DNA from: Bacteroidia bacterium Ga0077558
GTDB lineage: Bacteria; Bacteroidota; Bacteroidia; Chitinophagales; Chitinophagaceae
DNA length: 64,000 nt
Direction of reading: 5' to 3'
Assembly (NCBI GenBank): GCA_001464625.1
Contig: LNFJ01000004.1
Location: 1-64,000, forward strand
Of the stretch, positions 1 to 64,000 are shown piece after piece. Below the pieces are notes generated by a model that worked only from the letters and a program-made list of their open reading frames with translations, was not told the DNA's origin and made no database searches. Numbering within the stretch: the first letter of the stretch is position 1; each line of letters begins with the position of its first letter. Position numbers and translations under genes: made by a program.

Positions 1-37
1 CGTCTTTACTCTTTTCAATAATACAGCAAAATCGTAG
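1..37 (+). CDS. possible 3' end of an upstream gene (partial)
   Basis: Frame 2 reads VFTLFNNTAKS and stops at TAG (35-37), nine bases before the RNase Z start. The tail is compatible with the end of a small STAS-type anti-sigma antagonist, a kind of gene I expect near rnz in this phylum, but eleven residues cannot prove it. Confidence 0.2.
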   Translation, partial: VFTLFNNTAKS

Positions 38-45
38 ATTGTCAC

Positions 46-948
46 ATGTTTGCAGTTACCATACTTGGAAATAACTCTGCCGTACCGGCTTTTGACCGGC
101 ACCCTACCAGCCAGGTAGTAACATTGGACGGAAATAATTATTTAGTAGACTGCGGCGAAGGCACACAAATACAATTGATCAATTACAAGATCAGGCGGAG
201 CAAAATATCACACATTTTTATTTCTCACCTGCATGGCGATCATTATTTCGGTTTGATAGGACTTCTAAACTCACTTAGTTTATTAGGACATAAACAGGAA
301 ATGCATGTGTTTGGGCCATCCCCATTAAAAGAAATCATTGAACTGCAATTAAAAGTAGCCGATACACAGATCTGCTACCCGCTGGAAATACATCATATAA
401 CAGAAGCTGCTACGTTGGTAGATAATGAAAAACTTCGGGTAAAATGTTTTCGTACCAATCACCGGATAGAGTGTTATGGTTTTACGTTCGAACAAAAAAA
501 ACAGCCAAGAAAATTAAATGTAGAAAAAGCAAAAGAATTTGAGATTCCTGCTGTTTTTTATGACCGGTTAAAAAATGGGGAAGATTATACCCGTAAAGAT
601 GGAACATTAGTGAAAAACGAATTGATTACCACAACTGGCGAAGCTGGTAAGAAATATGCTTTTTGCGCCGATACAAAATATGACGAAACAATTATACCGA
701 ATATTCAAGGTGCCGATATGATCTATCATGAAACAACTTATCTTGACAATCTTCGGGAAAGAGCAGAAAGCCGTTTTCATTCCACCACTAAACAAGCGGC
801 ACTTATTGCACAAAAAGCTGGAGTAAAAAAATTGCTAATAGGTCATTTCAGTAGCAAGTATGATACATTAGAAGAGTTCGAGGCTGAAGCAAGAGAGGTT
901 TTCCCGAACACTGAATTGGCATTGGAAGGTGTTTGTTACGAAGTATAG
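46..948 (+). CDS. rnz: ribonuclease Z
   Basis: Endonuclease that trims the 3' trailer of tRNA precursors; cytoplasmic, zinc-dependent, metallo-beta-lactamase fold. The 300-residue length fits the short-form RNase Z family. The zinc-binding signature HLHGDH lies at residues 61-66, preceded by a CGEGTQ turn near 36-41. The C-terminal part keeps further metal-ligand motifs: FCADT near 207, a YHETT segment near 228 and GHFSSKY near 265. The gene stops 6 bp before the convergently transcribed esterase stop, with no clear terminator between them. The ORF-track start is kept because the N-terminus (MFAVTILGNNSAVP) is the usual first beta-strand of the family. Confidence 0.93.
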   Translation: MFAVTILGNNSAVPAFDRHPTSQVVTLDGNNYLVDCGEGTQIQLINYKIRRSKISHIFISHLHGDHYFGLIGLLNSLSLLGHKQEMHVFGPSPLKEIIELQLKVADTQICYPLEIHHITEAATLVDNEKLRVKCFRTNHRIECYGFTFEQKKQPRKLNVEKAKEFEIPAVFYDRLKNGEDYTRKDGTLVKNELITTTGEAGKKYAFCADTKYDETIIPNIQGADMIYHETTYLDNLRERAESRFHSTTKQAALIAQKAGVKKLLIGHFSSKYDTLEEFEAEAREVFPNTELALEGVCYEV

Positions 949-954
949 CACCAA

Positions 955-2073
955 TTATCTTATCCAATTATAAAACAAAGGAAATTCTTTTCGCCAGGTG
1001 GCTTCATTGTGTTTGCCATCGTCCCTTATTACAGTGGTCATTTTTGATTTGGAAACTTTAGCCATTTGCTCAAATGCTTTTAGCATATCCGGCACCATTG
1101 ATTCTCCTTCTTCTTTACCGGCATAGAAATATATTTTAGATTTTACTTTCTTTCCTTTTGCTTGTATGTAATTGTATATTTCCGGTGATACCCAGAATGC
1201 AGGAGAGAATACCCCTGCACCACCAAATACTTTTGGATATTTCAACACAGCATACATCGAAATCAATCCACCCATTGAACTACCGGCTATGATCGTTTTC
1301 TTTCTGCACTTTAAAACCCGGTAATTTTTATGAATATACGGTCTTATTGTTTTTACAATAAAATCAACATAGGCATCCCCTTCTCCTTTTCCAAAACGAG
1401 TATTATCATAGGGATTGTATTCGTTCATCCGTTTATCGCCGCCGTTGTCAATAGCAACAACGATACAATTCTTTGTACGGGTTGTATCTAAAAAATCATC
1501 CACACCCCATTCGCCAGAAAATGAACTGCTGTCTTCAAAAATATTTTGTCCGTCGTTCATATACAGCACCGGATATTTAGTTTTTGATGATGTATAATTT
1601 TCTGGAAGATAAATCCAAACTCTTCTGTTCCGATTTAGCTGAGGAATGAAAAAAAAAGTTTCTATAATGCGAACATTTTTGCTGGCAGAGCTAGTTGTTT
1701 TTTTAGGTGGGAATTTATCTTGCCATCCTGCTATTGCCAATTCAACTGTTGCATTGCCTTCAACTTTCAAAACTCTGTTATCTATACTTGCACCTTCTTT
1801 TGTACATTCCACTTTAGCCCAGCTCCCTCTTGTTATTTTGAATTGATATATTCCGGGTTCAAGTTTCAATTCCACATAAGTTTTATTATCATTTCTTATG
1901 AACTTGTAATTATCGCTCTGTGGATTCCAATTATTGAACGACCCAGCTATATACATACTATTATCACCTACCCAATAGCCAGGTATCGATTTTAATTCAA
2001 TACGAATAGTATTTTGTGAAGCAACAGTAAGTGTCAATAAAAGAGCTGCTATAATTAAACTGAACTTGTGCAT
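955..2073 (-). CDS. secreted esterase-like alpha/beta hydrolase with N-terminal glycogen-binding-like domain
   Basis: 372 residues. An N-terminal Sec signal peptide (MHKFSLIIAALLLTLTVAS) is followed by an E-set/CBM48-like segment around residues 25-110, with the typical AGSFNNWNP motif. The rest is an esterase-D/enterochelin-esterase-type alpha/beta hydrolase. The nucleophile elbow GSSMGG is near residue 265 and a candidate catalytic His lies in DGKHNEATWR near the C-terminus. The family cleaves ester bonds on varied substrates in the periplasm; the substrate here cannot be read. The architecture resembles the esterase at 59853, which lacks the N-terminal domain. Confidence 0.8.
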   Translation of the reverse strand: MHKFSLIIAALLLTLTVASQNTIRIELKSIPGYWVGDNSMYIAGSFNNWNPQSDNYKFIRNDNKTYVELKLEPGIYQFKITRGSWAKVECTKEGASIDNRVLKVEGNATVELAIAGWQDKFPPKKTTSSASKNVRIIETFFFIPQLNRNRRVWIYLPENYTSSKTKYPVLYMNDGQNIFEDSSSFSGEWGVDDFLDTTRTKNCIVVAIDNGGDKRMNEYNPYDNTRFGKGEGDAYVDFIVKTIRPYIHKNYRVLKCRKKTIIAGSSMGGLISMYAVLKYPKVFGGAGVFSPAFWVSPEIYNYIQAKGKKVKSKIYFYAGKEEGESMVPDMLKAFEQMAKVSKSKMTTVIRDDGKHNEATWRKEFPLFYNWIR

Positions 2074-2136
2074 GTAAATAGTATTAAGAAAAACTATGCC
2101 TGAAAATTATTTTAAAGCTATGAAGAACAGGAAAAG

Positions 2137-2619
2137 TTACAATTTAAAAAAAATGAACTCAAAGAAATTCTTTCCATGCTTGTTTTCAACCGTAGCAGTG
2201 GCAACTAAAAGGCTACCCTTTTCAAAATCCTCCGTTTCTATTAATCCTTCTGTATTACTTTTTTTTATTCCGGAAGATTTGAAACCAAGTGTCCTTAATT
2301 GAGACTTCAAATCATTATTGGTTTCCGAAATAAAAGTATTGAAAGTAAATTCTGTTATTTTATTCTGTAGATCTGCGGAACAAGCTAACACATTTCCGTT
2401 TGACTTTGGCTCTTTGGCAAAGTAGAACAAAACACCATTTTCATCCCTGCTGCTATCCAGCATCATATAGTTTAATGACGAAACCAGTTTTACTAAAATT
2501 GAAAAATCTGCTTTTTCTGCAATCTCTACCAACTTTGAAGCAGTAATTGAATGCTGCTCTTGCGCATTTACTTTTGAGAATAATAAAGCAATCGAAATAA
2601 CTAGTAATACTTTTTTCAT
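2137..2619 (-). CDS. exported protein of unknown function
   Basis: 160 residues with a signal peptide (MKKVLLVISIALLFSKVNAQ). I do not recognise the mature domain, which is a small alpha/beta sequence without cysteines of obvious role or a catalytic motif. It begins 12 bp after the dapA stop on the same strand, so it may be co-transcribed with dapA. Its own stop is about 60 bp upstream of the esterase start. The position next to a lysine-biosynthesis gene does not suggest a role. Confidence 0.65.
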   Translation of the reverse strand: MKKVLLVISIALLFSKVNAQEQHSITASKLVEIAEKADFSILVKLVSSLNYMMLDSSRDENGVLFYFAKEPKSNGNVLACSADLQNKITEFTFNTFISETNNDLKSQLRTLGFKSSGIKKSNTEGLIETEDFEKGSLLVATATVENKHGKNFFEFIFFKL

Positions 2620-2631
2620 TCACTGAGTTTT

Positions 2632-3513
2632 CTATCCCTTCATCAACTCCTTAATTTTCTGATGATGCTTCTCACTAACCTGCCATACAGGTAAACGGAA
2701 AGTGTTTTTACATAATCCCATCTCAGCTAAATATGCTTTTACGCCACTTGGACTTCCTTCTGCAAACATGGAAGCGATAATATCAATGTATTTAGAATGT
2801 AATACAGTTGCTTCTTTAAATTTTCCTTGTAAACAAAGACGCACCATATCAGAGTAGTCTTGAGGGTATGCATTCGCCACAACGGAGATCAATCCTTCTG
2901 CACCTGCAGCTATCATGGGTAATGTAATCGGATCATCGCCACTAATGACCATAAAATCAGCTGGTTTGTTTTTAATGATCTGGTTGATCAGATCGAAATT
3001 GCCGCTGGCTTCTTTAGTAGCGAAAATATTTTTACACTCATTGGCAATACGAACTTGAGTTTCTGCTACTACACTTTGCCCAGTTCGTCCCGGAACATTG
3101 TACATGATAATAGGCAACGGAGTTGCCGCATCCAATGCTTTATAATGCTGAAAAATTCCTTCCTGGTTGGGTTTATTATAATAGGGAGATACTGAAAGTA
3201 TCGCATCGTATCCCGTGAGATTAAATGACTCAAAAGCATCTACTACTTCAGCCGTATCGTTACCACCAATGCCTGCAACTAATGGTAAGCGACCCGCTAC
3301 TTTTTCTGCTACAAAAGAAAATACTTCTTGTTTTTCTGCACCGTGAATAGTAGCACTTTCCCCTGTTGTACCCAATACAACAAGATATTCAACCTTTCCC
3401 TTTATCCAAAATTCGATCAACTTACCGAAACTTTCCCAATCTATTGTTCCTTCTGTATAAAATGGAGTTATTACTGCTATTCCTGTTCCGGTAAATTTTT
3501 CTCTAAGGGACAT
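2632..3513 (-). CDS. dapA: 4-hydroxy-tetrahydrodipicolinate synthase
   Basis: Condenses pyruvate with aspartate semialdehyde, the first committed step of the lysine/diaminopimelate pathway. The 293-residue protein is a full-length TIM barrel. Visible motifs are LGTTGES (substrate-binding loop) near residue 47, the catalytic-triad Tyr in YNVPGRTGQ near 138, the Schiff-base Lys in TKEASGNF near 166, and ISGDDP near 191. The start MSLREKFTGTGIAVITPF matches the family N-terminus. It is a cytosolic housekeeping gene, outside the mobile region. Confidence 0.96.
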   Translation of the reverse strand: MSLREKFTGTGIAVITPFYTEGTIDWESFGKLIEFWIKGKVEYLVVLGTTGESATIHGAEKQEVFSFVAEKVAGRLPLVAGIGGNDTAEVVDAFESFNLTGYDAILSVSPYYNKPNQEGIFQHYKALDAATPLPIIMYNVPGRTGQSVVAETQVRIANECKNIFATKEASGNFDLINQIIKNKPADFMVISGDDPITLPMIAAGAEGLISVVANAYPQDYSDMVRLCLQGKFKEATVLHSKYIDIIASMFAEGSPSGVKAYLAEMGLCKNTFRLPVWQVSEKHHQKIKELMKG

Positions 3514-3574
3514 TTTTTGTAGATGATTAAAATTTAATAATTGCTGATTTTGAAATGTTCATCTGTGTTACTGT

Positions 3575-3626
3575 AGTACAAGTGTGCGACGCAACAGACG
3601 ATACCATGAAAAACTATAGCTCGGCT
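3575..3626 (+). repeat. dispersed repeat, copy 1 (AGTACAAGTGTGCGACGCAAC)
   Basis: The 21-bp core is identical to one at 12499-12519, and similarity continues into a GCCATGAAAAA/ACCATGAAAAA tail. It lies in the 160-bp gap between dapA and accA. No reading frame explains it. Confidence 0.7.
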
Positions 3627-3673
3627 AATAATTGTATTTCTCCCGACTCATTACTAACGACTACTGACTCTCT

Positions 3674-4645
3674 CTACACTTCTTCCCAGAATCCCATCTT
3701 GCCAAACTTCTCGATCCTTGTATTAGTTCTTTCTTCTGGTGTTTGCTTTTTCAATTCCTGTAGTACTGGTATCAGGTAGTCTTTAAGAATTTGCGCAGCA
3801 CCATCATAATCCCAATGTGCCCCGCCAACTGGTTCTGGAATAATTCCATCTATCAATCCAAAGCCCAACATTTTATCTGCAGTTAATCGCAGCTGTTCTG
3901 CCGCAACTTCTTTTTTATCCCAACTTCGCCAAAGTATAGATGAACAACTTTCGGGACTGATAACTGTATACCAGGTATTTTCCATCATAAATACTTTATC
4001 ACCCACACCAATTCCTAATGCACCACCACTGGCACCTTCTCCTATTATTACACAGATGACAGGCACTTTCAACCGTATCATTTCATATATGTTGCGGGCA
4101 ATAGCTTCACCTTGTCCTCTTTCTTCTGCTTCGAGGCCAGGATATGCACCGGGTGTATCTATTAATGTAATTACAGGCTTATTAAATTTCTCTGCCAAAC
4201 GCATCAACCGCAATGCTTTTCTATAACCTTCAGGATTAGCCATACCAAAATTTCGCATCTGCCGCATTTTGGTATTGATTCCTTTTTGTTGTCCGATTAT
4301 CATTACGGTTTCTCCACCCAAACTGGCAAAGCCACCTACCATTGCTTTATCATCTTTTACATTGCGGTCGCCATAGAGCTCTACAAAATTCTCCGCCATT
4401 TTATCAATGTACTTGAGTGTATATGGCCTATCAGGATGGCGGCTGAGTTGTACCCGCTGCCAGCTACTGAGGTTCTCAGTAATTTCTTTTCGTTTATCTA
4501 ATATGCCCTGCTCCAGCTTTTGAATAGTATCGCTGAGGTCTAGTTTCGTCTTTTCCTGGCGATGTTTCATGCTGGCAATCTCATCAATCAGGTCTTTGAT
4601 GGGCTTTTCGAAATCGAGAAATTGTCGGTTAGCGTCGGTTGGCAT
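3674..4645 (-). CDS. accA: acetyl-CoA carboxylase carboxyltransferase subunit alpha
   Basis: Alpha subunit of the carboxyltransferase that moves CO2 from carboxybiotin to acetyl-CoA, giving malonyl-CoA for fatty-acid synthesis. It normally works as an A2B2 complex with AccD. 323 residues is the normal length. The N-terminal coiled-coil region ([13 protein letters not shown]) precedes the crotonase-type domain, with family motifs [40 protein letters not shown] and a C-terminal PEPVGGAH. It is divergent from the tRNA-Asp gene. accD is not in this window, as is usual for unlinked acc genes. Confidence 0.96.
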
Positions 4646-4741
4646 AGGTTCTAAAATGTGCGGCTAAATTAAGGATTATATAATAATGGGAATTTTTCTC
4701 CGGAAAGGTTGATTGTCAGTGGATAAATAATAGAAAAACTT

Positions 4742-4772
4742 TTGGCTGAAAAAGAATGCGGAGCTATCTTTG
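4742..4772 (+). promoter_or_regulatory. promoter of tRNA-Asp (Bacteroidetes type)
   Basis: TTG (4742-4744), a 20-nt spacer and TATCTTTG (4765-4772) give a full match to the -33/-7 consensus of the phylum (TTG, 19-20 nt, TAnnTTTG). The tRNA begins 44 nt downstream, leaving a short 5' leader. Confidence 0.75.
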
Positions 4773-4816
4773 CCGTCCTGAAAAATGGCTTGGCTTACGA
4801 ATCATTCAAAGGAAAC

Positions 4817-4890
4817 GGATCGGTAGTTCAGTTGGTTAGAATGCCGCCCTGTCACGGCGGAGGTCGCGGGTTCGAGTCCCGTCCGGTCCG
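4817..4890 (+). tRNA. tRNA-Asp (GTC)
   Basis: 74 nt that fold as a complete cloverleaf. The acceptor GGATCGG pairs with CCGGTCC (one G-T), the anticodon stem is CCGCC/GGCGG around loop CTGTCAC (anticodon GTC), and the T-arm GCGGG-TTCGAGT-CCCGT is intact with discriminator G. CCA is not encoded. Its 3' end borders the conjugative region, which makes it the natural candidate integration target, but no second copy of the tRNA 3' end was recognised in the window. Confidence 0.96.
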
Positions 4891-4903
4891 CAAAATTTAG
4901 ATT

Positions 4904-4936
4904 GAAACCCTTCATTATGAAGGGTTTCTTCTTTTT
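4904..4936 (+). terminator. rho-independent terminator after tRNA-Asp
   Basis: GAAACCCTTCA and TGAAGGGTTTC form an 11-bp perfect stem with a TTA loop, followed by TTCTTTTT. It begins 14 nt after the tRNA. Confidence 0.88.
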
Positions 4937-5119
4937 GGGTCTATTTTCTGGTCTATAAAAACCCGATTTTTGAAGAACTTTACTTGTCTTTATCTTACTT
5001 TATTTAGCTTGATAAATTATCGATGCAAAGGTACAGTTGCTAATCATTTTAGCTGCTTTTCAATTTAGTTAAATATCCACATCAAAAAAGCAGCTGGTCT
5101 TGCTGCTTCAAATGCTGTT
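4937..5119. other. gene-free junction between tRNA-Asp and the conjugative region
   Basis: About 180 AT-rich bases with no ORF. GGTCTAT occurs twice 13 bp apart (4939 and 4952). On the minus strand GTACCTTTGCATC contains a -7-like box (TACCTTTG) with no correctly placed TTG. This is where an attachment site and integrase would be expected; neither an integrase ORF nor an obvious remnant was seen. Confidence 0.5.
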
Positions 5120-5434
5120 TTAGGCCTGCATTAATTGCTTAATATCGCTTCCAAGAAAATATACCCTTGACCTTATTTTAACCCTTTTTAGTTTGCCGTG
5201 CTTTATCCAGTCATAAATGGTAGGTTTAGTGATTTTAAAGATGGAGCAGATTTCCTGGATTTTGTACAAAGGTTTTTCTGTTAGTCCCGGAGTTTCCAAG
5301 ATTGGACTTTGTGATTTTTGTTCATTTTGATTTCTGGAAACTTCTTCCCTGATGATTATCCGGATTTGAGCCCAGAATTCCTCAGGCTCAAATGGTATTA
5401 AAATCGGTACTGACACACTCTTTTCCATAGTCAT
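5120..5434 (-). CDS. helix-turn-helix (excisionase/MerR-like) DNA-binding protein
   Basis: 104 residues. The C-terminal half (about 55-104) has the HTH_17/excisionase pattern: YKIQEICSIFKITKPTIYDW, then a basic wing (GKLKRVKIRSRVYF) and a short helix. The N-terminal half is acidic and probably helical. Proteins of this kind commonly sit near the ends of Bacteroidetes mobile elements as recombination directionality factors or regulators; which applies here is inference. It overlaps the upstream ORF by 4 bp (ATGA) and ends the long minus-strand transcription unit that starts at traK. Confidence 0.75.
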   Translation of the reverse strand: MTMEKSVSVPILIPFEPEEFWAQIRIIIREEVSRNQNEQKSQSPILETPGLTEKPLYKIQEICSIFKITKPTIYDWIKHGKLKRVKIRSRVYFLGSDIKQLMQA

Positions 5435-5730
5435 AAAATTTCCACAATCCCTCTTAAATAAACCGTACTTCGGGCAAATTGATTTGATGAAGGCAAATAG
5501 GTTATATACCCAAAATCCTGCAGATTATTCATACACTTATTATAAGTGTAACGGGCATTAATTTTTGCAGTTTTCATTATCGAAATTCTTTCAATTGAAA
5601 ATGGGTTTTTGCCACCGGTTAAATTCCATTGTTGCAATAAAGCCATATAAAGACTGATGTGAGTAGTGCCAATTCTTACATCCCCTTCAATGGCTTCATA
5701 AAATGCTGATAATGGTGGAAACAGTTCCAT
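5431..5730 (-). CDS. conserved ICE-type hypothetical protein, possible winged-helix
   Basis: 99 residues starting MELFPPLSAFYEAIEGDVRIG. From memory this protein type recurs in Bacteroidetes conjugative elements. The order of helices and beta strands (SLYMALLQQWNL, KINARYTYNKCMNNLQDFGYI, a strand ending in YLRG) suggests a small winged-helix fold like those in replication or transcription initiators. No function is established to my knowledge. It overlaps the HTH gene by 4 bp and follows the 5737 gene by 6 bp, so it is translationally linked to both. Confidence 0.65.
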   Translation of the reverse strand: MELFPPLSAFYEAIEGDVRIGTTHISLYMALLQQWNLTGGKNPFSIERISIMKTAKINARYTYNKCMNNLQDFGYITYLPSSNQFARSTVYLRGIVEIL

Positions 5731-5736
5731 TCCGAC

Positions 5737-6501
5737 TTAGGAATTTGTTGTTTTTTGTTTTTTTGTTCTTGCGCCACCATTTATCCTTCTTTTTTTGAGT
5801 AAACCGCTACCTGACGAGCTACTGTTATCATCCACTTGTTCCCCCTCGTTTTGGTTATCTGCCTGCTTTCTTCTTGCCTGCATCTGTTTTTCTAATTTCC
5901 GATTTTGCAGGAAACGATAAGCCTCATCCACCGATATACCTGGCTGCGTTTCGGAGCAATAGAACCGCTGGCTCACTTCTGCTTTGTTTTTTATGGGGTT
6001 GATAATGTCAAATACTTCAACGTAGGCTGCGTCTGCCCAGTATTTTAATTTTAACGCTGCGGCAACTGATTTACCTTCATCAGTTAGTTCTATTTCGACA
6101 AGATTTGAAATTATTATTTCAATTTTTTGTTCAGTCTCCCAACTTGCTTTAACGTTTGCATCCCATCTCTTCTTTTCGGCAAAATCAAATGCTTTCTTCC
6201 AATCTATTGCTGCCATTTGTTTCTCCAATTCAGAAATATTAATTCCGGTGATAGTTATATCAGTAAGTGATATGTCTCTTTGAAGAATAGCATCATAGTA
6301 CACCAAAACATAGTTACCCTGTTTCCCGTTTCTTTCAAAAACTAATTGAAATGAAACTTGCTCGCCGTTCTTTTCCAGTTTCTGGGACAGCATAAATTTT
6401 TCAGGTTTGAAGCAGATTCTTTTTAACAATGAATATCCTAAATCTTCAAAACCCAATGACTGCAATTGTTCAGCCAATGCTGAAATGTTACCTATGTTCA
6501 T
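5737..6501 (-). CDS. conserved hypothetical protein of the conjugative region
   Basis: 254 residues, not recognised. The first 190 residues look like a compact alpha/beta domain with alternating hydrophobic strands. The last 60 are low complexity and highly charged: QMQARRKQADNQNEGEQVDD, a serine run, then a basic Lys/Arg tail (LKKRRINGG...KKQK). A basic, disordered tail suggests DNA or RNA contact. It is cytosolic, with no signal or membrane segment. It sits 35 bp after the 6537 gene in the traK unit. Confidence 0.6.
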   Translation of the reverse strand: MNIGNISALAEQLQSLGFEDLGYSLLKRICFKPEKFMLSQKLEKNGEQVSFQLVFERNGKQGNYVLVYYDAILQRDISLTDITITGINISELEKQMAAIDWKKAFDFAEKKRWDANVKASWETEQKIEIIISNLVEIELTDEGKSVAAALKLKYWADAAYVEVFDIINPIKNKAEVSQRFYCSETQPGISVDEAYRFLQNRKLEKQMQARRKQADNQNEGEQVDDNSSSSGSGLLKKRRINGGARTKKQKTTNS

Positions 6502-6536
6502 AATACAATTTTAACAACACAAAATAGGCTTAGGGA

Positions 6537-7757
6537 TTATGAAATCCCCAAGCCTTTTTTAGTACTTTCCCTTTTCTTTGGCAAAAGGGTTTTATCGTTT
6601 TTCTTCTCTTGTCCCGGCTTAGTTTCCTGTTTCAACTCTTTTTTTTTATCATTTTCCTGGCCTTCCTTTACTTCTTTGCCGCCTTTATCAATTTCGGCTT
6701 TGTATTGCTCTATTGATTCTTTGGCTACCATTTTCATATTAGACTCGTATACGGTTACATTCTTGTATTGTGGATTTGCTTCCATAAACATCTTGTGGCC
6801 GCTTCCATCTTTTTCAATGGTAACAGATTGCACATTTCCTTTTTCAAGTGACTGCATTAGTGCCTTTGCTTTTTCAGGGTCATTTAATTCTGCTACTGCA
6901 AATTTTTCAACTGCTGCTTTCAAATCATAACCATAGTTTTCATGGAATTGCTTCACTTCGAAATTGTTGTTCTTGTCTTTGGTTTCAAAGTCAAGCTGTA
7001 TCCAGGCTTTATACGGTTGGCCCTCTTTGGTGGTAAGGTCTTTGTGAACCGCCCGGCCATCCAACAGGTTGTAGGCTTCTTTAGCTGTTACACCCTTGCC
7101 CTTGTTCAGGTAAAAGGTTTGTTCATTCTTTTCGCCATTGCTTTTTTCCAATGAGGCATTGAAGTTGTTGAAAAAGTACATGTCTGTAGAATCAGACTTT
7201 CGGAAATTAAGTGTAGCCTCAAACGGTTTCTTGTTAATGTCGGCTGCGAAGTGCAACTGAAACTCTGCTTTTCCTTCACCGAGGTTTCGTTCCAACTCCC
7301 GGTACATGTTTTCACCAAAGCCCATGTATTTGATATTGTCTTTCAAATACTGAAAATTGTCGTTGTTCATAACATTTGTTTTTAATTGTTTATCGAAAAA
7401 TGATAATTGCTGTGATTCAAAATGGTCAATCATTGCATCTGTAAAATCGTTACCATCTCTATTATGCAGGCCATTTGCATCAGGGTCTATGCTTAACTGC
7501 TGATTACTCGGCTCGCCATATGGTATTTGACGAAGAACATCTTGTATCGAACTAAAATGAAGCACAGAAAATCTGTCACGGTCACTTAAATTATTTTCTG
7601 CAAATTCTACTGCTTCTTCCTTTGTATTGAAAAAATGAATATCCCCTTTATCAATAAAGTAAAGGCTGTTATTATACGCCATGTACTTTTCACCTTTTGT
7701 TAAAGCTATACTCACCAGGCCGAGTACTTCATCTGCTATAGGATGTTCTGCCGTCAT
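6537..7757 (-). CDS. conserved ICE hypothetical protein, DUF3945-like C-terminal motif
   Basis: 406 residues with no signal peptide. Residues about 1-125 form one module. A second starts at internal MNNDNFQYLKDNIKYMGFGE near 128 and could be a separate translation start. Around residue 320 the segment KMFMEANPQYKNVTVYESNMK resembles, by recall, the C-terminal motif of DUF3945 proteins carried by Bacteroides conjugative transposons. The final 60 residues are Lys/Glu-rich and disordered. Its start overlaps the traN stop by 4 bp (ATGA), tying its expression to the transfer apparatus. The molecular function is unknown. Confidence 0.6.
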   Translation of the reverse strand: MTAEHPIADEVLGLVSIALTKGEKYMAYNNSLYFIDKGDIHFFNTKEEAVEFAENNLSDRDRFSVLHFSSIQDVLRQIPYGEPSNQQLSIDPDANGLHNRDGNDFTDAMIDHFESQQLSFFDKQLKTNVMNNDNFQYLKDNIKYMGFGENMYRELERNLGEGKAEFQLHFAADINKKPFEATLNFRKSDSTDMYFFNNFNASLEKSNGEKNEQTFYLNKGKGVTAKEAYNLLDGRAVHKDLTTKEGQPYKAWIQLDFETKDKNNNFEVKQFHENYGYDLKAAVEKFAVAELNDPEKAKALMQSLEKGNVQSVTIEKDGSGHKMFMEANPQYKNVTVYESNMKMVAKESIEQYKAEIDKGGKEVKEGQENDKKKELKQETKPGQEKKNDKTLLPKKRESTKKGLGIS

Positions 7758-8518
7758 TTCAATTCGGGTAATACCTTTGACTTCATTATATCTTTATTGG
7801 CCACTCTTAACAAAAAATGTCTGCCGCCGTTCTTCTCTGTAATTTGAACAGCCAGATATTTTTTATCAGGTATAGTGAATTTTTCCAGTGCCATTACAAT
7901 AACGGTACTACTGTTGCCTTTTACTTTACTGTGATTACCTGTAGTATAAACCGGTTTTTGTTCCACTTCCTGTACTGCCGTTCTTTTACTTCGCTTTTTG
8001 TCTTTAATAAAGAATCGAAGAAGGTCAACATCGTAATCAATTGTTCCTTTGTTATTGATATATAGCTGGTAGTAAATAATATTGTCTTTAATGTAAATGC
8101 CTCTGATTTCCGCCTGCATGTTGTATTTCTTATCCTTTATTTTCTTCACGGTACTCTCATTATCCAGAATCATATTAGCATAAGAGCTGATGGTAGCCGT
8201 TCTGTTTATAGGAAGATAGTAAACCCATACAGCAGGTTTATTATCATAGTTAACAGTAAAGGCATAAACACTGCCGTCATCAGTTACCACACTTAAGTTG
8301 GTTTCTGTAAAATCTTTTGCGGCTGCTTTCACCAATAATATTTCAGGTGCTTCTTTTACCTGTTGAGCCAGTATGGAAGCAGTGCCACGGTCAACATGCT
8401 TTATCGCAAATGGAAAAACCAAGCTGGTAGTTTTGTCAGTTGTAATGTTCAGTTTTGTTTGTGCCTTTATAGCAATGGTTGCGAAACATACACAAATCAT
8501 ACTCACCAATCGTTTCAT
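7754..8518 (-). CDS. traN: conjugative transposon protein TraN (DUF4138, VirB9-like)
   Basis: 254 residues with a signal peptide (MKRLVSMICVCFATIAIKAQ), so exported. The mature part matches the TraN pattern: TTSLVFPFAIKHVDRGTASILAQ near residue 30, FTVNYDNKPAVWVYYLPI near 105, and beta-rich repeats after that. TraN is thought to form the outer part of the mating-pair channel with TraM, by analogy to VirB9 and VirB10. It follows traM by 21 bp in the order traK-(L)-traM-traN known from Bacteroides elements. Confidence 0.88.
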   Translation of the reverse strand: MKRLVSMICVCFATIAIKAQTKLNITTDKTTSLVFPFAIKHVDRGTASILAQQVKEAPEILLVKAAAKDFTETNLSVVTDDGSVYAFTVNYDNKPAVWVYYLPINRTATISSYANMILDNESTVKKIKDKKYNMQAEIRGIYIKDNIIYYQLYINNKGTIDYDVDLLRFFIKDKKRSKRTAVQEVEQKPVYTTGNHSKVKGNSSTVIVMALEKFTIPDKKYLAVQITEKNGGRHFLLRVANKDIMKSKVLPELK

Positions 8519-8539
8519 TTCCTTTATTTTTTATTTTCG

Positions 8540-9817
8540 TTAATCGGTTTCAGTGTTTTTATCTTTTAGCAGAACTTTATAACCCTCTTTAATTATCACC
8601 TTTACCTGCTTTACTTTACGGGTAAGTAATTGTTTGGCTGTGTTAATACCTGCAGCAGCAGCCTGTGCTTTTAAAGACGGGTCAAGTGTAGTCAACTCCA
8701 TTAGCTGAAGAGTATTATCAGCAGAATTTTTTGCTACATCCCGGCTGATAGAGCCTGGAATATAAATACCAGGCAAGCCATCCATATCATACAGTTCTAA
8801 CTTCACCGGAAATAACTGATTCTTATAGCGGATAGAATTTATTTCTGCTTCCAGCCTTTCATTATTGAGCGATGATATGCCGTTTACAGGTGTGCCTTTA
8901 GGGATAAGAATACCATTAATAAAAACATCTGTAAATAAGCGTAACTGAATTACCGCACCATTTACCAGTGATTGATTGCTGTGAACGACAGCTTCTATAG
9001 TAAAACCTTCAGCGGATTCGTCTGCTTCTTTTGTGGCTCCCAAAAATTGATTGCTGCTGTTTATCTTTTTCTTCATTGTATCCATCAATGATACATCCGC
9101 CAATTTGGGTGAAGTGGTTACAGCAAATACAACCTGCTTTTGTTGTAATGATTTTTCTTTAAGTTTATCTTTCACCCGTTGAGGATGCTGTATGTCTAAT
9201 ATCCTTTCTAAAGTTCCATTGAGCTGTTGCATTTCAGGGTCGCCGTTGTTGCCCTTATTCATTGTCACCATCATGTTTTCCAGCCTCTCCATTTCGCCAG
9301 ATAGTTCATCATCCTGATTAAAATTTGATACATCAAGGTTTTCGCTGACTGGTACTTCAGGCTGTTTACTGATTTCCTTTTGCAGTAATGCTAATTTTTG
9401 GAGTAGTTTTTTTTCAGGGTTATTTTCAGCTATTTCATAAGGTGATGAATTGAGTCGCTGGTTGTACTTTGAAGCTGAGTTTTGAGTAAGCAATTCTAAT
9501 TCGTTTGTTTGCATAGAACCGGTATCTTCTCTTTGCTGGTAGTACGGGTCTGTCCGCATCCACTCCTCTAACTTAGCTGAGTCTTTATCTGCCTTATCAT
9601 AAAAACTAAGCTTGTCAGTAAAGTTTTCATCTTTCATTTTAGCATCAGGGAGATTCAGATTTAATCCCTTTTGACTGGTAACCACAGTTTCTTGTTTACC
9701 TTGCCCGCCACCCAATGCCCAAAATGCCATTGTAAGAAAAGGGATTACCAGCAAGGGTAAAACAAGCATCATTTTTCGTTTCCGCAGGAAGGCCTGCGAC
9801 CTTTGCACACTACTCAT
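8540..9817 (-). CDS. traM: conjugative transposon protein TraM (VirB10-like)
   Basis: 425 residues. A single N-terminal transmembrane segment (MLVLPLLVIPFLTMAFWALGG, about 17-37) is followed by a long periplasmic linker rich in charged and Gln/Asn residues. The C-terminal domain has the TraM/VirB10-type core: IEAVVHSNQSLVNGAVIQLRL, ILIPKGTPVNGISS, then GLPGIYIPGSISRDVA. It would span from the inner membrane to the outer-membrane TraN ring. Five bp separate it from the upstream gene. The length is normal for the family. Confidence 0.88.
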   Translation of the reverse strand: MSSVQRSQAFLRKRKMMLVLPLLVIPFLTMAFWALGGGQGKQETVVTSQKGLNLNLPDAKMKDENFTDKLSFYDKADKDSAKLEEWMRTDPYYQQREDTGSMQTNELELLTQNSASKYNQRLNSSPYEIAENNPEKKLLQKLALLQKEISKQPEVPVSENLDVSNFNQDDELSGEMERLENMMVTMNKGNNGDPEMQQLNGTLERILDIQHPQRVKDKLKEKSLQQKQVVFAVTTSPKLADVSLMDTMKKKINSSNQFLGATKEADESAEGFTIEAVVHSNQSLVNGAVIQLRLFTDVFINGILIPKGTPVNGISSLNNERLEAEINSIRYKNQLFPVKLELYDMDGLPGIYIPGSISRDVAKNSADNTLQLMELTTLDPSLKAQAAAAGINTAKQLLTRKVKQVKVIIKEGYKVLLKDKNTETD

Positions 9818-9822
9818 ACACT

Positions 9823-10320
9823 TTATTTTTGTTGTTGTGATAAATAAATTTGTTCCAGCACCTGCACACTATCCATCAAACCCGGCCGGGCTTGCAGAAT
9901 GCTGTCATGTTCTCCTTTATTGTTACGATTTAAACTATCCATGTATTTTTTAAACTGTTCAATTTGTTGCCGTGTTTCATCAGTTATATATGCTTCCGGC
10001 ATTAAATCCTCAGCGCCGGTCTTATCAAAATGTTTTGGTACATCAATCTGCTGTACTTTAAACGGCTTTTGTTTTTTATCAGGTGAAACAACACCGTCAA
10101 TTATTAAATAAAGGCTATACCCACCTGCGCAAATACAGAACAGCAACAGGAATATTTTCAATCTTTTGAAATCGGTATGCATAAATATCTTGTTCATCTT
10201 ATCACCAAATAGTTGTTGCATTTTAATGCCAACCCCGGCAATTTTCCCAGCCACTTTATCTGATATTCTTGTTTTATCATCTGCCGATACTTCCTTTCTA
10301 CGTTTCTTAAATAACCACAT
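9823..10320 (-). CDS. small inner-membrane conjugation protein in the traL position
   Basis: 165 residues from the ATG at 10320. The ORF track begins 18 codons earlier inside traK, but MWLFKKRRK starts two bases before the traK stop codon ends, and ACAGG lies a few bases upstream of it, so I prefer it. The protein has a basic N-terminus, one membrane segment (IFLLLFCICAGGYSLYLII, about 52-70) and a helical periplasmic tail. Bacteroides TraL occupies this place between traK and traM, but sequence likeness to TraL (DUF3989) is not evident by eye, so no symbol is given. Confidence 0.7.
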   Translation of the reverse strand: MWLFKKRRKEVSADDKTRISDKVAGKIAGVGIKMQQLFGDKMNKIFMHTDFKRLKIFLLLFCICAGGYSLYLIIDGVVSPDKKQKPFKVQQIDVPKHFDKTGAEDLMPEAYITDETRQQIEQFKKYMDSLNRNNKGEHDSILQARPGLMDSVQVLEQIYLSQQQK

Positions 10321-10321
10321 A

Positions 10322-10939
10322 TTACCTGTTTTGAATATTGATGTCTGTGTTCTCCAACGTTCGCCATTTTTCAATTAGGAAGCCATGCGAATTATTATCA
10401 CTCCGGGAAACATTTCTTAAATACCCTTCGGTAATAAGATTCCTAGTTACAACTGTGGTGGGCCGAATAATTTTCTGTTCGCCTTTATACCTAAAATAAA
10501 TGGGATAAACATCAGTGTTGATTATGATGCTGTCCACTTTAATTTCCTGGCTGATGTTGCCACTGATGAGATTGGAGTAATACCCATTCTCTTTCAGGTT
10601 GTCGTATTGCTGTTTTGCTGAGTTATCCGCCAAATACAAAGCCTTTGTAATGTTGGCTTGTATCACTTTATCATCCGGGTCAAGAGAAAAGAAAAAATGA
10701 TGAAACATTTTTACATGGTCTTTTGCTTCAACTGGAATATTATCCTTTCTATCGGCTGCATAAGCTTCCAATGCTTTGCCGTTTGCCAAAATAAATACCT
10801 TGTTTTGGGATTGGGATGAAAGCTGGTAGCTTTTGTATGCGATAAAAAGAGAAATGATAACACAGGCAGCTAAGAACGCAACACTGAATAGCCGGATGTA
10901 CCTAAAAGCGGTGTCTATATTTTTCGTTTTCTTAAACAT
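10322..10939 (-). CDS. traK: conjugative transposon protein TraK (VirB8-like)
   Basis: 205 residues. A cytosolic start (MFKKTKNIDTAFRYIRLFS) is followed by one membrane segment (about 20-40, VAFLAACVIISLFIAYKSY) and a periplasmic domain containing the TraK hallmark HVKMFHHFFFSLDPDD near residue 80. It is an assembly factor of the mating-pair formation complex. It is the first gene of a long minus-strand unit (traK, traL-position gene, traM, traN and four accessory genes). Element A, a promoter-like sequence shared with three other tra units, lies 38 nt upstream of the start. Confidence 0.9.
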   Translation of the reverse strand: MFKKTKNIDTAFRYIRLFSVAFLAACVIISLFIAYKSYQLSSQSQNKVFILANGKALEAYAADRKDNIPVEAKDHVKMFHHFFFSLDPDDKVIQANITKALYLADNSAKQQYDNLKENGYYSNLISGNISQEIKVDSIIINTDVYPIYFRYKGEQKIIRPTTVVTRNLITEGYLRNVSRSDNNSHGFLIEKWRTLENTDINIQNR

Positions 10940-10976
10940 TGCTCACATTTTTTCCAAACCCACAATTGTATATTCT

Positions 10977-11028
10977 GCAATTATTTTACCAAGAGAGAAT
11001 ATTGAAGGGTAAGTGAGGTAGGGCTAAC
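10977..11028 (-). promoter_or_regulatory. tra unit upstream element, copy A (traK)
   Basis: Plus-strand reading: GCAATTATTTTACC, 16 nt, then GGGTAAGTGAGGTAGGGCTAAC. It shares layout and exact spacing with copies B, C and D. On the transcribed strand it reads CTACCTCACTTACCC, 16 nt, GGTAAAATAATTGC, which suggests an activator site ahead of a -7-like box. Confidence 0.7.
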
Positions 11029-11094
11029 CGTTGAGTAAACACTTAGCTAGATGAATATTCTTAACTTCATAAATCAAATATTATCGAAATTTTA

Positions 11095-12471
11095 ATGAAA
11101 ATTGAACCAATCACAATACGGCAGATTTCGAAGAATCAGTTTAATATTTTTATGCTGTTTACACGGCACCCTGCTGTGCAAAATTTTGCTAGAGAGTTAG
11201 AATATTATTCAAATGACGACAATTCTATTTTAGGAGTGGTGCTGTTAGATTTATATGACAGAGACTTTAGTTATGTGCTTTTGGTGAGAGATGAAAACAG
11301 ACAATTCAGAGAGTTTGACACCAAAGTGAGTTTTACCAGCAAAGCTGAAGCCGTAAATATGTTGAGTAATTCCATGAAGTGGCATACAGCACAGAATCTT
11401 AAATCTATTGTGCATAACCTGCCAGAAAGAGGAATGGATTTATTTAATATTGTAGTGAACCAAGAAAAAATCCACCCCTATTTTACAAGACTTAATGAGG
11501 ATACTCAATTTATCCCTTCAAAAAGGGCCATCATTGAAATTGCCAATCATCTTTCTGATATTGACGGAAATTTTATCGAACAATTTCAGTCTGTAAATGG
11601 ATTTGATGCCAGGCTTTGGGAAATTTATTTATTTGCCTCGATAACTGAACAAGAGTTTTTAATCAACAGAAAGTATGAAAGACCTGATTTTATTATTCAA
11701 AAGTATGATGCTGAACTTGGAGTTGAGGCTGTTACACTGGGAAGGGATAAAAACAATCCACCAACATATTTGCCCAATGAAGAAAAATTAACGAGGCCAG
11801 CAGATATTTTGACAAAAATTCAAAATGAAATACCCCTCAGATATGGAAGTACCCTTTTTTCAAAATTGAGTAAAAAATATTGGGAATTACCACATTTAAA
11901 AGACAAATCTTTCTTATTGGCTGTTGCTGACTTTCATGATGATTTTTCAATGACCTGGTCATACATTTCTTTGGTCGAATATTTATATGGGCAGAGAGAG
12001 GAGTTGATTGTTTCGGAAGATGGCTCCGCTTTTGCAAAGACTGAAAGGATAACTCACTATACTAAACCTACAGGAGCAAAAATAAATTCAGGATTCTTCT
12101 TTGAGCCAGATTGTGAAAACATAAGTGGTGTACTATTTAGCACAACAGGAACAATTTCAAAGTTTACGAGGATGGGTATCCAGGCAGGGTTTTCATCCAG
12201 CAAACAAAAAGTATTGAGAGTTGGCGACCGCTATGACCATAATTCTAATTCATTTACTCCAATAACATTTTCCTATTTGGTTGATGAAAATGGGACTGAA
12301 ACATGGAGCGAAGGGTTAAATTTATTTCATAATCCCAAAGCTAAACATCCTGTTGATTTGGACTTGTTTCCAAACATTGCTCACCATAAACTGGAAGGTG
12401 AGCAACTAATTAGTTGGGTACCTGAATTTCATCCGTTTTCCTCAATTAATATCAACACTATTGTAAAATAA
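11095..12471 (+). CDS. uncharacterised cargo protein with a possible PD-(D/E)XK nuclease-like core
   Basis: 458 residues, no signal peptide. It lies in the opposite orientation to all tra genes and is the only gene of cargo block 1, between traJ and traK. Residues about 170-220 hold DARLWEIYLFA, then KYERPDFIIQKYDAELGVEAVT. This helix-Glu, Pro-Asp and Glu-x-Val order resembles the PD-(D/E)XK nuclease fold, but the usual Lys is replaced by Val, so activity is uncertain. I recall similar proteins carrying uninformative names in databases. A defence or anti-competition role is inferred only from its position as ICE cargo. The dispersed repeat follows 23 bp after the stop. Confidence 0.65.
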   Translation: MKIEPITIRQISKNQFNIFMLFTRHPAVQNFARELEYYSNDDNSILGVVLLDLYDRDFSYVLLVRDENRQFREFDTKVSFTSKAEAVNMLSNSMKWHTAQNLKSIVHNLPERGMDLFNIVVNQEKIHPYFTRLNEDTQFIPSKRAIIEIANHLSDIDGNFIEQFQSVNGFDARLWEIYLFASITEQEFLINRKYERPDFIIQKYDAELGVEAVTLGRDKNNPPTYLPNEEKLTRPADILTKIQNEIPLRYGSTLFSKLSKKYWELPHLKDKSFLLAVADFHDDFSMTWSYISLVEYLYGQREELIVSEDGSAFAKTERITHYTKPTGAKINSGFFFEPDCENISGVLFSTTGTISKFTRMGIQAGFSSSKQKVLRVGDRYDHNSNSFTPITFSYLVDENGTETWSEGLNLFHNPKAKHPVDLDLFPNIAHHKLEGEQLISWVPEFHPFSSININTIVK

Positions 12472-12498
12472 AACATCCATGATGCTTTCTGCACTACA

Positions 12499-12540
12499 GT
12501 ACAAGTGTGCGACGCAACGAAGATGCCATGAAAAAGCTAA
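12499..12540 (+). repeat. dispersed repeat, copy 2 (AGTACAAGTGTGCGACGCAAC)
   Basis: The 21-bp core is identical to 3576-3596. The following GAAGATGCCATGAAAAAGCTAAAG is a diverged version of copy 1's tail. It lies between the stop of the 11095 gene and the traJ stop, exactly at the edge of cargo block 1. Confidence 0.7.
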
Positions 12541-12560
12541 AGTTGGTAACAAAATAAAAA

Positions 12561-13751
12561 TTACGTCTTCCCACTCAACTTATCTTTCATATAACTTCCA
12601 CTACCACTATTCCCTTCTTTAAAATAGCCTTGTGATGCACCAGCGTCGGCCATACTGTTACTCATTTTATTTGCGGCACCGCCAAGTGCATCCCTTGTCA
12701 TAGAAGCGCCACCAACCATTACAGTACGACTGGATGTACTCATCATATTAGTAACCTTATACAACAATGTATTTCCGCCACCGGCATGAATGATATAATT
12801 GGCAACCGAAGGAACAGTGAAATAACCGATGATGCCGATAATCATAAAAATTAAATACGCCGTATCTGTTGTACTGAAAAATGTATCGCCATTGGTAGCT
12901 ATCTGCTGCAAATCTTCTTTCAGCATATTCTCCTGAATTTTACCCATGATGCCGCCAAATATATTGGCGACAGGCAACCACAGAAAGATATTCAGATAGC
13001 GGGCAATCCAAACAGTCAATGTATGCTGAAAACCATCGAATACTGCAATGCCAAAAACTAATGGCCCAAGTATTCCCAGCACAATTAAATAAAACGTTCG
13101 AATAGTATTTATACAAAGTGCAGACGCTTCAAAAAGTACTTTCAGTACCTCACTCATCCATTGTTTAATGGAGTTACGAAAATTGTAGGAGAATTTAGAG
13201 AAGGCGAACTTAATATCATTACCAATACTTTTTACCCATCCTTCTCTTTTATCGCCGTAGTGATACTTGTACCATTTCTCCCTGTCGCCGCTTCCACTGG
13301 CACCAACATACATTTGCCAATAAGCTGTTTTCTTAATGGCTTCTTCTTTCATTTCCAGCAGTTTTGCCACTGCTTTATCAGAGTCTGTTACCATTGCCGC
13401 AGTGGCCGTAACAGTTGGCTTCATTACTCCATTTATCATAGCAATAACAGAAGGAAAAATTAGCACAGCAAAGCCCAACACAAACGGACGAAACAGCGGA
13501 TAAAAATCAACCGGCTCTGCTCTGGCAATATGCCCCCACACTCTTGACGCAATATACCAGGTGGCTGCAAAGCCAGCAATACCACGGCCGACACCTATTA
13601 AACGGCTGCATAGCGGCATCATATCATCGTACAATTTCTCCAACACTTCATGCAGGCTTCGGATGCGGTTTGCCATGCCTTGTGCATCGGCTAAATGAGG
13701 AAGTAATACAAATAATAAAGCAAGCACAGTTATTCTCACACACAATTTCAT
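12561..13751 (-). CDS. traJ: conjugative transposon protein TraJ (VirB6-like)
   Basis: Polytopic inner-membrane channel component. The track ORF starts at 13796, but ATG 13751 gives a proper signal-type N-terminus (MKLCVRITVLALLFVLLPHL), so I prefer it; the longer start would overlap the previous gene by 17 bp. Several hydrophobic segments follow: FRPFVLGFAVLIFPSVIAMI, TIRTFYLIVLGILGPLVFGI, YLIFMIIGIIGYFTVPSV. WIARYLNIFLWLPVANIFG and the small-residue-rich C-terminus are typical of TraJ. It is the last gene of a three-gene unit led by element B. Confidence 0.87.
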   Translation of the reverse strand: MKLCVRITVLALLFVLLPHLADAQGMANRIRSLHEVLEKLYDDMMPLCSRLIGVGRGIAGFAATWYIASRVWGHIARAEPVDFYPLFRPFVLGFAVLIFPSVIAMINGVMKPTVTATAAMVTDSDKAVAKLLEMKEEAIKKTAYWQMYVGASGSGDREKWYKYHYGDKREGWVKSIGNDIKFAFSKFSYNFRNSIKQWMSEVLKVLFEASALCINTIRTFYLIVLGILGPLVFGIAVFDGFQHTLTVWIARYLNIFLWLPVANIFGGIMGKIQENMLKEDLQQIATNGDTFFSTTDTAYLIFMIIGIIGYFTVPSVANYIIHAGGGNTLLYKVTNMMSTSSRTVMVGGASMTRDALGGAANKMSNSMADAGASQGYFKEGNSGSGSYMKDKLSGKT

Positions 13752-13779
13752 ACACACTACTTTATAAAGGGAAAAAATG

Positions 13780-14406
13780 TCATTTAACCAATCCATGCAA
13801 TCTTCTGCTCATTTCAATTTCGGTGAGTTCTGCTTTACGTTGCAGTGAAAGCATGTTTGTATTATTGGTAAACTCTTTGAGGAATGAATATTGGTCTTCC
13901 ACAGACAGATAAATTTTATCAATTGCCTGCAGCCGTTCATCATCACTCATGCGAAGTCTGCCTGATGTAATTACCATTACCAGTTCATCCAGGCTTTGCA
14001 GGCTGACTTTAAAGAGGTTGGCATATACTTTGCCGAGGTATTCAATCTCATCAGGTGTAAATTGCTTTTCTTCTTTAAAGCGGTTATACGCCAGTTTATA
14101 TTCTTTAGCTATCCGAAGTTGATAGCTGATTATATCTGCAATACGTTTATATTTTTTAACTGCCGGGCTTACCTGCATTAAACCATCTAAGAAAGCTTTA
14201 TGAATGTTGAAATTTCCTTCGGATATATTTTTAACAGCAGTATATCCTTTATTCAGGAGTTTATACCCATCATACATATTCTGCAAAATCTTTTTAAACT
14301 GCGCCAGTTTTTCTATATTGAGTAATAGTTGTTGCACTTCTTCACTTTGTGCTTTTAGTTGAAAACTCATACCGCACATAATCAAAATCACAATTAGTTT
14401 TTTCAT
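13780..14406 (-). CDS. exported TraI/TerB-like helical protein, paralogue 2
   Basis: 208 residues with a signal peptide (MKKLIVILIMCGMSFQLKAQ), otherwise almost entirely helical. It shares the layout and the closing motif (NMLSLQRKAEL) with the 14403 and 18879 proteins, plus the internal pattern FTPDEIEYLGKVYANL...SLDELVMVI...RMSDDERL. I recall homologues of the pair before traJ being annotated as TerB-family tellurite-resistance proteins, but nothing visible links this one to tellurite. More likely it is a periplasmic or outer-membrane-associated transfer component. It overlaps the upstream gene by 4 bp (ATGA). Confidence 0.7.
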   Translation of the reverse strand: MKKLIVILIMCGMSFQLKAQSEEVQQLLLNIEKLAQFKKILQNMYDGYKLLNKGYTAVKNISEGNFNIHKAFLDGLMQVSPAVKKYKRIADIISYQLRIAKEYKLAYNRFKEEKQFTPDEIEYLGKVYANLFKVSLQSLDELVMVITSGRLRMSDDERLQAIDKIYLSVEDQYSFLKEFTNNTNMLSLQRKAELTEIEMSRRLHGLVK

Positions 14407-15062
14407 TTTACTCCATTTATAAGTTTAGAACGGTTTATTTCTAATTGCTCATTCAATCGTTGTAGAGATAGCAACCCCATGTCCTCATTAAACGAACAGG
14501 CAAAAGAATATTTATCCTGCATGTCCGCATATAAGTTGTCAATCCGCTTTATTCGTTCGTCATCTTTCATTTCCAGTTTGTCCGACGTGGTGACAAGAAT
14601 TAATTCATCAATTGTTTTCAGGCACTCATCTAACAGCGTATCAAAAACCTGTTTGCAATAATCTAATTCGGTATCGGTAAGTTGTTTTGCTTCCTTTATT
14701 TGTGCAAGAGTGAATTTTGCTTCCTTAATGATTTTAATTTGAAAAGTAATAATATCCGCCACTTTTGTGTAACGGCGAATAGCCGGGTTTACATTTTTAA
14801 GGTGGTTGTAGAAATCCCGATGCAGGTTAAAGTCGCCGTTCTTTATATTTCTAATAGTGTTAATACCGCTGGTGGCAATGTTATACCCTTTTTTTGCATA
14901 GCCGAGGTACACCTGCAAGGCTGCAATTTGCTGCAGCAGGTATTTTTTCTGCGTTGATTGTTGGTTAAGCCATTCGTCAGTAGTTTGAGAATATACATGG
15001 TTAATACCGCCAAGTACTACGACTAATAAAAGGATAATATTTTTTCTACTTGCTGTTTTCAT
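14403..15062 (-). CDS. exported TraI/TerB-like helical protein, paralogue 1
   Basis: 219 residues, first gene of the unit ending with traJ. The N-terminus is a signal peptide (MKTASRKNIILLLVVVLGGI...). The rest is helical and similar to the next gene: NGDFNLHRDFYNHLKNVNPAIRRYTKVADII against EGNFNIHKAFLDGLMQVSPAVKKYKRIADII. Both end near LSLQR. Tandem duplication is therefore likely. The partner is unknown; the position beside traJ suggests a VirB5/TraI-like accessory to the channel. Element B lies 26 nt upstream. Confidence 0.7.
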   Translation of the reverse strand: MKTASRKNIILLLVVVLGGINHVYSQTTDEWLNQQSTQKKYLLQQIAALQVYLGYAKKGYNIATSGINTIRNIKNGDFNLHRDFYNHLKNVNPAIRRYTKVADIITFQIKIIKEAKFTLAQIKEAKQLTDTELDYCKQVFDTLLDECLKTIDELILVTTSDKLEMKDDERIKRIDNLYADMQDKYSFACSFNEDMGLLSLQRLNEQLEINRSKLINGVK

Positions 15063-15087
15063 TCTTGCTAATTGATTATGATATGCA

Positions 15088-15135
15088 GCAAATAGTTTTC
15101 CAAAAGGAAGTAATTTGGGGTAAGAGGGGTAGTAA
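15088..15135 (-). promoter_or_regulatory. tra unit upstream element, copy B
   Basis: Plus-strand GCAAATAGTTTTCC, 16 nt, GGGTAAGAGGGGTAGTAA, 26 nt before the 15062 start. Same spacing as copies A, C and D. The distal GGGCTA part is not kept here. Confidence 0.7.
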
Positions 15136-15282
15136 TATGGTCTTGCTTAAAGAATTTTAGCTAACACAACCTATTGGGTCGGGTTTGCAAAAGACTTTAT
15201 TTTGTAAATTCGTAAACACATTAATCAGCTGCAACTGCAGGCGCAGCATACACTCAAATAGCTAACTTACAAAATAGAAAAA

Positions 15283-15675
15283 ATGGTAAAGAACTTCAAA
15301 CCGGCGGAATACAATTCAGTTTCACCTTACTTCATAGTAAACGGTGCTCAAACGTTTATTGACTTAATTAAAACAATTTTTGAAGCAAAAGAACTTAGGC
15401 GGTATGATATGCCTGATGGCACAATTATGCATGCAGAAATTCAGATTGACGATTCTGTAATTATGCTGGGCGATTCATCAGAGAAGTTTCCCCCGGTACC
15501 TATTGTGATGCATGTGTATGTTCCTGATGTGGATGCAACATTTCAAAAGGCGATTGATGCTGGTTGTGAAGTTGTGGAGACGCCTAAAGAAAGAGAAGGA
15601 GACCCGGACAGACGGGCAACATTTAAGGATTTTGCCGGAAATATGTGGTCAATCGGAACACAAAAACATATTTAA
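15283..15675 (+). CDS. VOC-family (glyoxalase/PhnB-like) protein
   Basis: 130 residues, single vicinal-oxygen-chelate domain with beta-alpha-beta-beta-beta repeats: SVSPYFIVNGAQTFIDLIKTIF at the start and ATFKDFAGNMWSIGTQ at the end. A Tyr/Asp-rich HAEIQIDDSVIMLGD follows near residue 43. Family members bind a metal or small hydrophobic ligand in dioxygenases, glyoxalases and resistance proteins; no specific substrate is visible. It is the first gene of cargo block 2, followed 6 bp later by the DUF1801 gene. The upstream 15185-15210 stretch has a loose promoter match (TTG, 17 nt, TAAATTCG). Confidence 0.8.
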   Translation: MVKNFKPAEYNSVSPYFIVNGAQTFIDLIKTIFEAKELRRYDMPDGTIMHAEIQIDDSVIMLGDSSEKFPPVPIVMHVYVPDVDATFQKAIDAGCEVVETPKEREGDPDRRATFKDFAGNMWSIGTQKHI

Positions 15676-15681
15676 CAGAAA

Positions 15682-16074
15682 ATGGAAAAAACTATTGCTG
15701 CTTATAACAAAGTACAATCCGGGATTGACGGAGAGATTTGCAGCCGTCTAATGGAAATAATTAATAAACATCTGCCGAAAGCGGAAAATAAAATCTGGCA
15801 TGCACACCCGGTATGGTTTTTAGATGGAAACCCAATTGTGGGCTACAGCAAAATAAAAGCAGGCATAAGGCTTATGTTTTGGAGTGGAGTAAGTTTTGCT
15901 GAAGATATGCTGATGGCAGGGACTGGAAAATTTAAAGATGCCTCATTTATTTATACTGACACTGGGCAAATTAAATTAAGCGACCTGAAACGCTGGCTGG
16001 GCAAAGCCAAAAAAATTCAGTGGGATTATAAAAATATTGTTAAAAGAAAAGGTGAACTAGTGCGGTTAAAGTAG
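15682..16074 (+). CDS. DUF1801-family protein
   Basis: 130 residues. The family pattern is visible: an N-terminal helix, IWHAHPVWFLDGNPIVGYSKIKAGIRLMFW near residues 36-65, then a C-terminal helix with LSDLKRWLGKAKKIQWDY. The domain shares a frataxin-like fold with proteins proposed as iron chaperones, but the biochemical role is not established. It lies 6 bp after the VOC gene and is probably co-transcribed with it. A distant relative is encoded on the chromosome side at 59410. Confidence 0.75.
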   Translation: MEKTIAAYNKVQSGIDGEICSRLMEIINKHLPKAENKIWHAHPVWFLDGNPIVGYSKIKAGIRLMFWSGVSFAEDMLMAGTGKFKDASFIYTDTGQIKLSDLKRWLGKAKKIQWDYKNIVKRKGELVRLK

Positions 16075-16131
16075 CTAAGTTAAATGAATAAAATGAAACT
16101 ACTTAAGTAGTTTCAGCTAATTGATAGCATC

Positions 16132-16914
16132 ATGAAATATTGGTATCAAAAACCCACTAAAGAAATATCCGATTATGTACGAACTGTGCTGATAGTAGAA
16201 GGCTTTTCTAAATTAAGCAATACCAAAACCCCACTTGTAACAAATGGAACATCTACACTTTTTTGCCGGACTGAAAAATGTACAAACAAGACTGAAAAAA
16301 TAGTACAACTAACATTATTTGGTCAATCAACTCCTGCCGAAGCCTTAGAGTTAAGCAAAGGCACTACCCTAATCGTCTATTTATTCAATCCATTTACCGT
16401 AACGCCCCTTTTTAATATCTCTGCTGCAAAACTGATTAAATCTCCGGTTGAGCTTGCCAACTGGAATGCTCATAAAACTAATGCACTGAAAACACAATTG
16501 ACCTATGCTGATACCACTGCAAGAAAGATTGAAATCCTGGATAATTTGTTGATTCATCAACTGGAACAAAATAAAATTGAATGTGAAAGTATTCGTTATG
16601 CAACCGATGAAATTATGTGCAATACTGACCCGGAAATTTTGCCAACGATATTGATGAACTTAGGCATCAATGAAAGAACATTTCAGCGACGGTTTAAAAA
16701 ATATGTAGGAATTACAGCTACTCAATACCGGCGAATTTGCCAGTTTCAACTTTCTTTTTCGCAGGTAAAGGGCAAACATTTTGATACACTTACAGATGTG
16801 GCCTATAATAATGGATTTGCTGACCAGAACCATTTTATACGGTCATTTAAAGAGTTTACCCAAATGACTCCTAAAGACTATATAAAGTCAGGCCTAAAGC
16901 CAAAAAAGAGATAG
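16132..16914 (+). CDS. AraC-family transcriptional regulator
   Basis: 260 residues. The C-terminal about 95 residues carry the double helix-turn-helix of AraC/XylS: ERTFQRRFKKYVGITATQYRR (helices 3-4), DVAYNNGFADQNHFIRSFKEF and MTPKDYI. The N-terminal domain (MKYWYQKPTKEISDYVRTVLIV) is of the uncharacterised type usual in Bacteroidetes AraC proteins and probably senses a ligand. The flanking VOC and AHSA1 genes on the same strand are the likely targets. A TAAATTTG box lies just downstream, before the next gene. Confidence 0.88.
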   Translation: MKYWYQKPTKEISDYVRTVLIVEGFSKLSNTKTPLVTNGTSTLFCRTEKCTNKTEKIVQLTLFGQSTPAEALELSKGTTLIVYLFNPFTVTPLFNISAAKLIKSPVELANWNAHKTNALKTQLTYADTTARKIEILDNLLIHQLEQNKIECESIRYATDEIMCNTDPEILPTILMNLGINERTFQRRFKKYVGITATQYRRICQFQLSFSQVKGKHFDTLTDVAYNNGFADQNHFIRSFKEFTQMTPKDYIKSGLKPKKR

Positions 16915-16951
16915 TGTCGTTTTCATTCTATTTCACAGGCAACGCTGGTTT

Positions 16952-16959
16952 TAAATTTG
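16952..16959 (+). promoter_or_regulatory. -7 box before the 16974 VOC gene
   Basis: TAAATTTG matches TAnnTTTG exactly, 14 nt before the ATG. No TTG stands at the -33 position (a T-rich TTT is there), so an activator such as the adjacent AraC protein may be needed. Confidence 0.45.
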
Positions 16960-16973
16960 TAAAAAATTAGATA

Positions 16974-17825
16974 ATGAAAGAAATTATAACTCCCTGCATC
17001 TGGTTCAATAACCAGGCCGACGAAGCAGCTTCGTTTTACTGTTCTGTACTGGCAAATACAAAAATTGCAGCACAATCACCCTTTGTGACAGAACTGAATA
17101 TTTCCGGTCATCGGTTTACCCTGTTAAATGGTGGACCAAAGTATCAACCCAATCCTTCAATTTCTTTCTTTTACATCTGCGAAACAATGGAAGAAATACA
17201 ACAAATCTGGAATTCGTTTGCTGATGGTGGAAAGGTGTTAATACCATTGGATAAATATCCCTGGAGTGAAAAGTATGGATGGGTTACTGACCGTTACGGA
17301 ATCTCCTGGCAACTTGCATTTGGCAAGATTACTGATGTAGGGCAAAAGATAACCCCCACTTTTTTATTTACCGGTAAGCAATATGGCCAGGCTGAAGAAG
17401 CGATGACAGCTTATACCTCTATTTTTAAAGATACCGGAATAGATGGCATTTCCCGGTATGGAGCAAATGATTCACCAGATAAAGGAGGCAAAATAAAGCA
17501 TGCACAGTTTACATTGAACGGTCAAAAATTTATGATGGAAGAAAGTGCTCAGCCTCACAAATTTATTTTTAGTGAAGGGGTTTCTCTTACTATTCATTGC
17601 GAAACTCAAGAAGAGATAGACTATTACTGGCAGAGGCTGACTGAAAGCGGTGAAGAAAGTATGTGTGGGTGGCTGAAAGATAAGTTTGGCGTATCGTGGC
17701 AGGTTGTTCCAAATGTGTTGGAGAAAATTATGAATGACCCTGCAAAAGCAGGTAAAGCAGCGCAGGCATTTATGAGTATGCGAAAGCTGGATATTGAGCA
17801 AATTGTTCAGGCTTCAATTTCCTGA
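16974..17825 (+). CDS. two-domain VOC-family (PhnB / 3-demethylubiquinone-9 methyltransferase-like) protein
   Basis: 283 residues made of two consecutive PhnB-type modules. The first (about 1-125) begins ITPCIWFNNQADEAASFYCS and ends YPWSEKYGWVTDRYGISWQLA. The second (about 133-270) begins TPTFLFTGKQYGQAEEAMTAYTSIF and ends WLKDKFGVSWQVVP. Despite the family name, these are not methyltransferases by sequence, and the ligand is unknown. It stands between the AraC regulator and the exported AHSA1 protein, all on the plus strand. Confidence 0.85.
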   Translation: MKEIITPCIWFNNQADEAASFYCSVLANTKIAAQSPFVTELNISGHRFTLLNGGPKYQPNPSISFFYICETMEEIQQIWNSFADGGKVLIPLDKYPWSEKYGWVTDRYGISWQLAFGKITDVGQKITPTFLFTGKQYGQAEEAMTAYTSIFKDTGIDGISRYGANDSPDKGGKIKHAQFTLNGQKFMMEESAQPHKFIFSEGVSLTIHCETQEEIDYYWQRLTESGEESMCGWLKDKFGVSWQVVPNVLEKIMNDPAKAGKAAQAFMSMRKLDIEQIVQASIS

Positions 17826-17877
17826 ATACCTGAATGTTTGTTAAACTTATCTTCTTTATTTTTTTACACAAAAAACA

Positions 17878-18876
17878 ATGTTAAAGTATAGCAATTTAAT
17901 TCTGGCCATTTTAATTGTGATAAGCAATTTTGCTCTTGCACAAGAACAAAAATCAAAAAGTATGGACAGTTCAACAATGACCCTTACAAAAACATTTAAT
18001 GTACCATTAGAAATGTTGTGGAAAGCATGGAGCCATGCAGATTATGTAAAACAATGGTGGGGCCCGGAAGGCTTTACAGCACCTATGGCAGACATTAATC
18101 TTAAAAAAGACAGCACTTCACTTGTATGTATGCGTTCGCCTGATGGATTTGAAATCTATAACAGTTGGACGTATACCCAAATACTACCCATGTACAGCAT
18201 TGAGTTTGTACAGCACTTTACAGATAAGGATGGGAATAAGTTAAACCCTGCTGCTATCGGGCTACCGCCAGGTATTCCTGAAGCTGTGCCTCATGTTATC
18301 CGCTTTGAGGATATGGGTAATGGAGCTACTAAATTAACTGTAACCGAATCAGGATATTCGTCATCACAAGTTGTGGAGATATCTAAAGCCGGTATGCTCC
18401 AATGTCTGACTAAAATGGAAAAGTTATTAGAAAAGGAAAAGGCCAATGGAGTACAGAAATCCGTTATTAAGCAGTTAGCAATAAACACTACTCCTGCAAA
18501 ACTGTGGAAAGTATTGACAAGTCCGGAAGCAATCAAGCAATGGCTTGGTGGTGCAAATACTGAATCGTCGTGGACATCGGGCTCGCCAATAACCTTTACC
18601 GGTAATTGGAACGGAAAAGAATATAAAGACAAAGGAGTCGTATTACAGTTTATTCCAGAAAAGGTTTTTCAGTTTAGTTATTGGAGTAGTTTTTCCGGAT
18701 TGCCAGACAGCACCGAGAATTATTCAATCATCAGGTTAGAAATTGTTCCGAAAGATAAATCGGTCTTGTTGATTTTATCGCAAAGTAATTTTGCTACGGC
18801 AACTATGTATGAGCATTCTGCTAAAAATTGGGATGAATCATTACAAGTAATATTAGCATCGTCTGAAAAAAAATAG
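17878..18876 (+). CDS. exported protein with two AHSA1/SRPBCC domains
   Basis: 332 residues. A clear signal peptide (MLKYSNLILAILIVISNFALAQ) precedes two START-like AHSA1 modules. Module one, about 30-180, contains LEMLWKAWSHADYVKQWWGPEGF. Module two, about 198-330, contains AKLWKVLTSPEAIKQWLGG and KEYKDKGVVLQFIPEKVFQFSYW. AHSA1 domains are normally cytosolic and bind hydrophobic ligands or Hsp90-type clients, so a secreted tandem version is unusual. It ends block 2, with the stop codon only 3 bp from the convergent traI stop. Confidence 0.82.
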   Translation: MLKYSNLILAILIVISNFALAQEQKSKSMDSSTMTLTKTFNVPLEMLWKAWSHADYVKQWWGPEGFTAPMADINLKKDSTSLVCMRSPDGFEIYNSWTYTQILPMYSIEFVQHFTDKDGNKLNPAAIGLPPGIPEAVPHVIRFEDMGNGATKLTVTESGYSSSQVVEISKAGMLQCLTKMEKLLEKEKANGVQKSVIKQLAINTTPAKLWKVLTSPEAIKQWLGGANTESSWTSGSPITFTGNWNGKEYKDKGVVLQFIPEKVFQFSYWSSFSGLPDSTENYSIIRLEIVPKDKSVLLILSQSNFATATMYEHSAKNWDESLQVILASSEKK

Positions 18877-18878
18877 AC

Positions 18879-19559
18879 CTATTTCCCAATCCCATACAAC
18901 CTTCTCACATACTCAATCTCACCTCTTTCGTTTGCCCGTTGCAAACTCAACATTTTATTTTGGTTATTGAAATCTTTCAAATCAACATACTGTTGTTCCA
19001 GGTTATCAGATACGGTATTTATTATTTCCAATCGTTTGGCATCACTCATTTGTGTGGCAAAAGCATTTACTACCAAAAATAGCTGGTCTATGCTTTTCAG
19101 GCTTTCAGCCATCATACCAGAATAGATGTTGTACATATAATCCAATTCATCAGCAGTAAAGTTTTTATCTTGTTTAAATAAAGCCCAGGCGCCTTTGTAT
19201 TCATTTATCATCTGCACTTGCCTTTCTATTATATCTTTTACCCGGTTGTAATAGGCCAGCGCCGCTTTTACTTTCCATAATTCCTGGAAATAATCATCAT
19301 AGAGCTTACGCTGCTTTTCCACCCAGTCCTTAATCTCATTCAGCTTCAACTGGCTCATTTTATTTTCCAATGTTTTCTGAGCATTCTGCAGCCAGATGGT
19401 TTTGTTCTGCAGCCGCTGCATTTGCAGGTCAAGAGCTTTAATTACTTTTTTAACTGCAGCCTTTATAATTTCTGTAATGGGGTCTTGAGCTTTCAATTCC
19501 TGTATTGGCAAGAACATACAGCACATACTCAAACCCACAACTGCCAATAATCTTATCAT
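18879..19559 (-). CDS. traI: conjugative transposon TraI-like exported protein (DUF4141 type)
   Basis: 226 residues with a signal peptide (MIRLLAVVGLSMCCMFLPIQELKAQ) and long amphipathic helices or coiled coil (QMQRLQNKTIWLQNAQKTLENKM). Position (after traG, on the way to traJ) and length fit TraI of Bacteroides elements, a VirB5-like candidate. The C-terminus (NKMLSLQRANERGEIEYVRRLYG) matches the two paralogues upstream of traJ. In typical elements traI is followed directly by traJ; here cargo block 2 and the two paralogues lie in between. Confidence 0.75.
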   Translation of the reverse strand: MIRLLAVVGLSMCCMFLPIQELKAQDPITEIIKAAVKKVIKALDLQMQRLQNKTIWLQNAQKTLENKMSQLKLNEIKDWVEKQRKLYDDYFQELWKVKAALAYYNRVKDIIERQVQMINEYKGAWALFKQDKNFTADELDYMYNIYSGMMAESLKSIDQLFLVVNAFATQMSDAKRLEIINTVSDNLEQQYVDLKDFNNQNKMLSLQRANERGEIEYVRRLYGIGK

Positions 19560-19565
19560 AATCTC

Positions 19566-19949
19566 TTATTTTATTTTTTTAAACTTATTGGTTCCATCAA
19601 ATAGTATTTTCTCTTTTATGTCAAATGAATAGTGGTCTAATGTTTCTGCTTCTTCCAGCAATTTCGTTTCCGTGTTGTAAATTCCCGATGTTTCCTTCAC
19701 CTTGTATTCAGGAACATTGGCTTCACCTTCCACTTGCCGGATATAGTGCCAGCGGTTTTGAATTTTAAACTCCTTTGCTGCCGGGTTCTGTACGGAGATA
19801 ATGAGAGTGTCAAATTCTTTTCCAAATTCATTTTGCTCGGTTCTTATGTAAGTACCAGGAATAAAGTCTATGGTAGCATCTTTTTCGAGAGAACTACAGC
19901 CTGATAATAAAATCGACCCGATTGCCGTAAGAAGATTGATTAATTTCAT
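19566..19949 (-). CDS. small lipoprotein in the traG unit
   Basis: The ATG at 19949 gives 127 residues with a lipoprotein signal (MKLINLLTAIGSILLSGCSS, lipobox LSGC). The 19 extra codons in the track ORF would hide this signal and overlap the MT-A70 gene, so I reject them. The mature part is a small beta-rich domain (FIPGTYIRTEQNEFGKEFDTL, then WHYIRQVEG), not recognised. It sits 12 bp after the MT-A70 stop and 7 bp before traI, so it probably takes part in, or protects, the transfer complex at the outer membrane. Confidence 0.65.
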   Translation of the reverse strand: MKLINLLTAIGSILLSGCSSLEKDATIDFIPGTYIRTEQNEFGKEFDTLIISVQNPAAKEFKIQNRWHYIRQVEGEANVPEYKVKETSGIYNTETKLLEEAETLDHYSFDIKEKILFDGTNKFKKIK

Positions 19950-19960
19950 AAAAAGAGAAT

Positions 19961-20512
19961 TTAAAGATGATTGAAATAATTTATTTCGTTCCCAAATTGA
20001 TGCCATTGTTCTCTTTTCTCTCTGCTAAACACATCAATTTTTTTCATTCCCGGATATAATTTCTCCACCATTTCATAAGCAAAGTCAGGCTTTCGGCTAT
20101 GTTCCCTGGGTTTAGCGGTAAATACGGTTTTGTATGTTCCCCGATACTCCTTTGCCGGATGCAGTAATTGAGGTTTGTAGTACCAAATCAAATATTCATG
20201 TGAGTAACGAACGGTAAATGCAGGAGCCACTCCATTTTGTTTATCCCATATCATTCGGCAATGTCTTTTATAATTTCTTTCTATCATGTGTTCTTCACAA
20301 TCCAGTAAAAATTGTTCAATCGTCCACATAAATACACAATGAGGCATACTACAGCGGCTAAATATTTCTTTATCCAGCAACATAAATATTTCTTTCGTAG
20401 GCATGGTGGCATAATTCATTTTACACCCTTGATTTGGTCTTACACTTCGCCTTCCACCTTTTACTTTATCCCATGGCGGGTCAATCATCAGTATTTGGTA
20501 TGGGCCTTTCAA
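19961..20512 (-). CDS. MT-A70-family N6-adenine methyltransferase
   Basis: 183 residues. The catalytic motif DPPW lies at about residues 11-14 and the S-adenosylmethionine-binding region is in the C-terminal half (KPREHSRKPDFAYEMVEKLYPG). MT-A70 proteins methylate adenine N6 in DNA or RNA; on mobile elements they usually act on DNA. The start is TTG, overlapping the traG stop codon (TTGA), since no ATG occurs before DPPW. It lies between traG and the lipoprotein gene, inside the transfer operon. Protection of the transferred DNA from host restriction is a reasonable inference, not shown. Confidence 0.85.
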   Translation of the reverse strand: MKGPYQILMIDPPWDKVKGGRRSVRPNQGCKMNYATMPTKEIFMLLDKEIFSRCSMPHCVFMWTIEQFLLDCEEHMIERNYKRHCRMIWDKQNGVAPAFTVRYSHEYLIWYYKPQLLHPAKEYRGTYKTVFTAKPREHSRKPDFAYEMVEKLYPGMKKIDVFSREKREQWHQFGNEINYFNHL

Positions 20513-22974
20513 ACCGCCATTCCGTTTTCCTGAGTTCTTTCCAGTCTTATATCTTCTGCCAAAGCCTTAATTCCTTTTTCTATATCTCCCCCAAATTTTG
20601 CAGCATAACCCTGTACTTTCACTTTTTCCTTTTCTTCCGTTGTATATGCCAGGTATTCTTCCGGCGACACTTCTGTACGATAAACTTTGCTTAATACTCC
20701 ACCAAGTGAAATAAAGACCTCTTTATATTTTTTTGTTGGGTCATTGGCTTTATTGATTGATAATACCAATGCCTTTTCTTTTTCGGTCAATCCCAGCAAT
20801 TCTTGTATCTGGTCAAACTTGTTTTGATACTTACTTTGGTCTAATAATATTTTACAATCACTGTTATTAATAATTGCCTGCTTTACCACTGGAGAAGAAA
20901 TAATGTCTTCTACTTCCTGAGTAACTACAATCGCTTCACCAAAGAACTTTCGCACTGTTTTAAACAGGTACTTAATATATTCTGCCATACCTTCTTTAGC
21001 TATTGCTTTCCAGGCTTCTTCAATCAAAATCATTTTACGAATGCCCTTTAGCTTTCTCATTTTGGAAATAAACACTTCCATGATGATGATGGTTACCACA
21101 GGAAAAAGAATGGGATGGTCTTTGATATTATCCAGTTCAAATACTATAAAGCGTTGCTGCAGTAAATCCAGATTCTCTTTTGCATTCAACAGATAATCAA
21201 ACTCGCCACCTTTGTAATATGGCCGCAGCACATACAGAAAATTGGACACATCAAAATCTTTATCTTTTACATTATCATCTTTCAGCACCGCTACAAAATC
21301 ATCTTTCAAAAATTCATAGAAACTATCAAAGCAGGGAAATAATTTGTTATCGTTCTCTACTTTCTCAAAATATAGTTGCAGGGCATTTGAAAGAGCCACA
21401 TACTCACTTCGGTTAAAGGTTTCATTATCTTTTTTCCACAGAGCTAGTAGCAATGTCTTGATACTTTCCTTTTTCTCTGTGTCCAGTATATCACCCTCGC
21501 CAATATAAAACGGGTTGAACTTAATGGGTTTGGTTTCCGAATAGGTGAAATAATATCCGTTCACCATGTCACATAAGCCTTTATAGGAATGGCCTACATC
21601 TACCAGCACAATATGTGTGCCCTTTTCGTAGTAACTCCTTACCATGTGGTTGGTAAAAAATGATTTTCCGCTGCCGGATGGCCCCAAAATAAACTTGTTT
21701 CTATTGGTGCAGATGCCTTTATCCATTGGTTCATCCGAAATATCCACATGGATGGGTTTACCTGAAAGACGGTCGCCCAAACGGATGCCGATGGGGCTGA
21801 CAGAGGAACGATAATTAGTTTCAAGATTTAAAAAACAACAGGCTTGCGGACTGAAGGTATCGAATGTATCATTCATTGGAAAGTCGGCAGCATTGCCCGG
21901 AATACCTGCCCAGAATATTTGTGCCGAACCTTCTGTTTCCAGTTTGGGTGTGCCGTCCATTTGAGTAAGAGCCGAGGAACACAAATTTCTGATGTTCTTC
22001 AGTTCCTCCTTATTATTTGTCCATGCCAATAAATTGAAATGGGCTTTTACCGGCAATCGTTGTTCACTGATGGCTTCATTCAAAAAATCATCTGTTGCCT
22101 GTTTGCTGATGGCATTTTCTCTGCTGTAAGCAGAAAGTGATTGCAGCCGTAGTCTTTTACTTTCTAATTTCTGCATTGTTTTCTGCACATCCTCAATAAA
22201 CACATACTGATTGTAAATATGATTGCAGGAAAGCAACTGACCAACAGGTGATGCAAAGCCTACGCTGAATTTTGTTTTATCAGTGGAGTACTTATCATAG
22301 TTAATCCTTGAGCCGCACAATGCTGGTACAAATTCTGCGTCTGCCATTGTGTAAAGCTGGCAATGGTTTTCACCAATCTTCCATTCTGGTTTAAATTCAA
22401 TATCTCTTAGTACAACAGAATCATTCCCAAGGTTGAGATAACGAAGAACAAAATCAGCCAGGTGTTCATTCTCAATTTGCTTCATACTTACACAAGCACT
22501 ATCAGTTAGTATTTTTTGAAACTGTCCTACATGGTTCATAAAATCATGAAAGTGTTTCGGCTTTAGGGTTTCTTCCGGCACAATTGTTTTGCGGAGCAGG
22601 CTACTGAAAATTGAAGAACCTGACTTTCTATTTGCAGGTTTCTTTGTAAGCATGATATAACAGCGATGGTCTAAGTAAGGCCGTTCATTAAAGAAGCGGT
22701 CGCTGCTTCTGGTGAGAAAACTGTTGTCTTCCTGAATAAATGAAGGTTTATATTTTGCTTCAGTAAACCAATCCTGCTTGTGCAGTACACTATTAACCGG
22801 TAATACTTTTATAGCTTTTATCCAGGCATGATGAAAAGCCTCGTATTCATCATTACTCATCGTAAACAGTTCGGGCAACTGCACTTCAAACACTATGGTT
22901 ACATCACCCATTTTAGAGAGGATGGCATTGTGCTCAATGGCATATATAGGTAATATCTCATTCAGATTTTTCAT
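20509..22974 (-). CDS. traG: TraG-family conjugation ATPase (VirB4-like)
   Basis: 821 residues, the usual TraG length. Walker A GPSGSGKS at about 431-438 and a Walker B-like MILIEEAWKA near 664 are clear. The N-terminal half (LPIYAIEHNAILSKMGDVTIVF at the start) matches the Bacteroidetes TraG domain. It powers assembly of, and transport through, the mating-pair channel. Its start overlaps traF by 17 bp and its stop overlaps the MT-A70 start. This is the strongest marker that the region encodes conjugation. Confidence 0.95.
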   Translation of the reverse strand: MKNLNEILPIYAIEHNAILSKMGDVTIVFEVQLPELFTMSNDEYEAFHHAWIKAIKVLPVNSVLHKQDWFTEAKYKPSFIQEDNSFLTRSSDRFFNERPYLDHRCYIMLTKKPANRKSGSSIFSSLLRKTIVPEETLKPKHFHDFMNHVGQFQKILTDSACVSMKQIENEHLADFVLRYLNLGNDSVVLRDIEFKPEWKIGENHCQLYTMADAEFVPALCGSRINYDKYSTDKTKFSVGFASPVGQLLSCNHIYNQYVFIEDVQKTMQKLESKRLRLQSLSAYSRENAISKQATDDFLNEAISEQRLPVKAHFNLLAWTNNKEELKNIRNLCSSALTQMDGTPKLETEGSAQIFWAGIPGNAADFPMNDTFDTFSPQACCFLNLETNYRSSVSPIGIRLGDRLSGKPIHVDISDEPMDKGICTNRNKFILGPSGSGKSFFTNHMVRSYYEKGTHIVLVDVGHSYKGLCDMVNGYYFTYSETKPIKFNPFYIGEGDILDTEKKESIKTLLLALWKKDNETFNRSEYVALSNALQLYFEKVENDNKLFPCFDSFYEFLKDDFVAVLKDDNVKDKDFDVSNFLYVLRPYYKGGEFDYLLNAKENLDLLQQRFIVFELDNIKDHPILFPVVTIIIMEVFISKMRKLKGIRKMILIEEAWKAIAKEGMAEYIKYLFKTVRKFFGEAIVVTQEVEDIISSPVVKQAIINNSDCKILLDQSKYQNKFDQIQELLGLTEKEKALVLSINKANDPTKKYKEVFISLGGVLSKVYRTEVSPEEYLAYTTEEKEKVKVQGYAAKFGGDIEKGIKALAEDIRLERTQENGMAV

Positions 22975-23293
22975 TGAGCAACTGCTTTTTCAATCTCACT
23001 TTTGAATAACTTTTTATCACATCAGGCACCGAACGCCGGGCTATCTTTTTCATCATGCCATGTTCACCATAAGTGCGGCTGAGTTTATAGATACGCATAA
23101 ATAAAGCGGTAGTCAATACAGTAATAAAAGGCAGGCAAAAAAAGATACCCAGGCCGCTGATGTAGAGTATTGCAAATAGTATCAGCAACACCACTAAGCC
23201 ACCGCCCAGGTACCAGATATATTGGGCTTTGAGCCCTTTAAACTCAATGCTTCGGTTGATGCCTTTGTTGATTTGATAGACGGAGTTGCTCAT
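22958..23293 (-). CDS. traF: conjugative transposon protein TraF (DUF4133, VirB3-like)
   Basis: 111 residues. The DUF4133 signature is readable: MSNSVYQINKGINRSIEFKGLKAQYIWYLGGG, two adjacent membrane segments (about 28-70) and a C-terminal KIARRSVPDVIK. It is a small inner-membrane partner of TraG, like VirB3 with VirB4. First gene of the traF-traG-MT-A70-lipoprotein-traI unit. Element C lies only 14 nt upstream of its start, which implies a very short 5' leader. Confidence 0.9.
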   Translation of the reverse strand: MSNSVYQINKGINRSIEFKGLKAQYIWYLGGGLVVLLILFAILYISGLGIFFCLPFITVLTTALFMRIYKLSRTYGEHGMMKKIARRSVPDVIKSYSKVRLKKQLLNEKSE

Positions 23294-23306
23294 AAATAGA
23301 AGGAAA

Positions 23307-23357
23307 GCAAATAATTTTCCAAATGTGAGGGGGATGGGGTAAGAGAGGTAGGGCTAC
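23307..23357 (-). promoter_or_regulatory. tra unit upstream element, copy C (traF)
   Basis: Plus-strand GCAAATAATTTTCC, 16 nt, GGGTAAGAGAGGTAGGGCTAC. It is the copy closest to the consensus of the four, 14 nt before the traF start. Confidence 0.75.
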
Positions 23358-23401
23358 TTGTATTTTTCAGTTCTTTAAAATTTTAAAGCCTAAAAAAATA
23401 T

Positions 23402-23447
23402 TTGCGCAGTCAAATAACTGCATTATATTTGCAGTCAAATAGCTGCA
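23402..23447 (+). promoter_or_regulatory. promoter with duplicated ArsR-type operator
   Basis: TTG (23402-23404), 19 nt, TATATTTG (23424-23431) is a perfect Bacteroidetes promoter. GCAGTCAAATAACTGCA (23406-23422) fills the spacer and GCAGTCAAATAGCTGCA (23431-23447) covers the start region. Each is a GCAG...CTGC dyad. The position predicts autorepression by the following ArsR-type protein. Confidence 0.75.
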
Positions 23448-23451
23448 TAAA

Positions 23452-23772
23452 ATGGAAATACGTAGAGATGTTTTTCAGGCAATAGCCGACCCAACACGAA
23501 GAGCAATATTGAGTTTAGTTGTTTTACAAGCAATGACACCGGGTGCAATTGCTGAGCAATTTGATTCTTCCCGACAAACGATTTCAAAGCATATTCAAAT
23601 TCTCACCGAATGTCAATTGCTGAAACAAGAACAAACAGGCCGGGAAATTTATTATCACTTAAACCCCAAAAAAATGAAAGAAATAGCCGACTGGTTAGCA
23701 CCGTTTACAAGAATGTGGGATGACCGATTTAGCCGTTTGGACAAAGTATTAAATAACTTAAAATCAAAATAA
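23452..23772 (+). CDS. ArsR-type winged-helix repressor
   Basis: 106 residues. The ArsR/SmtB-like winged helix is clear: [42 protein letters not shown] as the recognition helix, and [15 protein letters not shown] as the wing. No metal-binding Cys motif (CVC type) is present, so it likely belongs to the metal-independent group that pairs with AHSA1 proteins. It is followed directly (1 bp) by the AHSA1 gene. It has a close paralogue at 56892 on the chromosome side. First gene of cargo block 3. Confidence 0.9.
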
Positions 23773-23773
23773 A

Positions 23774-24271
23774 ATGACAACAACTAACAAAACTCAAGTA
23801 ATAGCGGAAACAGGTAAACAGGAAGTATTCATAATAAGAGAATTTGATGCACCAAGAGAATTGGTATTCAAAGCATTTTGTACACCTGAGATAATGGTAC
23901 AATTCTATGCGCCTTTTGGATTCAAGATGGAATTCAACTATGCTGATTATAAAAATGGTGGTTCATACAGTTGGTCACATTCTGACGGGGCAGACAAAAT
24001 ATATTGCACATTCAAAGGAGTGATTCATGAAATAGTTTCGCCAGAAAGAATTGTTCAAACCGCAGAGATGGAAGGTTTCCCAGAAGGCGGCCATGTGGTA
24101 TTAGAAGTTTGCACTTTTGAAACACTTCCTGACAATCGTACCAAGATGATTATCCAGGACATTTGCCGTTCAATTGCTGACCGTGACGAAATGGTAAAAA
24201 GCGGTTTTGAAAGTGGTTTGGTCGTAATTTTTGAGCAATTAGATGAATTATTAAAATCTGGTTTGAAGTGA
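23774..24271 (+). CDS. AHSA1/SRPBCC-domain protein
   Basis: 165 residues, one START-like AHSA1 domain: FDAPRELVFKAFCTPEIMVQFYAP at the N-terminal helix-grip, FKGVIHEIVSPERIVQTAEMEGFPEGGH in the middle and a long C-terminal helix. It is cytosolic and binds small hydrophobic ligands in characterised relatives. The ArsR-AHSA1 pair is a common bacterial arrangement whose inducer is unknown. Highly similar to the chromosomal 57208 protein (same order, same motifs), so the two modules are paralogous. Confidence 0.88.
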   Translation: MTTTNKTQVIAETGKQEVFIIREFDAPRELVFKAFCTPEIMVQFYAPFGFKMEFNYADYKNGGSYSWSHSDGADKIYCTFKGVIHEIVSPERIVQTAEMEGFPEGGHVVLEVCTFETLPDNRTKMIIQDICRSIADRDEMVKSGFESGLVVIFEQLDELLKSGLK

Positions 24272-24344
24272 CCAGGATAAACTCTATTTGTTAGCATGAA
24301 AACAATAAAGACCATAAGCATATAAACATTTAACCAAAGAGATT

Positions 24345-24728
24345 ATGAAGCAAAAAATCCTATTCGTTGTAAGTCTACTGTTCGGGCTTATGTTTGTAAA
24401 TGCGGGACTGAACAGTTTTTTCAACTACATGCCGATGCCTGAGAAAATGCCTGAAGGTTTGATAAAGACGTTCACTGGAATGATGGAAATCGTGTGGCTG
24501 TTGCCACTAATTGGAATTACTCAGATTGTTGGGGGAATACTATTTATCATCCCTAAGTATCGTGCCCTTGCTACGTTGATTATTTTCCCGGTTATGGTAG
24601 GCATAGTCCTCACTCATTTAACTGTAGCACCATCAGGTTTGCCGATAGCGCTTATCCTGTTTGCAATTAATATTTGGGTAATTGTAGAAAACCGTAAAAA
24701 ATATATGCCAATGATAAGGAATAAATGA
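24345..24728 (+). CDS. DoxX-like small membrane protein
   Basis: 127 residues with four predicted membrane helices (about 5-25, 45-68, 72-92, 98-118). The pattern VNAGLNSFFNYM, IGITQIVGGILFI and LTVAPSGLP follows the DoxX/DoxD-type four-helix family. DoxX-like proteins have been linked to redox and oxidative-stress functions in some bacteria, but the role is unproven here. It lies 73 bp after the AHSA1 gene and is probably part of the same ArsR-controlled unit. Confidence 0.75.
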   Translation: MKQKILFVVSLLFGLMFVNAGLNSFFNYMPMPEKMPEGLIKTFTGMMEIVWLLPLIGITQIVGGILFIIPKYRALATLIIFPVMVGIVLTHLTVAPSGLPIALILFAINIWVIVENRKKYMPMIRNK

Positions 24729-24761
24729 TTCGGTTAATCTTATAAAACAACAGAAAATAGT

Positions 24762-25151
24762 ATGATAAAGACAGAAGATATAACGCACTTTGCTCCAGAA
24801 CTACATATTCCCAACGGGACAATTGAAATTAATTTTTACAAAAAATTCGGAGCGACTGAAAATTTCTGCCTTCGCAACGACGATGGAAGCATTCACGTTG
24901 CTGAATTAGAAATCGACGGGGCTATTTTTCATATACACGAAACAATGCGTGACGCTCTTGAGCCAATAAGTGCTAAAGGAGTAACATCGGTTGTTGGCTT
25001 GTTTGTTCCTAATGTAGCGGAAGTAATGCAAAAGGCCATTCAGGCGGGAGCAACAGAAATTAATCCTACAACTGACCACGATTATGGTTACAGACAAGGA
25101 ATGTTTAAAGACCCGTTTGGACATTATTGGCAAATACAGAAAAAAATCTGA
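24762..25151 (+). CDS. VOC-family (PhnB-like) protein
   Basis: 129 residues, single VOC domain of the PhnB/YecM-like group: APELHIPNGTIEINFYKKFGATE at the start, VGLFVPNVAEVMQKAIQAGATEI in the middle and GMFKDPFGHYWQIQKK at the end. His and Glu candidates for metal binding are present (FHIHE, PFGHYW). Substrate unknown. It is 33 bp downstream of the DoxX-like gene, so the operon ArsR-AHSA1-DoxX-VOC is likely. Confidence 0.82.
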   Translation: MIKTEDITHFAPELHIPNGTIEINFYKKFGATENFCLRNDDGSIHVAELEIDGAIFHIHETMRDALEPISAKGVTSVVGLFVPNVAEVMQKAIQAGATEINPTTDHDYGYRQGMFKDPFGHYWQIQKKI

Positions 25152-25330
25152 TTGAATTATATTTGTCACTCAATAGCAGGATTATTAATTAACTATGTTA
25201 ACTTTTTTTAGGGCGGGTCAGCATAAAGCCTGTTCGACCTAACAGCAACTGCGACAGAGATTCGTTCGGCTATAAAGATTTGACCAGCGACTCCTTACAA
25301 TGTTCAAAAACAAACAGAAGCTTAAATAAA

Positions 25331-25660
25331 ATGAACTTGAATAATGTAAAAATGAACGTTATTGAAACAGCTGGTAACGGAATTGTAAATGACTTAACCA
25401 TTTTTACTTTTACTCAAACAGACAATCTTGTTTCAGCCACCTATTCTGGCGGACAAATACTGAAAGGATATCTGATTGGTACAGTAAAACAAAACAAACT
25501 GTCTTTTAGTTATTGCCAATTGCAAACAAACGGGGTAATGGACAATGGCCAGTCAGAGTGCGATATTTTGATTGAGAATGAAAAACTTAAGTTAGTAGAG
25601 CATTTTACTTGGGCGTCAAGAAACGGTGAAACAGGAATAAACATTTATCAGGAATTATAA
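25331..25660 (+). CDS. small conserved protein of the type often labelled N-acetylglutamate synthase
   Basis: About 109 residues from ATG 25331 (the track begins 17 codons earlier, in a region that looks non-coding). It follows the pattern YSGGQILKGYLIGTVKQNKLSFSYCQLQTNG...LVEHFTWASRNGETG. Relatives are labelled N-acetylglutamate synthase, but the protein has no acetyltransferase motif, so I treat that name as a mislabel. The sequence is a lipocalin-like run of beta strands. It is in cargo block 3, about 180 bp after the VOC gene. Confidence 0.6.
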   Translation: MNLNNVKMNVIETAGNGIVNDLTIFTFTQTDNLVSATYSGGQILKGYLIGTVKQNKLSFSYCQLQTNGVMDNGQSECDILIENEKLKLVEHFTWASRNGETGINIYQEL

Positions 25661-25700
25661 TTCTGGCAATAACATGTATATCCACAGAAACACAAGAGCA

Positions 25701-26105
25701 ATGCAAATTAAAGTAATTGACAAATTGGCCTGGATTGAAATAAAAGATAAATTAATTCTTTCAACTAAGTCCTATGGTAAGGACAAGTACTATATTCCAG
25801 GAGGAAAAAGAGAAAATGGTGAGACTGACGAGCAGGCTTTGTATCGTGAAATAAAGGAAGAACTAAGCATTGAGATAAAGAAAGACACAATAAAACTGGT
25901 TGGAGTTTTTCAAGCCCAAGCTCACGGACATCCAACAGGAACGAACGTAAAAATGACCTGTTATACGGCCGACTTTACGGGGCAATTGAAGGCAGACTCT
26001 GAAATTGAAGAAATCAATTGGCTTAATTATTCAGACAAGGATAAAATTTCAGAGGTAGATAAATTAATTTTTGACTTTTTATATGAAAAGGGGTTATTGG
26101 ATTAG
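25701..26105 (+). CDS. NUDIX hydrolase
   Basis: 134 residues from ATG 25701, chosen because relatives begin at the equivalent of MQIKVIDKLAWI; the track start is nine codons earlier. The Nudix box is GKRENGETDEQALYREIKEE, with the catalytic REIKEE intact and Ser in place of the usual final Gly. NUDIX proteins hydrolyse nucleoside diphosphates linked to another moiety. The specificity is not readable. Cargo block 3. Confidence 0.85.
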   Translation: MQIKVIDKLAWIEIKDKLILSTKSYGKDKYYIPGGKRENGETDEQALYREIKEELSIEIKKDTIKLVGVFQAQAHGHPTGTNVKMTCYTADFTGQLKADSEIEEINWLNYSDKDKISEVDKLIFDFLYEKGLLD

Positions 26106-26153
26106 AATTGACCACAACACCAATTGCAGACCTTGTAAGTAATCAAACTAAAA

Positions 26154-26588
26154 ATGGATTGCAACTTGAAAACAGCAACATTTAAAATCGAAATAATGGC
26201 ACCAATCGAGGAAGTGTGGAAAGCCATTAGCACTACCGAAGGCATGAAGTCTTGGGTGGGATTAAAGATTGATACAGATTGGCAAGTAAATAGTCCGATA
26301 GTAATGACTTGCTATGATGAGAAGGGTAAGATTATAGAATATAATGGGAAGAAAGTGATTTTCAAGGGGATAATTGAAATCAAAAAAGAGAAGAAAGAAA
26401 TAACCTACTCATATCCTGAAAAACGTTTTGGCATCGAAAGGGAGAGCTATATATTAAGTGAGATAGATACAGGCACTACTTGTGTTACACTCATACAAAC
26501 CTGTACCTCAGAACAAACGGCAAAAAACCAAGAGCAGGGACAGAAACAAGTAATGGAAATATTGAAAACGAGATTAGAAGAGAAATGA
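26154..26588 (+). CDS. AHSA1/SRPBCC-domain protein
   Basis: 144 residues, one AHSA1 module: IEIMAPIEEVWKAISTTEGMKSWVG near the start, IVMTCYDEKGKIIEYNGKKVIFKG in the middle, then a C-terminal helix MEILKTRLEEK. It is cytosolic, and distinct in sequence from the 23774/57208 pair. Its stop overlaps the start of the GNAT gene (ATGA), so the two are translated together. Confidence 0.8.
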   Translation: MDCNLKTATFKIEIMAPIEEVWKAISTTEGMKSWVGLKIDTDWQVNSPIVMTCYDEKGKIIEYNGKKVIFKGIIEIKKEKKEITYSYPEKRFGIERESYILSEIDTGTTCVTLIQTCTSEQTAKNQEQGQKQVMEILKTRLEEK

Positions 26589-27103
26589 TTTCAATTAATA
26601 AAGCAACAGTGAAAGATGTAAGCTCTATAGTGGAAATTGGTAAAATTTCAGTGGAAGAATCTCACAGAGGCAGCTGTTCTGATGAAGACATGAATGAGTT
26701 TCTTGAAAGTAATTATAATAGTGATGCAATTAATGCAGAACTCAATGATATAAATAATATTTACTATATCATTAATTACAACGATAAGCCGGTTGGGTTT
26801 TCTAAAATTATTTTAAATGCTAAACATCCAAATATTGTTACAAAAAATGTAACTAAGCTGGACCGAATTTATTTACTTAAAGAATTTTATGGTTTGAAAT
26901 TAGGTCTTGAACTTTTAAATTTCAATATCGAGCTATCAAAAAATAATAACCAATCGGGTATTTGGTTGTATACCTGGGTTGGCAATAATAGAGCCATTAA
27001 GTTTTATCTGAAAGCAGGATTTACAATCATAGGAAGCCATAAATTTTATGTAACTGAAACGCACTATGATGTGAGCCATCAAATGTTTCTCAATTTTTTT
27101 TAA
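26585..27103 (+). CDS. GNAT-family acetyltransferase
   Basis: 172 residues from ATG 26585, which overlaps the preceding stop as ATGA. The track start, 35 codons earlier, lies inside the AHSA1 gene and is rejected. GNAT features: IYLLKEFYGLKLGLELLNFNIE (acetyl-CoA-binding loop region) and LYTWVGNNRAIKFYLKAGFTIIG (motif B). The substrate could be a small molecule, an antibiotic or a protein; nothing in the sequence decides it. Confidence 0.82.
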   Translation: MISINKATVKDVSSIVEIGKISVEESHRGSCSDEDMNEFLESNYNSDAINAELNDINNIYYIINYNDKPVGFSKIILNAKHPNIVTKNVTKLDRIYLLKEFYGLKLGLELLNFNIELSKNNNQSGIWLYTWVGNNRAIKFYLKAGFTIIGSHKFYVTETHYDVSHQMFLNFF

Positions 27104-27138
27104 CCGTAAGTGCTTAAAGTGGTTTTAACTCCTTAACG

Positions 27139-27933
27139 ATGAAAAAACTTGCAAAAATTGGCCGTATTCTCTACGGATTCTCTGTGCTTGAAACAGGCTT
27201 GCAAATAGTCTATTTTGAAAAATTCCCCTACTGGTTAATCCCACAGAGCTACACTCAAATATCCGGTTCTAAAATATTTATACTTGGTTTTGGAGTACTG
27301 CTTGCAATAACGGGTATTTCCATTTTATTAAACAAATACACTAAGCCTTTTTCAATTATTTCAGGAGCTATACTGCTTTTAACATTTTGCTTTTTATATA
27401 TTCCTTTCCTGTTTAGTTCCGCTTCAAGATATTTGCACTTGGTAGAATGGGAAAACGCCTTGAAAGAATTAGCTTTTGCCGGTGGAATATTTGTTCTATT
27501 CTATCAATTTAAAGAAACAAATGAAACCACACTTCTTAGGTTTTCTAAAAAACTATCCGCTATCGGCTACATATTATTTTCAGTGCCGATACTTTGTTTT
27601 GGGTTAGTTCATATTCTACATGCAAAAGATGTTGCCACTTATGTACCCACATGGATGCCAAATCAGTTATTCTGGACATATTTTGCAGGTGTAGCTTTAA
27701 TTGGTGCAGGTGTTTCAATTTTACTTGATGTAAAAGCAAAATTAATTGCTTCGTTATTAGGCGTAATGTTACTAACTTGGTTTTTAATATTGCACATCCC
27801 AAGAGTCATTTCATCACCGGTTGCATACCTAAGCAGTGAAATTACATCAGCCATTTTAGCACTTGCTTATAGCGGTATCACTTTTATGATAGCGGGAAAG
27901 GGATTTTCTCCTATTTCCAATCAAGGGAAATAA
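27139..27933 (+). CDS. DoxX-like membrane protein with internal duplication
   Basis: 264 residues, about eight hydrophobic helices arranged as two similar halves of four. The second half carries CFGLVHILHA...PTWMPNQLFWTYFAGVALIGAGVSILL, also seen in the chromosomal 54489 protein. Likely an inner-membrane protein of the DoxX-like superfamily. It starts 36 bp after the GNAT gene and is the last intact gene before a broken arginase-family gene. Confidence 0.7.
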   Translation: MKKLAKIGRILYGFSVLETGLQIVYFEKFPYWLIPQSYTQISGSKIFILGFGVLLAITGISILLNKYTKPFSIISGAILLLTFCFLYIPFLFSSASRYLHLVEWENALKELAFAGGIFVLFYQFKETNETTLLRFSKKLSAIGYILFSVPILCFGLVHILHAKDVATYVPTWMPNQLFWTYFAGVALIGAGVSILLDVKAKLIASLLGVMLLTWFLILHIPRVISSPVAYLSSEITSAILALAYSGITFMIAGKGFSPISNQGK

Positions 27934-27980
27934 CAACTCCGCTGCAAATTAAGGTAAGCTTATGTTGAACCAAAAATAGT

Positions 27981-28799
27981 ATGCCCATTTCAAACGGAGC
28001 TAAACAATATTTAAAACAAATCAGTATGATAGTTCTTAATCCACAATGGCAAGGTTCTGGTTTGATAGATGAGTTAAGAATTGGTACCGAAACGCTTAAA
28101 GCCTATTTCAAGGACTATACAATTACAGAGATTCCACTTTCAACCAAGGATTTAAAATAATTGATAATATAAAATCCTTTGAGCCAATTTTAGAACAAAC
28201 AATTCATTTCGAACAAAGTGTTGAAGAAAGTAAACCAATAAAAATAGCAACAATAGGTGGCGATTGAGCAATTGAGATAATACCCATTTCTTACTTTAAT
28301 AAATTATATCAGGGTGATGTTTGTATAGTTTATATTGATACCCATGCAGACATAAATACGCCAGATAGTTCGCCAAGTTGAGATTTTCATGGAATGCCAC
28401 TATGAGTACAATTGGGTGATGGGACCGAAAATTTATCAACTTACTCTTTTCACCATTAAAGATGAGCAATTCTGTTACGTTGTGCTAAGGGGTATGGCTG
28501 AACCAGAAAGTGATTCTGTATCTAGTAATAACATGGCAAGAATTCCTGATTGCCTATTTTCAAGTGTTCAAAATAAGGTTAAAGATTATAGCAACGGTTA
28601 TATTCATCTTGACTTATATGTTTTGGATAAAGCAGAATTTGAGTTTAGTCTTTACCCGAAAGAAAGTAAGGGGCCTTTAATAGATGCCGTTGCCCATCTT
28701 ATAAGTGATTTAAAAACGAATTATAATGTAGTTGGATTTTGCATTTTGGAATGTCCTACTGAAACAGTTTTGTTGACTATGTTGTTCGGTTGGTTATAA
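27981..28799 (+). pseudogene. arginase-family (ureohydrolase) pseudogene
   Basis: Three reading-frame pieces line up along one arginase-type protein. From ATG 27981: MPISNGAKQYLKQISMIVLN, ending at TAA about 28160. Then a second frame with GVEI-like GGD*AIEIIPISY, IDTHADINTPDSSPS* and DFHGMPL* (each * is TGA). Then the frame of ORF 28389-28799, which ends with GYIHLDLYVLDKAEF. The metal-binding motifs of the family (GGDxxxxx, DTHADxN, HxDLDxLD-type) are recognisable but split. At least two frameshifts and three in-frame stops make a functional enzyme unlikely. Confidence 0.75.
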
Positions 28800-29012
28800 A
28801 TGCTTTCTGTTTATTATTTCTGCACAATGGGCGATTCGTCTTTCTTTAAATGCTATTCATTTCGTTGGCAAAAAACATATCCCGAATCTCATTATTTTTA
28901 AATTCTATTAGCCATCATAGCAAAATGCACAGGGTCAATATGTGACTTTTAGGATGCAAAATGTATTACGCATAAAAAATTACACCCATCTGATTTAAAT
29001 AATATAAAGTAT

Positions 29013-29777
29013 ATGATAAATAGGTTTTACTACGTTAGCATTTTTGTTTTATGTCTTTTATTGTTTTCGTGCAAAAAAGAATTTTCAGACAAGGGTATTG
29101 ATAAGCTATCTAAACTCTTAAAAAGGATGACGATTGACAGCGATAGTTCGAAGGATAAAGAAATTGAAAAAGAGTATATGAGTCTGTCTGCTGAAGAATA
29201 TTACATATTTGACAGTCTAAAACAGAAAAGTGAATTAGCCGAGTTGATTGACTCATTTGGATTTTCAAAACAATCAGCATTACAGGAGCTTACTTTTGCC
29301 TGGACCTTAAGAGATGTTTTAGAAGAAGAAGCTTTGAAAATTTACAACAGCTTGCCAAATAAGCTAACTATAGACCAAATAAAGAGTGTAGAGACTAAAG
29401 TAATCAGTACCGTAATTGATAGGACTCCGATACTGAAAGAAAAGAATAGACAAGTTGGTATTGAAGCTCATTGCAAGTATTTTCACTCAACAGGAAGGTC
29501 ATGTATACGTCCCAATATTTACTACCGGTATAGAACAGCTTGGGGCTATGCTGACAACGATGTGTGGGCCGCTATCTGTGATTCTGAGCATTGGTATCCG
29601 GGTAATTGCCCAAATGGTGTATGGGGGACAGACTATCTTTCACGCAAAGCTATTGAATATTACAGCGGATGCCTTTCAAGATGGTGGACAGGGACAAATA
29701 CTGGTATATTAATTGGCTTTTTTCCAGTAGCACTTTATGTAAATTCTCCTTCCAGCTTGCGAATGGTAGCGTTTTAA
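29013..29777 (+). CDS. novel lipoprotein with Cys-rich C-terminal domain
   Basis: 254 residues, not recognised. The N-terminus is a lipoprotein signal with lipobox FSC (LLLFSCKKEF). Residues about 30-145 are helical and charged. The C-terminal third has five cysteines and many Trp/Tyr (AHCKYFHSTGRSC, WAAICDSEHWYPGNC, YYSGCLSRWW), suggesting a disulphide-stabilised extracellular domain. It sits at the end of block 3, facing the helicase-methylase stop 36 bp away. Entry exclusion, surface binding or toxin-like functions are all possible; none is shown. Confidence 0.6.
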   Translation: MINRFYYVSIFVLCLLLFSCKKEFSDKGIDKLSKLLKRMTIDSDSSKDKEIEKEYMSLSAEEYYIFDSLKQKSELAELIDSFGFSKQSALQELTFAWTLRDVLEEEALKIYNSLPNKLTIDQIKSVETKVISTVIDRTPILKEKNRQVGIEAHCKYFHSTGRSCIRPNIYYRYRTAWGYADNDVWAAICDSEHWYPGNCPNGVWGTDYLSRKAIEYYSGCLSRWWTGTNTGILIGFFPVALYVNSPSSLRMVAF

Positions 29778-29812
29778 GTTTTAAAATAAGGATTAATTTT
29801 GGTCTATACCCT

Positions 29813-32800
29813 TCAAACCCTCAATCCTTTCATTTTGCCTTCATCTATTTTCTTCTTGGGGAGAAGGCTCTTGCTTGCAATTGAGGTATCAGGTTCTATT
29901 TTGAGAACTTGGGCTTCAAGCTTTAGTTCGTTTGAGTTATGTTGTTTAATTTGGTTTTCCTGAATCTTGATAGAAATTTCCCTTTCTAATCTCGAAACCT
30001 CTTTCTTCAACTGGCCTAATTCTTCATCTTTATCAAAAGGTTTTGCTACTATTTTTTCCAGCATAGGTATATTTTGCTCCAGTTCCTGCAATGCCTTTTG
30101 ATATTTTTCTTTAAGGCTTTCTACCCGGTCAATAGCATTTAAAAAGTAACGGGCTGCAAGTTTGGGGTTGTCAATATTAATATGCCCTTGATTCCAAGAA
30201 TATTTGATGCCGGTCTCTTTGCTTTCTGCATAAAATACATTACTATATTTATATTCAAATAGGCCATTATCTTCATAAGTTTCTTTTTGGCGGCGGATGT
30301 ATAAATCAAAACCATAGAGGTCGCCGATTCTTTTGTTGTCGTCTTCGCCAATACCAGGTTTCCATGCTGCGTAAAGGCGTATTAAATGATTGCCTATAGC
30401 TTCTGCATCTATGCTGCTCAAACTTTGAAGGTTAACGGGATTGATTTTTATCCCTTCTTTATCATACTGTAATTGGCGTTTGTATTGTTTCTCATCTGTA
30501 CTCAGCTTCTCCAATGTTTGCACTGTTTTACCTTTTTCTTCCTGCAGGTTTTCTAACTTAAACCTCGACCGGAATATTTCTTTATGGTGAGCATTTCGTA
30601 AACTTTCAAGTACTGCAATCTTCTTTTCCATTTTTGATTTCTCCAGCAGCGCAGTATCGCCTGATAAGATGGCGATGTATTCAGAAAAGTTCATACCGCT
30701 TTTCTCATCAATGCTTCCTTCATCAATCGTTCTTACATTCAGTTCGCAATTCTTCATCTGGCTGATGAAGGTTTGTTTATTCTTCAACAGGTTGAATTTG
30801 TAGTTATCCAATGATTGTTCCACTGCATAAATAAAATTCTTCACTTTGTTATTGTAGAATTCTTTGGCAACAATATTTCCCTGCCTTGCACCACGGCCAT
30901 CTCTTTGTTCCAGTTCAGAAGGTTTCCATGGGATATCAAGATGATGCATGGCAACTACTTTTGCCTGAACATTCAATCCGGTTCCTGCTTTTTCTGTGCT
31001 GCCCAATAAAATTCTTATATCACCATTATTCATTTTGCGAAATAACTCCGGCTTCTGCTTGTCTGTCCAGTCGTGAATAAAAGTGATATGCTGAGAAGGT
31101 ATTTTAAAATCATTGACGAGTTTTTCTTTAAGCGCATCATAAATATTAAATTCATTGGGTTTGGGTGTACCGATATCACAAAACAAAATTTGAGTGCCTT
31201 TGTGCTCTTTGCTTTGTTCATAAATCTCTGCTACTTTTCTTGCACAAACATTTACTTTGTTATTTGGATGGTCGCTGTACTTTGCTGAATCAATCAAACG
31301 CATATCTGCCGCCATCTTTTTGGCATAGTTGGTGGCAATCAGCATACGGCCTTTATCCTCTTCATCTGTCAGTCTTGGTCTGCCGATTAATTCACCATTG
31401 CCTGTTTTGGCAAACTGCATTAATAGTCTTGTAAATCCTTGTTGCTCCGGTGTGGGTGGAATATTGATTAACTGTTCATCAATTTCAGGCTTGTCCAGAT
31501 TGATATGCTTAGCCGTTTTGTAATCTGTAATCTCGTTATAAAACAAAGCCAGTTCAGGCACTTTTATAAAATGTCTGAATCTTTCCTTAGCAATGATTTC
31601 ATTTGTAACAGAAAATTCAAAGTCAGTTGTCTTTTTTGCAAACACTGCCGCCCAGGCATCAAAGTTTTCAATTCGCTGCCGTTCCATTTCTTTTGGCCGC
31701 AGGTATTTAAATAATAGGTACATCTCAGTAAGACTATTGCTGATTGGTGTGCCAGAAAGAAACGTAACACAGAGGTCGCTGTTAAATCTTGTTTGCAATT
31801 CCCGTACAGCAAACAGCATATTCAATGCTTTCTGGCTTCCTTCCTTATTTCCCAGTCCGGCCACTCTATCATGCCTTGTGGTATAAGTAAGGTTTTTAAA
31901 TTTGTGTGCTTCATCCACAAATAAATGGTCAACACCCAAGTCCCGGAAGTTGATACCAGCATCCTTCTTTTCTTCAATATTCTTTCTTAATTCCTGCAGC
32001 TTCACTCCAAGGTTGGTTTTGCGTATCTCCAAACCTTTCAGCATACGCCGGGAAATCTCACCACCCATCTCTTTGATGGTATGTAAATCCCTTTCTACAT
32101 TGTCCAGTTCTGTTTCAAAAATTTGTTTCTGTATTTCCGGGCTTTGAGGAATTTTTCCAAACTGGTCATGGGTTAGTATGATGCAATCCCAATTATTATT
32201 TTTGATTTCATTAAACAGTCGCATTCGTTTAGATGGAGTGAAATCATTTTCATCCGGTGCTAATATTCTTGCATTGGGATAGGCTTTACGATAGGTGTCT
32301 GCAATCTGCCGCACATTGGCTTTTAATGCCAGTATCATGGGTTTGTTGGCAATATGCAGTCGCTTCATTTCATTGGCAGCTACTACCATTGTTAAGGTTT
32401 TGCCGAGTCCTACTTCATGGTCTATCAATGCACCACGGTTTTGTACAATGCGCCAGACCGAGTTTTTCTGAGAACTGTATAAATCTTCAATATCCAATCT
32501 TTTTTTATCTAAACCGGGAAACTGCAAATGACTACCACTATATTCTCTGAGTACATAACAATTGAAAGTATCATTGTATAGGGTTTCTAATTCTTTCTTA
32601 TCAGCATCTGGTAATTGTTTCAGCCAGTCAATAAAACTATTGCGGATGGATTCTATTTTCTGATGTGCTAATTGTATAGCTTCGCTATCAGGTACTCTCA
32701 CGGCTTTATCACCAGTTCCAATTTCATAAGTGTAAAAGGGAGTAGTGTTTTCTAAGGCATACTCCAAAAGAGAATCGCCATAAGTTGTTTTTCCACTCTT

Positions 32801-35317
32801 TGGAGTTACGGCGTATTCCTGATTTATTTTTGCATTGGTAAGCCTTGCTTTTACTTTGAAAGTATCTAAAGATGGGAAATAGTTTACTTCGGTATTCAGT
32901 TCAAATAAATGAGAAGCAAAACAGTTGTAATAATCTAATGGTATCCATCTTTCACCCAGGTTAAAATCGAGCAATTCAAAAGGAATTTTCTCTGGCTGTA
33001 TTCTTTGTAAAGCATGTAGACTTTTGAGCAGTTGAACATTATCAGGATTTTTCTCAACGACTTCTGTAGCTGCTTTTAATTTGAATACCACATTGCCGCT
33101 TAACAACTGGTCGGCAGTTTCCCATTGCATTGTGGAAGGATTAAGATAGATATGATTACCCAATGTTTCAACTGTTTCAGGCTCTGTGTTATCAGTGGCA
33201 GCAGCAATAAATTCAATATCTACCTTTCCTTTATCGTTTAAGCTTTTTGCCAAAGCTTCTAACGGATTGTCCGTTGTAAATACTTCCTGCTTTGGTACTA
33301 AGGATTGAGTGAGTATATCTGCTTTTATGAACTGTTCGCCTTCTTTTCTTTCTACTGATGAAAGTATGGTTAACCCAAAGGCTTCATCTTTTAAAATACG
33401 CTGCCGGTTGGTGGACGAGTTTAGTAACCCATAACCTTTTATTAAAGACTCATAGACTTCATTTAGTTCTTTTCTTAAATCATTATGCTCCGTTTGTTCG
33501 GTTGTTTCTTTCTCAAACAACTCAAAATACATATCCCTAACCGCAGTGTATTGCTGGTAAAAGCCAAGGTCTTTCTTATCATGCAGGCTGGGAATAAAAA
33601 CAGGTTTGCCATCATCTGATGCGATGTAAGAAACAAAACCCACACGGTTATTGTGCACAATCAAAGTTCCCTCTTTGTGAATTGGATTGAAATTGTTTAG
33701 CCTCTCCAGTTTATCATCATCACCCAATGAAATATGAAACACGGCTTCACCATCATTGTAAAATTGCTGGTCATATTCTTTTAGCTTATTTGTTATGCCA
33801 GTTAATTCATGTTGCAGCAGCGCCGCATTCATCCAGTTAGCAGAGAACTGCAACTCTTCAGCATTGGAATAAAGTTTATATACATATTGTTTATAGGCTG
33901 TTGATTTGGCAGTCATCAATACAATCAGTTCATGCTCTGGTTTGTCTTTAGTACGGATGATGTTTAAAATTCTTGCTGTCTTTTTTTCAACTACAGTAGC
34001 ATCGGCAGGATTAATATAAGCCGCAGCCCGGCTAATGGTATTAGAAGAACCTGAATCAAATAAGCCTAACTGAACCGAACTGTTGTCTGGCTTATTTTCA
34101 GGCATATCAGTGTAAGTAAGTTGTTTGCCTTTTGGCTTTTCAAGCAGTTTAATTGCCTGGTTTAAATTTTCTGCATTATATCTTTTGTCAAACCCTTCGC
34201 TGATAGTTTTGCTTAATGCAGGCGCAATCAAATTAATGTCGCCTGTTTGCCAGATAGTTTCATGTGCTTTGCCATACTGGTCTTTGCCGGGTTTCATTTG
34301 ATTGCCCAGAATAATTTCAGGATGTAAAACGATGTATTGATTAAGTGAATAATTGCCAAATTCGTTTTGCTGTTCAACTGTATTTAGTAGCTGTTTTTCT
34401 TCTTCCGAGAGTGATTGTTTGGTTTGATTTTTTTGAACAATCAGTAAATGGCTTGGAGCTTCTGTGTTGCCTGTTTCCTTCATCAGGTTATCCGGCATTA
34501 CATTCAGGCTAATGAAATCGGCATGATTGAAAAGATACTCTCTTGCTACCTGGTTAGAGGGGCTGTTCAAAAAAGCATCGGTAGTGATATAAGCCATCAA
34601 ACCACCATCTTTCAACTTATCAAGTCCTTTTGCAAAAAAGTAATTGTGAATTTTATCCTTCAGTTCTTTTTCCAATATGCTTTCATCGTACACTTTAAAA
34701 TTGCCAAAGGGAATGTTACTGACTACTAAATCAAACTGTTCATTTTCTGAAGAAGGTGTTTCTTCAAAGCCTTTAATTTGAACAGTAGTATTAACAGGAA
34801 ATGAACTGCTCAATACAGTTAACACTTTGCCGTTTATAAAATCTTTTTCTACAGCATTTACTGATTGTAAAGATGGAAATGCCGCCGCCGCTTCTGTTAT
34901 AAAAATACCAGCACCACTGCTGGGTTCGTACATAGCAGTTGGTTCAATATCTTTCTCTTTTAAAACTGCAAATAGTGATTGCGGAATTATTTCGGGAGTA
35001 TAGAAAGCGGTGAGAATACTGTTGCGGATGGAATCAATTGCCTGTTTATATTCTTTTTCTGTGAGTTGCTGCTGCAATAACTCATGCAGCTCCATTATCT
35101 GCGGATGCAGTTTTAAATCTTCCTTCGACGCATTTAATTTTTTCCATTCTTCTTTAGAAGCGTTTGGAAACAGAACTGCTTTTAGTCCACCAAAACCAGC
35201 ATAGCTTCTTAAAGCAGAAACCTGGTCAGCAGTTAATTGTTTCTCTGCTGACCAGTTTAAGGCAATACGAATAGCCTCAATATTGTCTTTAAGTTTCTGC
35301 TGACTGTTGTAACTCAT
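29813..35317 (-). CDS. helicase-methylase fusion (SNF2-type helicase with N6-adenine methyltransferase domain)
   Basis: 1834 residues. The N-terminal methyltransferase part has YAGFGGL, SAM-binding EPSSGAGIFI near residue 134 and a motif IV variant SNIPFG near 205 where NPPY or NPPF is usual. The helicase part follows: Walker A EVGLGKT near 970, DEAH box (FVDEAHKFKN) near 1134, SGTPISN near 1190, and QRDGRGARQGN near 1472. The last 250 residues are coiled coil. Such proteins are typical of Bacteroidetes conjugative elements and probably help DNA processing or escape from restriction. Its start overlaps the 35289 gene by 29 bp, in the traE unit. Confidence 0.9.
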   Translation of the reverse strand: MSYNSQQKLKDNIEAIRIALNWSAEKQLTADQVSALRSYAGFGGLKAVLFPNASKEEWKKLNASKEDLKLHPQIMELHELLQQQLTEKEYKQAIDSIRNSILTAFYTPEIIPQSLFAVLKEKDIEPTAMYEPSSGAGIFITEAAAAFPSLQSVNAVEKDFINGKVLTVLSSSFPVNTTVQIKGFEETPSSENEQFDLVVSNIPFGNFKVYDESILEKELKDKIHNYFFAKGLDKLKDGGLMAYITTDAFLNSPSNQVAREYLFNHADFISLNVMPDNLMKETGNTEAPSHLLIVQKNQTKQSLSEEEKQLLNTVEQQNEFGNYSLNQYIVLHPEIILGNQMKPGKDQYGKAHETIWQTGDINLIAPALSKTISEGFDKRYNAENLNQAIKLLEKPKGKQLTYTDMPENKPDNSSVQLGLFDSGSSNTISRAAAYINPADATVVEKKTARILNIIRTKDKPEHELIVLMTAKSTAYKQYVYKLYSNAEELQFSANWMNAALLQHELTGITNKLKEYDQQFYNDGEAVFHISLGDDDKLERLNNFNPIHKEGTLIVHNNRVGFVSYIASDDGKPVFIPSLHDKKDLGFYQQYTAVRDMYFELFEKETTEQTEHNDLRKELNEVYESLIKGYGLLNSSTNRQRILKDEAFGLTILSSVERKEGEQFIKADILTQSLVPKQEVFTTDNPLEALAKSLNDKGKVDIEFIAAATDNTEPETVETLGNHIYLNPSTMQWETADQLLSGNVVFKLKAATEVVEKNPDNVQLLKSLHALQRIQPEKIPFELLDFNLGERWIPLDYYNCFASHLFELNTEVNYFPSLDTFKVKARLTNAKINQEYAVTPKSGKTTYGDSLLEYALENTTPFYTYEIGTGDKAVRVPDSEAIQLAHQKIESIRNSFIDWLKQLPDADKKELETLYNDTFNCYVLREYSGSHLQFPGLDKKRLDIEDLYSSQKNSVWRIVQNRGALIDHEVGLGKTLTMVVAANEMKRLHIANKPMILALKANVRQIADTYRKAYPNARILAPDENDFTPSKRMRLFNEIKNNNWDCIILTHDQFGKIPQSPEIQKQIFETELDNVERDLHTIKEMGGEISRRMLKGLEIRKTNLGVKLQELRKNIEEKKDAGINFRDLGVDHLFVDEAHKFKNLTYTTRHDRVAGLGNKEGSQKALNMLFAVRELQTRFNSDLCVTFLSGTPISNSLTEMYLLFKYLRPKEMERQRIENFDAWAAVFAKKTTDFEFSVTNEIIAKERFRHFIKVPELALFYNEITDYKTAKHINLDKPEIDEQLINIPPTPEQQGFTRLLMQFAKTGNGELIGRPRLTDEEDKGRMLIATNYAKKMAADMRLIDSAKYSDHPNNKVNVCARKVAEIYEQSKEHKGTQILFCDIGTPKPNEFNIYDALKEKLVNDFKIPSQHITFIHDWTDKQKPELFRKMNNGDIRILLGSTEKAGTGLNVQAKVVAMHHLDIPWKPSELEQRDGRGARQGNIVAKEFYNNKVKNFIYAVEQSLDNYKFNLLKNKQTFISQMKNCELNVRTIDEGSIDEKSGMNFSEYIAILSGDTALLEKSKMEKKIAVLESLRNAHHKEIFRSRFKLENLQEEKGKTVQTLEKLSTDEKQYKRQLQYDKEGIKINPVNLQSLSSIDAEAIGNHLIRLYAAWKPGIGEDDNKRIGDLYGFDLYIRRQKETYEDNGLFEYKYSNVFYAESKETGIKYSWNQGHINIDNPKLAARYFLNAIDRVESLKEKYQKALQELEQNIPMLEKIVAKPFDKDEELGQLKKEVSRLEREISIKIQENQIKQHNSNELKLEAQVLKIEPDTSIASKSLLPKKKIDEGKMKGLRV

Positions 35318-35792
35318 TGCTCACATTTTCAATCACACTGTTATTTTCTAAGTAGTCACTGATTGCTCCACTTATAGCATATCGGATAAAATGGTTATCC
35401 TCGTTTTCTTCCGAAAACTTTAAGTCGTTAAACACAGAGTCACAGTAGCCAATCATGTTCACTGTTTCATGTTGCAGCAAACCTGACTGCTGCAGTAATT
35501 TATACTCTTGCTCAAACTCGTTTTCAAGAAGATTAATGATGTAGTTGTAACGGGATGGTCGTAATTCGCTTGTCAATTCGTTGATGCAGGCTTCCTCAAT
35601 GATGTAAGCAGGATGATTGTCTGTTTCCATCTGCTGCCAAAGCGGTTCAACACTATCCACTTTTGTGTAAAGCCATAAACGCAGCTTATCTTCAGCTTCT
35701 AATGCAAAAAGTATATCAGGGTTGCTTTCCCTGATATACTCCAACAGTTTACCAATAAGAATTTCTTTCATATGCAAGCTTTTAGACACCAA
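35289..35792 (-). CDS. conserved hypothetical protein of the traE unit
   Basis: 167 residues, acidic and mainly helical, without signal peptide or membrane segment. I do not recognise a domain. Motifs such as ELRPSRYNYIINLLENEFEQEYKLL near residue 75 suggest a helical bundle. It overlaps traE by 11 bp at its start and the helicase-methylase by 29 bp at its end, so the three are translated as a unit; a helper of the helicase is a fair guess. Confidence 0.6.
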   Translation of the reverse strand: MVSKSLHMKEILIGKLLEYIRESNPDILFALEAEDKLRLWLYTKVDSVEPLWQQMETDNHPAYIIEEACINELTSELRPSRYNYIINLLENEFEQEYKLLQQSGLLQHETVNMIGYCDSVFNDLKFSEENEDNHFIRYAISGAISDYLENNSVIENVSNELQQSAET

Positions 35793-36108
35793 AGAATGAA
35801 CGGATAACAGTAGCTACAATAACAAGGAACACACAACTCCCAAACCATGCCGCCGCCACTTTACCGGTATCATGGTCGCCGCTATTCCATTTCTGATAAA
35901 CTTTTACTGCGCCAATCAGTCCCACAATTGCACCTACGGCATACATCAGGTTTACACCTGCTGCAAAGTAGCTCCGTACTTTACTGTTGGCTTCATTAAT
36001 ACCGGCATTACCGTCTTGTGCCAATGATGCCACTGATATCAGCAGCAGGAGAATACTTGCTGCTGCGCACATCCATTTTCTTTTGTCACTCACTTTTTTC
36101 ATACTCAC
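35782..36108 (-). CDS. traE: conjugative transposon protein TraE (DUF4134, VirB2-like pilin)
   Basis: 108 residues. A signal-type N-terminus (KWMCAAASILLLLISVASLAQ) is followed by the DUF4134 core: a helix with NSKVRSYFAAGVNLMYAVGAIVGLIGAVKVYQKWNSGD, a loop, and a second membrane helix (VAAAWFGSCVFLVIVATVI). This is the layout of the small pilin-type subunit. In Bacteroides elements traE directly precedes traF and traG; here a helicase-methylase and cargo block 3 intervene, so the transfer operon is split. Confidence 0.9.
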   Translation of the reverse strand: MSMKKVSDKRKWMCAAASILLLLISVASLAQDGNAGINEANSKVRSYFAAGVNLMYAVGAIVGLIGAVKVYQKWNSGDHDTGKVAAAWFGSCVFLVIVATVIRSFFGV

Positions 36109-36135
36109 TTTATTTTGAAAATTGAAGAATAAAAG

Positions 36136-36196
36136 AATGCTTCATTAAACTAACCCATCTGCACTTGAGTTTCCTGCGCACAGTTAATGAAGCATT
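36136..36196 (-). promoter_or_regulatory. long inverted repeat upstream of traE
   Basis: AATGCTTCATTAA (36136-36148) and TTAATGAAGCATT (36184-36196) are perfect 13-bp arms with a 35-nt loop, between the 36203 gene stop and the traE start. It could be a terminator (T-rich TTTTATTC follows on the minus strand), a structured leader, or an operator. Confidence 0.6.
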
Positions 36197-36202
36197 AGTT
36201 TT

Positions 36203-36661
36203 TTAAACCCACATATATTGAATGTCTGCCGCTGTAAATTTTTCAGGATAATATTGAGCAAGCAATCCGGCTATGGCATTTTCTAATCCCAGTTTATGCT
36301 CTGCTGAATGTAATCCGGGATATTTTCCCAGTATTATTTTAACTGCAAAGAATATTTCTTCTTTTGGAGCTTCGGGCTTCATTTCAGCCAGGTAAGCATT
36401 AGCTTCATCCCAAAATGGCTGGAAAATAACTGTTGCTTCATCTGAATTTCCTTTTGGTAAAAAGTCAACATGATTACTGGCGACATAGTGTTTCTTTATA
36501 TCAGCCACCTGAATCGCTGTGCTTTTTTCTTCTAATCTTTTTATCCCAATCAGGGAGAGTATTTCCCAACGGAAATATTTAAACCCTACAAAGCAATAAT
36601 AAAATAGCAGCAAAGTGATTATTGCTGTTACATACTGGTTCCATGAAATCGAGTTAAGCAT
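36203..36661 (-). CDS. conserved membrane-anchored protein of the conjugative region
   Basis: 152 residues. One N-terminal membrane helix (VTAIITLLLFYYCFVGFKYF, about 11-30) is followed by a cytosolic, helical domain with NAYLAEMKPEAPKEEIFFAVKIILGKYPGL near 86. Not a recognised family to me; proteins of this size and position occur just upstream of traE in related elements. It is preceded by element D, 26 nt before the start, and followed by the inverted repeat before traE. Confidence 0.65.
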   Translation of the reverse strand: MLNSISWNQYVTAIITLLLFYYCFVGFKYFRWEILSLIGIKRLEEKSTAIQVADIKKHYVASNHVDFLPKGNSDEATVIFQPFWDEANAYLAEMKPEAPKEEIFFAVKIILGKYPGLHSAEHKLGLENAIAGLLAQYYPEKFTAADIQYMWV

Positions 36662-36686
36662 AAATTGTTTTATTTGACTGAGTAGT

Positions 36687-36735
36687 ACAAATTACTTTCC
36701 GAAAAATTATTAAAGCAGGTAAGGCAGGTAGTGCT
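36687..36735 (-). promoter_or_regulatory. tra unit upstream element, copy D
   Basis: Plus-strand ACAAATTACTTTCC, 16 nt, AGGTAAGGCAGGTAGTGCTA, 26 nt before the 36661 start. It is the most divergent copy, but the 16-nt spacing and GGTAAG-GGTAG core are intact. Confidence 0.65.
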
Positions 36736-36740
36736 ATCCA

Positions 36741-37985
36741 TCACAGCTTTAAAGTTAATTGTGCCCATTTTTGCAGCATCTCTTTGACCATATTCAGTGT
36801 TGCTTTATCCGGGGCATGATACTTTGTTTCTAAACTGCCGAAAGAGATTTCATCTTTCTGCAGCGTTGTAAAAAGCTTTGCTACTGTACGAATCATCGGA
36901 GCTACAGTTTTATTGATGATAATTTTATCAGCTACCAAGATGCGAATCAATACGGCCAGCTTCGCAACAGATAACGAAGTTTGTATCTTAGATTCAGGGT
37001 CAAGCAACAAATCATTGCCGTTTATTTTTCTATCCTCAAACTCAAGTTGTTTTATCTTGTCGGTAACGCAGTCAAACAATTGTTTCTTTATTGATGGTTG
37101 GTGAATATCAAAAGAAACCCCTGATTTCATTTTCAGCTTAGCAATCCGTTCTTTTTCAGATTGCAGGAATAAAATTACTTGCTGACTAGTTTGTAATTTG
37201 GGTATTTCAGCTTGTATCAATTCATTCTCGTAATTAATAAAGCAGTCTGAATTAAAGTTATTGTAGATGAATAACTCTCTTACGTAATTCTCAGATAAAG
37301 CGGTTGTTGCTGCCTCAATTTCCTGAAGCAGGTATTTTAGATAGCTAATTTTCCGGAAGGTGATGTTGGCTTCGGGTGAAATTAGTGTACCAGTCAGGCA
37401 TTCTTGCAACGCATTAAGTAGCAGGGAACGATTCAACTTTATTTTCCAATACTCCAATTTTAATTTAGCGCAATTACAAAACTGGTATTTGCGGAATTTT
37501 GTAACTCTGCTGTCTCTATCAAATTGCTGATAAAAGAAGTTCTCTATAAATTGTACTACATTCTCTATCTCGTTACAAACATGTCTGAATTCATCCTCTT
37601 CTGAAGGGAGACAATCACTCAGATTTATAAGCAAAGCCTGTACTATACGGATGTATTGTTCTTTATCCTGAATAAATGAGCCGGAAATAAATTCATCCAT
37701 CAGTATAGATGGTACCAGTTCTATATCGGTTCTCAGGCTATTAATTAAATCTTCCTGCGGCAGGCCAGGAAATAGCCAGCCATTGGCATTTTTTAAACTT
37801 GTGTCATGATTAAAAAAACTGTACCATTTGCAGAGGGCTTGCTGAACAGTTAATTTTGTATTGGACCCATTACCATTGCACTGAAACAAAAGAGACTTGG
37901 GAAATCCAATTTCTTTGGTAAAACCATTTGATTTTGCTGCACTTTCCATAACACACTTTTTTCTTAAAACAGTTGCAAACGGCAA
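36741..37985 (-). CDS. hypothetical protein, RteC-like C-terminus possible
   Basis: 414 residues, no signal or membrane segment. ATG 37949 (MESAAKSNGF) is an alternative start. Mostly helical. The C-terminal about 80 residues (LSVAKLAVLIRILVADKIIINKTVAPMIRTVAKLF...) follow the hydrophobic pattern I associate with RteC, the excision regulator of Bacteroides CTnDOT-type elements, and FIENFFYQQF...KYQFCNCAKLKLEYW is also RteC-like. This is suggestive only. Two direct repeats lie just upstream. It is the last gene on the right side that I assign to the element. Confidence 0.5.
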   Translation of the reverse strand: MPFATVLRKKCVMESAAKSNGFTKEIGFPKSLLFQCNGNGSNTKLTVQQALCKWYSFFNHDTSLKNANGWLFPGLPQEDLINSLRTDIELVPSILMDEFISGSFIQDKEQYIRIVQALLINLSDCLPSEEDEFRHVCNEIENVVQFIENFFYQQFDRDSRVTKFRKYQFCNCAKLKLEYWKIKLNRSLLLNALQECLTGTLISPEANITFRKISYLKYLLQEIEAATTALSENYVRELFIYNNFNSDCFINYENELIQAEIPKLQTSQQVILFLQSEKERIAKLKMKSGVSFDIHQPSIKKQLFDCVTDKIKQLEFEDRKINGNDLLLDPESKIQTSLSVAKLAVLIRILVADKIIINKTVAPMIRTVAKLFTTLQKDEISFGSLETKYHAPDKATLNMVKEMLQKWAQLTLKL

Positions 37986-38006
37986 ACCAATAACATTACG
38001 TTAAGT

Positions 38007-38038
38007 AGCGTATTTTAGTAAGTAATTCAGCGTATTTT
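38007..38038 (-). promoter_or_regulatory. direct repeat AGCGTATTTT x2 upstream of the 37985 start
   Basis: Identical 10-bp copies at 38007-38016 and 38029-38038, 22 bp apart (about two helical turns), 22-53 nt upstream of the start. The arrangement suits a dimeric activator. Confidence 0.55.
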
Positions 38039-38059
38039 CTGTTTATAATGTGTGTGAAT

Positions 38060-39025
38060 TCACTGATTCACCGGTACAATTCCCAATTTGTTGAGCAGTT
38101 CCAGCTTATTAGAAACTTTGACCTTGTCAAAAATATTTTGTACATGTTTGGTTACCGTTCGCTCTGATATGTAAAGGCTTTCGGCAATTTGTTTATAGGA
38201 ATTTCCTCTGTAAATAAATGTGGCGATTTCTTTTTCTCTATTGGTAAGTTGATATTGTCTGCAGCCTTCCAGTATCCGCTCTTCAGTGGTAAGGCGCTCT
38301 AATTCTTTTGTTCTTTTTTCTACTTCTTCCTGAAGTTTTTCATTCCATGAAAGTAATTGCTTTTCTGATGCGATGAGCCGCTGGTGTTCATCTTTTAATT
38401 GTTGAATATTTCGCCGCAAGTGCTGTACCAAAAGCAACAGGAATCCAGTATTAGTAATTGAGGCTTCAACAGCTTGCCCGGCATTGAAATAATCAATTAC
38501 AGGCAGGCATACCCAGGGGGCAAGCCCTAAAAAAGGCACTATTCTGTTTTCTGATGTTTCCATTTTAGTAGCTGAAGTAAGTGTAATCATTACCCAAATG
38601 GCATACGAAACAGGTAGTATCAACAGGTTTTTTGCATCAGAAAGATTACCGGTAATACCAAACACAATCATAAACAATAAGTACGGTAACATAAGGAATA
38701 GAAAAACTCCTCTGTATGCATGGAATTTCATTTTTTTAAGCCCAAAGGCATGATACACATAATAAGGAAAATAGCAAGGTGTCATAAAGCCGGTGGCGTA
38801 GGCTATACTGTTTTGCCAAAAATAGGAGCCTGGTAACTGGGGGTCTGGAAGTAAACCACCCGTTACATTATATACTATAAGTAATAGTAAAAGGAAAATA
38901 TCAAGATAGCTTATTTTATCATGAGGTCTTGCAAGGCGATGGATGATAAGGTAGAATAGAATGACGAGTTCGATACAAACGAACGCAAATGTAATCAGGT
39001 GCATTTGTGTACCCGGTACTAACAT
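38060..39025 (-). CDS. membrane-bound LuxR-type transcriptional regulator
   Basis: 321 residues. The N-terminal about 200 residues form some seven hydrophobic helices (YLDIFLLLLLIVYNVTGGLL, GVFLFLMLPYLLFMIVFGI). A coiled coil follows (about 210-245, EKLQEEVEKRTKELERLTTEE). The C-terminal LuxR/GerE helix-turn-helix is complete: LTNREKEIATFIYRGNSYKQIAESLYISERTVTKHVQNIFDKV. A DNA-binding domain fused to a membrane sensor is a one-component design seen in Bacteroidota. Targets and signal are unknown. It is 7 bp downstream of the GNAT gene. Confidence 0.85.
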   Translation of the reverse strand: MLVPGTQMHLITFAFVCIELVILFYLIIHRLARPHDKISYLDIFLLLLLIVYNVTGGLLPDPQLPGSYFWQNSIAYATGFMTPCYFPYYVYHAFGLKKMKFHAYRGVFLFLMLPYLLFMIVFGITGNLSDAKNLLILPVSYAIWVMITLTSATKMETSENRIVPFLGLAPWVCLPVIDYFNAGQAVEASITNTGFLLLLVQHLRRNIQQLKDEHQRLIASEKQLLSWNEKLQEEVEKRTKELERLTTEERILEGCRQYQLTNREKEIATFIYRGNSYKQIAESLYISERTVTKHVQNIFDKVKVSNKLELLNKLGIVPVNQ

Positions 39026-39031
39026 AGATTC

Positions 39032-39610
39032 TCACTTTGGCACATCTCTCTTCAGGCAATATAGCCGATACCCAAAATCGAGTTCCTTATAAATTGTAAA
39101 TCCAAACTTTTTATACCAAGGAATATTTTCTATAGTGGAAGTTTCGAGGCAGATGGGGCGATTCAGATTATCAGAGTCGGATATAATTTGTTTGATTAAT
39201 GCCGTACCAACTCCATTTCCTTGTTCCGAAGGTTCTGTTCCAATAAACCACAAGTAGGTAAATGGAATTGCAGGATGACATTTTTTAATTTTAGATTCTC
39301 TTTGTAGGGCCTTTCTAATATTGCCAATACCTATTGCCTTAAGAATAAACTGTATATCCCATAAAATACTTTTTATAGTTGTTTTCTTTTTATCCGGGAA
39401 AATCACCAAAGCACAGGCTTGCTTATTACTACTGACATAGGTTTTGCCAAATTTGCTGCAAAGCCTGAAGGAATATTTCATCAATTCCTCAATTCTTCGG
39501 TGTTTATACCTATCCTGTTTAATGATGTAGTTTACGCTTTTATTTTCTGCAAAGGAGTTTGCAAGAATATTTACCACGAAGTCCTTGTCGGTATAGTCAG
39601 CCCTTCTCAT
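39032..39610 (-). CDS. GNAT-family acetyltransferase
   Basis: 192 residues from ATG 39610 (MRRADYTDKDFVVNIL), the usual GNAT N-terminus. The track start is 37 codons earlier and adds a hydrophobic stretch without support. Motif A is IGTEPSEQGNGVGTALIKQII near residue 128 and motif B is ETSTIENIPWYKKFGFTIY. Likely modifies a small amine; specificity unknown. It precedes the LuxR-type regulator by 6 bp, so the two may be one unit. Confidence 0.82.
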   Translation of the reverse strand: MRRADYTDKDFVVNILANSFAENKSVNYIIKQDRYKHRRIEELMKYSFRLCSKFGKTYVSSNKQACALVIFPDKKKTTIKSILWDIQFILKAIGIGNIRKALQRESKIKKCHPAIPFTYLWFIGTEPSEQGNGVGTALIKQIISDSDNLNRPICLETSTIENIPWYKKFGFTIYKELDFGYRLYCLKRDVPK

Positions 39611-39840
39611 TTTAGCAGGCTTTAGTATTCGCTGAGATGTAAAAACGGCAAAAACTGTTCCATTCGTAATTACAAGGCTAAATAAGAAGGTTTGGTGATA
39701 AAATATCCTATAGTTTCTCAAAACAGCAGGCCCTTAGTACAGTAAAACCCTTACAGGATAGCTCACTCTATTATCAGCTCAGGCTACTAAAGTACTTGTC
39801 GAATAATTCACCAGCAAATTTGCTTTCTTGTTACACAGAA

Positions 39841-41031
39841 TTAGAATATACTGCCAGGCTTTATTGTCAACTCTATTAATTCGCCATTCCGTCTTACAAT
39901 CAGCTTAATCTTCTCTTTAGCCGACTGAAGAATGGTTTTATATTGCATTATATTGTTGGTGAAATTAGACCCCACACCAATTAATACATCGTCTTTTTTT
40001 AATCCGGCCTTCTCAGCCGGTGAGCCAGCCATTACATCATCCACAAAAATTATTCCCTCATCAAAGTAAATTGCAAGCCCGGTATAAGCATAGTCAAATG
40101 CGTCACGGTAGTGGCTATTTGGCAATAAATGAATCTCACCTTGCGGATAATTAACTGTTATATTAAATCTTCGCAACAAGTCATTTCCCAACAAGCCACC
40201 TACTTTTGGGTATGCTGTTACATTAAATTCATCCTTGTATAGAAAGACGGGCACATTACGAAACCTGTATTTACCTACTTCAAGCATTTTAATTACCGTG
40301 AGTCGCATTTGTATTTTGCCGCCCATGCCTTCAGCCTGCGTTAAAACAGGTTTACGGCGGTGTAACAGAATGCTGCTATCTTCTACAAATGCTTCATTCA
40401 ATAAAAAATTTAATCCTGCGCCGGTATCAAAATAAAAATTATGCTGTAACCTTTTTTTGTCTTTAAATAATAAGTTAACCGTGGGCAGCCTGTTAATCAC
40501 TGGTTGCAAAATTGCACCGCCTTTTTCATATTGAATTTCTCCAGGAGTATAAACCGATAAGGTTGAGTTGTCGAAATCAATCTTTACAATGTATCGGCTG
40601 AAGAAGCTATATCCTATAATACCATCAATTTTCTCTCCGTATACACTAGTTAACACTTCATAGTTATTAACATGAAAATGCAGCTTGTCTATACTAATTC
40701 CCGGAAAGTGAAGTTGTTTATTAAACACATAATTCACTTTATGGCTGCCGCCCATTCCGATGATTGTGGTATCTGTTGGGAATGTTTTTATATTATACTT
40801 TGCACAGGTAGAAGAATCAAGTGAGATACCGCTGCTACCTGTATCAAGGATAAAATTCAGGGAATCAGAAATTGTCTCAAATTTTGCACTGATAACCATT
40901 ACTCCGCCGCTATATATCTTAAATGGGAATTTAGTTATCAGCTTTGCTTCGGGAAGTGGTTTTAATAATTCTTGTCCGGCACAGTAAATCTGTGAGTAAT
41001 TAAAGAGTAATAAGCAATAAATAAATTTCAT
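39841..41031 (-). CDS. exported retropepsin-like aspartyl protease with PDZ domain
   Basis: 396 residues from ATG 41031 (MKFIYCLLLFNYSQIYCAGQ, a signal peptide); the track start is 6 codons earlier. Two catalytic DTG motifs, ILDTGSSGISLD near residue 68 and FDTGAGLNFLL near 205, give a pepsin-like double-psi-barrel pair within one chain. A C-terminal PDZ domain contains DDVMAGSPAEKAGLKKDDVLIGVG. Such proteins are common in Bacteroidota and presumably act in the periplasm; substrates are unknown. Confidence 0.82.
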   Translation of the reverse strand: MKFIYCLLLFNYSQIYCAGQELLKPLPEAKLITKFPFKIYSGGVMVISAKFETISDSLNFILDTGSSGISLDSSTCAKYNIKTFPTDTTIIGMGGSHKVNYVFNKQLHFPGISIDKLHFHVNNYEVLTSVYGEKIDGIIGYSFFSRYIVKIDFDNSTLSVYTPGEIQYEKGGAILQPVINRLPTVNLLFKDKKRLQHNFYFDTGAGLNFLLNEAFVEDSSILLHRRKPVLTQAEGMGGKIQMRLTVIKMLEVGKYRFRNVPVFLYKDEFNVTAYPKVGGLLGNDLLRRFNITVNYPQGEIHLLPNSHYRDAFDYAYTGLAIYFDEGIIFVDDVMAGSPAEKAGLKKDDVLIGVGSNFTNNIMQYKTILQSAKEKIKLIVRRNGELIELTIKPGSIF

Positions 41032-41073
41032 GCTGGCAGGTAATGACACAAATTATAATTACACAGATACTCA

Positions 41074-41385
41074 TTATCTGTATTCTAATCTTCTTAAATG
41101 CTTGTTGCCTTTTCTTTTTAAAACAAGAGTTGAAATAGTACAGGCTTTATTTTCTGTTAAAGATGGGTAAACCATAAATATGGAATCTTCTACATTAAAT
41201 TCAAAGTCCTCCAATTGCTTAAACAACTGTTTAAAATAAACAACTGCATGCCCGTTATAATGGCCTGTAAACACCCGATAGTGAAGGTTTGTTTCAGTAG
41301 TTTGAAATTTACCATAACTCATAATTCCTTCAATCTGCCCCAACAGTTTTTCAGAATTGATATATGCAACAATTATTATTCTCAT
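41074..41385 (-). CDS. small hypothetical protein
   Basis: 103 residues, no signal or membrane segment, not recognised. The pattern is beta-alpha-beta-like (MRIIIVAYINSEKLLGQIEGI, HAVVYFKQLFKQLEDFEF) with a basic C-terminus (LKRKGNKHLRRLEYR). It lies 25-43 bp from the protease gene on the same strand and may be co-transcribed with it. The start is plausible but not supported by a strong ribosome-binding site. Confidence 0.5.
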   Translation of the reverse strand: MRIIIVAYINSEKLLGQIEGIMSYGKFQTTETNLHYRVFTGHYNGHAVVYFKQLFKQLEDFEFNVEDSIFMVYPSLTENKACTISTLVLKRKGNKHLRRLEYR

Positions 41386-41494
41386 GTGATGTCAATTAGT
41401 GAAGGGGTTAACAAACTGGCATTTTTGCAACCAAACGAAAAGCCACCGTTAACCCCTTTCTTTTACAACCAAAACCACTGCTTGTGGAATTTCT

Positions 41495-42004
41495 TTATTT
41501 ACTTTTTACAGGAGTGATATGAGCCTGTACACAGAGCCATTTGCCGTTTTCCTTTACGTATGTGTCTGTATAAACAGAGCTTCCCTGAACAGACTCGCCG
41601 TCTACTGTTTTAGTATAAACTGTTCTTGACCTTACCAAAGCCATATCTCCAAAAATGCGTATGTTCTCGTCTGTAATTGAAAAAGATGTATATCCGCTTT
41701 TTTTATACCCCGTCGCCCATCCTTTCATATATTCATCCCTGCCCGAAATAGAGCCGTCTGAGTTGATGCATACAAAATCCGGGTGTATAATTTTGTTATG
41801 AGCAACTGTATCCATTGTTGTAAAGTTTCTAATAAATTGTGCATTCAGGCTATACAATTCCTTTTCGCTTACGTTAGATGTAGTTTCTGTCATTTGATTT
41901 GTTTTTTTATGTGTTGTGGCGGTAAGAGTTGATTGTGCTCCAGATTGATTGCTCAAAAAAACAAGCACAGCGCATATAATTCCAAAATATTTACTTTTCA
42001 TCAT
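41495..42004 (-). CDS. exported NTF2-like (DUF4440/SnoaL) protein
   Basis: 169 residues with a signal peptide (MMKSKYFGIICAVLVFLSNQSGAQ). The mature domain follows the NTF2-like cone fold pattern: LYSLNAQFIRNFTTMDTVAHNKIIHPDFVCINSDG, then FSITDENIRIFGDMALVRSRTVY and WLCVQAHITPV. Such domains can be enzymes or ligand carriers. A related protein with the same fold is encoded at 55323. No operon partner is obvious. Confidence 0.75.
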   Translation of the reverse strand: MMKSKYFGIICAVLVFLSNQSGAQSTLTATTHKKTNQMTETTSNVSEKELYSLNAQFIRNFTTMDTVAHNKIIHPDFVCINSDGSISGRDEYMKGWATGYKKSGYTSFSITDENIRIFGDMALVRSRTVYTKTVDGESVQGSSVYTDTYVKENGKWLCVQAHITPVKSK

Positions 42005-42512
42005 TTGTACATTTATATGTTACACGATATTGATGCCTATAGTTTAGAGATAAACGAGACCTTTCTTTCAGGAATTACGCTTTAAGTTAATCGCAGCTCA
42101 CTTTCTTGTGTTACTTCGTTTAAAAGTATGAATTACTAAATACCACAAGAAAATTGGCTCTACATACTATAAAAATGATAATTACTGTAAAAGGCAATAT
42201 TCGTTTTGGTGCCATCAGTAAGTGAAATTATCTAATTGAAAAATTAGTTTTCAATGCATTCTATTAACCACATGAAAAAAGTATCAGACTGCTTTCATAG
42301 GCCTTCAATTGTATTTAAGCAGCATTTACATGTTGTTTAAATGCTTTTGTAAATTCTCTAAACATAAAAGGTTGCAGATTACTCTGCAACCTTTACCATT
42401 ACCCTTAACCTTAACCTAATTTAGAATTAAATACCATTTGTTTTTGTGCATCAACCTCAATTGATTTATTTGTGATACTTAACACCATCCTATATACTCC
42501 CCAACTTGTTGT
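42005..42512. other. 508-bp gene-free region
   Basis: AT-rich, no ORF with coding character. It contains the terminator hairpin at 42367-42394 and probably the upstream control sequence of the NTF2-like gene. Nothing else recognised. Confidence 0.6.
42367..42394 (-). terminator. terminator after the first SusC/SusD operon
   Basis: AAAGGTTGCAGA, loop TTAC, TCTGCAACCTTT: a 12-bp perfect stem. Reading on the minus strand it is followed by TTTATG, and it lies about 120 bp after the SusD stop. Confidence 0.8.
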
Positions 42513-44123
42513 TTAATAATTTGGATTCTGTGTGTAATTGGCATTCTGTTGTGTTTCTGAAAGAGGTATTGGCCAAATAAACCTGAAATCAGCGTAGGGT
42601 ATAGCCGGAACTATAGTTGTATAAGTAGTTCCACCCGCACCACAGGAATACATAGCAGTTGTTGCAACCCCTGTTCCAATTTTTGCTGGTATGCCTGCTG
42701 TACCAAAAGTAGCATCTGTTGCTAAGCGATGAATATCACCCCACCGTTTTCCTTCCGACAGAAACTCTATTCGCCTTTCAACAAGAATTGCACTAATCAA
42801 GTTATTCTTGGAAGGAAAATCCAGTAGTACATACTGCTGCGTAGCCGGATTTGCTAAGGACCTGTTTCTAACAGCATTTAGTAAATCTAATGCTCTGGTA
42901 CTTATACCCGCATCGTTTCTTGCTTCAGCTTCTGACAGCATGAGCAATACTTCAGCGTAGCGTATTTGAGGAGCAGCATCTGTGCTGGTAGCAACATCCT
43001 TATACTTTGTTGTAAGGTAGTTGGTAGTTCCTGCTGAAGTATAGGCAACTAAAAGATTTCTGCGTTTATCATCACAACGCCACTGTGGTAAATTAAAAAT
43101 TATTGGACTGATACGAACTAAACCCCTTCCGCTATTTGCGGGAGTACCCAACATGTTGGCAAGAGCTGCATTTACACCTGCATTATCTGTTGATGCATTA
43201 CGGATAGAGAAGATACTTTCATCAGAATTCCAGGGAGAAATAAAAGCATCTCCCGGATTGGCCATTAATTTCCATCCACCAATTGGGCTTACATATGGAC
43301 CTGACCCAGCCGGAACTAATTTATTGCCTTCTGCAATTACACCAGCCCAATCTCCTTTGTGCAGTTTTACCCTCATTTTAATGGCAATAGCAGCCGCTTT
43401 TGATGTTCTAAATGTTTTTTCGCTCCCACCCGTAGGGTTTTGAATGGTTACAGGTAAATTAGTTTCTGCGTAGTCAAGGTCTTCCAGAATTTTTGTATAA
43501 TTTTCAGCTACTGTTTTCCTTGTTAATGCCTTAGCTGCTTCCACTTCTTCATCACTTGCAACTGCAAAATCTCTGTAAATAATTCCAAGTTTCGAACCAT
43601 TACCATCACTATAAGGCCGGGCATAATTAATTACCAGTTCATGGTGAGCCATTGCCCGTAAGAAACGGCACTCAGCTAAGTATTGATTACCCAATGCTGC
43701 ACTAATTACGTTTTTACCTACAGCATCACTTACTCCTTTAATCACCAGATTACATCTGTTAATTAACGCATATAATGTATTAAACATAAACTCCTGATTG
43801 GCAGAAGTAGAATTGTAAGTTGCCTCATATGTAATCTGATAAAACAGTGCCTGGTTCAGCATATCTTCTCCCCGCATATCTCCCTGTTGAACATTTGCCG
43901 CACCGAATGGATAGCCACGAACCTGTCCACCGGCATAAAATCCACTTTGGGCCGCATCATAAACTCCATTCATTGCAGATTCAATTCTCGCTGGTGAAGT
44001 AAAAGCAGTAACATCGGTAAATGAATTATACGGTGCTACTTCTAATGTTTTTTTGCAAGAAACAACAGTAAAGCATAAAATGCTTATTGCCAAAAAATTT
44101 CGTATGGTTACATTTTTTTTCAT
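42513..44123 (-). CDS. SusD/RagB-family outer-membrane lipoprotein (pair 1)
   Basis: 536 residues from ATG 44123 (MKKNVTIRNFLAISILCFTVVSCKK), with a lipobox VVSC; the track start is 10 codons earlier. SusD proteins cap SusC channels and bind oligosaccharides or other large nutrients at the cell surface. Family features: a helical TPR-like N-terminal half (ECRFLRAMAHHELVINYARPYSDG) and the late motif RYAEVLLMLSEAEAR, then RRIEFLSEGKRWGDIHRLA. Partner of the SusC at 44163. No glycoside hydrolase lies nearby, so the nutrient cannot be guessed. Confidence 0.93.
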   Translation of the reverse strand: MKKNVTIRNFLAISILCFTVVSCKKTLEVAPYNSFTDVTAFTSPARIESAMNGVYDAAQSGFYAGGQVRGYPFGAANVQQGDMRGEDMLNQALFYQITYEATYNSTSANQEFMFNTLYALINRCNLVIKGVSDAVGKNVISAALGNQYLAECRFLRAMAHHELVINYARPYSDGNGSKLGIIYRDFAVASDEEVEAAKALTRKTVAENYTKILEDLDYAETNLPVTIQNPTGGSEKTFRTSKAAAIAIKMRVKLHKGDWAGVIAEGNKLVPAGSGPYVSPIGGWKLMANPGDAFISPWNSDESIFSIRNASTDNAGVNAALANMLGTPANSGRGLVRISPIIFNLPQWRCDDKRRNLLVAYTSAGTTNYLTTKYKDVATSTDAAPQIRYAEVLLMLSEAEARNDAGISTRALDLLNAVRNRSLANPATQQYVLLDFPSKNNLISAILVERRIEFLSEGKRWGDIHRLATDATFGTAGIPAKIGTGVATTAMYSCGAGGTTYTTIVPAIPYADFRFIWPIPLSETQQNANYTQNPNY

Positions 44124-44162
44124 TCTTAAATATTTTAATTTTTCAATTCTCATTTAGTATGA

Positions 44163-47100
44163 TTAGAAACCTACATTTAACCCTACAGTAAATGTTCTCA
44201 ACTGAGGCACCGAGGCGTTGTCTATACCAAGTTCAGAGGTGTTCTCAGGGTCTATGCCGGAATACTTTGTCCACAATCCGAGATTCTGCCCCTGCACATA
44301 AAAGCGGATGGATTTAATATGTCCTTTTGAAATTCGCTCAAGCATTGGCTTATCAAAATTGTAGAACAGCATCAGGTTTTGGAATCGCAGAAAATCTCCA
44401 TTTTCCAGAAACCGTGAGTTCATTTGATTCTGTAGATTAATTACATTATCCCTGCCATAAAACAGTTTCGGAACATCCGTGTTTTTGTTATTAGGTGTCC
44501 ATCTGTCTAGGATTTCCTTGCCATTATTTACAAAACCCATGCTATTTAAAACTTCCTGCCTTGTAAGGTTGTACACTTTATTACCGCCTGAGAAACGTAA
44601 AAATATTTCTGCTCCAAATCCTTTGTACGTAAAAGAGTTTGTAAATCCACCAAACCATGTTGGAACAGGACTTCCTAAAACTTGCCTGTCAGCACCTATT
44701 AAAGAAGAGGCAGCTCCTAAGTTTGCGTCGTCTTTACCAATTACGAGATAATACCCCGCTGCTGAAGTAGTGACTGCATTATATTGAACTAATGAACCGT
44801 TAGCTTTAACCCACATGGCATTACCATTACCACTATTTACACCTGCATATTCATAGCCATAAAATCCGTTGATAGGCTGCCCCACACGAAGTATATTAAA
44901 GTTGCCGTTATTGGGCCCAGGAACAATTTGCTCAGTAACTCCATTCACTAATGACTTAACAACGTTCTTAGAAGTGGTAATATTCAAATTGGCATTCCAG
45001 TTAAAATCCTTCTTACGTATCACATCACCTGAAAGGCTAAACTCAAGCCCTTTATTTTCCATAGTACCAATATTTCTGAAAATAAAATTACCAGGAATAC
45101 CTAATGATGGTGGTGTTTGGGCCTGTAGTACGAGGTCATCATTCTTATTAACAAAATAATCAAATGCAAAGTTGAACCTGTTGTTTAAGAAACTGAAATC
45201 AGCTCCTACATCAATTTTCTTATTAGTTTCCCATTGCAAGGAAGGATTGCCCACCAAGTTAATAGCATTACCGGAAACTGCGCCATACGGAGCAGCGCCA
45301 TATGTACTTAGGAATGGAAACCCGGTTAATGGGTTACCAACCACCGCATAAGAGCCTCTGATTTTTAGTTCATTAATTATTTTATTTAACCCACTGTTCT
45401 TCCAGAATTTCTCTTCTGATATTCGCCATCCTATTGAGCCCCCAGGGAAATTACCATATTGTTTACCGGGAGCTAAACTTGAAAGGCCGTCTCTTCTTAT
45501 TGTGAATTGAGCGAAATACTTGTTCTCATAATCATAAGTAGCCCTTCCAAAAAATGACTGAAACCCTGCTTTTGCAAAATTGCCTGCTGATAATTGTACA
45601 GCGTAAGTATTACTGATTAGGTTATCTGATGCGAAAAAAACGTCGGAAAGGCCTGTGCCAGACGCTGTATAAGCCCTGTTAATATCCCTTTGCATCTCAA
45701 TACCACCTGTTAATCCCACAGTATGTTTTGAAGCAAATGTTTTGTTGTAATTAAAATAATTTTGCCAAACATATCTTGACCGTTGCAGGTGCTGCTGATT
45801 TAAAATGCCTCCAGAGCTTCTACCGTCTCCATGAATTGGATTAAGATATGTAAAGTCAGAACCTGTTTGGTAATCTATTGACACTTGTGAACGGACAGAT
45901 AATCCGCTAAAAGGATTTACCTCAAGAAACGCATTACTGATAATTCTGTACTTATCGCTATTTGCTTTGTTATTATCAAGAACGTACTTAATATTATTAT
46001 AGTTGTTCTCAATGGTTCTTGTATTTGCATCAGCACCTAAAGCATCACCAGATGGGGTCATGTTGTAGCCAGTCGGATGTGATGGGTTATAAACTCTCAC
46101 ATTAGGCAAAGCCCTTAATGCAGCACCCATTGCACCCGACAATGCGTTTCCGCCATTGTTTTGGTCATTATCTTCAGTACGGCTGATGGTTATGTTATTA
46201 CCGAATTTTACAAACTTATTTACTTTATGGTCAAAACTTGCCCGCATATTATACCGCTTGGCCGAGTTTGTAAATACAATCCCCTGCTGTTGCAAATAGT
46301 TTAATGAAAAATAGTATGTAGTCTTATCATTTCCGCCAGCCAAGGAAAGGGTGTGGCTTTGTGCAGTACCGTTATTTTTAAATACCTGCTCCAACCAGTC
46401 TGTATTAGTATTTTCTGAATTCATAAATGCAGCAGCAGGTTGTCCGGCATTTGTAAGTTTTTCATTGGATATCGTAACAAACTCCTGAGCATTTAATAGT
46501 TCCGGTTTGTTAAACGCCTGGCTAAATCCGAAATAAGCATCATATGTGACTGACATTTTTCCCGCCCTGCCTTTCTTAGTCGTAATCATCACGACACCGT
46601 TAGAAGCTCTTGAGCCAAAGATGGCAGTAGCAGCACCATCCTTTAGCACTTCTATAGATTCAATATCGGCCGGATTAATATCGCTGAGTGGATTGGTATT
46701 TGTATTAGCGGATAAACCACCAGATGGAACTGGAATACCATCTACAACAAATAATGGGTCTCGCCCTCCTGTAAGCGAATTCACACCTCTAATGCGAACA
46801 CGGGGGGCAGCATTTACTAAACCTGTTCCTTGTGTTACCTGCACTCCTGATGCCCGACCTGCCAACATTCTGTCAACACTTGTTGCAGGAGTAGTAGCAA
46901 TTGACTCACCTGAAATTTTCGTAATGGATGAAGTAACGGTTTTTTTCCTCTGGGTACCGTAGCCAACAACTACTACCTCCTGCAGGTTTTTTTCGATAGT
47001 ATTTAATACAACAGCAAAGAAGGTTTTGTTGCTAATAGTAACTTCTTCATCAGTGTATCCGGTGAAGCTAAAAACTAAAGCTTTTGCAATTCCTGAAGTG

Positions 47101-47288
47101 CTTAAGGAAAATGTGCCATCAGCCTTAGTGGTTGTACCTTCATTTGTTCCTTTAACAACTACAGATACTCCCGCCATATTCTGGCCTTTTGCATCTGTTA
47201 CTTTTCCTGAAATAGTTCGTTGTTCTTGTGCCGAAAGTTGATTTAAGAAACCAACACATAGCAGCAGTAGTAAAATTAGTTTTCTCAT
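44163..47288 (-). CDS. SusC/RagA-family TonB-linked outer-membrane protein (pair 1)
   Basis: 1041 residues with a signal peptide (MRKLILLLLLCVGFLNQLSAQ). The N-terminal carboxypeptidase-regulatory-like domain (ISGKVTDAKGQNMAGVSVVVKGTNEGTTT) is followed by the plug (YGTQRKKTVTSSITKISGESI, VRIRGVNSLTGGRDPLFVVDG, ASNGVVMITTKKG) and a 22-strand-type barrel ending in an aromatic C-terminus (TVGLNVGF). TonB-dependent import. No extra N-terminal anti-sigma-signalling domain is present. Its leader carries structures shared with the second susC. Confidence 0.94.
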   Translation of the reverse strand: MRKLILLLLLCVGFLNQLSAQEQRTISGKVTDAKGQNMAGVSVVVKGTNEGTTTKADGTFSLSTSGIAKALVFSFTGYTDEEVTISNKTFFAVVLNTIEKNLQEVVVVGYGTQRKKTVTSSITKISGESIATTPATSVDRMLAGRASGVQVTQGTGLVNAAPRVRIRGVNSLTGGRDPLFVVDGIPVPSGGLSANTNTNPLSDINPADIESIEVLKDGAATAIFGSRASNGVVMITTKKGRAGKMSVTYDAYFGFSQAFNKPELLNAQEFVTISNEKLTNAGQPAAAFMNSENTNTDWLEQVFKNNGTAQSHTLSLAGGNDKTTYYFSLNYLQQQGIVFTNSAKRYNMRASFDHKVNKFVKFGNNITISRTEDNDQNNGGNALSGAMGAALRALPNVRVYNPSHPTGYNMTPSGDALGADANTRTIENNYNNIKYVLDNNKANSDKYRIISNAFLEVNPFSGLSVRSQVSIDYQTGSDFTYLNPIHGDGRSSGGILNQQHLQRSRYVWQNYFNYNKTFASKHTVGLTGGIEMQRDINRAYTASGTGLSDVFFASDNLISNTYAVQLSAGNFAKAGFQSFFGRATYDYENKYFAQFTIRRDGLSSLAPGKQYGNFPGGSIGWRISEEKFWKNSGLNKIINELKIRGSYAVVGNPLTGFPFLSTYGAAPYGAVSGNAINLVGNPSLQWETNKKIDVGADFSFLNNRFNFAFDYFVNKNDDLVLQAQTPPSLGIPGNFIFRNIGTMENKGLEFSLSGDVIRKKDFNWNANLNITTSKNVVKSLVNGVTEQIVPGPNNGNFNILRVGQPINGFYGYEYAGVNSGNGNAMWVKANGSLVQYNAVTTSAAGYYLVIGKDDANLGAASSLIGADRQVLGSPVPTWFGGFTNSFTYKGFGAEIFLRFSGGNKVYNLTRQEVLNSMGFVNNGKEILDRWTPNNKNTDVPKLFYGRDNVINLQNQMNSRFLENGDFLRFQNLMLFYNFDKPMLERISKGHIKSIRFYVQGQNLGLWTKYSGIDPENTSELGIDNASVPQLRTFTVGLNVGF

Positions 47289-47317
47289 TGCATTATGTTT
47301 TTGTTAACAGAGCAATG
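47286..47317 (-). promoter_or_regulatory. susC leader with start-codon inverted repeat, copy 1
   Basis: On the minus strand CATTGC, 20 nt, GCAATG, where the final ATG is the SusC start codon. The 32-nt leader (CATTGCTCTGTTAA...) is nearly identical to copy 2. Confidence 0.65.
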
Positions 47318-47336
47318 AAAATATTGATATGCTGCA

Positions 47337-47363
47337 CTCTTGTTAGCACTATTCAACAAAGAG
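47337..47363 (-). promoter_or_regulatory. conserved bulged stem-loop upstream of susC, copy 1
   Basis: Minus strand: CTCTT, bulged T, GTT, loop GAATAGTGCT, AAC, AAGAG. It has an 8-bp stem with one bulge. Copy 2 at 52389 keeps the bulge position and GAATAG loop start, with a different stem sequence. Confidence 0.6.
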
Positions 47364-47799
47364 CAGTAATGTTAATACCGATAGTAATAAATGCAAGAAA
47401 AATGGCATTAGGGATTACATTTTAGTGGTTAGTAATCCTTTTTTGCCCATTGTTATAATGTGTAGATACCGACAAGGTAATTTCTTGTCTTAGAAAAAGT
47501 ATAGTTAAAAAGAGCAGGTAGTAGAAACCACCTGCGTTGCGACGTGTCTCTTTCTTAAACTAAACGTCACATGAGAAAATCTTACCTTATTGATATTACC
47601 ACACCACCCAAACTATCTATTATTGGTTCTTCAATCTCTTTGAGTTGTAAAAATAGTTCTGTGCTGCATCATGTTTTGCTCTATTCAACCAGTGAATAAA
47701 AAAGTTAGTCATAAGATTTACTGCAAAAGAAAATTGGCATCAATACAGCGTTATGTGATGTCTATCATCTTATAGGTGAATTAGTATAAACGGTAACAA
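47364..47799. other. gene-free stretch between the two SusC/SusD operons
   Basis: About 440 bases without a plausible gene. It probably holds the upstream promoter region of operon 1. Apart from the neighbouring stem-loop and terminator no structure was recognised. Confidence 0.5.
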
Positions 47800-47827
47800 A
47801 AAAGTGGTTCGCAATTGAACCACTTTT
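47800..47827 (-). terminator. terminator after the second SusC/SusD operon
   Basis: AAAAGTGGTTC, loop GCAATT, GAACCACTTTT: an 11-bp perfect stem 20 bp after the SusD stop at 47848. A T-run follows on the minus strand. Confidence 0.85.
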
Positions 47828-47847
47828 CATTAGTAAATTATCTTTTG

Positions 47848-49293
47848 TTAATACCCGGTATTTTGTGTTACCGCTGTATTCGCCAGTATTTCTTTTGCTG
47901 GTATTGGCCATACCCATTTATTGCTGGAGTTACTAAGTGAAGTTGCCATTTGTGCATTGGGATTACCTAGTCCAGCAAATGGTCTTGATACGCTTCGTGT
48001 AGTTCTTTTTAAATCAAACCACCGATGCCCTTCCAGACAAAGTTCTCTTCTTCGTTCGTTTGCAATTTCATCTTTTAATGCATTGCCACTGTAGCTAGTG
48101 TTTGTCCATCCTTGTATTCTTGCAGTTTTCAAAGCATTTAGGTCTGTACTGCCTGCAGCATCCTGGCCACTGGTATTTGCATATGCTTCGGCTCTTATTA
48201 AATACATTTCTGCTACCCGGAATACTTTAAAGTTGGTCAAATTATCGGCAGCAGCGCCTTTACCTTTAAACTTCTGAAATGCATAATTATTAATACCGGC
48301 AGTGCTGTTTCTGATAAAGAAATATGTATTAAAGCGAACATCGTTCACCCTGTCGTACAAGTTGAGTAGCGATACATGAACACCGAATGTATTTCGGTTT
48401 GCCCTGAAGGACATTATATCACCACTAGGGAATGGACTGCCAGGGTCACCAGGGTTATTTTGCACACCCCAAATAACTTCATTTGTATTTGCATCATTCC
48501 AAATGCCGGAGAATGTGGCTGCTGATGCAAGAGAAAACTGATTAATACATGCTGTTGAGTGTGTTATGGCAACAGGGTAATCTTTTGCATATAGGGCAAC
48601 TCTTGCAAATGCGGCTCTTGCACCCCACACATCAATAAAGCCTCTATTAGTACCGGTGTTTACAGGTACATCTACATCTGAAAGCAAGGCAACAGCTCTT
48701 GTAAGGTCAGCGTATATGGCATCATATACTTCCTTTACTGAATTTCTGGGGGGAAAAGTTATTTCATTGTCTGTTTTAATTGGTATGCCGGCGTCAGTTG
48801 AATTTCTGTCCAGGTTGTTTGCAAAACACTTTACTAAATCAAAATGTGCGATGGCTCTTGCTGCAAGTGCCTGACCAAGAATTCTGTTATACTTCTTGGA
48901 ATTTTCACTGGCGAATTTATCAATTCCGTTAATAATTACATTGGCCTGCCTGATGGTAAAATATGGTTGTACCCAAACATTCTCCATATATGTTTCATTG
49001 GCCAAATATTCCCAATTGCCTAATTTTTGAAAATTTACCAGTGATTCGATAGTTTCATATGCATTATCGGTAGGGGCCTCTGCTGTACAACTGATAAATC
49101 CATTATAATAATTTGGCGATGCAAAACTGCCGTACACACCATTTAACTGGCCTGCATAATCATCTAATTTATTAAATGCATTTGTAGTTGTTGATGAGTA
49201 AGGCGGTGTTAAATCAAGTTCTCTGTCACACGAAGTAAATATTAAACTAACTACCGCTATAGATAAATATTTTTTTATTGTTGCTCGTTTCAT
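47848..49293 (-). CDS. SusD/RagB-family outer-membrane lipoprotein (pair 2)
   Basis: 481 residues, lipobox IFTSC after a short signal (MKRATIKKYLSIAVVSLIFTSC). SusD hallmarks: a helical N-terminal half (NRILGQALAARAIAHFDLVKCFA near 140) and the C-terminal FKVFRVAEMYLIRAEAYA and ERRRELCLEGHRWFDLKR. It is a surface ligand-binding partner of the SusC at 49314, 20 bp upstream. Its ligand is unknown and no CAZyme gene accompanies it. Confidence 0.93.
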   Translation of the reverse strand: MKRATIKKYLSIAVVSLIFTSCDRELDLTPPYSSTTTNAFNKLDDYAGQLNGVYGSFASPNYYNGFISCTAEAPTDNAYETIESLVNFQKLGNWEYLANETYMENVWVQPYFTIRQANVIINGIDKFASENSKKYNRILGQALAARAIAHFDLVKCFANNLDRNSTDAGIPIKTDNEITFPPRNSVKEVYDAIYADLTRAVALLSDVDVPVNTGTNRGFIDVWGARAAFARVALYAKDYPVAITHSTACINQFSLASAATFSGIWNDANTNEVIWGVQNNPGDPGSPFPSGDIMSFRANRNTFGVHVSLLNLYDRVNDVRFNTYFFIRNSTAGINNYAFQKFKGKGAAADNLTNFKVFRVAEMYLIRAEAYANTSGQDAAGSTDLNALKTARIQGWTNTSYSGNALKDEIANERRRELCLEGHRWFDLKRTTRSVSRPFAGLGNPNAQMATSLSNSSNKWVWPIPAKEILANTAVTQNTGY

Positions 49294-49313
49294 ATACTGA
49301 ATATTTTAATGAA

Positions 49314-52300
49314 TTAAAAAGTAACTCTGATGCCAGTTTGCCATGTTCTGAGAGCCGGGTATTGTGCTCCGGTGAGTAAGGCATTAGGAAACTCAGGGTC
49401 ACGGCCACGATATTTTGTTGCTACCCATAAATTTGTTCCATTAACATAAAATAAGATACCCCGCAGTTTTAATTTATCTGTTACTGCCTTTGGCAAAGTA
49501 TAACTAAGGCTTACATTTCTTAGTCGGAGAAATGAATTGTCTTCGAGGAACCTGGTTGTCTCATACCAGAACAGATTCTCACCGGGGTTGTTACCAACAG
49601 GCTTGGGGATAGAAGTAATATCACCGGGATTCTTCCATTCTTTCAAGAGGTCAGCATTAATGTTATCGTAATAATAATCGGGATTTTCAAGATTTGCCCT
49701 TTCGTTATTATACACCACCGAATTTAGCATATAAGTAAACTGAGCTGAAAGAGCCAATCCTTTATAATCAGCAGCCACTGCAAATCCACCAAAAATATTT
49801 GGGTCAGAGGTACCATGTGTTGTCCGGTCATCAAGACTAAATACTTCTGTAGTTGATTTGTCGAGCTTTCGATAAGTGGCATACCCGTTTGCAGGATTAA
49901 CACCTGTATATTCAACAAGAAAGAGAGTGTTTAACGGTAGCCCTTTTATTGCGGCAATAGAACCATTAATAGCAGTGTCTTTTAAATCAAGTTTTGTTAC
50001 TACGTTTTTATTGTAAGTAATATTTCCATTGAAACTTACCCGCCAATCATTGTTTTTTACAATATCATAATTCACACTAAACTCAATACCTGAATTTTTT
50101 ACTGCTCCAATATTAGTTGTAACAGCAGTAAACCCGGTTGACCCAGACAATTGCCTTGGGAAAAATAAATTATCAGTTACTTCATTATAATACTCAACTC
50201 CGCCGCTAACCTTGTTTTTGAACAAGCTAAATTCAAGACCTGTATTAAATTTTTTCCTTTCTTCCCACTGAAGATTTGGCAAGTCCAATGAAGTTTGTAT
50301 TGTACCTATACCTGAATTATATAGTCTTGGGCCTATATTTCCCTGTGAAGCATAGAATTCTATTCCTTCCTGGCTACCTACTGTGCCGTAGCTGATTTTA
50401 AATTTAAGATTTGATAACCAGGAACCTCTCACTCTATCCATGAAACTTTCATCGCTTATAATCCAACTTGCACCAACTCCACCAAATTCCGCATACCTCT
50501 TCTGTGAGCCAAATCTCGATGACCCATCCTGTCTGATATTTGCATTGACAAAATACCGGTTCTTATATCCATAGTTAGCTACCGCAAAATAAGATTGGAG
50601 TCGGGCTTCCTGGCCATTTGCCCTTGTTCTTGGAATAAGGTCAGCACTTACGGTAAAGCCTGCTTCGTTTTGAAAGCGGCTATCCAACAGGAAACCTGTG
50701 TAACCATTATTCTCCAGTTTTGTAGCTATGTATTCATAATAAACACCGGCATCAATTGTATGCTCCCCAAAACTATTGGTATAGTTGAAAGAACTTGTAC
50801 TTGTTGTGCGCCAGTTTTTAAAATTATCTCTTGCAAAAGAGCTGGTACGGTAGTTAGTGCTGGCCCCGCTGGTAGGTCTTGGATTAAACCCACCATTATA
50901 GGTTCTTCTATCTGTAAATGCAGTTGTTTCATCAGAATTATAATCAATTCCGTACACTGTTCTAAAGGACAATCCTTTTAGAAAAGGAAATTTATATTCT
51001 GCATTTCCTGATGCAACAATCCGCATTTGCCTGGTATTATTATTATTCCAAAAAAGTTGTGTAGTGCCGATTGGCTGAAACGTTTCTGTAATTCTGGGTC
51101 TCGTTAAAGTTGTACCACCTGCTACAAAATTACCTGCAGCATTGTAAAACCCAGGTACGAACTCCTGCTCATAGGGATTGGTCCACTGTAAAGCATTTAA
51201 TGGCGACGCAATACTTGCATTTATTTCAGACGTATTTGAAAAGTCCGAGTAAGATGCAGTACTGTTTAATCCAAAAGAAAAATTACCAGCTTCCTGTGAT
51301 AAATTAATTCTACCCGTCAAGCGGTCAAAACCTGTGTTTATAATTGTTCCTTCTTGTTTAAAATAATTGATTGAAGCAAAATAGCGGGTCTTATCTGAAC
51401 CCCCGGAAGCAGAGCCATTCATGCTGTATGTTTTCCCGGTTCTGGTTAAAAGTTTTTGCCAATCGGTATTTATTTTTCGCATTGAATCAATCTCTGCAGC
51501 ACTGTAGCCTGATAAAGACGAACCGCCCCGCTGTAGCTCATAATCAATTTTTTCATTGGTATTCATTAATCTGAAATCTCTGAACTCAGGAAACTTTGAC
51601 CACCCTGTATAAGCATCAAACTCCAGTTTTGGTTTCCCTGCAATACCCCGTCTGGTTGTAACAACAATAACGCCATTACCACCACGGGAACCGTAAAGAG
51701 AAGAGGCAACCGCATCTTTTAACACAGCAACATTTTCTATGTCATTCGGATTTAATAAGGCAAAATCACCCGCTGCAATTTGAATTCCATCAACAATATA
51801 AATCGGTTCTGTAGAGCCTTGTATCGAACCACGACCACGGATGATAGCCGTACCACTGCTACCAGGTTGCCCTGAAGATGCTCTTAATAACAAACCAGGT
51901 GTTTGACCTTGTAATACCTGGTCAAACGATGCAATAGGAGTGGTTCTGATATTATCCCCTTTAACAATGCCTGCTGAGCCGGCAAAATTTCGCTTGGATT
52001 GCGACTTATAGCCTGTAACAACAACTTCTGACAGTGCCTGATTTTGCCCCCGCACTAATTTTATTTCAAGTTGCATACCTTCTCCAACCAGCACTTCCTG
52101 GTCTGTATATCCAACTGATGTTAATACAATTGATTTGGCTGATGAAGGAAGTTGAACAGAAAAACTACCGTCTGGGTTTGTTACTCCAATCCCTCTGCCC
52201 CCATACATAATTGTAACAGCACCTAAAGCTGCCCCATCTTTGGAATCACGAACATTTCCGCTGACGGTTTTTTGTTTTTGCTGAGCTTCTGCTTGTGAAA

Positions 52301-52343
52301 AGCAGATTGCTGAGATAATAAATAGTAAGATTAGTTTTTTCAT
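49314..52343 (-). CDS. SusC/RagA-family TonB-linked outer-membrane protein (pair 2)
   Basis: 1009 residues. Signal peptide (MKKLILLFIISAICFSQAEAQ), regulatory-like domain (VSGNVRDSKDGAALGAVTIMYGGRGIGVT), plug with GKSQ-type start (GYKSQSKRNFAGSAGIVKG), IRGRGSIQGSTEPIYIVDG and GGNGVIVVTTRRG, then a beta-barrel ending in TGIRVTF. TonB-dependent nutrient import. It shares the leader and stem-loop with pair 1, so both pairs are probably controlled by the same factor. The LytTR-type system lies upstream. Confidence 0.94.
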   Translation of the reverse strand: MKKLILLFIISAICFSQAEAQQKQKTVSGNVRDSKDGAALGAVTIMYGGRGIGVTNPDGSFSVQLPSSAKSIVLTSVGYTDQEVLVGEGMQLEIKLVRGQNQALSEVVVTGYKSQSKRNFAGSAGIVKGDNIRTTPIASFDQVLQGQTPGLLLRASSGQPGSSGTAIIRGRGSIQGSTEPIYIVDGIQIAAGDFALLNPNDIENVAVLKDAVASSLYGSRGGNGVIVVTTRRGIAGKPKLEFDAYTGWSKFPEFRDFRLMNTNEKIDYELQRGGSSLSGYSAAEIDSMRKINTDWQKLLTRTGKTYSMNGSASGGSDKTRYFASINYFKQEGTIINTGFDRLTGRINLSQEAGNFSFGLNSTASYSDFSNTSEINASIASPLNALQWTNPYEQEFVPGFYNAAGNFVAGGTTLTRPRITETFQPIGTTQLFWNNNNTRQMRIVASGNAEYKFPFLKGLSFRTVYGIDYNSDETTAFTDRRTYNGGFNPRPTSGASTNYRTSSFARDNFKNWRTTSTSSFNYTNSFGEHTIDAGVYYEYIATKLENNGYTGFLLDSRFQNEAGFTVSADLIPRTRANGQEARLQSYFAVANYGYKNRYFVNANIRQDGSSRFGSQKRYAEFGGVGASWIISDESFMDRVRGSWLSNLKFKISYGTVGSQEGIEFYASQGNIGPRLYNSGIGTIQTSLDLPNLQWEERKKFNTGLEFSLFKNKVSGGVEYYNEVTDNLFFPRQLSGSTGFTAVTTNIGAVKNSGIEFSVNYDIVKNNDWRVSFNGNITYNKNVVTKLDLKDTAINGSIAAIKGLPLNTLFLVEYTGVNPANGYATYRKLDKSTTEVFSLDDRTTHGTSDPNIFGGFAVAADYKGLALSAQFTYMLNSVVYNNERANLENPDYYYDNINADLLKEWKNPGDITSIPKPVGNNPGENLFWYETTRFLEDNSFLRLRNVSLSYTLPKAVTDKLKLRGILFYVNGTNLWVATKYRGRDPEFPNALLTGAQYPALRTWQTGIRVTF

Positions 52344-52372
52344 TGCCTTAGTTTTTGATTAACAGAGCAATG
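52341..52372 (-). promoter_or_regulatory. susC leader with start-codon inverted repeat, copy 2
   Basis: Minus strand CATTGC, 20 nt, GCAATG, identical arms and spacing to copy 1; the final ATG is the SusC start. Confidence 0.65.
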
Positions 52373-52388
52373 AAAATACCGTGATGCT

Positions 52389-52419
52389 GCGTTAGTAAAA
52401 GTGCTATTCTACTAAACGC
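52389..52419 (-). promoter_or_regulatory. conserved bulged stem-loop upstream of susC, copy 2
   Basis: Minus strand: GCGTT, bulged T, AGTA, loop GAATAGCACTTT, TACT, AACGC. It has a 9-bp stem with a single bulge in the same place as copy 1, and the same GAATAG loop start. Confidence 0.6.
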
Positions 52420-52552
52420 ACTAAACTACTACCTAAAAAAAATATGTGGCTGAAGTAAGGTTTTAATTCGTTAATTATTGGAGTTGGACCTACGATAAAT
52501 GCATTATCATAGGTAAACAAGCAATTATACTGGCCAAGATTAGTTCTAAAGT

Positions 52553-53269
52553 TTAAATTGGCTCCCCAAGCTGGCTTAAAACTAATTCCTTATAGCTTCT
52601 GCCAATTGGAATGTGCTGGCCCCCAATTTCTACTTCAATGGCTGTAAATGCATCTATTCTATTCCGGGCAATGATGAATGACCTATGCACCCTTAAAAAG
52701 TCGTTTTTAGCTAATTGCTCTTCTATTTCTCCTATCTGAAACTTAGTGAGGTAAGATTTATCTTTTGTTACAATACTGATATATTCTTTTTTGCTTTCAA
52801 TAAAAAGTATTTCGTCTAAATGTATTTTAATTCTTTTTTTATTTACATTAATAAAAACAAAAGGCCGGTCAGTTGATACTGCAGTTGAAGATGAAAAAAG
52901 AATTTCCTGCGGTAATTGATTTCGAAGTTTATTCACTGCCATCAAAAACCTGTTGAAATTAATAGGTTTAACCAGATAATCAACCACATTTAATTCATAT
53001 CCTTCCACCGCATAATCCCTGTAGGCAGTGGTAATGATAACTTGTGGCGGGTTCTTCAGTGTGCGGAGAAAATCAAGACCTTTCAGGCGGGGCATGTTTA
53101 TGTCGAGGAATATAACATCAATTTTACTTTTTTGAAGTATATCCATTGCATAGATGGCATCCTTACAAACACTTTTCAATTCGAGAAAAGGTATTTGTTT
53201 AATATAATCTTCAAGACCCTCGGCTGCCAGTGCCTCGTCCTCCACAATCATGCAACTATATTTTTCCAT
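52553..53269 (-). CDS. LytTR-family response regulator
   Basis: 238 residues. The receiver domain has acidic VEDE near residue 10, the phospho-acceptor Asp in VIFLDINMP near 55, and Lys in VDYLVKPI near 104. A LytTR DNA-binding domain follows: ILFIESKKEYISIVTKDKSYLTKFQIGEIEEQL and FLRVHRSFIIARNRIDAF. The start overlaps the kinase gene by 14 bp. It may control the adjacent SusC/SusD operon(s) or the DoxX-like gene; only its position suggests this. Confidence 0.94.
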   Translation of the reverse strand: MEKYSCMIVEDEALAAEGLEDYIKQIPFLELKSVCKDAIYAMDILQKSKIDVIFLDINMPRLKGLDFLRTLKNPPQVIITTAYRDYAVEGYELNVVDYLVKPINFNRFLMAVNKLRNQLPQEILFSSSTAVSTDRPFVFINVNKKRIKIHLDEILFIESKKEYISIVTKDKSYLTKFQIGEIEEQLAKNDFLRVHRSFIIARNRIDAFTAIEVEIGGQHIPIGRSYKELVLSQLGEPI

Positions 53270-54338
53270 AACTATTAAGGTTTATTAAAATGTTTACTGC
53301 AAACGTTTTTTCTTTATCTTCTATTTTCAGTTCATGTTCTTTGTACATTAATTCCAGTTGCCGCTTAATATTACACAATCCAATACGGTTATTTTTTTCT
53401 TTGACACTACCATTCTCTACAGAGTTTTCAATATTAAAATCGAGGTAACCTTTAGCCAGTTTTATATTTATACTAATAAAAGAATCAAATCTCGATTCGC
53501 TAACACCGTGTTTAAATGCATTCTCAATTAACGGCAGTAATATCAATGGAGTGATTTGCCGGGAACCATCATCAATTTCTTTTTCTACATGTACAGAAAG
53601 CTTTTCGTTGTACCTTATTTTCTCAAGGTCAATATAATCTTCCATTATTTTAACCTCGTCAGCAATAGAAATAGTTTCTTTCCCTGTTTCATACAGCATA
53701 AAACTTAGTAACTCTGAAAGTTTCATGACTACCTCAGGAGTTTTATCAGATTTTTTTCTGGCTAAAACATGGATATTATTTAGTGTGTTAAAAAGAAAGT
53801 GAGGGTTTGTTTGATTTTTTAAGAATTTCAGTTCAGCTTGCAGCTTCTCCCGAATAAGTATTTGCTCCCTTTCCATAGCTTCCTTCTCCCTGTTTCTTGC
53901 GGCAATCTGCATCCTTAGTAATTTCAGCGTTATACCAATACCGGTAATATATCCCATTTCTAAAAGTGAAATCAATACATTTCGGGCATTAAACAGTGGA
54001 ACAGTTACGTTTAATTGATAAACATGAGGGTTGATAATATAGTGAAAACTCATCCTGAATAACATGATAGACAGCGCAAGCAAAACACCTATTTCAGTAA
54101 TGATTAGAATCCAATTTTTCTTATCTGCCAGCATTTTCTTAACTCCGAACAAAACAAAGTAATAAACAATTAATAGCTTGGGCGGTAATACAATTAATGC
54201 TGTTTTTATTGCCATCCAATACTGCTCTTGTTCAGATACATCCTTTAAAATTGACTGCATCCAGACATAATGTAGCAGTGCATCTTGTACAAGATAAACA
54301 AGCCAGAAGACGATATGGACAACGGGTCGTTTCACCAT
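53256..54338 (-). CDS. LytS-type sensor histidine kinase
   Basis: 360 residues. Four membrane helices in the first 140 residues are followed by a cytosolic histidine-kinase part. The phospho-accepting His is in LKNQTNPHFLFNTLNNIHVLA, typical of the HisK/LytS family, and the ATPase domain has LLPLIENAFKHGVSESRFDS with later N and G boxes. It signals to the overlapping LytTR response regulator. The signal sensed cannot be read from the sequence. Confidence 0.93.
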   Translation of the reverse strand: MVKRPVVHIVFWLVYLVQDALLHYVWMQSILKDVSEQEQYWMAIKTALIVLPPKLLIVYYFVLFGVKKMLADKKNWILIITEIGVLLALSIMLFRMSFHYIINPHVYQLNVTVPLFNARNVLISLLEMGYITGIGITLKLLRMQIAARNREKEAMEREQILIREKLQAELKFLKNQTNPHFLFNTLNNIHVLARKKSDKTPEVVMKLSELLSFMLYETGKETISIADEVKIMEDYIDLEKIRYNEKLSVHVEKEIDDGSRQITPLILLPLIENAFKHGVSESRFDSFISINIKLAKGYLDFNIENSVENGSVKEKNNRIGLCNIKRQLELMYKEHELKIEDKEKTFAVNILINLNSYGKI

Positions 54339-54488
54339 AACAAAATTCGCTAAAAAATACCTATTTGAAGAAAATGACTACAAACGACCATAATAATCAT
54401 ATGAAATTCCGAAAAAATATTATGAAAAAATTTACAGTATTTGTAACCCTGCTGAAAAATTGAATATTCCAGACTTAGAGTTAATAAT

Positions 54489-55298
54489 TTATACCGTTTT
54501 CATTGAAGGGGATACCTTCTCTATGTTATTTCTTTCCTTTCTACCGTATCCTGAAGCTATCAAAAAACTAATACCGCTCATAGCCAGCGCCACAAAGAAG
54601 CTTGTCCATTCCGGTTCTATTGTTGGATTTTTAAATACCCTTGGTCCATGTAAAAGAAGTACCCATAGCAGAAACATTAGTCCCAAAAGCGAAAGTGCAA
54701 GCCGGGTTTTAAATTTTAGTACAATACTGATTGCACTTGAAAGAAAAGCTGCTTTTACTACATACGACCAAAACACTTTACCCGGTATCCATGAAGGTAT
54801 AAGTGTAATGATAAATTTCTCGTACATAATATGCTGAATACCGAAGATAAGTATGGCTATGGCAAACAAATAACTACCAACTAGTGCCGCCTTGCCTATT
54901 GCAGTACGCCATTTAAACTCTATTGCAGATACAACAGGTAATTTGTCTGCCAGAATAAAAGCCCCGCAACTAAATGCAAGTGTTTCCAGGAATGCAACCC
55001 ACTCACCTGGGTTGTGCACATTTGACAAAAGCTTTGGTATGTGGGGATATATTAGGAATAGCAAAAATACTATGCCAATTATTGCGGCAGCTAATTTAGC
55101 ATGTCGGTTGATTATAATACAAACAGCTGCAACGGTCATGATGCCGCCTGTCAGGTAAGCAAGAAAAGCCCTGCCTGTCATAGAAGCTGGTAATGGCATA
55201 AACTCACTTGGTAAGCTTCCGGTAGCAAATTGTATTGCCGAAAAACCCAAAATAGCAATGGCGAACAAATATTTTCCTGAGTTAATAACCTGTTGCAT
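54489..55298 (-). CDS. DoxX-like membrane protein with internal duplication
   Basis: 269 residues, about eight hydrophobic helices as two similar halves. The first half has FLLFLIYPHIPKLLSNVHNPGEWVAFLETLAFSCGAFILA. The second half has FLLWVLLLHGPRVFKNPTIEPEWTSFFVALAMSGISFLIA; the shared frame H-x-PRV/PK...EW-x-x-F is clear. A paralogue is encoded in the ICE cargo at 27139. Possibly involved in redox or membrane stress, as proposed for DoxX proteins. It is followed by an NTF2-like gene at 24 bp. Confidence 0.72.
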   Translation of the reverse strand: MQQVINSGKYLFAIAILGFSAIQFATGSLPSEFMPLPASMTGRAFLAYLTGGIMTVAAVCIIINRHAKLAAAIIGIVFLLFLIYPHIPKLLSNVHNPGEWVAFLETLAFSCGAFILADKLPVVSAIEFKWRTAIGKAALVGSYLFAIAILIFGIQHIMYEKFIITLIPSWIPGKVFWSYVVKAAFLSSAISIVLKFKTRLALSLLGLMFLLWVLLLHGPRVFKNPTIEPEWTSFFVALAMSGISFLIASGYGRKERNNIEKVSPSMKTV

Positions 55299-55322
55299 GT
55301 CTTTTTTATTTATTTCCTTTGT

Positions 55323-56039
55323 TTACTTTATTTTTTTCCATACTACATCTTCACCTTCTCGTCGCTCCACCATTTTATAACTACCATCATCACTTTTAAT
55401 AAAAAGAATAGTTACCCTGCCATCTCCATCTCTGAAAAAGACATTTTCAGTTTCCGCCAATAACTCAACTGCTTCCCGGTTAGATTTTCTTGCATAGAGT
55501 TTTCCGTTTTCTACATACACTTCACATTTTCTTTCATTACTTAATTCATAAATGCCCGCATATTGTTTAAGAATGCTTTCTGCAATTTTTACTGGCGGTG
55601 GGTTCTTGGGTATTTCAAATAATTGCATTGAAATCATTCTCCATTGGCCGTTTTCTTTCAGCCATGTGTCAGACTGGCGGTACTGGGTATGAATTTTCTG
55701 GTTGAATAATTCAAGATATTCGTCATTAATAAATGTGATTACTGCAGTATTACCATATATTTTGCACTTAGGTTCTATGATTACTATGCGTCCTGCATAC
55801 CCCTTTGGCAATGGATTTAGCTCTTCAATCATTTTTTGTTTGCTAATTGCTTCACCGCTTTCCAGTGTAATGATGCAGCTATCATGAAGATGTTTGCTCC
55901 ATAAAGCCTTGTCGCCTGTAGCAACACCATCCATCAGAGCTTGTTCATACTTTAGAAGTTGCTGGAAGACAGATTCAGTAGACGTTTGAGAAATGGACTG
56001 CAATGCAGATAATAGAAAAAAAACAAACATTAATCTCAT
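55323..56039 (-). CDS. exported NTF2-like (DUF4440-type) protein with extra C-terminal domain
   Basis: 238 residues, signal peptide (MRLMFVFFLLSALQSISQTS). Residues about 25-135 follow the DUF4440 pattern: LLKYEQALMDGVATGDKALWSKHLHDSCIITLESGE and QSDTWLKENGQWRMISMQLF. The last 100 residues (KQYAGIYELSNERKCEVYVENGKLYAR) are a lipocalin-like beta extension seen in other two-domain members. Function unknown. It stands upstream of the DoxX-like gene on the same strand and may be in its operon. Confidence 0.75.
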   Translation of the reverse strand: MRLMFVFFLLSALQSISQTSTESVFQQLLKYEQALMDGVATGDKALWSKHLHDSCIITLESGEAISKQKMIEELNPLPKGYAGRIVIIEPKCKIYGNTAVITFINDEYLELFNQKIHTQYRQSDTWLKENGQWRMISMQLFEIPKNPPPVKIAESILKQYAGIYELSNERKCEVYVENGKLYARKSNREAVELLAETENVFFRDGDGRVTILFIKSDDGSYKMVERREGEDVVWKKIK

Positions 56040-56101
56040 ACCTTTTTATTTTAGAGTGTAAACAGCGGGAAATTTGTAACCGCCATTTGTTATATATGTA
56101 A

Positions 56102-56599
56102 TTACTCCCGGTATTTGCTAAACACATAATCCTTTTCTGCTTGTGGAGCATGACAGTTATAACAAGCAGTACCAGCCTTTGCCTGGGTTACTATTCTTTT
56201 CTCTTTACTATCTCCGTCAAACTCTTCATATCCCCATCCGCCTGTACTTTTATACTTATCAGTGTCTTTTACCATTACGTCAATAAACTTTCTTTTGCCT
56301 TCGGTAATTGTACTTTCATTTTCTACCATTTCAATAAAATCGGCAACAATAACAGACCCGTTTGGAAATTTGCCAGTTTTATAACCTTCCATTGCTTTAT
56401 CATTCGCATAGATATGATGATAACCCCTTGAGTGCTCCTTGCTTGGGTCTTTCGACGACACAATTGCTGATTTTATATGTGTCCAACTTCTGTATGCCTC
56501 AGGATAGGGGACTTCATTATCCACAGTGGTTTTTTTTGTAAACGCTGTTAGAATAAATATTCCTGCTGCAATGACTAAAACAACAAAAGTCTTTTTCAT
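56102..56599 (-). CDS. cytochrome P460-family protein
   Basis: 165 residues with a signal peptide or membrane anchor (TFVVLVIAAGIFILTAF). The haem-binding motif CYNCH lies near residue 145. Preceding text YRSWTHIKSAIV, GYHHIYANDKAMEGYKTGKFPNGSVIVAD and GWGYEEFDGD is characteristic of P460-family cytochromes. In ammonia oxidisers, P460 cytochromes detoxify hydroxylamine or NO; many other bacteria carry uncharacterised members. The cross-link Lys cannot be assigned by eye. Confidence 0.85.
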   Translation of the reverse strand: MKKTFVVLVIAAGIFILTAFTKKTTVDNEVPYPEAYRSWTHIKSAIVSSKDPSKEHSRGYHHIYANDKAMEGYKTGKFPNGSVIVADFIEMVENESTITEGKRKFIDVMVKDTDKYKSTGGWGYEEFDGDSKEKRIVTQAKAGTACYNCHAPQAEKDYVFSKYRE

Positions 56600-56827
56600 A
56601 ATCTTAAAATTGAATAGTTAGTAATTTATTTAAAATGAAGTTATTATTTAACATATAGAGTTTTTAGTAAAGTAGATGAAGTCAAGCAAACAACTCCTAT
56701 AAAGCATTAGTAATGAATAAATTTCGTTTCAGGTAATTTAATCGGTAATTGGTGCAAAATAAACCGTAAAGAGCTGAATTTATTTTTCAATTATTGCTCC
56801 TTTCTAAAAAAAATGTATGAAAATATT

Positions 56828-56874
56828 TTGTGCAACCAATTAATTGCACATATATTTGCAACTGAATGATTGCA
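56828..56874 (+). promoter_or_regulatory. promoter with duplicated ArsR-type operator (chromosomal copy)
   Basis: TTG (56828-56830), 19 nt, TATATTTG (56850-56857). TGCAACCAATTAATTGCA (56831-56848) fills the spacer and TGCAACTGAATGATTGCA (56857-56874) overlaps the start region. The layout is identical to 23402-23447, with a different operator sequence. Confidence 0.75.
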
Positions 56875-56891
56875 TATTAAACCCGACACAA

Positions 56892-57218
56892 ATGAGAAGA
56901 GATGTTTTTCAAGCAATAGCTGACCCTACCAGAAGAGCAATTCTGGCTCTGATAGCTATACAATCAATGACACCTAATGCATTAGCCGAGCATTTTGACA
57001 GCAGCAGGCAGGCTGTTTCAAAACATATTCAAATATTGACCGAATGCCAGCTTGTTAAACAAGAGCAATCCGGAAGAGAAATTTACTATCAATTAAACCC
57101 CAAAAAAATGAAAGAAATCGCAGACTGGCTGGAACCATTCCGCAAGTTGTGGGAAGGTCGTTTTGACAAACTTGACAAATTATTAATTAATCTAAAATCC
57201 AAAAAAAATGGCAAGTAA
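56892..57218 (+). CDS. ArsR-type winged-helix repressor
   Basis: 108 residues from ATG 56892 ([18 protein letters not shown]). The track start at 56844 lies inside the promoter and is rejected. Recognition helix [18 protein letters not shown] and wing [15 protein letters not shown]. Very similar to the ICE-borne 23452 protein. There is no metal-binding Cys motif. It overlaps the AHSA1 gene by 11 bp and likely represses itself through the duplicated TGCA...TGCA dyads. Confidence 0.92.
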
Positions 57219-57702
57219 TAATAAAACACAGATTATAGCGGAAGGCGGCAAGCAAGACCTGTTTATCATCAGGGAATTTGATGCACCCAAAGATTTGGTG
57301 TTTAAAGCCTTTAGCACACCGGAAATTTTAGTCCAGTTTTTTGCACCGCATGGTGCAATTATGAAATTCGATTATTGTGACTTTACTGATGGTGGCAAAT
57401 ACCGTTACACACATGAAGACCCTGCTGGAAATTTGCTTTGTGCATTCAAAGGAGCCATACATGAAATAACTGCATCTGAACGGATAATACAGACAGCCGA
57501 ACTGGAAGGGCTACCAGAAGGGGGGCATGTGATATTGGAAGCGATGACATTCGAATCCCTGCCAGGCGGGAGAACCAGACTAACTATACAGGATGTTTGC
57601 CGCTCTGTTGAAGACAGGGATGCAATGGTAAAAAGTGGTATGGAATATGGGTTGACTATAAGCTTTAACCAACTGGATAAATTATTACTAAAAATTTATT
57701 AA
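57208..57702 (+). CDS. AHSA1/SRPBCC-domain protein
   Basis: 164 residues, one AHSA1 domain: [73 protein letters not shown]. Clear paralogue of the 23774 cargo protein, with the same ArsR partner. It is co-transcribed with the ArsR gene, and the VOC gene at 57734 follows after 31 bp. Confidence 0.9.
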
Positions 57703-57733
57703 ACCAATTTTATAATAATAAAATTTAAACAAA

Positions 57734-58147
57734 ATGGCACAGCTAAATCCTTATTTAAATTTCTGTAATAATAATTGCCGTGAAGCAATGAATTTTTACA
57801 AAGACTGCCTGGGCGGTGAACTAATGCTGCAAACCGTTGGCGAAATGCCGGCAATGGCTGCACAAATGCCCCCGGAGATGAAAGACAGCATTTTACATTC
57901 TTCCTTAACAAATGGAGATATTACAATTTTTGCCTCTGACCTTAACCGGGAAAAGGCGGTTAACGGGAATACTGTTCATCTCTGTATTAACTGTCAGAGT
58001 GAAGATGAATTAAATTCCTTTTTCACAAAACTATCTGCTGGCGGTAAAGTAACAGAACCAATATCCGATATGCCCTGGGGTGCAAAGTATGGTTCGCTGA
58101 CTGATAAATTTGGGAAACATTGGCTATTTAATTTCCAGAAAAACTAA
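57734..58147 (+). CDS. VOC-family (PhnB-like) protein
   Basis: 137 residues, single PhnB-type VOC domain: MAQLNPYLNFCNNNCREAMNFYKDCLGGEL at the start and MPWGAKYGSLTDKFGKHWLFNF at the end. Such proteins appear often with AHSA1 genes and may bind a common ligand. The substrate is unknown. Confidence 0.85.
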   Translation: MAQLNPYLNFCNNNCREAMNFYKDCLGGELMLQTVGEMPAMAAQMPPEMKDSILHSSLTNGDITIFASDLNREKAVNGNTVHLCINCQSEDELNSFFTKLSAGGKVTEPISDMPWGAKYGSLTDKFGKHWLFNFQKN

Positions 58148-58260
58148 CTCTCACAACCTTCCTGAAAAGCTATCGCTTGGTTTACTGCGCAGAGCCAGGT
58201 GCCGGCTTTTCAGAACTGGTTGATTCAATTACAATTTTTTAATTTTAAAAAGTAATTTAT

Positions 58261-59154
58261 ATGAAACAACAAATAAGCAGACGCATTGCGTCAATGATGC
58301 TCAGTGCATCCATATTACTGTGCTTGCTTTGTAGTAATAGCTATGCTCAGGAAAATAATTTCAAACAAGTTCAGCCCACAAATAATGGCTATGCACCGGT
58401 TAATGGGCTAAAGATTTACTATGAAATATATGGTGAAGGGAAACCCGTTGTACTACTACATGGTGCTTACTTAAGCAGTGATATGAACTGGGGACAATTG
58501 ATTCCCGAGCTGTCAAAAACAAGAAAAGTAATTACCCTGGAACTACAAGGACATGGAAGAACCGCAGATATCACAAGAGCCATCTCATATCCGGCAATGG
58601 CAAATGACGTTGCAGGCGTACTTAAGTACTTAAAAATTGACAGCGCCGATTTTATTGGTTACAGTTTTGGTGGTACAATTGCTTTTCAGCTTGCAATTTC
58701 GAACCCCCGGCTTGTGAGTAAACTTATTATTATATCGGCTTCTCATAAGTACGAAGCACTGCTACCTGAAGGAAGAGAAATGCTGAAAGGATTCCAAAAT
58801 ACATTCTTTGATGGTTCGCCACTTATGACGGAGTATAAACGATTGGCACCTGACACAGCACACTGGCATGCTTTTGTTGATAAGATGATACGATTTGATA
58901 ATACAGCTTTTAATTTGGGTGATGGAAATATTAAAACAATTAAAGCACCCGTATTACTTGTTATGGGAGATAATGATGGTTTTGACCTTACACAAACTAT
59001 AGCTACTTACAGGCTTTTAGGTGGGGGTGTTTTTGGCGATGTCTCCGGCTTGCCAAAATCCCAGTTGGCAATACTTCCCGGAAAAACACATGTATCTCTA
59101 ATAATGGACACTGAAAAAATTACAAGCACTATAAGGCCATTTCTTAACGAATAA
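58261..59154 (+). CDS. exported alpha/beta hydrolase
   Basis: 297 residues with a signal peptide (RIASMMLSASILLCLLCSNSYAQ). Oxyanion HGAYLSSD after VVLLHG, nucleophile elbow GYSFGG near residue 138, and catalytic Asp/His candidates near DNDG and GKTHVSLI. It resembles epoxide-hydrolase or carboxylesterase-type lid-lacking members. Secreted to the periplasm or beyond; substrate not known. Confidence 0.85.
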   Translation: MKQQISRRIASMMLSASILLCLLCSNSYAQENNFKQVQPTNNGYAPVNGLKIYYEIYGEGKPVVLLHGAYLSSDMNWGQLIPELSKTRKVITLELQGHGRTADITRAISYPAMANDVAGVLKYLKIDSADFIGYSFGGTIAFQLAISNPRLVSKLIIISASHKYEALLPEGREMLKGFQNTFFDGSPLMTEYKRLAPDTAHWHAFVDKMIRFDNTAFNLGDGNIKTIKAPVLLVMGDNDGFDLTQTIATYRLLGGGVFGDVSGLPKSQLAILPGKTHVSLIMDTEKITSTIRPFLNE

Positions 59155-59321
59155 ACCTTAGGTTCGATTTAATTGGCGCAACTTATTCCCAAATCGCCAC
59201 AGATGGATTTCAGCCGGGGCTTGGTTTCATGCTCTTACTTTTTATATTGTTGATTTTGTCATATTGGCTTTATCATAAAAAAACAACGGCAAAATTTGCT
59301 GCTTTTGCCCCAAGTGTGTAA
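59155..59321 (+). pseudogene. possible C-terminal remnant of a membrane protein
   Basis: Frame 1 reads INLRFDLIGATYSQIATDGF...GLGFMLLLFILLILSYWLYHKKTT and stops at TAA 59321. The hydrophobic stretch looks like a real last membrane helix, but no start exists before an internal Met, so it may be a decayed gene. Weak call. Confidence 0.3.
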
Positions 59322-59409
59322 AAGCAGCAATTTGCTGTGATTTTAAAAATGGCAAAATAGGGAAATACTGTAAAGTCAATATTGTTTTCTAACCAGTAAA
59401 TTTTTAAAA

Positions 59410-59769
59410 ATGAAAGTTCAGCCCCCTAAAACTATTAATGAATATTTGATGCAGTTCCCTGCAGACATTCAAAAGAAACTGGAGCAAATTAGAAAAGCAA
59501 TTAAAAAAACAGCTCCCGGAGCAGAAGAAGCCATAAAGTATTCAATGCCCGCCTTTGTTTACAATGGCAGTAATCTGGTTTATTTTGCAGCTTATAAAAA
59601 ACATATTGGTTTTTACCCGGTTCCGGTTGGGGACGCCTTGTATCTGAGTGAAATCAAACCGTACCATAAAACAAAAGGAGCATTACAGTTTCCAGTAGAT
59701 ACACCTGTTCCAATTGCTTTGGTTGTTAAGATAGTTAGGCTACGCATGAAGGAAATTCAAAATTCTTAG
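59410..59769 (+). CDS. DUF1801-family (iron-chaperone-like) protein
   Basis: 119 residues. N-terminal TINEYLMQFPADIQKKLEQIRKAIKKTAPGAEEAIKYSMPAF, then LVYFAAYKKHIGFYPVP, is the usual DUF1801/YdhG-like layout with a frataxin-like fold. Relatives have been suggested to handle iron, but there is no direct evidence. Distantly similar to the ICE cargo gene at 15682. It stands alone in front of a minus-strand gene cluster. Confidence 0.8.
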   Translation: MKVQPPKTINEYLMQFPADIQKKLEQIRKAIKKTAPGAEEAIKYSMPAFVYNGSNLVYFAAYKKHIGFYPVPVGDALYLSEIKPYHKTKGALQFPVDTPVPIALVVKIVRLRMKEIQNS

Positions 59770-59852
59770 AATCTTAATTGTCGGTGATTCTCCAAAAAAC
59801 ACACTTCTTAATTCTTTTCCTACGTTTTCTATTTTTTGTGACAGTATTTAAC

Positions 59853-60719
59853 CTATTTTTTGACCGGATACAGAAGTCGCAGCGCATTAAATACTGCTTG
59901 ATGAGTTATTGTGGCATGGTCCTCACCAGGTAAGTAATCAAATACTACGCTTACCATTTTACTTTTTGTACTTTTTATCTTATCTGCAAGGAGATTAGCA
60001 TCAACTTCCATAACATGAGGAGTATTGCCCGGTGCCAATCCTTCTTTGCCAACACCAATATAAATGTCTGTCTTTACCTGAAACGATTCTTTCAGTATTT
60101 CAGGTTGGTTGTTTAATAAAGACCCATTATCCCACCAAATACTTGGGCTTATTATGATGTACTTATTAAACAGCAATGGCTTTTTGAAAAGAATTTCAGT
60201 AGCCAACAATCCACCTAATGATTGCCCAATGATGGTTCTTTCGGAATTTGTTTTGAATTTTCTTTGAATATGCGGTTGTAATTCCTTTTCAATGAAATTG
60301 ATGAATTGTTCTGATTTGCCGGTTGTAGGGTATCGCTTCTTATCATCTGCAACACTGGTAGGGTAAGTAAAGTCTCTTTTTCTATCAACGTTAGCTATAC
60401 CAACAATAATTGATTTAGGTACCCTATCAATCCATGAAAAATTATTAAATTGATATAAGCCTGTAACATGAATAAAATCTTCATCAGCCGAACCATCGAG
60501 CAAATACACTACCGGATATTTTACTGTATCATTCCTATTATACCCTTCAGGAAGGTAGATATTTAATATCCGTTTTTCAGAAAGTTCTGTTGATTTAATT
60601 TCATCAATTACTCCCAATACAAACGGCCGGGTGCTATCCGCCACTATTTTATTATTGCGAGCCTGTGAAAAAGTTTCAGTGGCAAAGAAAAATAATACTA
60701 AAATTGACAAAATTCTCAT
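59853..60719 (-). CDS. exported esterase-like alpha/beta hydrolase
   Basis: 288 residues from ATG 60719 (MRILSILVLFFFATETFSQ, a signal peptide); the track start is 22 codons earlier. Esterase-D-type fold: ILNIYLPEGYNRNDTVKYPVVYLLDGS, nucleophile elbow GQSLGGLLATEIL near residue 170 and a terminal GEDHATITH with the likely catalytic His. Related in fold to the 955 gene but without the glycogen-binding-like domain. It may act on ferric-siderophore esters or polysaccharide esters; unknown. Confidence 0.83.
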   Translation of the reverse strand: MRILSILVLFFFATETFSQARNNKIVADSTRPFVLGVIDEIKSTELSEKRILNIYLPEGYNRNDTVKYPVVYLLDGSADEDFIHVTGLYQFNNFSWIDRVPKSIIVGIANVDRKRDFTYPTSVADDKKRYPTTGKSEQFINFIEKELQPHIQRKFKTNSERTIIGQSLGGLLATEILFKKPLLFNKYIIISPSIWWDNGSLLNNQPEILKESFQVKTDIYIGVGKEGLAPGNTPHVMEVDANLLADKIKSTKSKMVSVVFDYLPGEDHATITHQAVFNALRLLYPVKK

Positions 60720-60741
60720 GATTGTTTTATTTAAAATTATA

Positions 60742-61482
60742 TTACTTACCAAGCTTGTTAATAAGCCAGGTACAAATTTCTTCAACCAACCAGGGTCTTA
60801 CTTTGCTAAAACCATGGTCGCTTTCTTCTTTTACTATCCACTGGATAGTTGGAAAAATTTTCATTGCATTACTGTAATGAGAAGGGGGAAAAATTTCGTC
60901 TTCACCTGCAGTAATCAGTAGAAGTGGTTTAGGCAAAAACTTCTCAATATAACGTTCCAGTAAATGCATCTCACTCCATTGCCGCATTAATTGTTTCCCT
61001 GTAATTCCATTTAACATACCTGCAAATGATTCGGCCATCGTATCAGTAAACTGAAAGGCAGAGGGCTCAATTAATGGGCTTATACCAACTATGGCCTGAA
61101 TACTTTGCTTGTTTGCAGCGCTTAATAATGCAGGATAAGAACCAGTGCTGCCAGCAATCAAAGCGATTCTGCTTTCATCAACCATTTCTTGTTTCCGTAC
61201 CCATTCAATTGCGGCATCAGTATCCTCGCTTAACCCGTCAATTGAAAAACTCCCAGCTGAGCCCCAACTACCACGAAAATGAAAATATAGGCAGTTCCAT
61301 CCTACATCCCTAAGCCGGTATGCAACATCCAGGTGTTTCTCCACACCGGGTAAACCATGTAATAAAATAGCTGTTGGCCTTGGCGTATTTCCGTCTGCTT
61401 TGTAAAAGCCACCGATAATTCTTTTACCGTTTGAGGTAAAAGATACTCCTTCCAAACCGGCCATATATTTATTTGATTGCAT
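60742..61482 (-). CDS. alpha/beta hydrolase
   Basis: About 246 residues from ATG 61482 (MQSNKYMAGLEGVSF). A second candidate is 61464; the track start at 61617 lies in the neighbouring gene and is rejected. AILLHGLPGVEKH carries the oxyanion HG, and the nucleophile elbow is GSTGSYPALL rather than GxSxG, with Ser-Thr-Gly-Ser as the nucleophile context. Catalytic Asp is in AGEDEIFPP and His in ESDHGFSK. Dienelactone-hydrolase-like group. It overlaps or abuts the 61469 gene. Confidence 0.75.
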   Translation of the reverse strand: MQSNKYMAGLEGVSFTSNGKRIIGGFYKADGNTPRPTAILLHGLPGVEKHLDVAYRLRDVGWNCLYFHFRGSWGSAGSFSIDGLSEDTDAAIEWVRKQEMVDESRIALIAGSTGSYPALLSAANKQSIQAIVGISPLIEPSAFQFTDTMAESFAGMLNGITGKQLMRQWSEMHLLERYIEKFLPKPLLLITAGEDEIFPPSHYSNAMKIFPTIQWIVKEESDHGFSKVRPWLVEEICTWLINKLGK

Positions 61483-62296
61483 ATGCAGTAATTGTCTTTT
61501 TGAATAATGACGGCACAAAAACAATTTTTGTTTTTGGATTGTAGCCAATGTCTGCAGTGTAATACTCTTCTTTCCTTGTATCCAGTAATATTTGTTTAGA
61601 ACCTGACCCTGTAACATAATAAATCACACCTGTCCAACAGCTAACAATAAATTCTCTTTTTCTTACCGGTTCAATTCCGTCAGTGTTATCATCCATTCCT
61701 TCACAAATAATTCGTTTGCTTTTCTGTTTATCAATTTCATAAAGAGACCCATTGTCCAGCATGTATAAAAAATTACCGATTACTTTAAGGCCATTAGGTT
61801 TTATGAGTTGAGTTAAATACACCGTAGCTGTATTTTTTCCCACTCTGAATATTTTCTTAGCTCTTGGGTCAGAAACATAGACTATTCCCTTTTTATCAAC
61901 GGCCACATCATTCAGCACAACTGCGCTGTCAATCGCTATTTTCTTAACCACTACACCTTGTTTTATATCTATTACGACAAGTTCAGTAAGGTCAGCAACA
62001 TACAGGATATTCTTATACCTAGCCATACCTTTTGGAGCATTTAGTCCAGATATCCAATTCAAATCAATTATTTTTCCCTCACTATTTAACTTTGCTATCC
62101 CGCCTTTGCCGTCCCGTTCCGCAGGCGAACCATCAATCAAGGAAACAAATAAACTGTTATCATCAGCATTATAAAGAACCGATTCCGGAACAGGCAATAT
62201 TGTATCGGTAACCCAAACTTTTTGCAATGAATGTTGCGCTGCTATAGTAGAATGCAGGAGCACTGAAAATGATAAAAAGACCATAAAATTTTTCAT
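61469..62296 (-). CDS. exported beta-propeller (SMP-30/gluconolactonase-like) protein
   Basis: 275 residues from ATG 62296 (MKNFMVFLSFSVLLHSTIAAQ, a signal peptide); the track start is 21 codons earlier. A repeated beta-propeller pattern is visible: LYNADDNSLFVSLIDG, GMARYKNILYVADLTELVVIDI, NDVAVDKKGIVYVSDPRAKKIF and NGLKVIGNFLYMLDNGSLYEID. This fold belongs to the SMP-30/strictosidine-synthase-like lactonase group. The metal-binding Asp/Asn residues are not confirmed. It overlaps the methyltransferase gene slightly at its 5' end only if the longer start is used. Confidence 0.75.
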   Translation of the reverse strand: MKNFMVFLSFSVLLHSTIAAQHSLQKVWVTDTILPVPESVLYNADDNSLFVSLIDGSPAERDGKGGIAKLNSEGKIIDLNWISGLNAPKGMARYKNILYVADLTELVVIDIKQGVVVKKIAIDSAVVLNDVAVDKKGIVYVSDPRAKKIFRVGKNTATVYLTQLIKPNGLKVIGNFLYMLDNGSLYEIDKQKSKRIICEGMDDNTDGIEPVRKREFIVSCWTGVIYYVTGSGSKQILLDTRKEEYYTADIGYNPKTKIVFVPSLFKKTITAYAIK

Positions 62297-62304
62297 GCTG
62301 TGAA

Positions 62305-63162
62305 TTATTTTATAATAGGTTTCTTGTGTCCAATAGTAAGCTGACCATGTATAGCGCAATGATAAAATGGGCTATACAATATATATTCAGGGTCTTTTAA
62401 GTTGGTGATTTTATGAAACTCGTCAATAAGAGTTTGCGAAATATGAAAATCCGCTAACCTAAATTCTATAGCCTTTCCATAAATCTGTGTAAGGTGATAA
62501 TGGAGATAATTCTTGGTTTTATTCTGCAAAGGGGATTGATAATATGTACTTACATACTTGTTTTCACAAGAAATAAAACCACATTCATTTAGCCATCTGA
62601 AAGCATTTTCAGGATGTACTTCAGGTTTCCAGGGGAATTCACTTGACTTTCTTTTTTCATTTGCAATGGATATGTAGTGTTCAATTGTAGTGTATCCGGG
62701 TAATAATTCTAACCTTAACCAATTACCATAGAAAATTCCAATTCTACCGCCAGGTTTTAGGATTTTATAAAGTGCTTTTAATGTGGGATAGATTTGTTCC
62801 CCAAAATCGTCCGGAAATAGCACATCTGAAAGCCATATAATGTCGAAATAATCATTCTCAAAAGGAAGGTCTTCAAAAAGATTAACATTCTTTAGCGAAA
62901 CAATTTTCTCAAAATTATTAGTCTTTACAATCTGATGGGCTGCTTCCAGATGAATGTCGGATGCATCAATACCATAAATGATGCCTGTAGAGTTTAATTT
63001 TTCAGCGAAATAGCTAAACATTGCGCCAGGGCCACACCCGGCGTCAAGTATTTTAAAACCTCCTTGTATATCTAACAGGTCAACAGCCTGCTGCAAAGAA
63101 GGTCTTAAAAATTCTTTGTAAGCTAACTCAGATTGGGAATAATCATGCGTAGTGTAGTTCAT
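62305..63162 (-). CDS. class I SAM-dependent methyltransferase
   Basis: 285 residues. SAM-binding motif I ILDAGCGPGAMFSYF near residue 38, the acidic residue of motif II in GIDASDIHL near 63, and motif IV-like DIIWLSDVLF near 108. The C-terminal part (PFYHCAIHGQLTIG) does not resemble a specific subfamily known to me. The substrate could be a small molecule. It is 9 bp after the PdxH-like gene, so these genes may form one unit. Confidence 0.85.
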   Translation of the reverse strand: MNYTTHDYSQSELAYKEFLRPSLQQAVDLLDIQGGFKILDAGCGPGAMFSYFAEKLNSTGIIYGIDASDIHLEAAHQIVKTNNFEKIVSLKNVNLFEDLPFENDYFDIIWLSDVLFPDDFGEQIYPTLKALYKILKPGGRIGIFYGNWLRLELLPGYTTIEHYISIANEKRKSSEFPWKPEVHPENAFRWLNECGFISCENKYVSTYYQSPLQNKTKNYLHYHLTQIYGKAIEFRLADFHISQTLIDEFHKITNLKDPEYILYSPFYHCAIHGQLTIGHKKPIIK

Positions 63163-63171
63163 TAGCCTAAT

Positions 63172-63747
63172 TTAAGGTTGAAGCAGTTTATGCTCCCAGT
63201 TTCCGTTTGCTCTTATCCATAATTGTCTCTGATGAAATCTGCTAGCTTTAAATTCTAAGAGTTCAATTCGCTGCGGAATAATTTTGTATCCGCCCCAATC
63301 GTCAGGGCAAGGAATGTCATTGCCTGCATACATAATTTCAGTTTGAATATAAGATGCACTTAACGCATCATAATTAATACATTCGTTGCCTTGCCTGCTT
63401 ATATGTGATACAATTTTCGATTCCCTGTTTCGGTCGCTAAAATAATTTTCCGCTTCTGCCCTCGAAATTTTAATTGCGTTACCCTGAACTCTGGCCTGCC
63501 GTTCTGTAAATGGCCACCAAAATGCTAATGCAACTTTATCATTGGCAGAAATTTCAGTAGCTTTTCTCGACGAATAAGAACCAGTAACAATAAATGATTC
63601 GTCTTTAACTTCTTTCAATGAAAGAAACCTGCTGTTGGGAAAACCATCAATCCCAATTGTGGACAGACAACAGGCGGCAGGTAACCTTGTTTTTGTGATT
63701 TGCACTTCTTTAAAATACCAAGCCGAAAATTGTTTAATCGGGTTCAT
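63172..63747 (-). CDS. pdxH: pyridoxamine 5'-phosphate oxidase-like protein
   Basis: 191 residues. FMN-binding pattern LSLKEVKDESFIVTGSYSSRKATEI, WWPFTERQARVQGNA (RQxR site) and the C-terminal IELLEFKASRFHQRQLW match the PdxH domain order. Canonical enzymes are about 215 residues; this one is short at the N-terminus, and the central SRQG segment departs from the usual SxQS pattern, so it may be a divergent member. PdxH oxidises pyridoxine or pyridoxamine phosphate to the active cofactor PLP. Confidence 0.72.
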   Translation of the reverse strand: MNPIKQFSAWYFKEVQITKTRLPAACCLSTIGIDGFPNSRFLSLKEVKDESFIVTGSYSSRKATEISANDKVALAFWWPFTERQARVQGNAIKISRAEAENYFSDRNRESKIVSHISRQGNECINYDALSASYIQTEIMYAGNDIPCPDDWGGYKIIPQRIELLEFKASRFHQRQLWIRANGNWEHKLLQP

Positions 63748-63758
63748 TTTGCTACAAT

Positions 63759-64000
63759 TTAAAAAACTTCAGGTTCCCTGTTTATAATAAATGCCCTTTC
63801 ATGTTTTTCAAACCCAACTTTGGGGTAATATTCCAGCGCATCAGGAACGGATAAAAGTAAAACCATTGAATTGACCCCGACTTTCTCTTTTGTTAAGCGT
63901 ATCAGTTCTTTACCAATTCCAGCTTTTTTATATCCGCTTCTTACTGCCAGGTCAGCAAGATAGCAAGACCAACAAAAATCTGTAAGCGACCGGGATACGC
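63759..64000 (-). CDS. GNAT-family acetyltransferase (partial, 5' end outside window)
   Basis: The minus-strand frame reads ...CYLADLAVRSGYKKAGIGKELIRLTKEKV, VNSMVLLLSVPDALEYYPKVGFEKHERAF and stops at TAA (63759-63761). The acetyl-CoA loop (RSGYKKAGIGKELI) and a motif B (YYPKVGFEKH) are clear. The gene is not in the ORF track because its start is beyond the window. It lies 12 bp downstream of nothing else; the PdxH-like gene starts 12 bp away. Confidence 0.85.
   Translation of the reverse strand, partial: VSRSLTDFCWSCYLADLAVRSGYKKAGIGKELIRLTKEKVGVNSMVLLLSVPDALEYYPKVGFEKHERAFIINREPEVF

Follow-up and report, generated by a model that had tools for sequence, protein, structure and literature searches.

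LytTR-type response regulators bind DNA sites composed of two 9- to 11-nt repeats separated by spacers of 11 to 13 nt (PMC4847170). Typically, the spacer is 12 bp and the site directly precedes the -35 element (PMC6193735). One such system is BtsS/BtsR (YehU/YehT) of Escherichia coli, which controls an uptake gene (PMC10653868). A different layer of control is known from Bacteroides thetaiotaomicron, where small RNAs occlude the start region of susC (FopS/RbpB; PMC11697453).

The window analyzed here, a stretch of 64,000 nucleotides from a Chitinophagaceae genome (Bacteroidia bacterium Ga0077558), carries a histidine kinase/LytTR regulator pair next to two SusCD transporter pairs. The genes of this locus are the following.

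53256 to 54338, minus strand: histidine kinase (His_kinase family, Pfam PF06580), the presumed partner of the regulator, adjoining the regulator orthologue in orthologous loci as well.
52553 to 53269, minus strand: LytTR response regulator, the proposed binder of the sites described below (Pfam Response_reg and LytTR, PF04397, E 1e-18).
49314 to 52343, minus strand: susC copy 2, a SusC/RagA TonB-linked outer-membrane protein (NCBIfam TIGR04056).
47848 to 49293, minus strand: susD copy 2 (Pfam SusD_RagB and SusD-like_3).
44163 to 47288, minus strand: susC copy 1 (NCBIfam TIGR04056).
42513 to 44153, minus strand: susD copy 1 (Pfam SusD_RagB and SusD-like_3).

Based on the comparisons below, we consider it very probable that a short element in front of both susC genes is the DNA operator of the adjacent LytTR regulator. 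It shares with the operators of AgrA, YpdB, BtsR, and HdrR/BrsR the arrangement of two short half-sites, whose 13-nt spacer lies within the published range of 11 to 13, as well as a position next to a gene for a LytTR regulator and ahead of the gene under its control. It differs from them in its sequence, GTTGAATAG and GCAGCA, whose half-sites are only loosely alike, in its Bacteroidota-type SusCD targets, and in the presence of three operators in a single locus. The system also resembles BtsS/BtsR of E. coli in being a histidine kinase/LytTR pair with an uptake gene as its target, and BtsR is the best NCBIfam match of the regulator; unlike in E. coli, however, the targets are SusCD transporters, and the match, at 123.6 bits, falls far under the BtsR cut-off of 246 bits. 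With FopS/RbpB control the locus has in common the susC start region as a control point, including a possible pairing of the start codon, whereas the conserved element is here a DNA motif linked to a regulator.

The region had drawn attention in a sequence-only reading through two minus-strand stem-loops, each with a one-base bulge and a loop containing GAATAG, about 50 nt before each susC start. All of these features are present in both copies: the hairpins (47363-47337 and 52420-52388), referred to as P1 here, lie ∼45 to 78 nt 5′ of the ATGs at 47288 and 52343. What is conserved, however, is a unit of the form GTTGAATAG-N13-GCAGCA, with half-sites 22 bp apart from start to start, and the shared "loop" GAATAG is part of one of its halves. 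The motif often continues with TTTCA-N3-CTCTG, which is less conserved than the half-sites. The sequence-only reading overlooked both the GCAGCA half, which begins 22 bp from where GTTGAATAG begins, and a third site within the locus. The hairpins and sites are as follows.

47332 to 47366, minus strand: hairpin P1 copy 1 (core 47363-47337), overlapping operator site 1.
52388 to 52420, minus strand: hairpin P1 copy 2, overlapping operator site 2.
47330 to 47357, minus strand: putative operator site 1, GTTGAATAG-N13-GCAGCA, before susC copy 1 (exact match; the extension TTTTCATTGCTCTG reaches 47308).
52385 to 52412, minus strand: putative operator site 2, GTAGAATAG-N13-GCAGCA, before susC copy 2 (one mismatch, supported by alignment with orthologous sites; the conserved extension TTTTCATTGCTCTG reaches 52363).
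47662 to 47689, minus strand: putative third operator site, in the gap between susD copy 2 and susC copy 1 (exact match).

When up to one mismatch was allowed, the genome of origin (4.08 Mb) contained these three sites and no others, all of them within this 5-kb locus beside the regulator. The spacer measures 13 nt in every aligned site. Since the half-sites are only loosely alike, with GTTGAA and GCAGCA having just positions G1, G4, and A6 in common (G..G.A), their character as direct repeats is weak. The earlier suggestion of an operator dyad or dimeric regulator site is borne out in part, in that the motif is tied to the LytTR gene and a regulator site is supported, while the dyad gives way to a spaced pair of half-sites.

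Support for this regulator comes from the recurrence of the motif with its orthologues. Exact copies follow orthologous LytTR regulator genes in five other genomes, mostly preceding a susC. In two other genomes of the same genus, with regulator orthologues of 64% (L108) and 49% (L109) identity, exact GTTGAATAG-N13-GCAGCA is found in the gap between regulator and susC, and L165 and L187 likewise carry the exact motif before a susC. At a further locus (L188, positions 1501 to 1528, the same site as that of L178), an exact copy after the regulator orthologue precedes a predicted small protein of 54 amino acids, with no susC. Two loci (L172 and L157) have a divergent version, GTTGAAAGC-N13-GCAGCG, after which TTTCATGGCTCTG stands at the offset known from the window; several other sites have CTC at this offset as well.

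We quantified this association in a set of orthologous regulators that had been picked without reference to the motif. Counting sites up to 600 bp after the regulator gene, 5 of the 32 orthologous loci (window included) have the motif with at most one mismatch and one more has it with two, while the remaining 26 show no good site in this interval; these regulators may have their targets elsewhere, or their specificity may have changed. Among 27 loci of LytTR paralogues, none has a site below three mismatches, and shuffled sequence likewise stays at three or more. A search of 399 family genomes with the exact pattern yielded 12 matches, against 0 for the reversed control. The matches beside regulator orthologues, two in the window and those in L183, L187, and L188, are intergenic. 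Five matches lie inside long coding frames, a number close to the 3 to 4 estimated for chance. Two further intergenic copies, L186 and L189, have no detected regulator orthologue beside them, and the latter lies upstream of a secreted-looking protein of 483 amino acids. When 42 genomes of the same genus were searched with a sequence-only model built from nine sites, E values below 1e-6 were confined to the three genomes that have a close orthologue of the regulator, and none of the others gave a match below E 0.01. Given that the strong matches in the genus are themselves members of the model, the informative part of this survey is the absence from the remaining genomes. Across loci, the site and the ATG are separated by anything from 69 to 130 bp, as opposed to the fixed half-site spacing of 22 bp, as is expected of a protein that binds DNA on one helix face and not of an RNA element at the start codon.

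These data lead us to propose a model in which the kinase would sense a nutrient-related signal and phosphorylate the LytTR regulator, a dimer of which would then bind the two half-sites, GTTGAATAG and GCAGCA, 22 bp apart on one helix face. The extension TTTCA-N3-CTCTG may be a third half-site or a part of the promoter. The bound regulator would control the two SusCD transporter pairs in concert and would probably serve as an activator, activation being the usual mode for this class of regulators. Repression is also possible, since within the window the site lies unusually near the ATG for an activator and since the search for a consistent Bacteroidota-type promoter at the sites, -35/-33 element included, placed none. 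With three operators, one per susC and one in the gap between susD copy 2 and susC copy 1, a single sensor can switch both pairs, and the model thus predicts their coregulation. It also puts forward a concrete operator for a two-component system of the LytTR type located beside SusCD genes, for which a limited literature search found no described example, and a simple motif for locating the targets of orthologous systems.

The leaders could additionally, or instead, act at the level of translation. In both copies, TTTTCATTGC can form a 10-bp pairing (P2) with GCAATGARAA over the susC start codon, and the gap upstream of susC copy 1 contains a terminator-like hairpin.

47282 to 47321, minus strand: possible hairpin P2 copy 1, predicted pairing of TTTTCATTGC and GCAATGAGAA that spans the susC start codon.
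52337 to 52376, minus strand: possible hairpin P2 copy 2, predicted pairing of TTTTCATTGC and GCAATGAAAA that spans the susC start codon.
47514 to 47535, minus strand: terminator-like hairpin with a T-run after it, in the stretch from the third site to susC copy 1 (1 found versus 0.2 expected).

A translational switch of this kind, compatible with the operator, would keep the susC start codon shut and require a ribosome, protein, or small RNA for its opening. It would account for the presence of P2 in both copies and for an unpaired probability of the start codon of 0.001, among the lowest 1 to 2% of 246 genes of the genome, and occlusion of a susC start by small RNAs has a precedent in B. thetaiotaomicron (PMC11697453). 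However, the geometry is not kept in relatives, where the ATG lies 49 to 108 nt past the second half-site compared to 47 in the window, and the occurrence in both copies could reflect a recent common leader. Some of the base pairs are accounted for by constraints of other kinds, namely, TTTCAT in the conserved site and ATGARAA as the usual start of susC, so that P2 may be incidental. On balance, we regard such a switch as unlikely. From the third operator to the terminator-like hairpin (47514-47689, minus strand), there is no long open reading frame, making this stretch a candidate for a short RNA. It includes ATTTTCTCATG, which is complementary to the start of susC copy 1, ATGAGAAAA, and in a post hoc small-RNA target test with a crude method, susC copy 1, L011, and L012 were in the best 1 to 2% of duplex energies. 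In its fullest form, the stretch would work as an operator at the DNA level and close the start codon through P2 at the RNA level, with the third operator driving a terminator-ended RNA (∼47605-47514) whose ATTTTCTCATG pairs with ATGAGAAAA. This would amount to a coupled transcription-translation circuit, a combination to which we give a low probability.

A comparably low probability applies to the idea that the operator is real but bound by a regulator other than the adjacent LytTR protein. The exact intergenic sites of L186 and L189, with no detected orthologue beside them, would fit this explanation, which is at odds with the linkage of the motif to orthologues of this regulator and with its absence both beside paralogues and from same-genus genomes lacking the regulator.

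The sequence-only reading had favored a conserved structure, on the grounds that the P1 stems differ in sequence yet both pair fully. The hairpins themselves are real, as described above, but there is no common pairing register: in the register of copy 2, only 7 of the 10 pairs can form in copy 1. Compared with shuffled sequences, copy 2 is unusually stable (z of -3.4, 0 of 200 shuffles), whereas copy 1 is no more stable than its shuffles (z of -0.6, 54 of 200). The alignment of the two leaders is free of gaps over 95 nt, 71 of the 95 positions being identical, and the likeness stops ∼20 nt into the coding sequence; the differences are concentrated in the P1 arms and the linker, sparing the motif, and a 20-nt block adjoining the start codons, TATTTTCATTGCTCTGTTAA, which had gone unnoticed before, is identical in both. 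When the 14 differing bases were randomized, a hairpin as stable as that of copy 1 arose in 12 to 14% of the trials (P = 0.12 to 0.14) and one as stable as that of copy 2 in ∼1% (P = 0.01). Given this outcome, the 7 of 10 pairs that copy 1 makes in one register, and the use of just two paralogous leaders, the compensatory changes are weak evidence of a conserved structure.

A P1 stem-loop conserved as RNA in the susC 5′ leader, serving attenuation or as the site of an RNA-binding protein, would explain why it occurs at the same place in both copies, with the bulge and the same start of the loop, as well as the stability of copy 2; L178 also has a strong hairpin of its own at the motif. The recurring sites do not retain the stem, however: the seven sites other than the two original copies form 35 out of 70 P1 pairs, which does not exceed the slid controls, in which slid structures over all nine sites form 29 to 56%. 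The covariance-model search from both hairpins that had been advised retrieved no homologue from either the 42 genomes of the genus or the 399 of the family; of its weak matches (E values of 0.04 to 0.4), the two that were inspected, L080 and L081, are AT-rich gene starts. Rfam has no match at the element, the sole match in the window being a tRNA elsewhere. Of the 30 TonB-receptor/susC leaders of the genome that were examined, out of 35 Plug matches, no other carries the element, and it is also absent from susC copy 1 orthologues (50 to 56% identity), whose leaders are different. We therefore judge a conserved RNA to be very unlikely; as far as sequence comparison indicates, the P1 hairpin arises incidentally from the sequences of the two leaders, illustrating that a spaced operator, when present in two leaders that are paralogous, can mimic a covarying RNA hairpin.

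That the likeness is a functionless remnant of a recent duplication of the susC leader, as the ungapped 95-nt block ending ∼20 nt into the coding sequence might suggest, is hardly credible in view of the 33% identity of the SusC proteins, the differences that spare the motif, and the contradicting recurrence of the motif in other genera with orthologous regulators.

Two additional searches gave only unrelated matches. Those of the 18-mer TTTTCATTGCTCTGTTAA, with one mismatch, in 299 family genomes were due to chance, with none preceding a susC, and the three matches to a gapped pattern in the genome contigs were all unrelated.

Several loci showed features of their own. Other hairpins, variable in sequence and sometimes terminator-like, e.g., CGCCCGTACAAACGGGCTTTTTC, are located at a similar position of the leader, ∼30 to 60 nt before susC, in the loci of copy 1 orthologues (L065 to L072, L074, and L076). 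Upstream of susC in L040, L041, and L042, there is a possible second operator type, consisting of TTCATGnTTCGGT direct repeats ∼22 bp apart; in L041 and L042, an oppositely oriented histidine kinase gene lies upstream. Finally, a few kilobases downstream of the susCD pairs in the window (39841-41049, minus strand), we found a gene whose product combines a PDZ domain with two stretches resembling retroviral-type aspartyl proteases.
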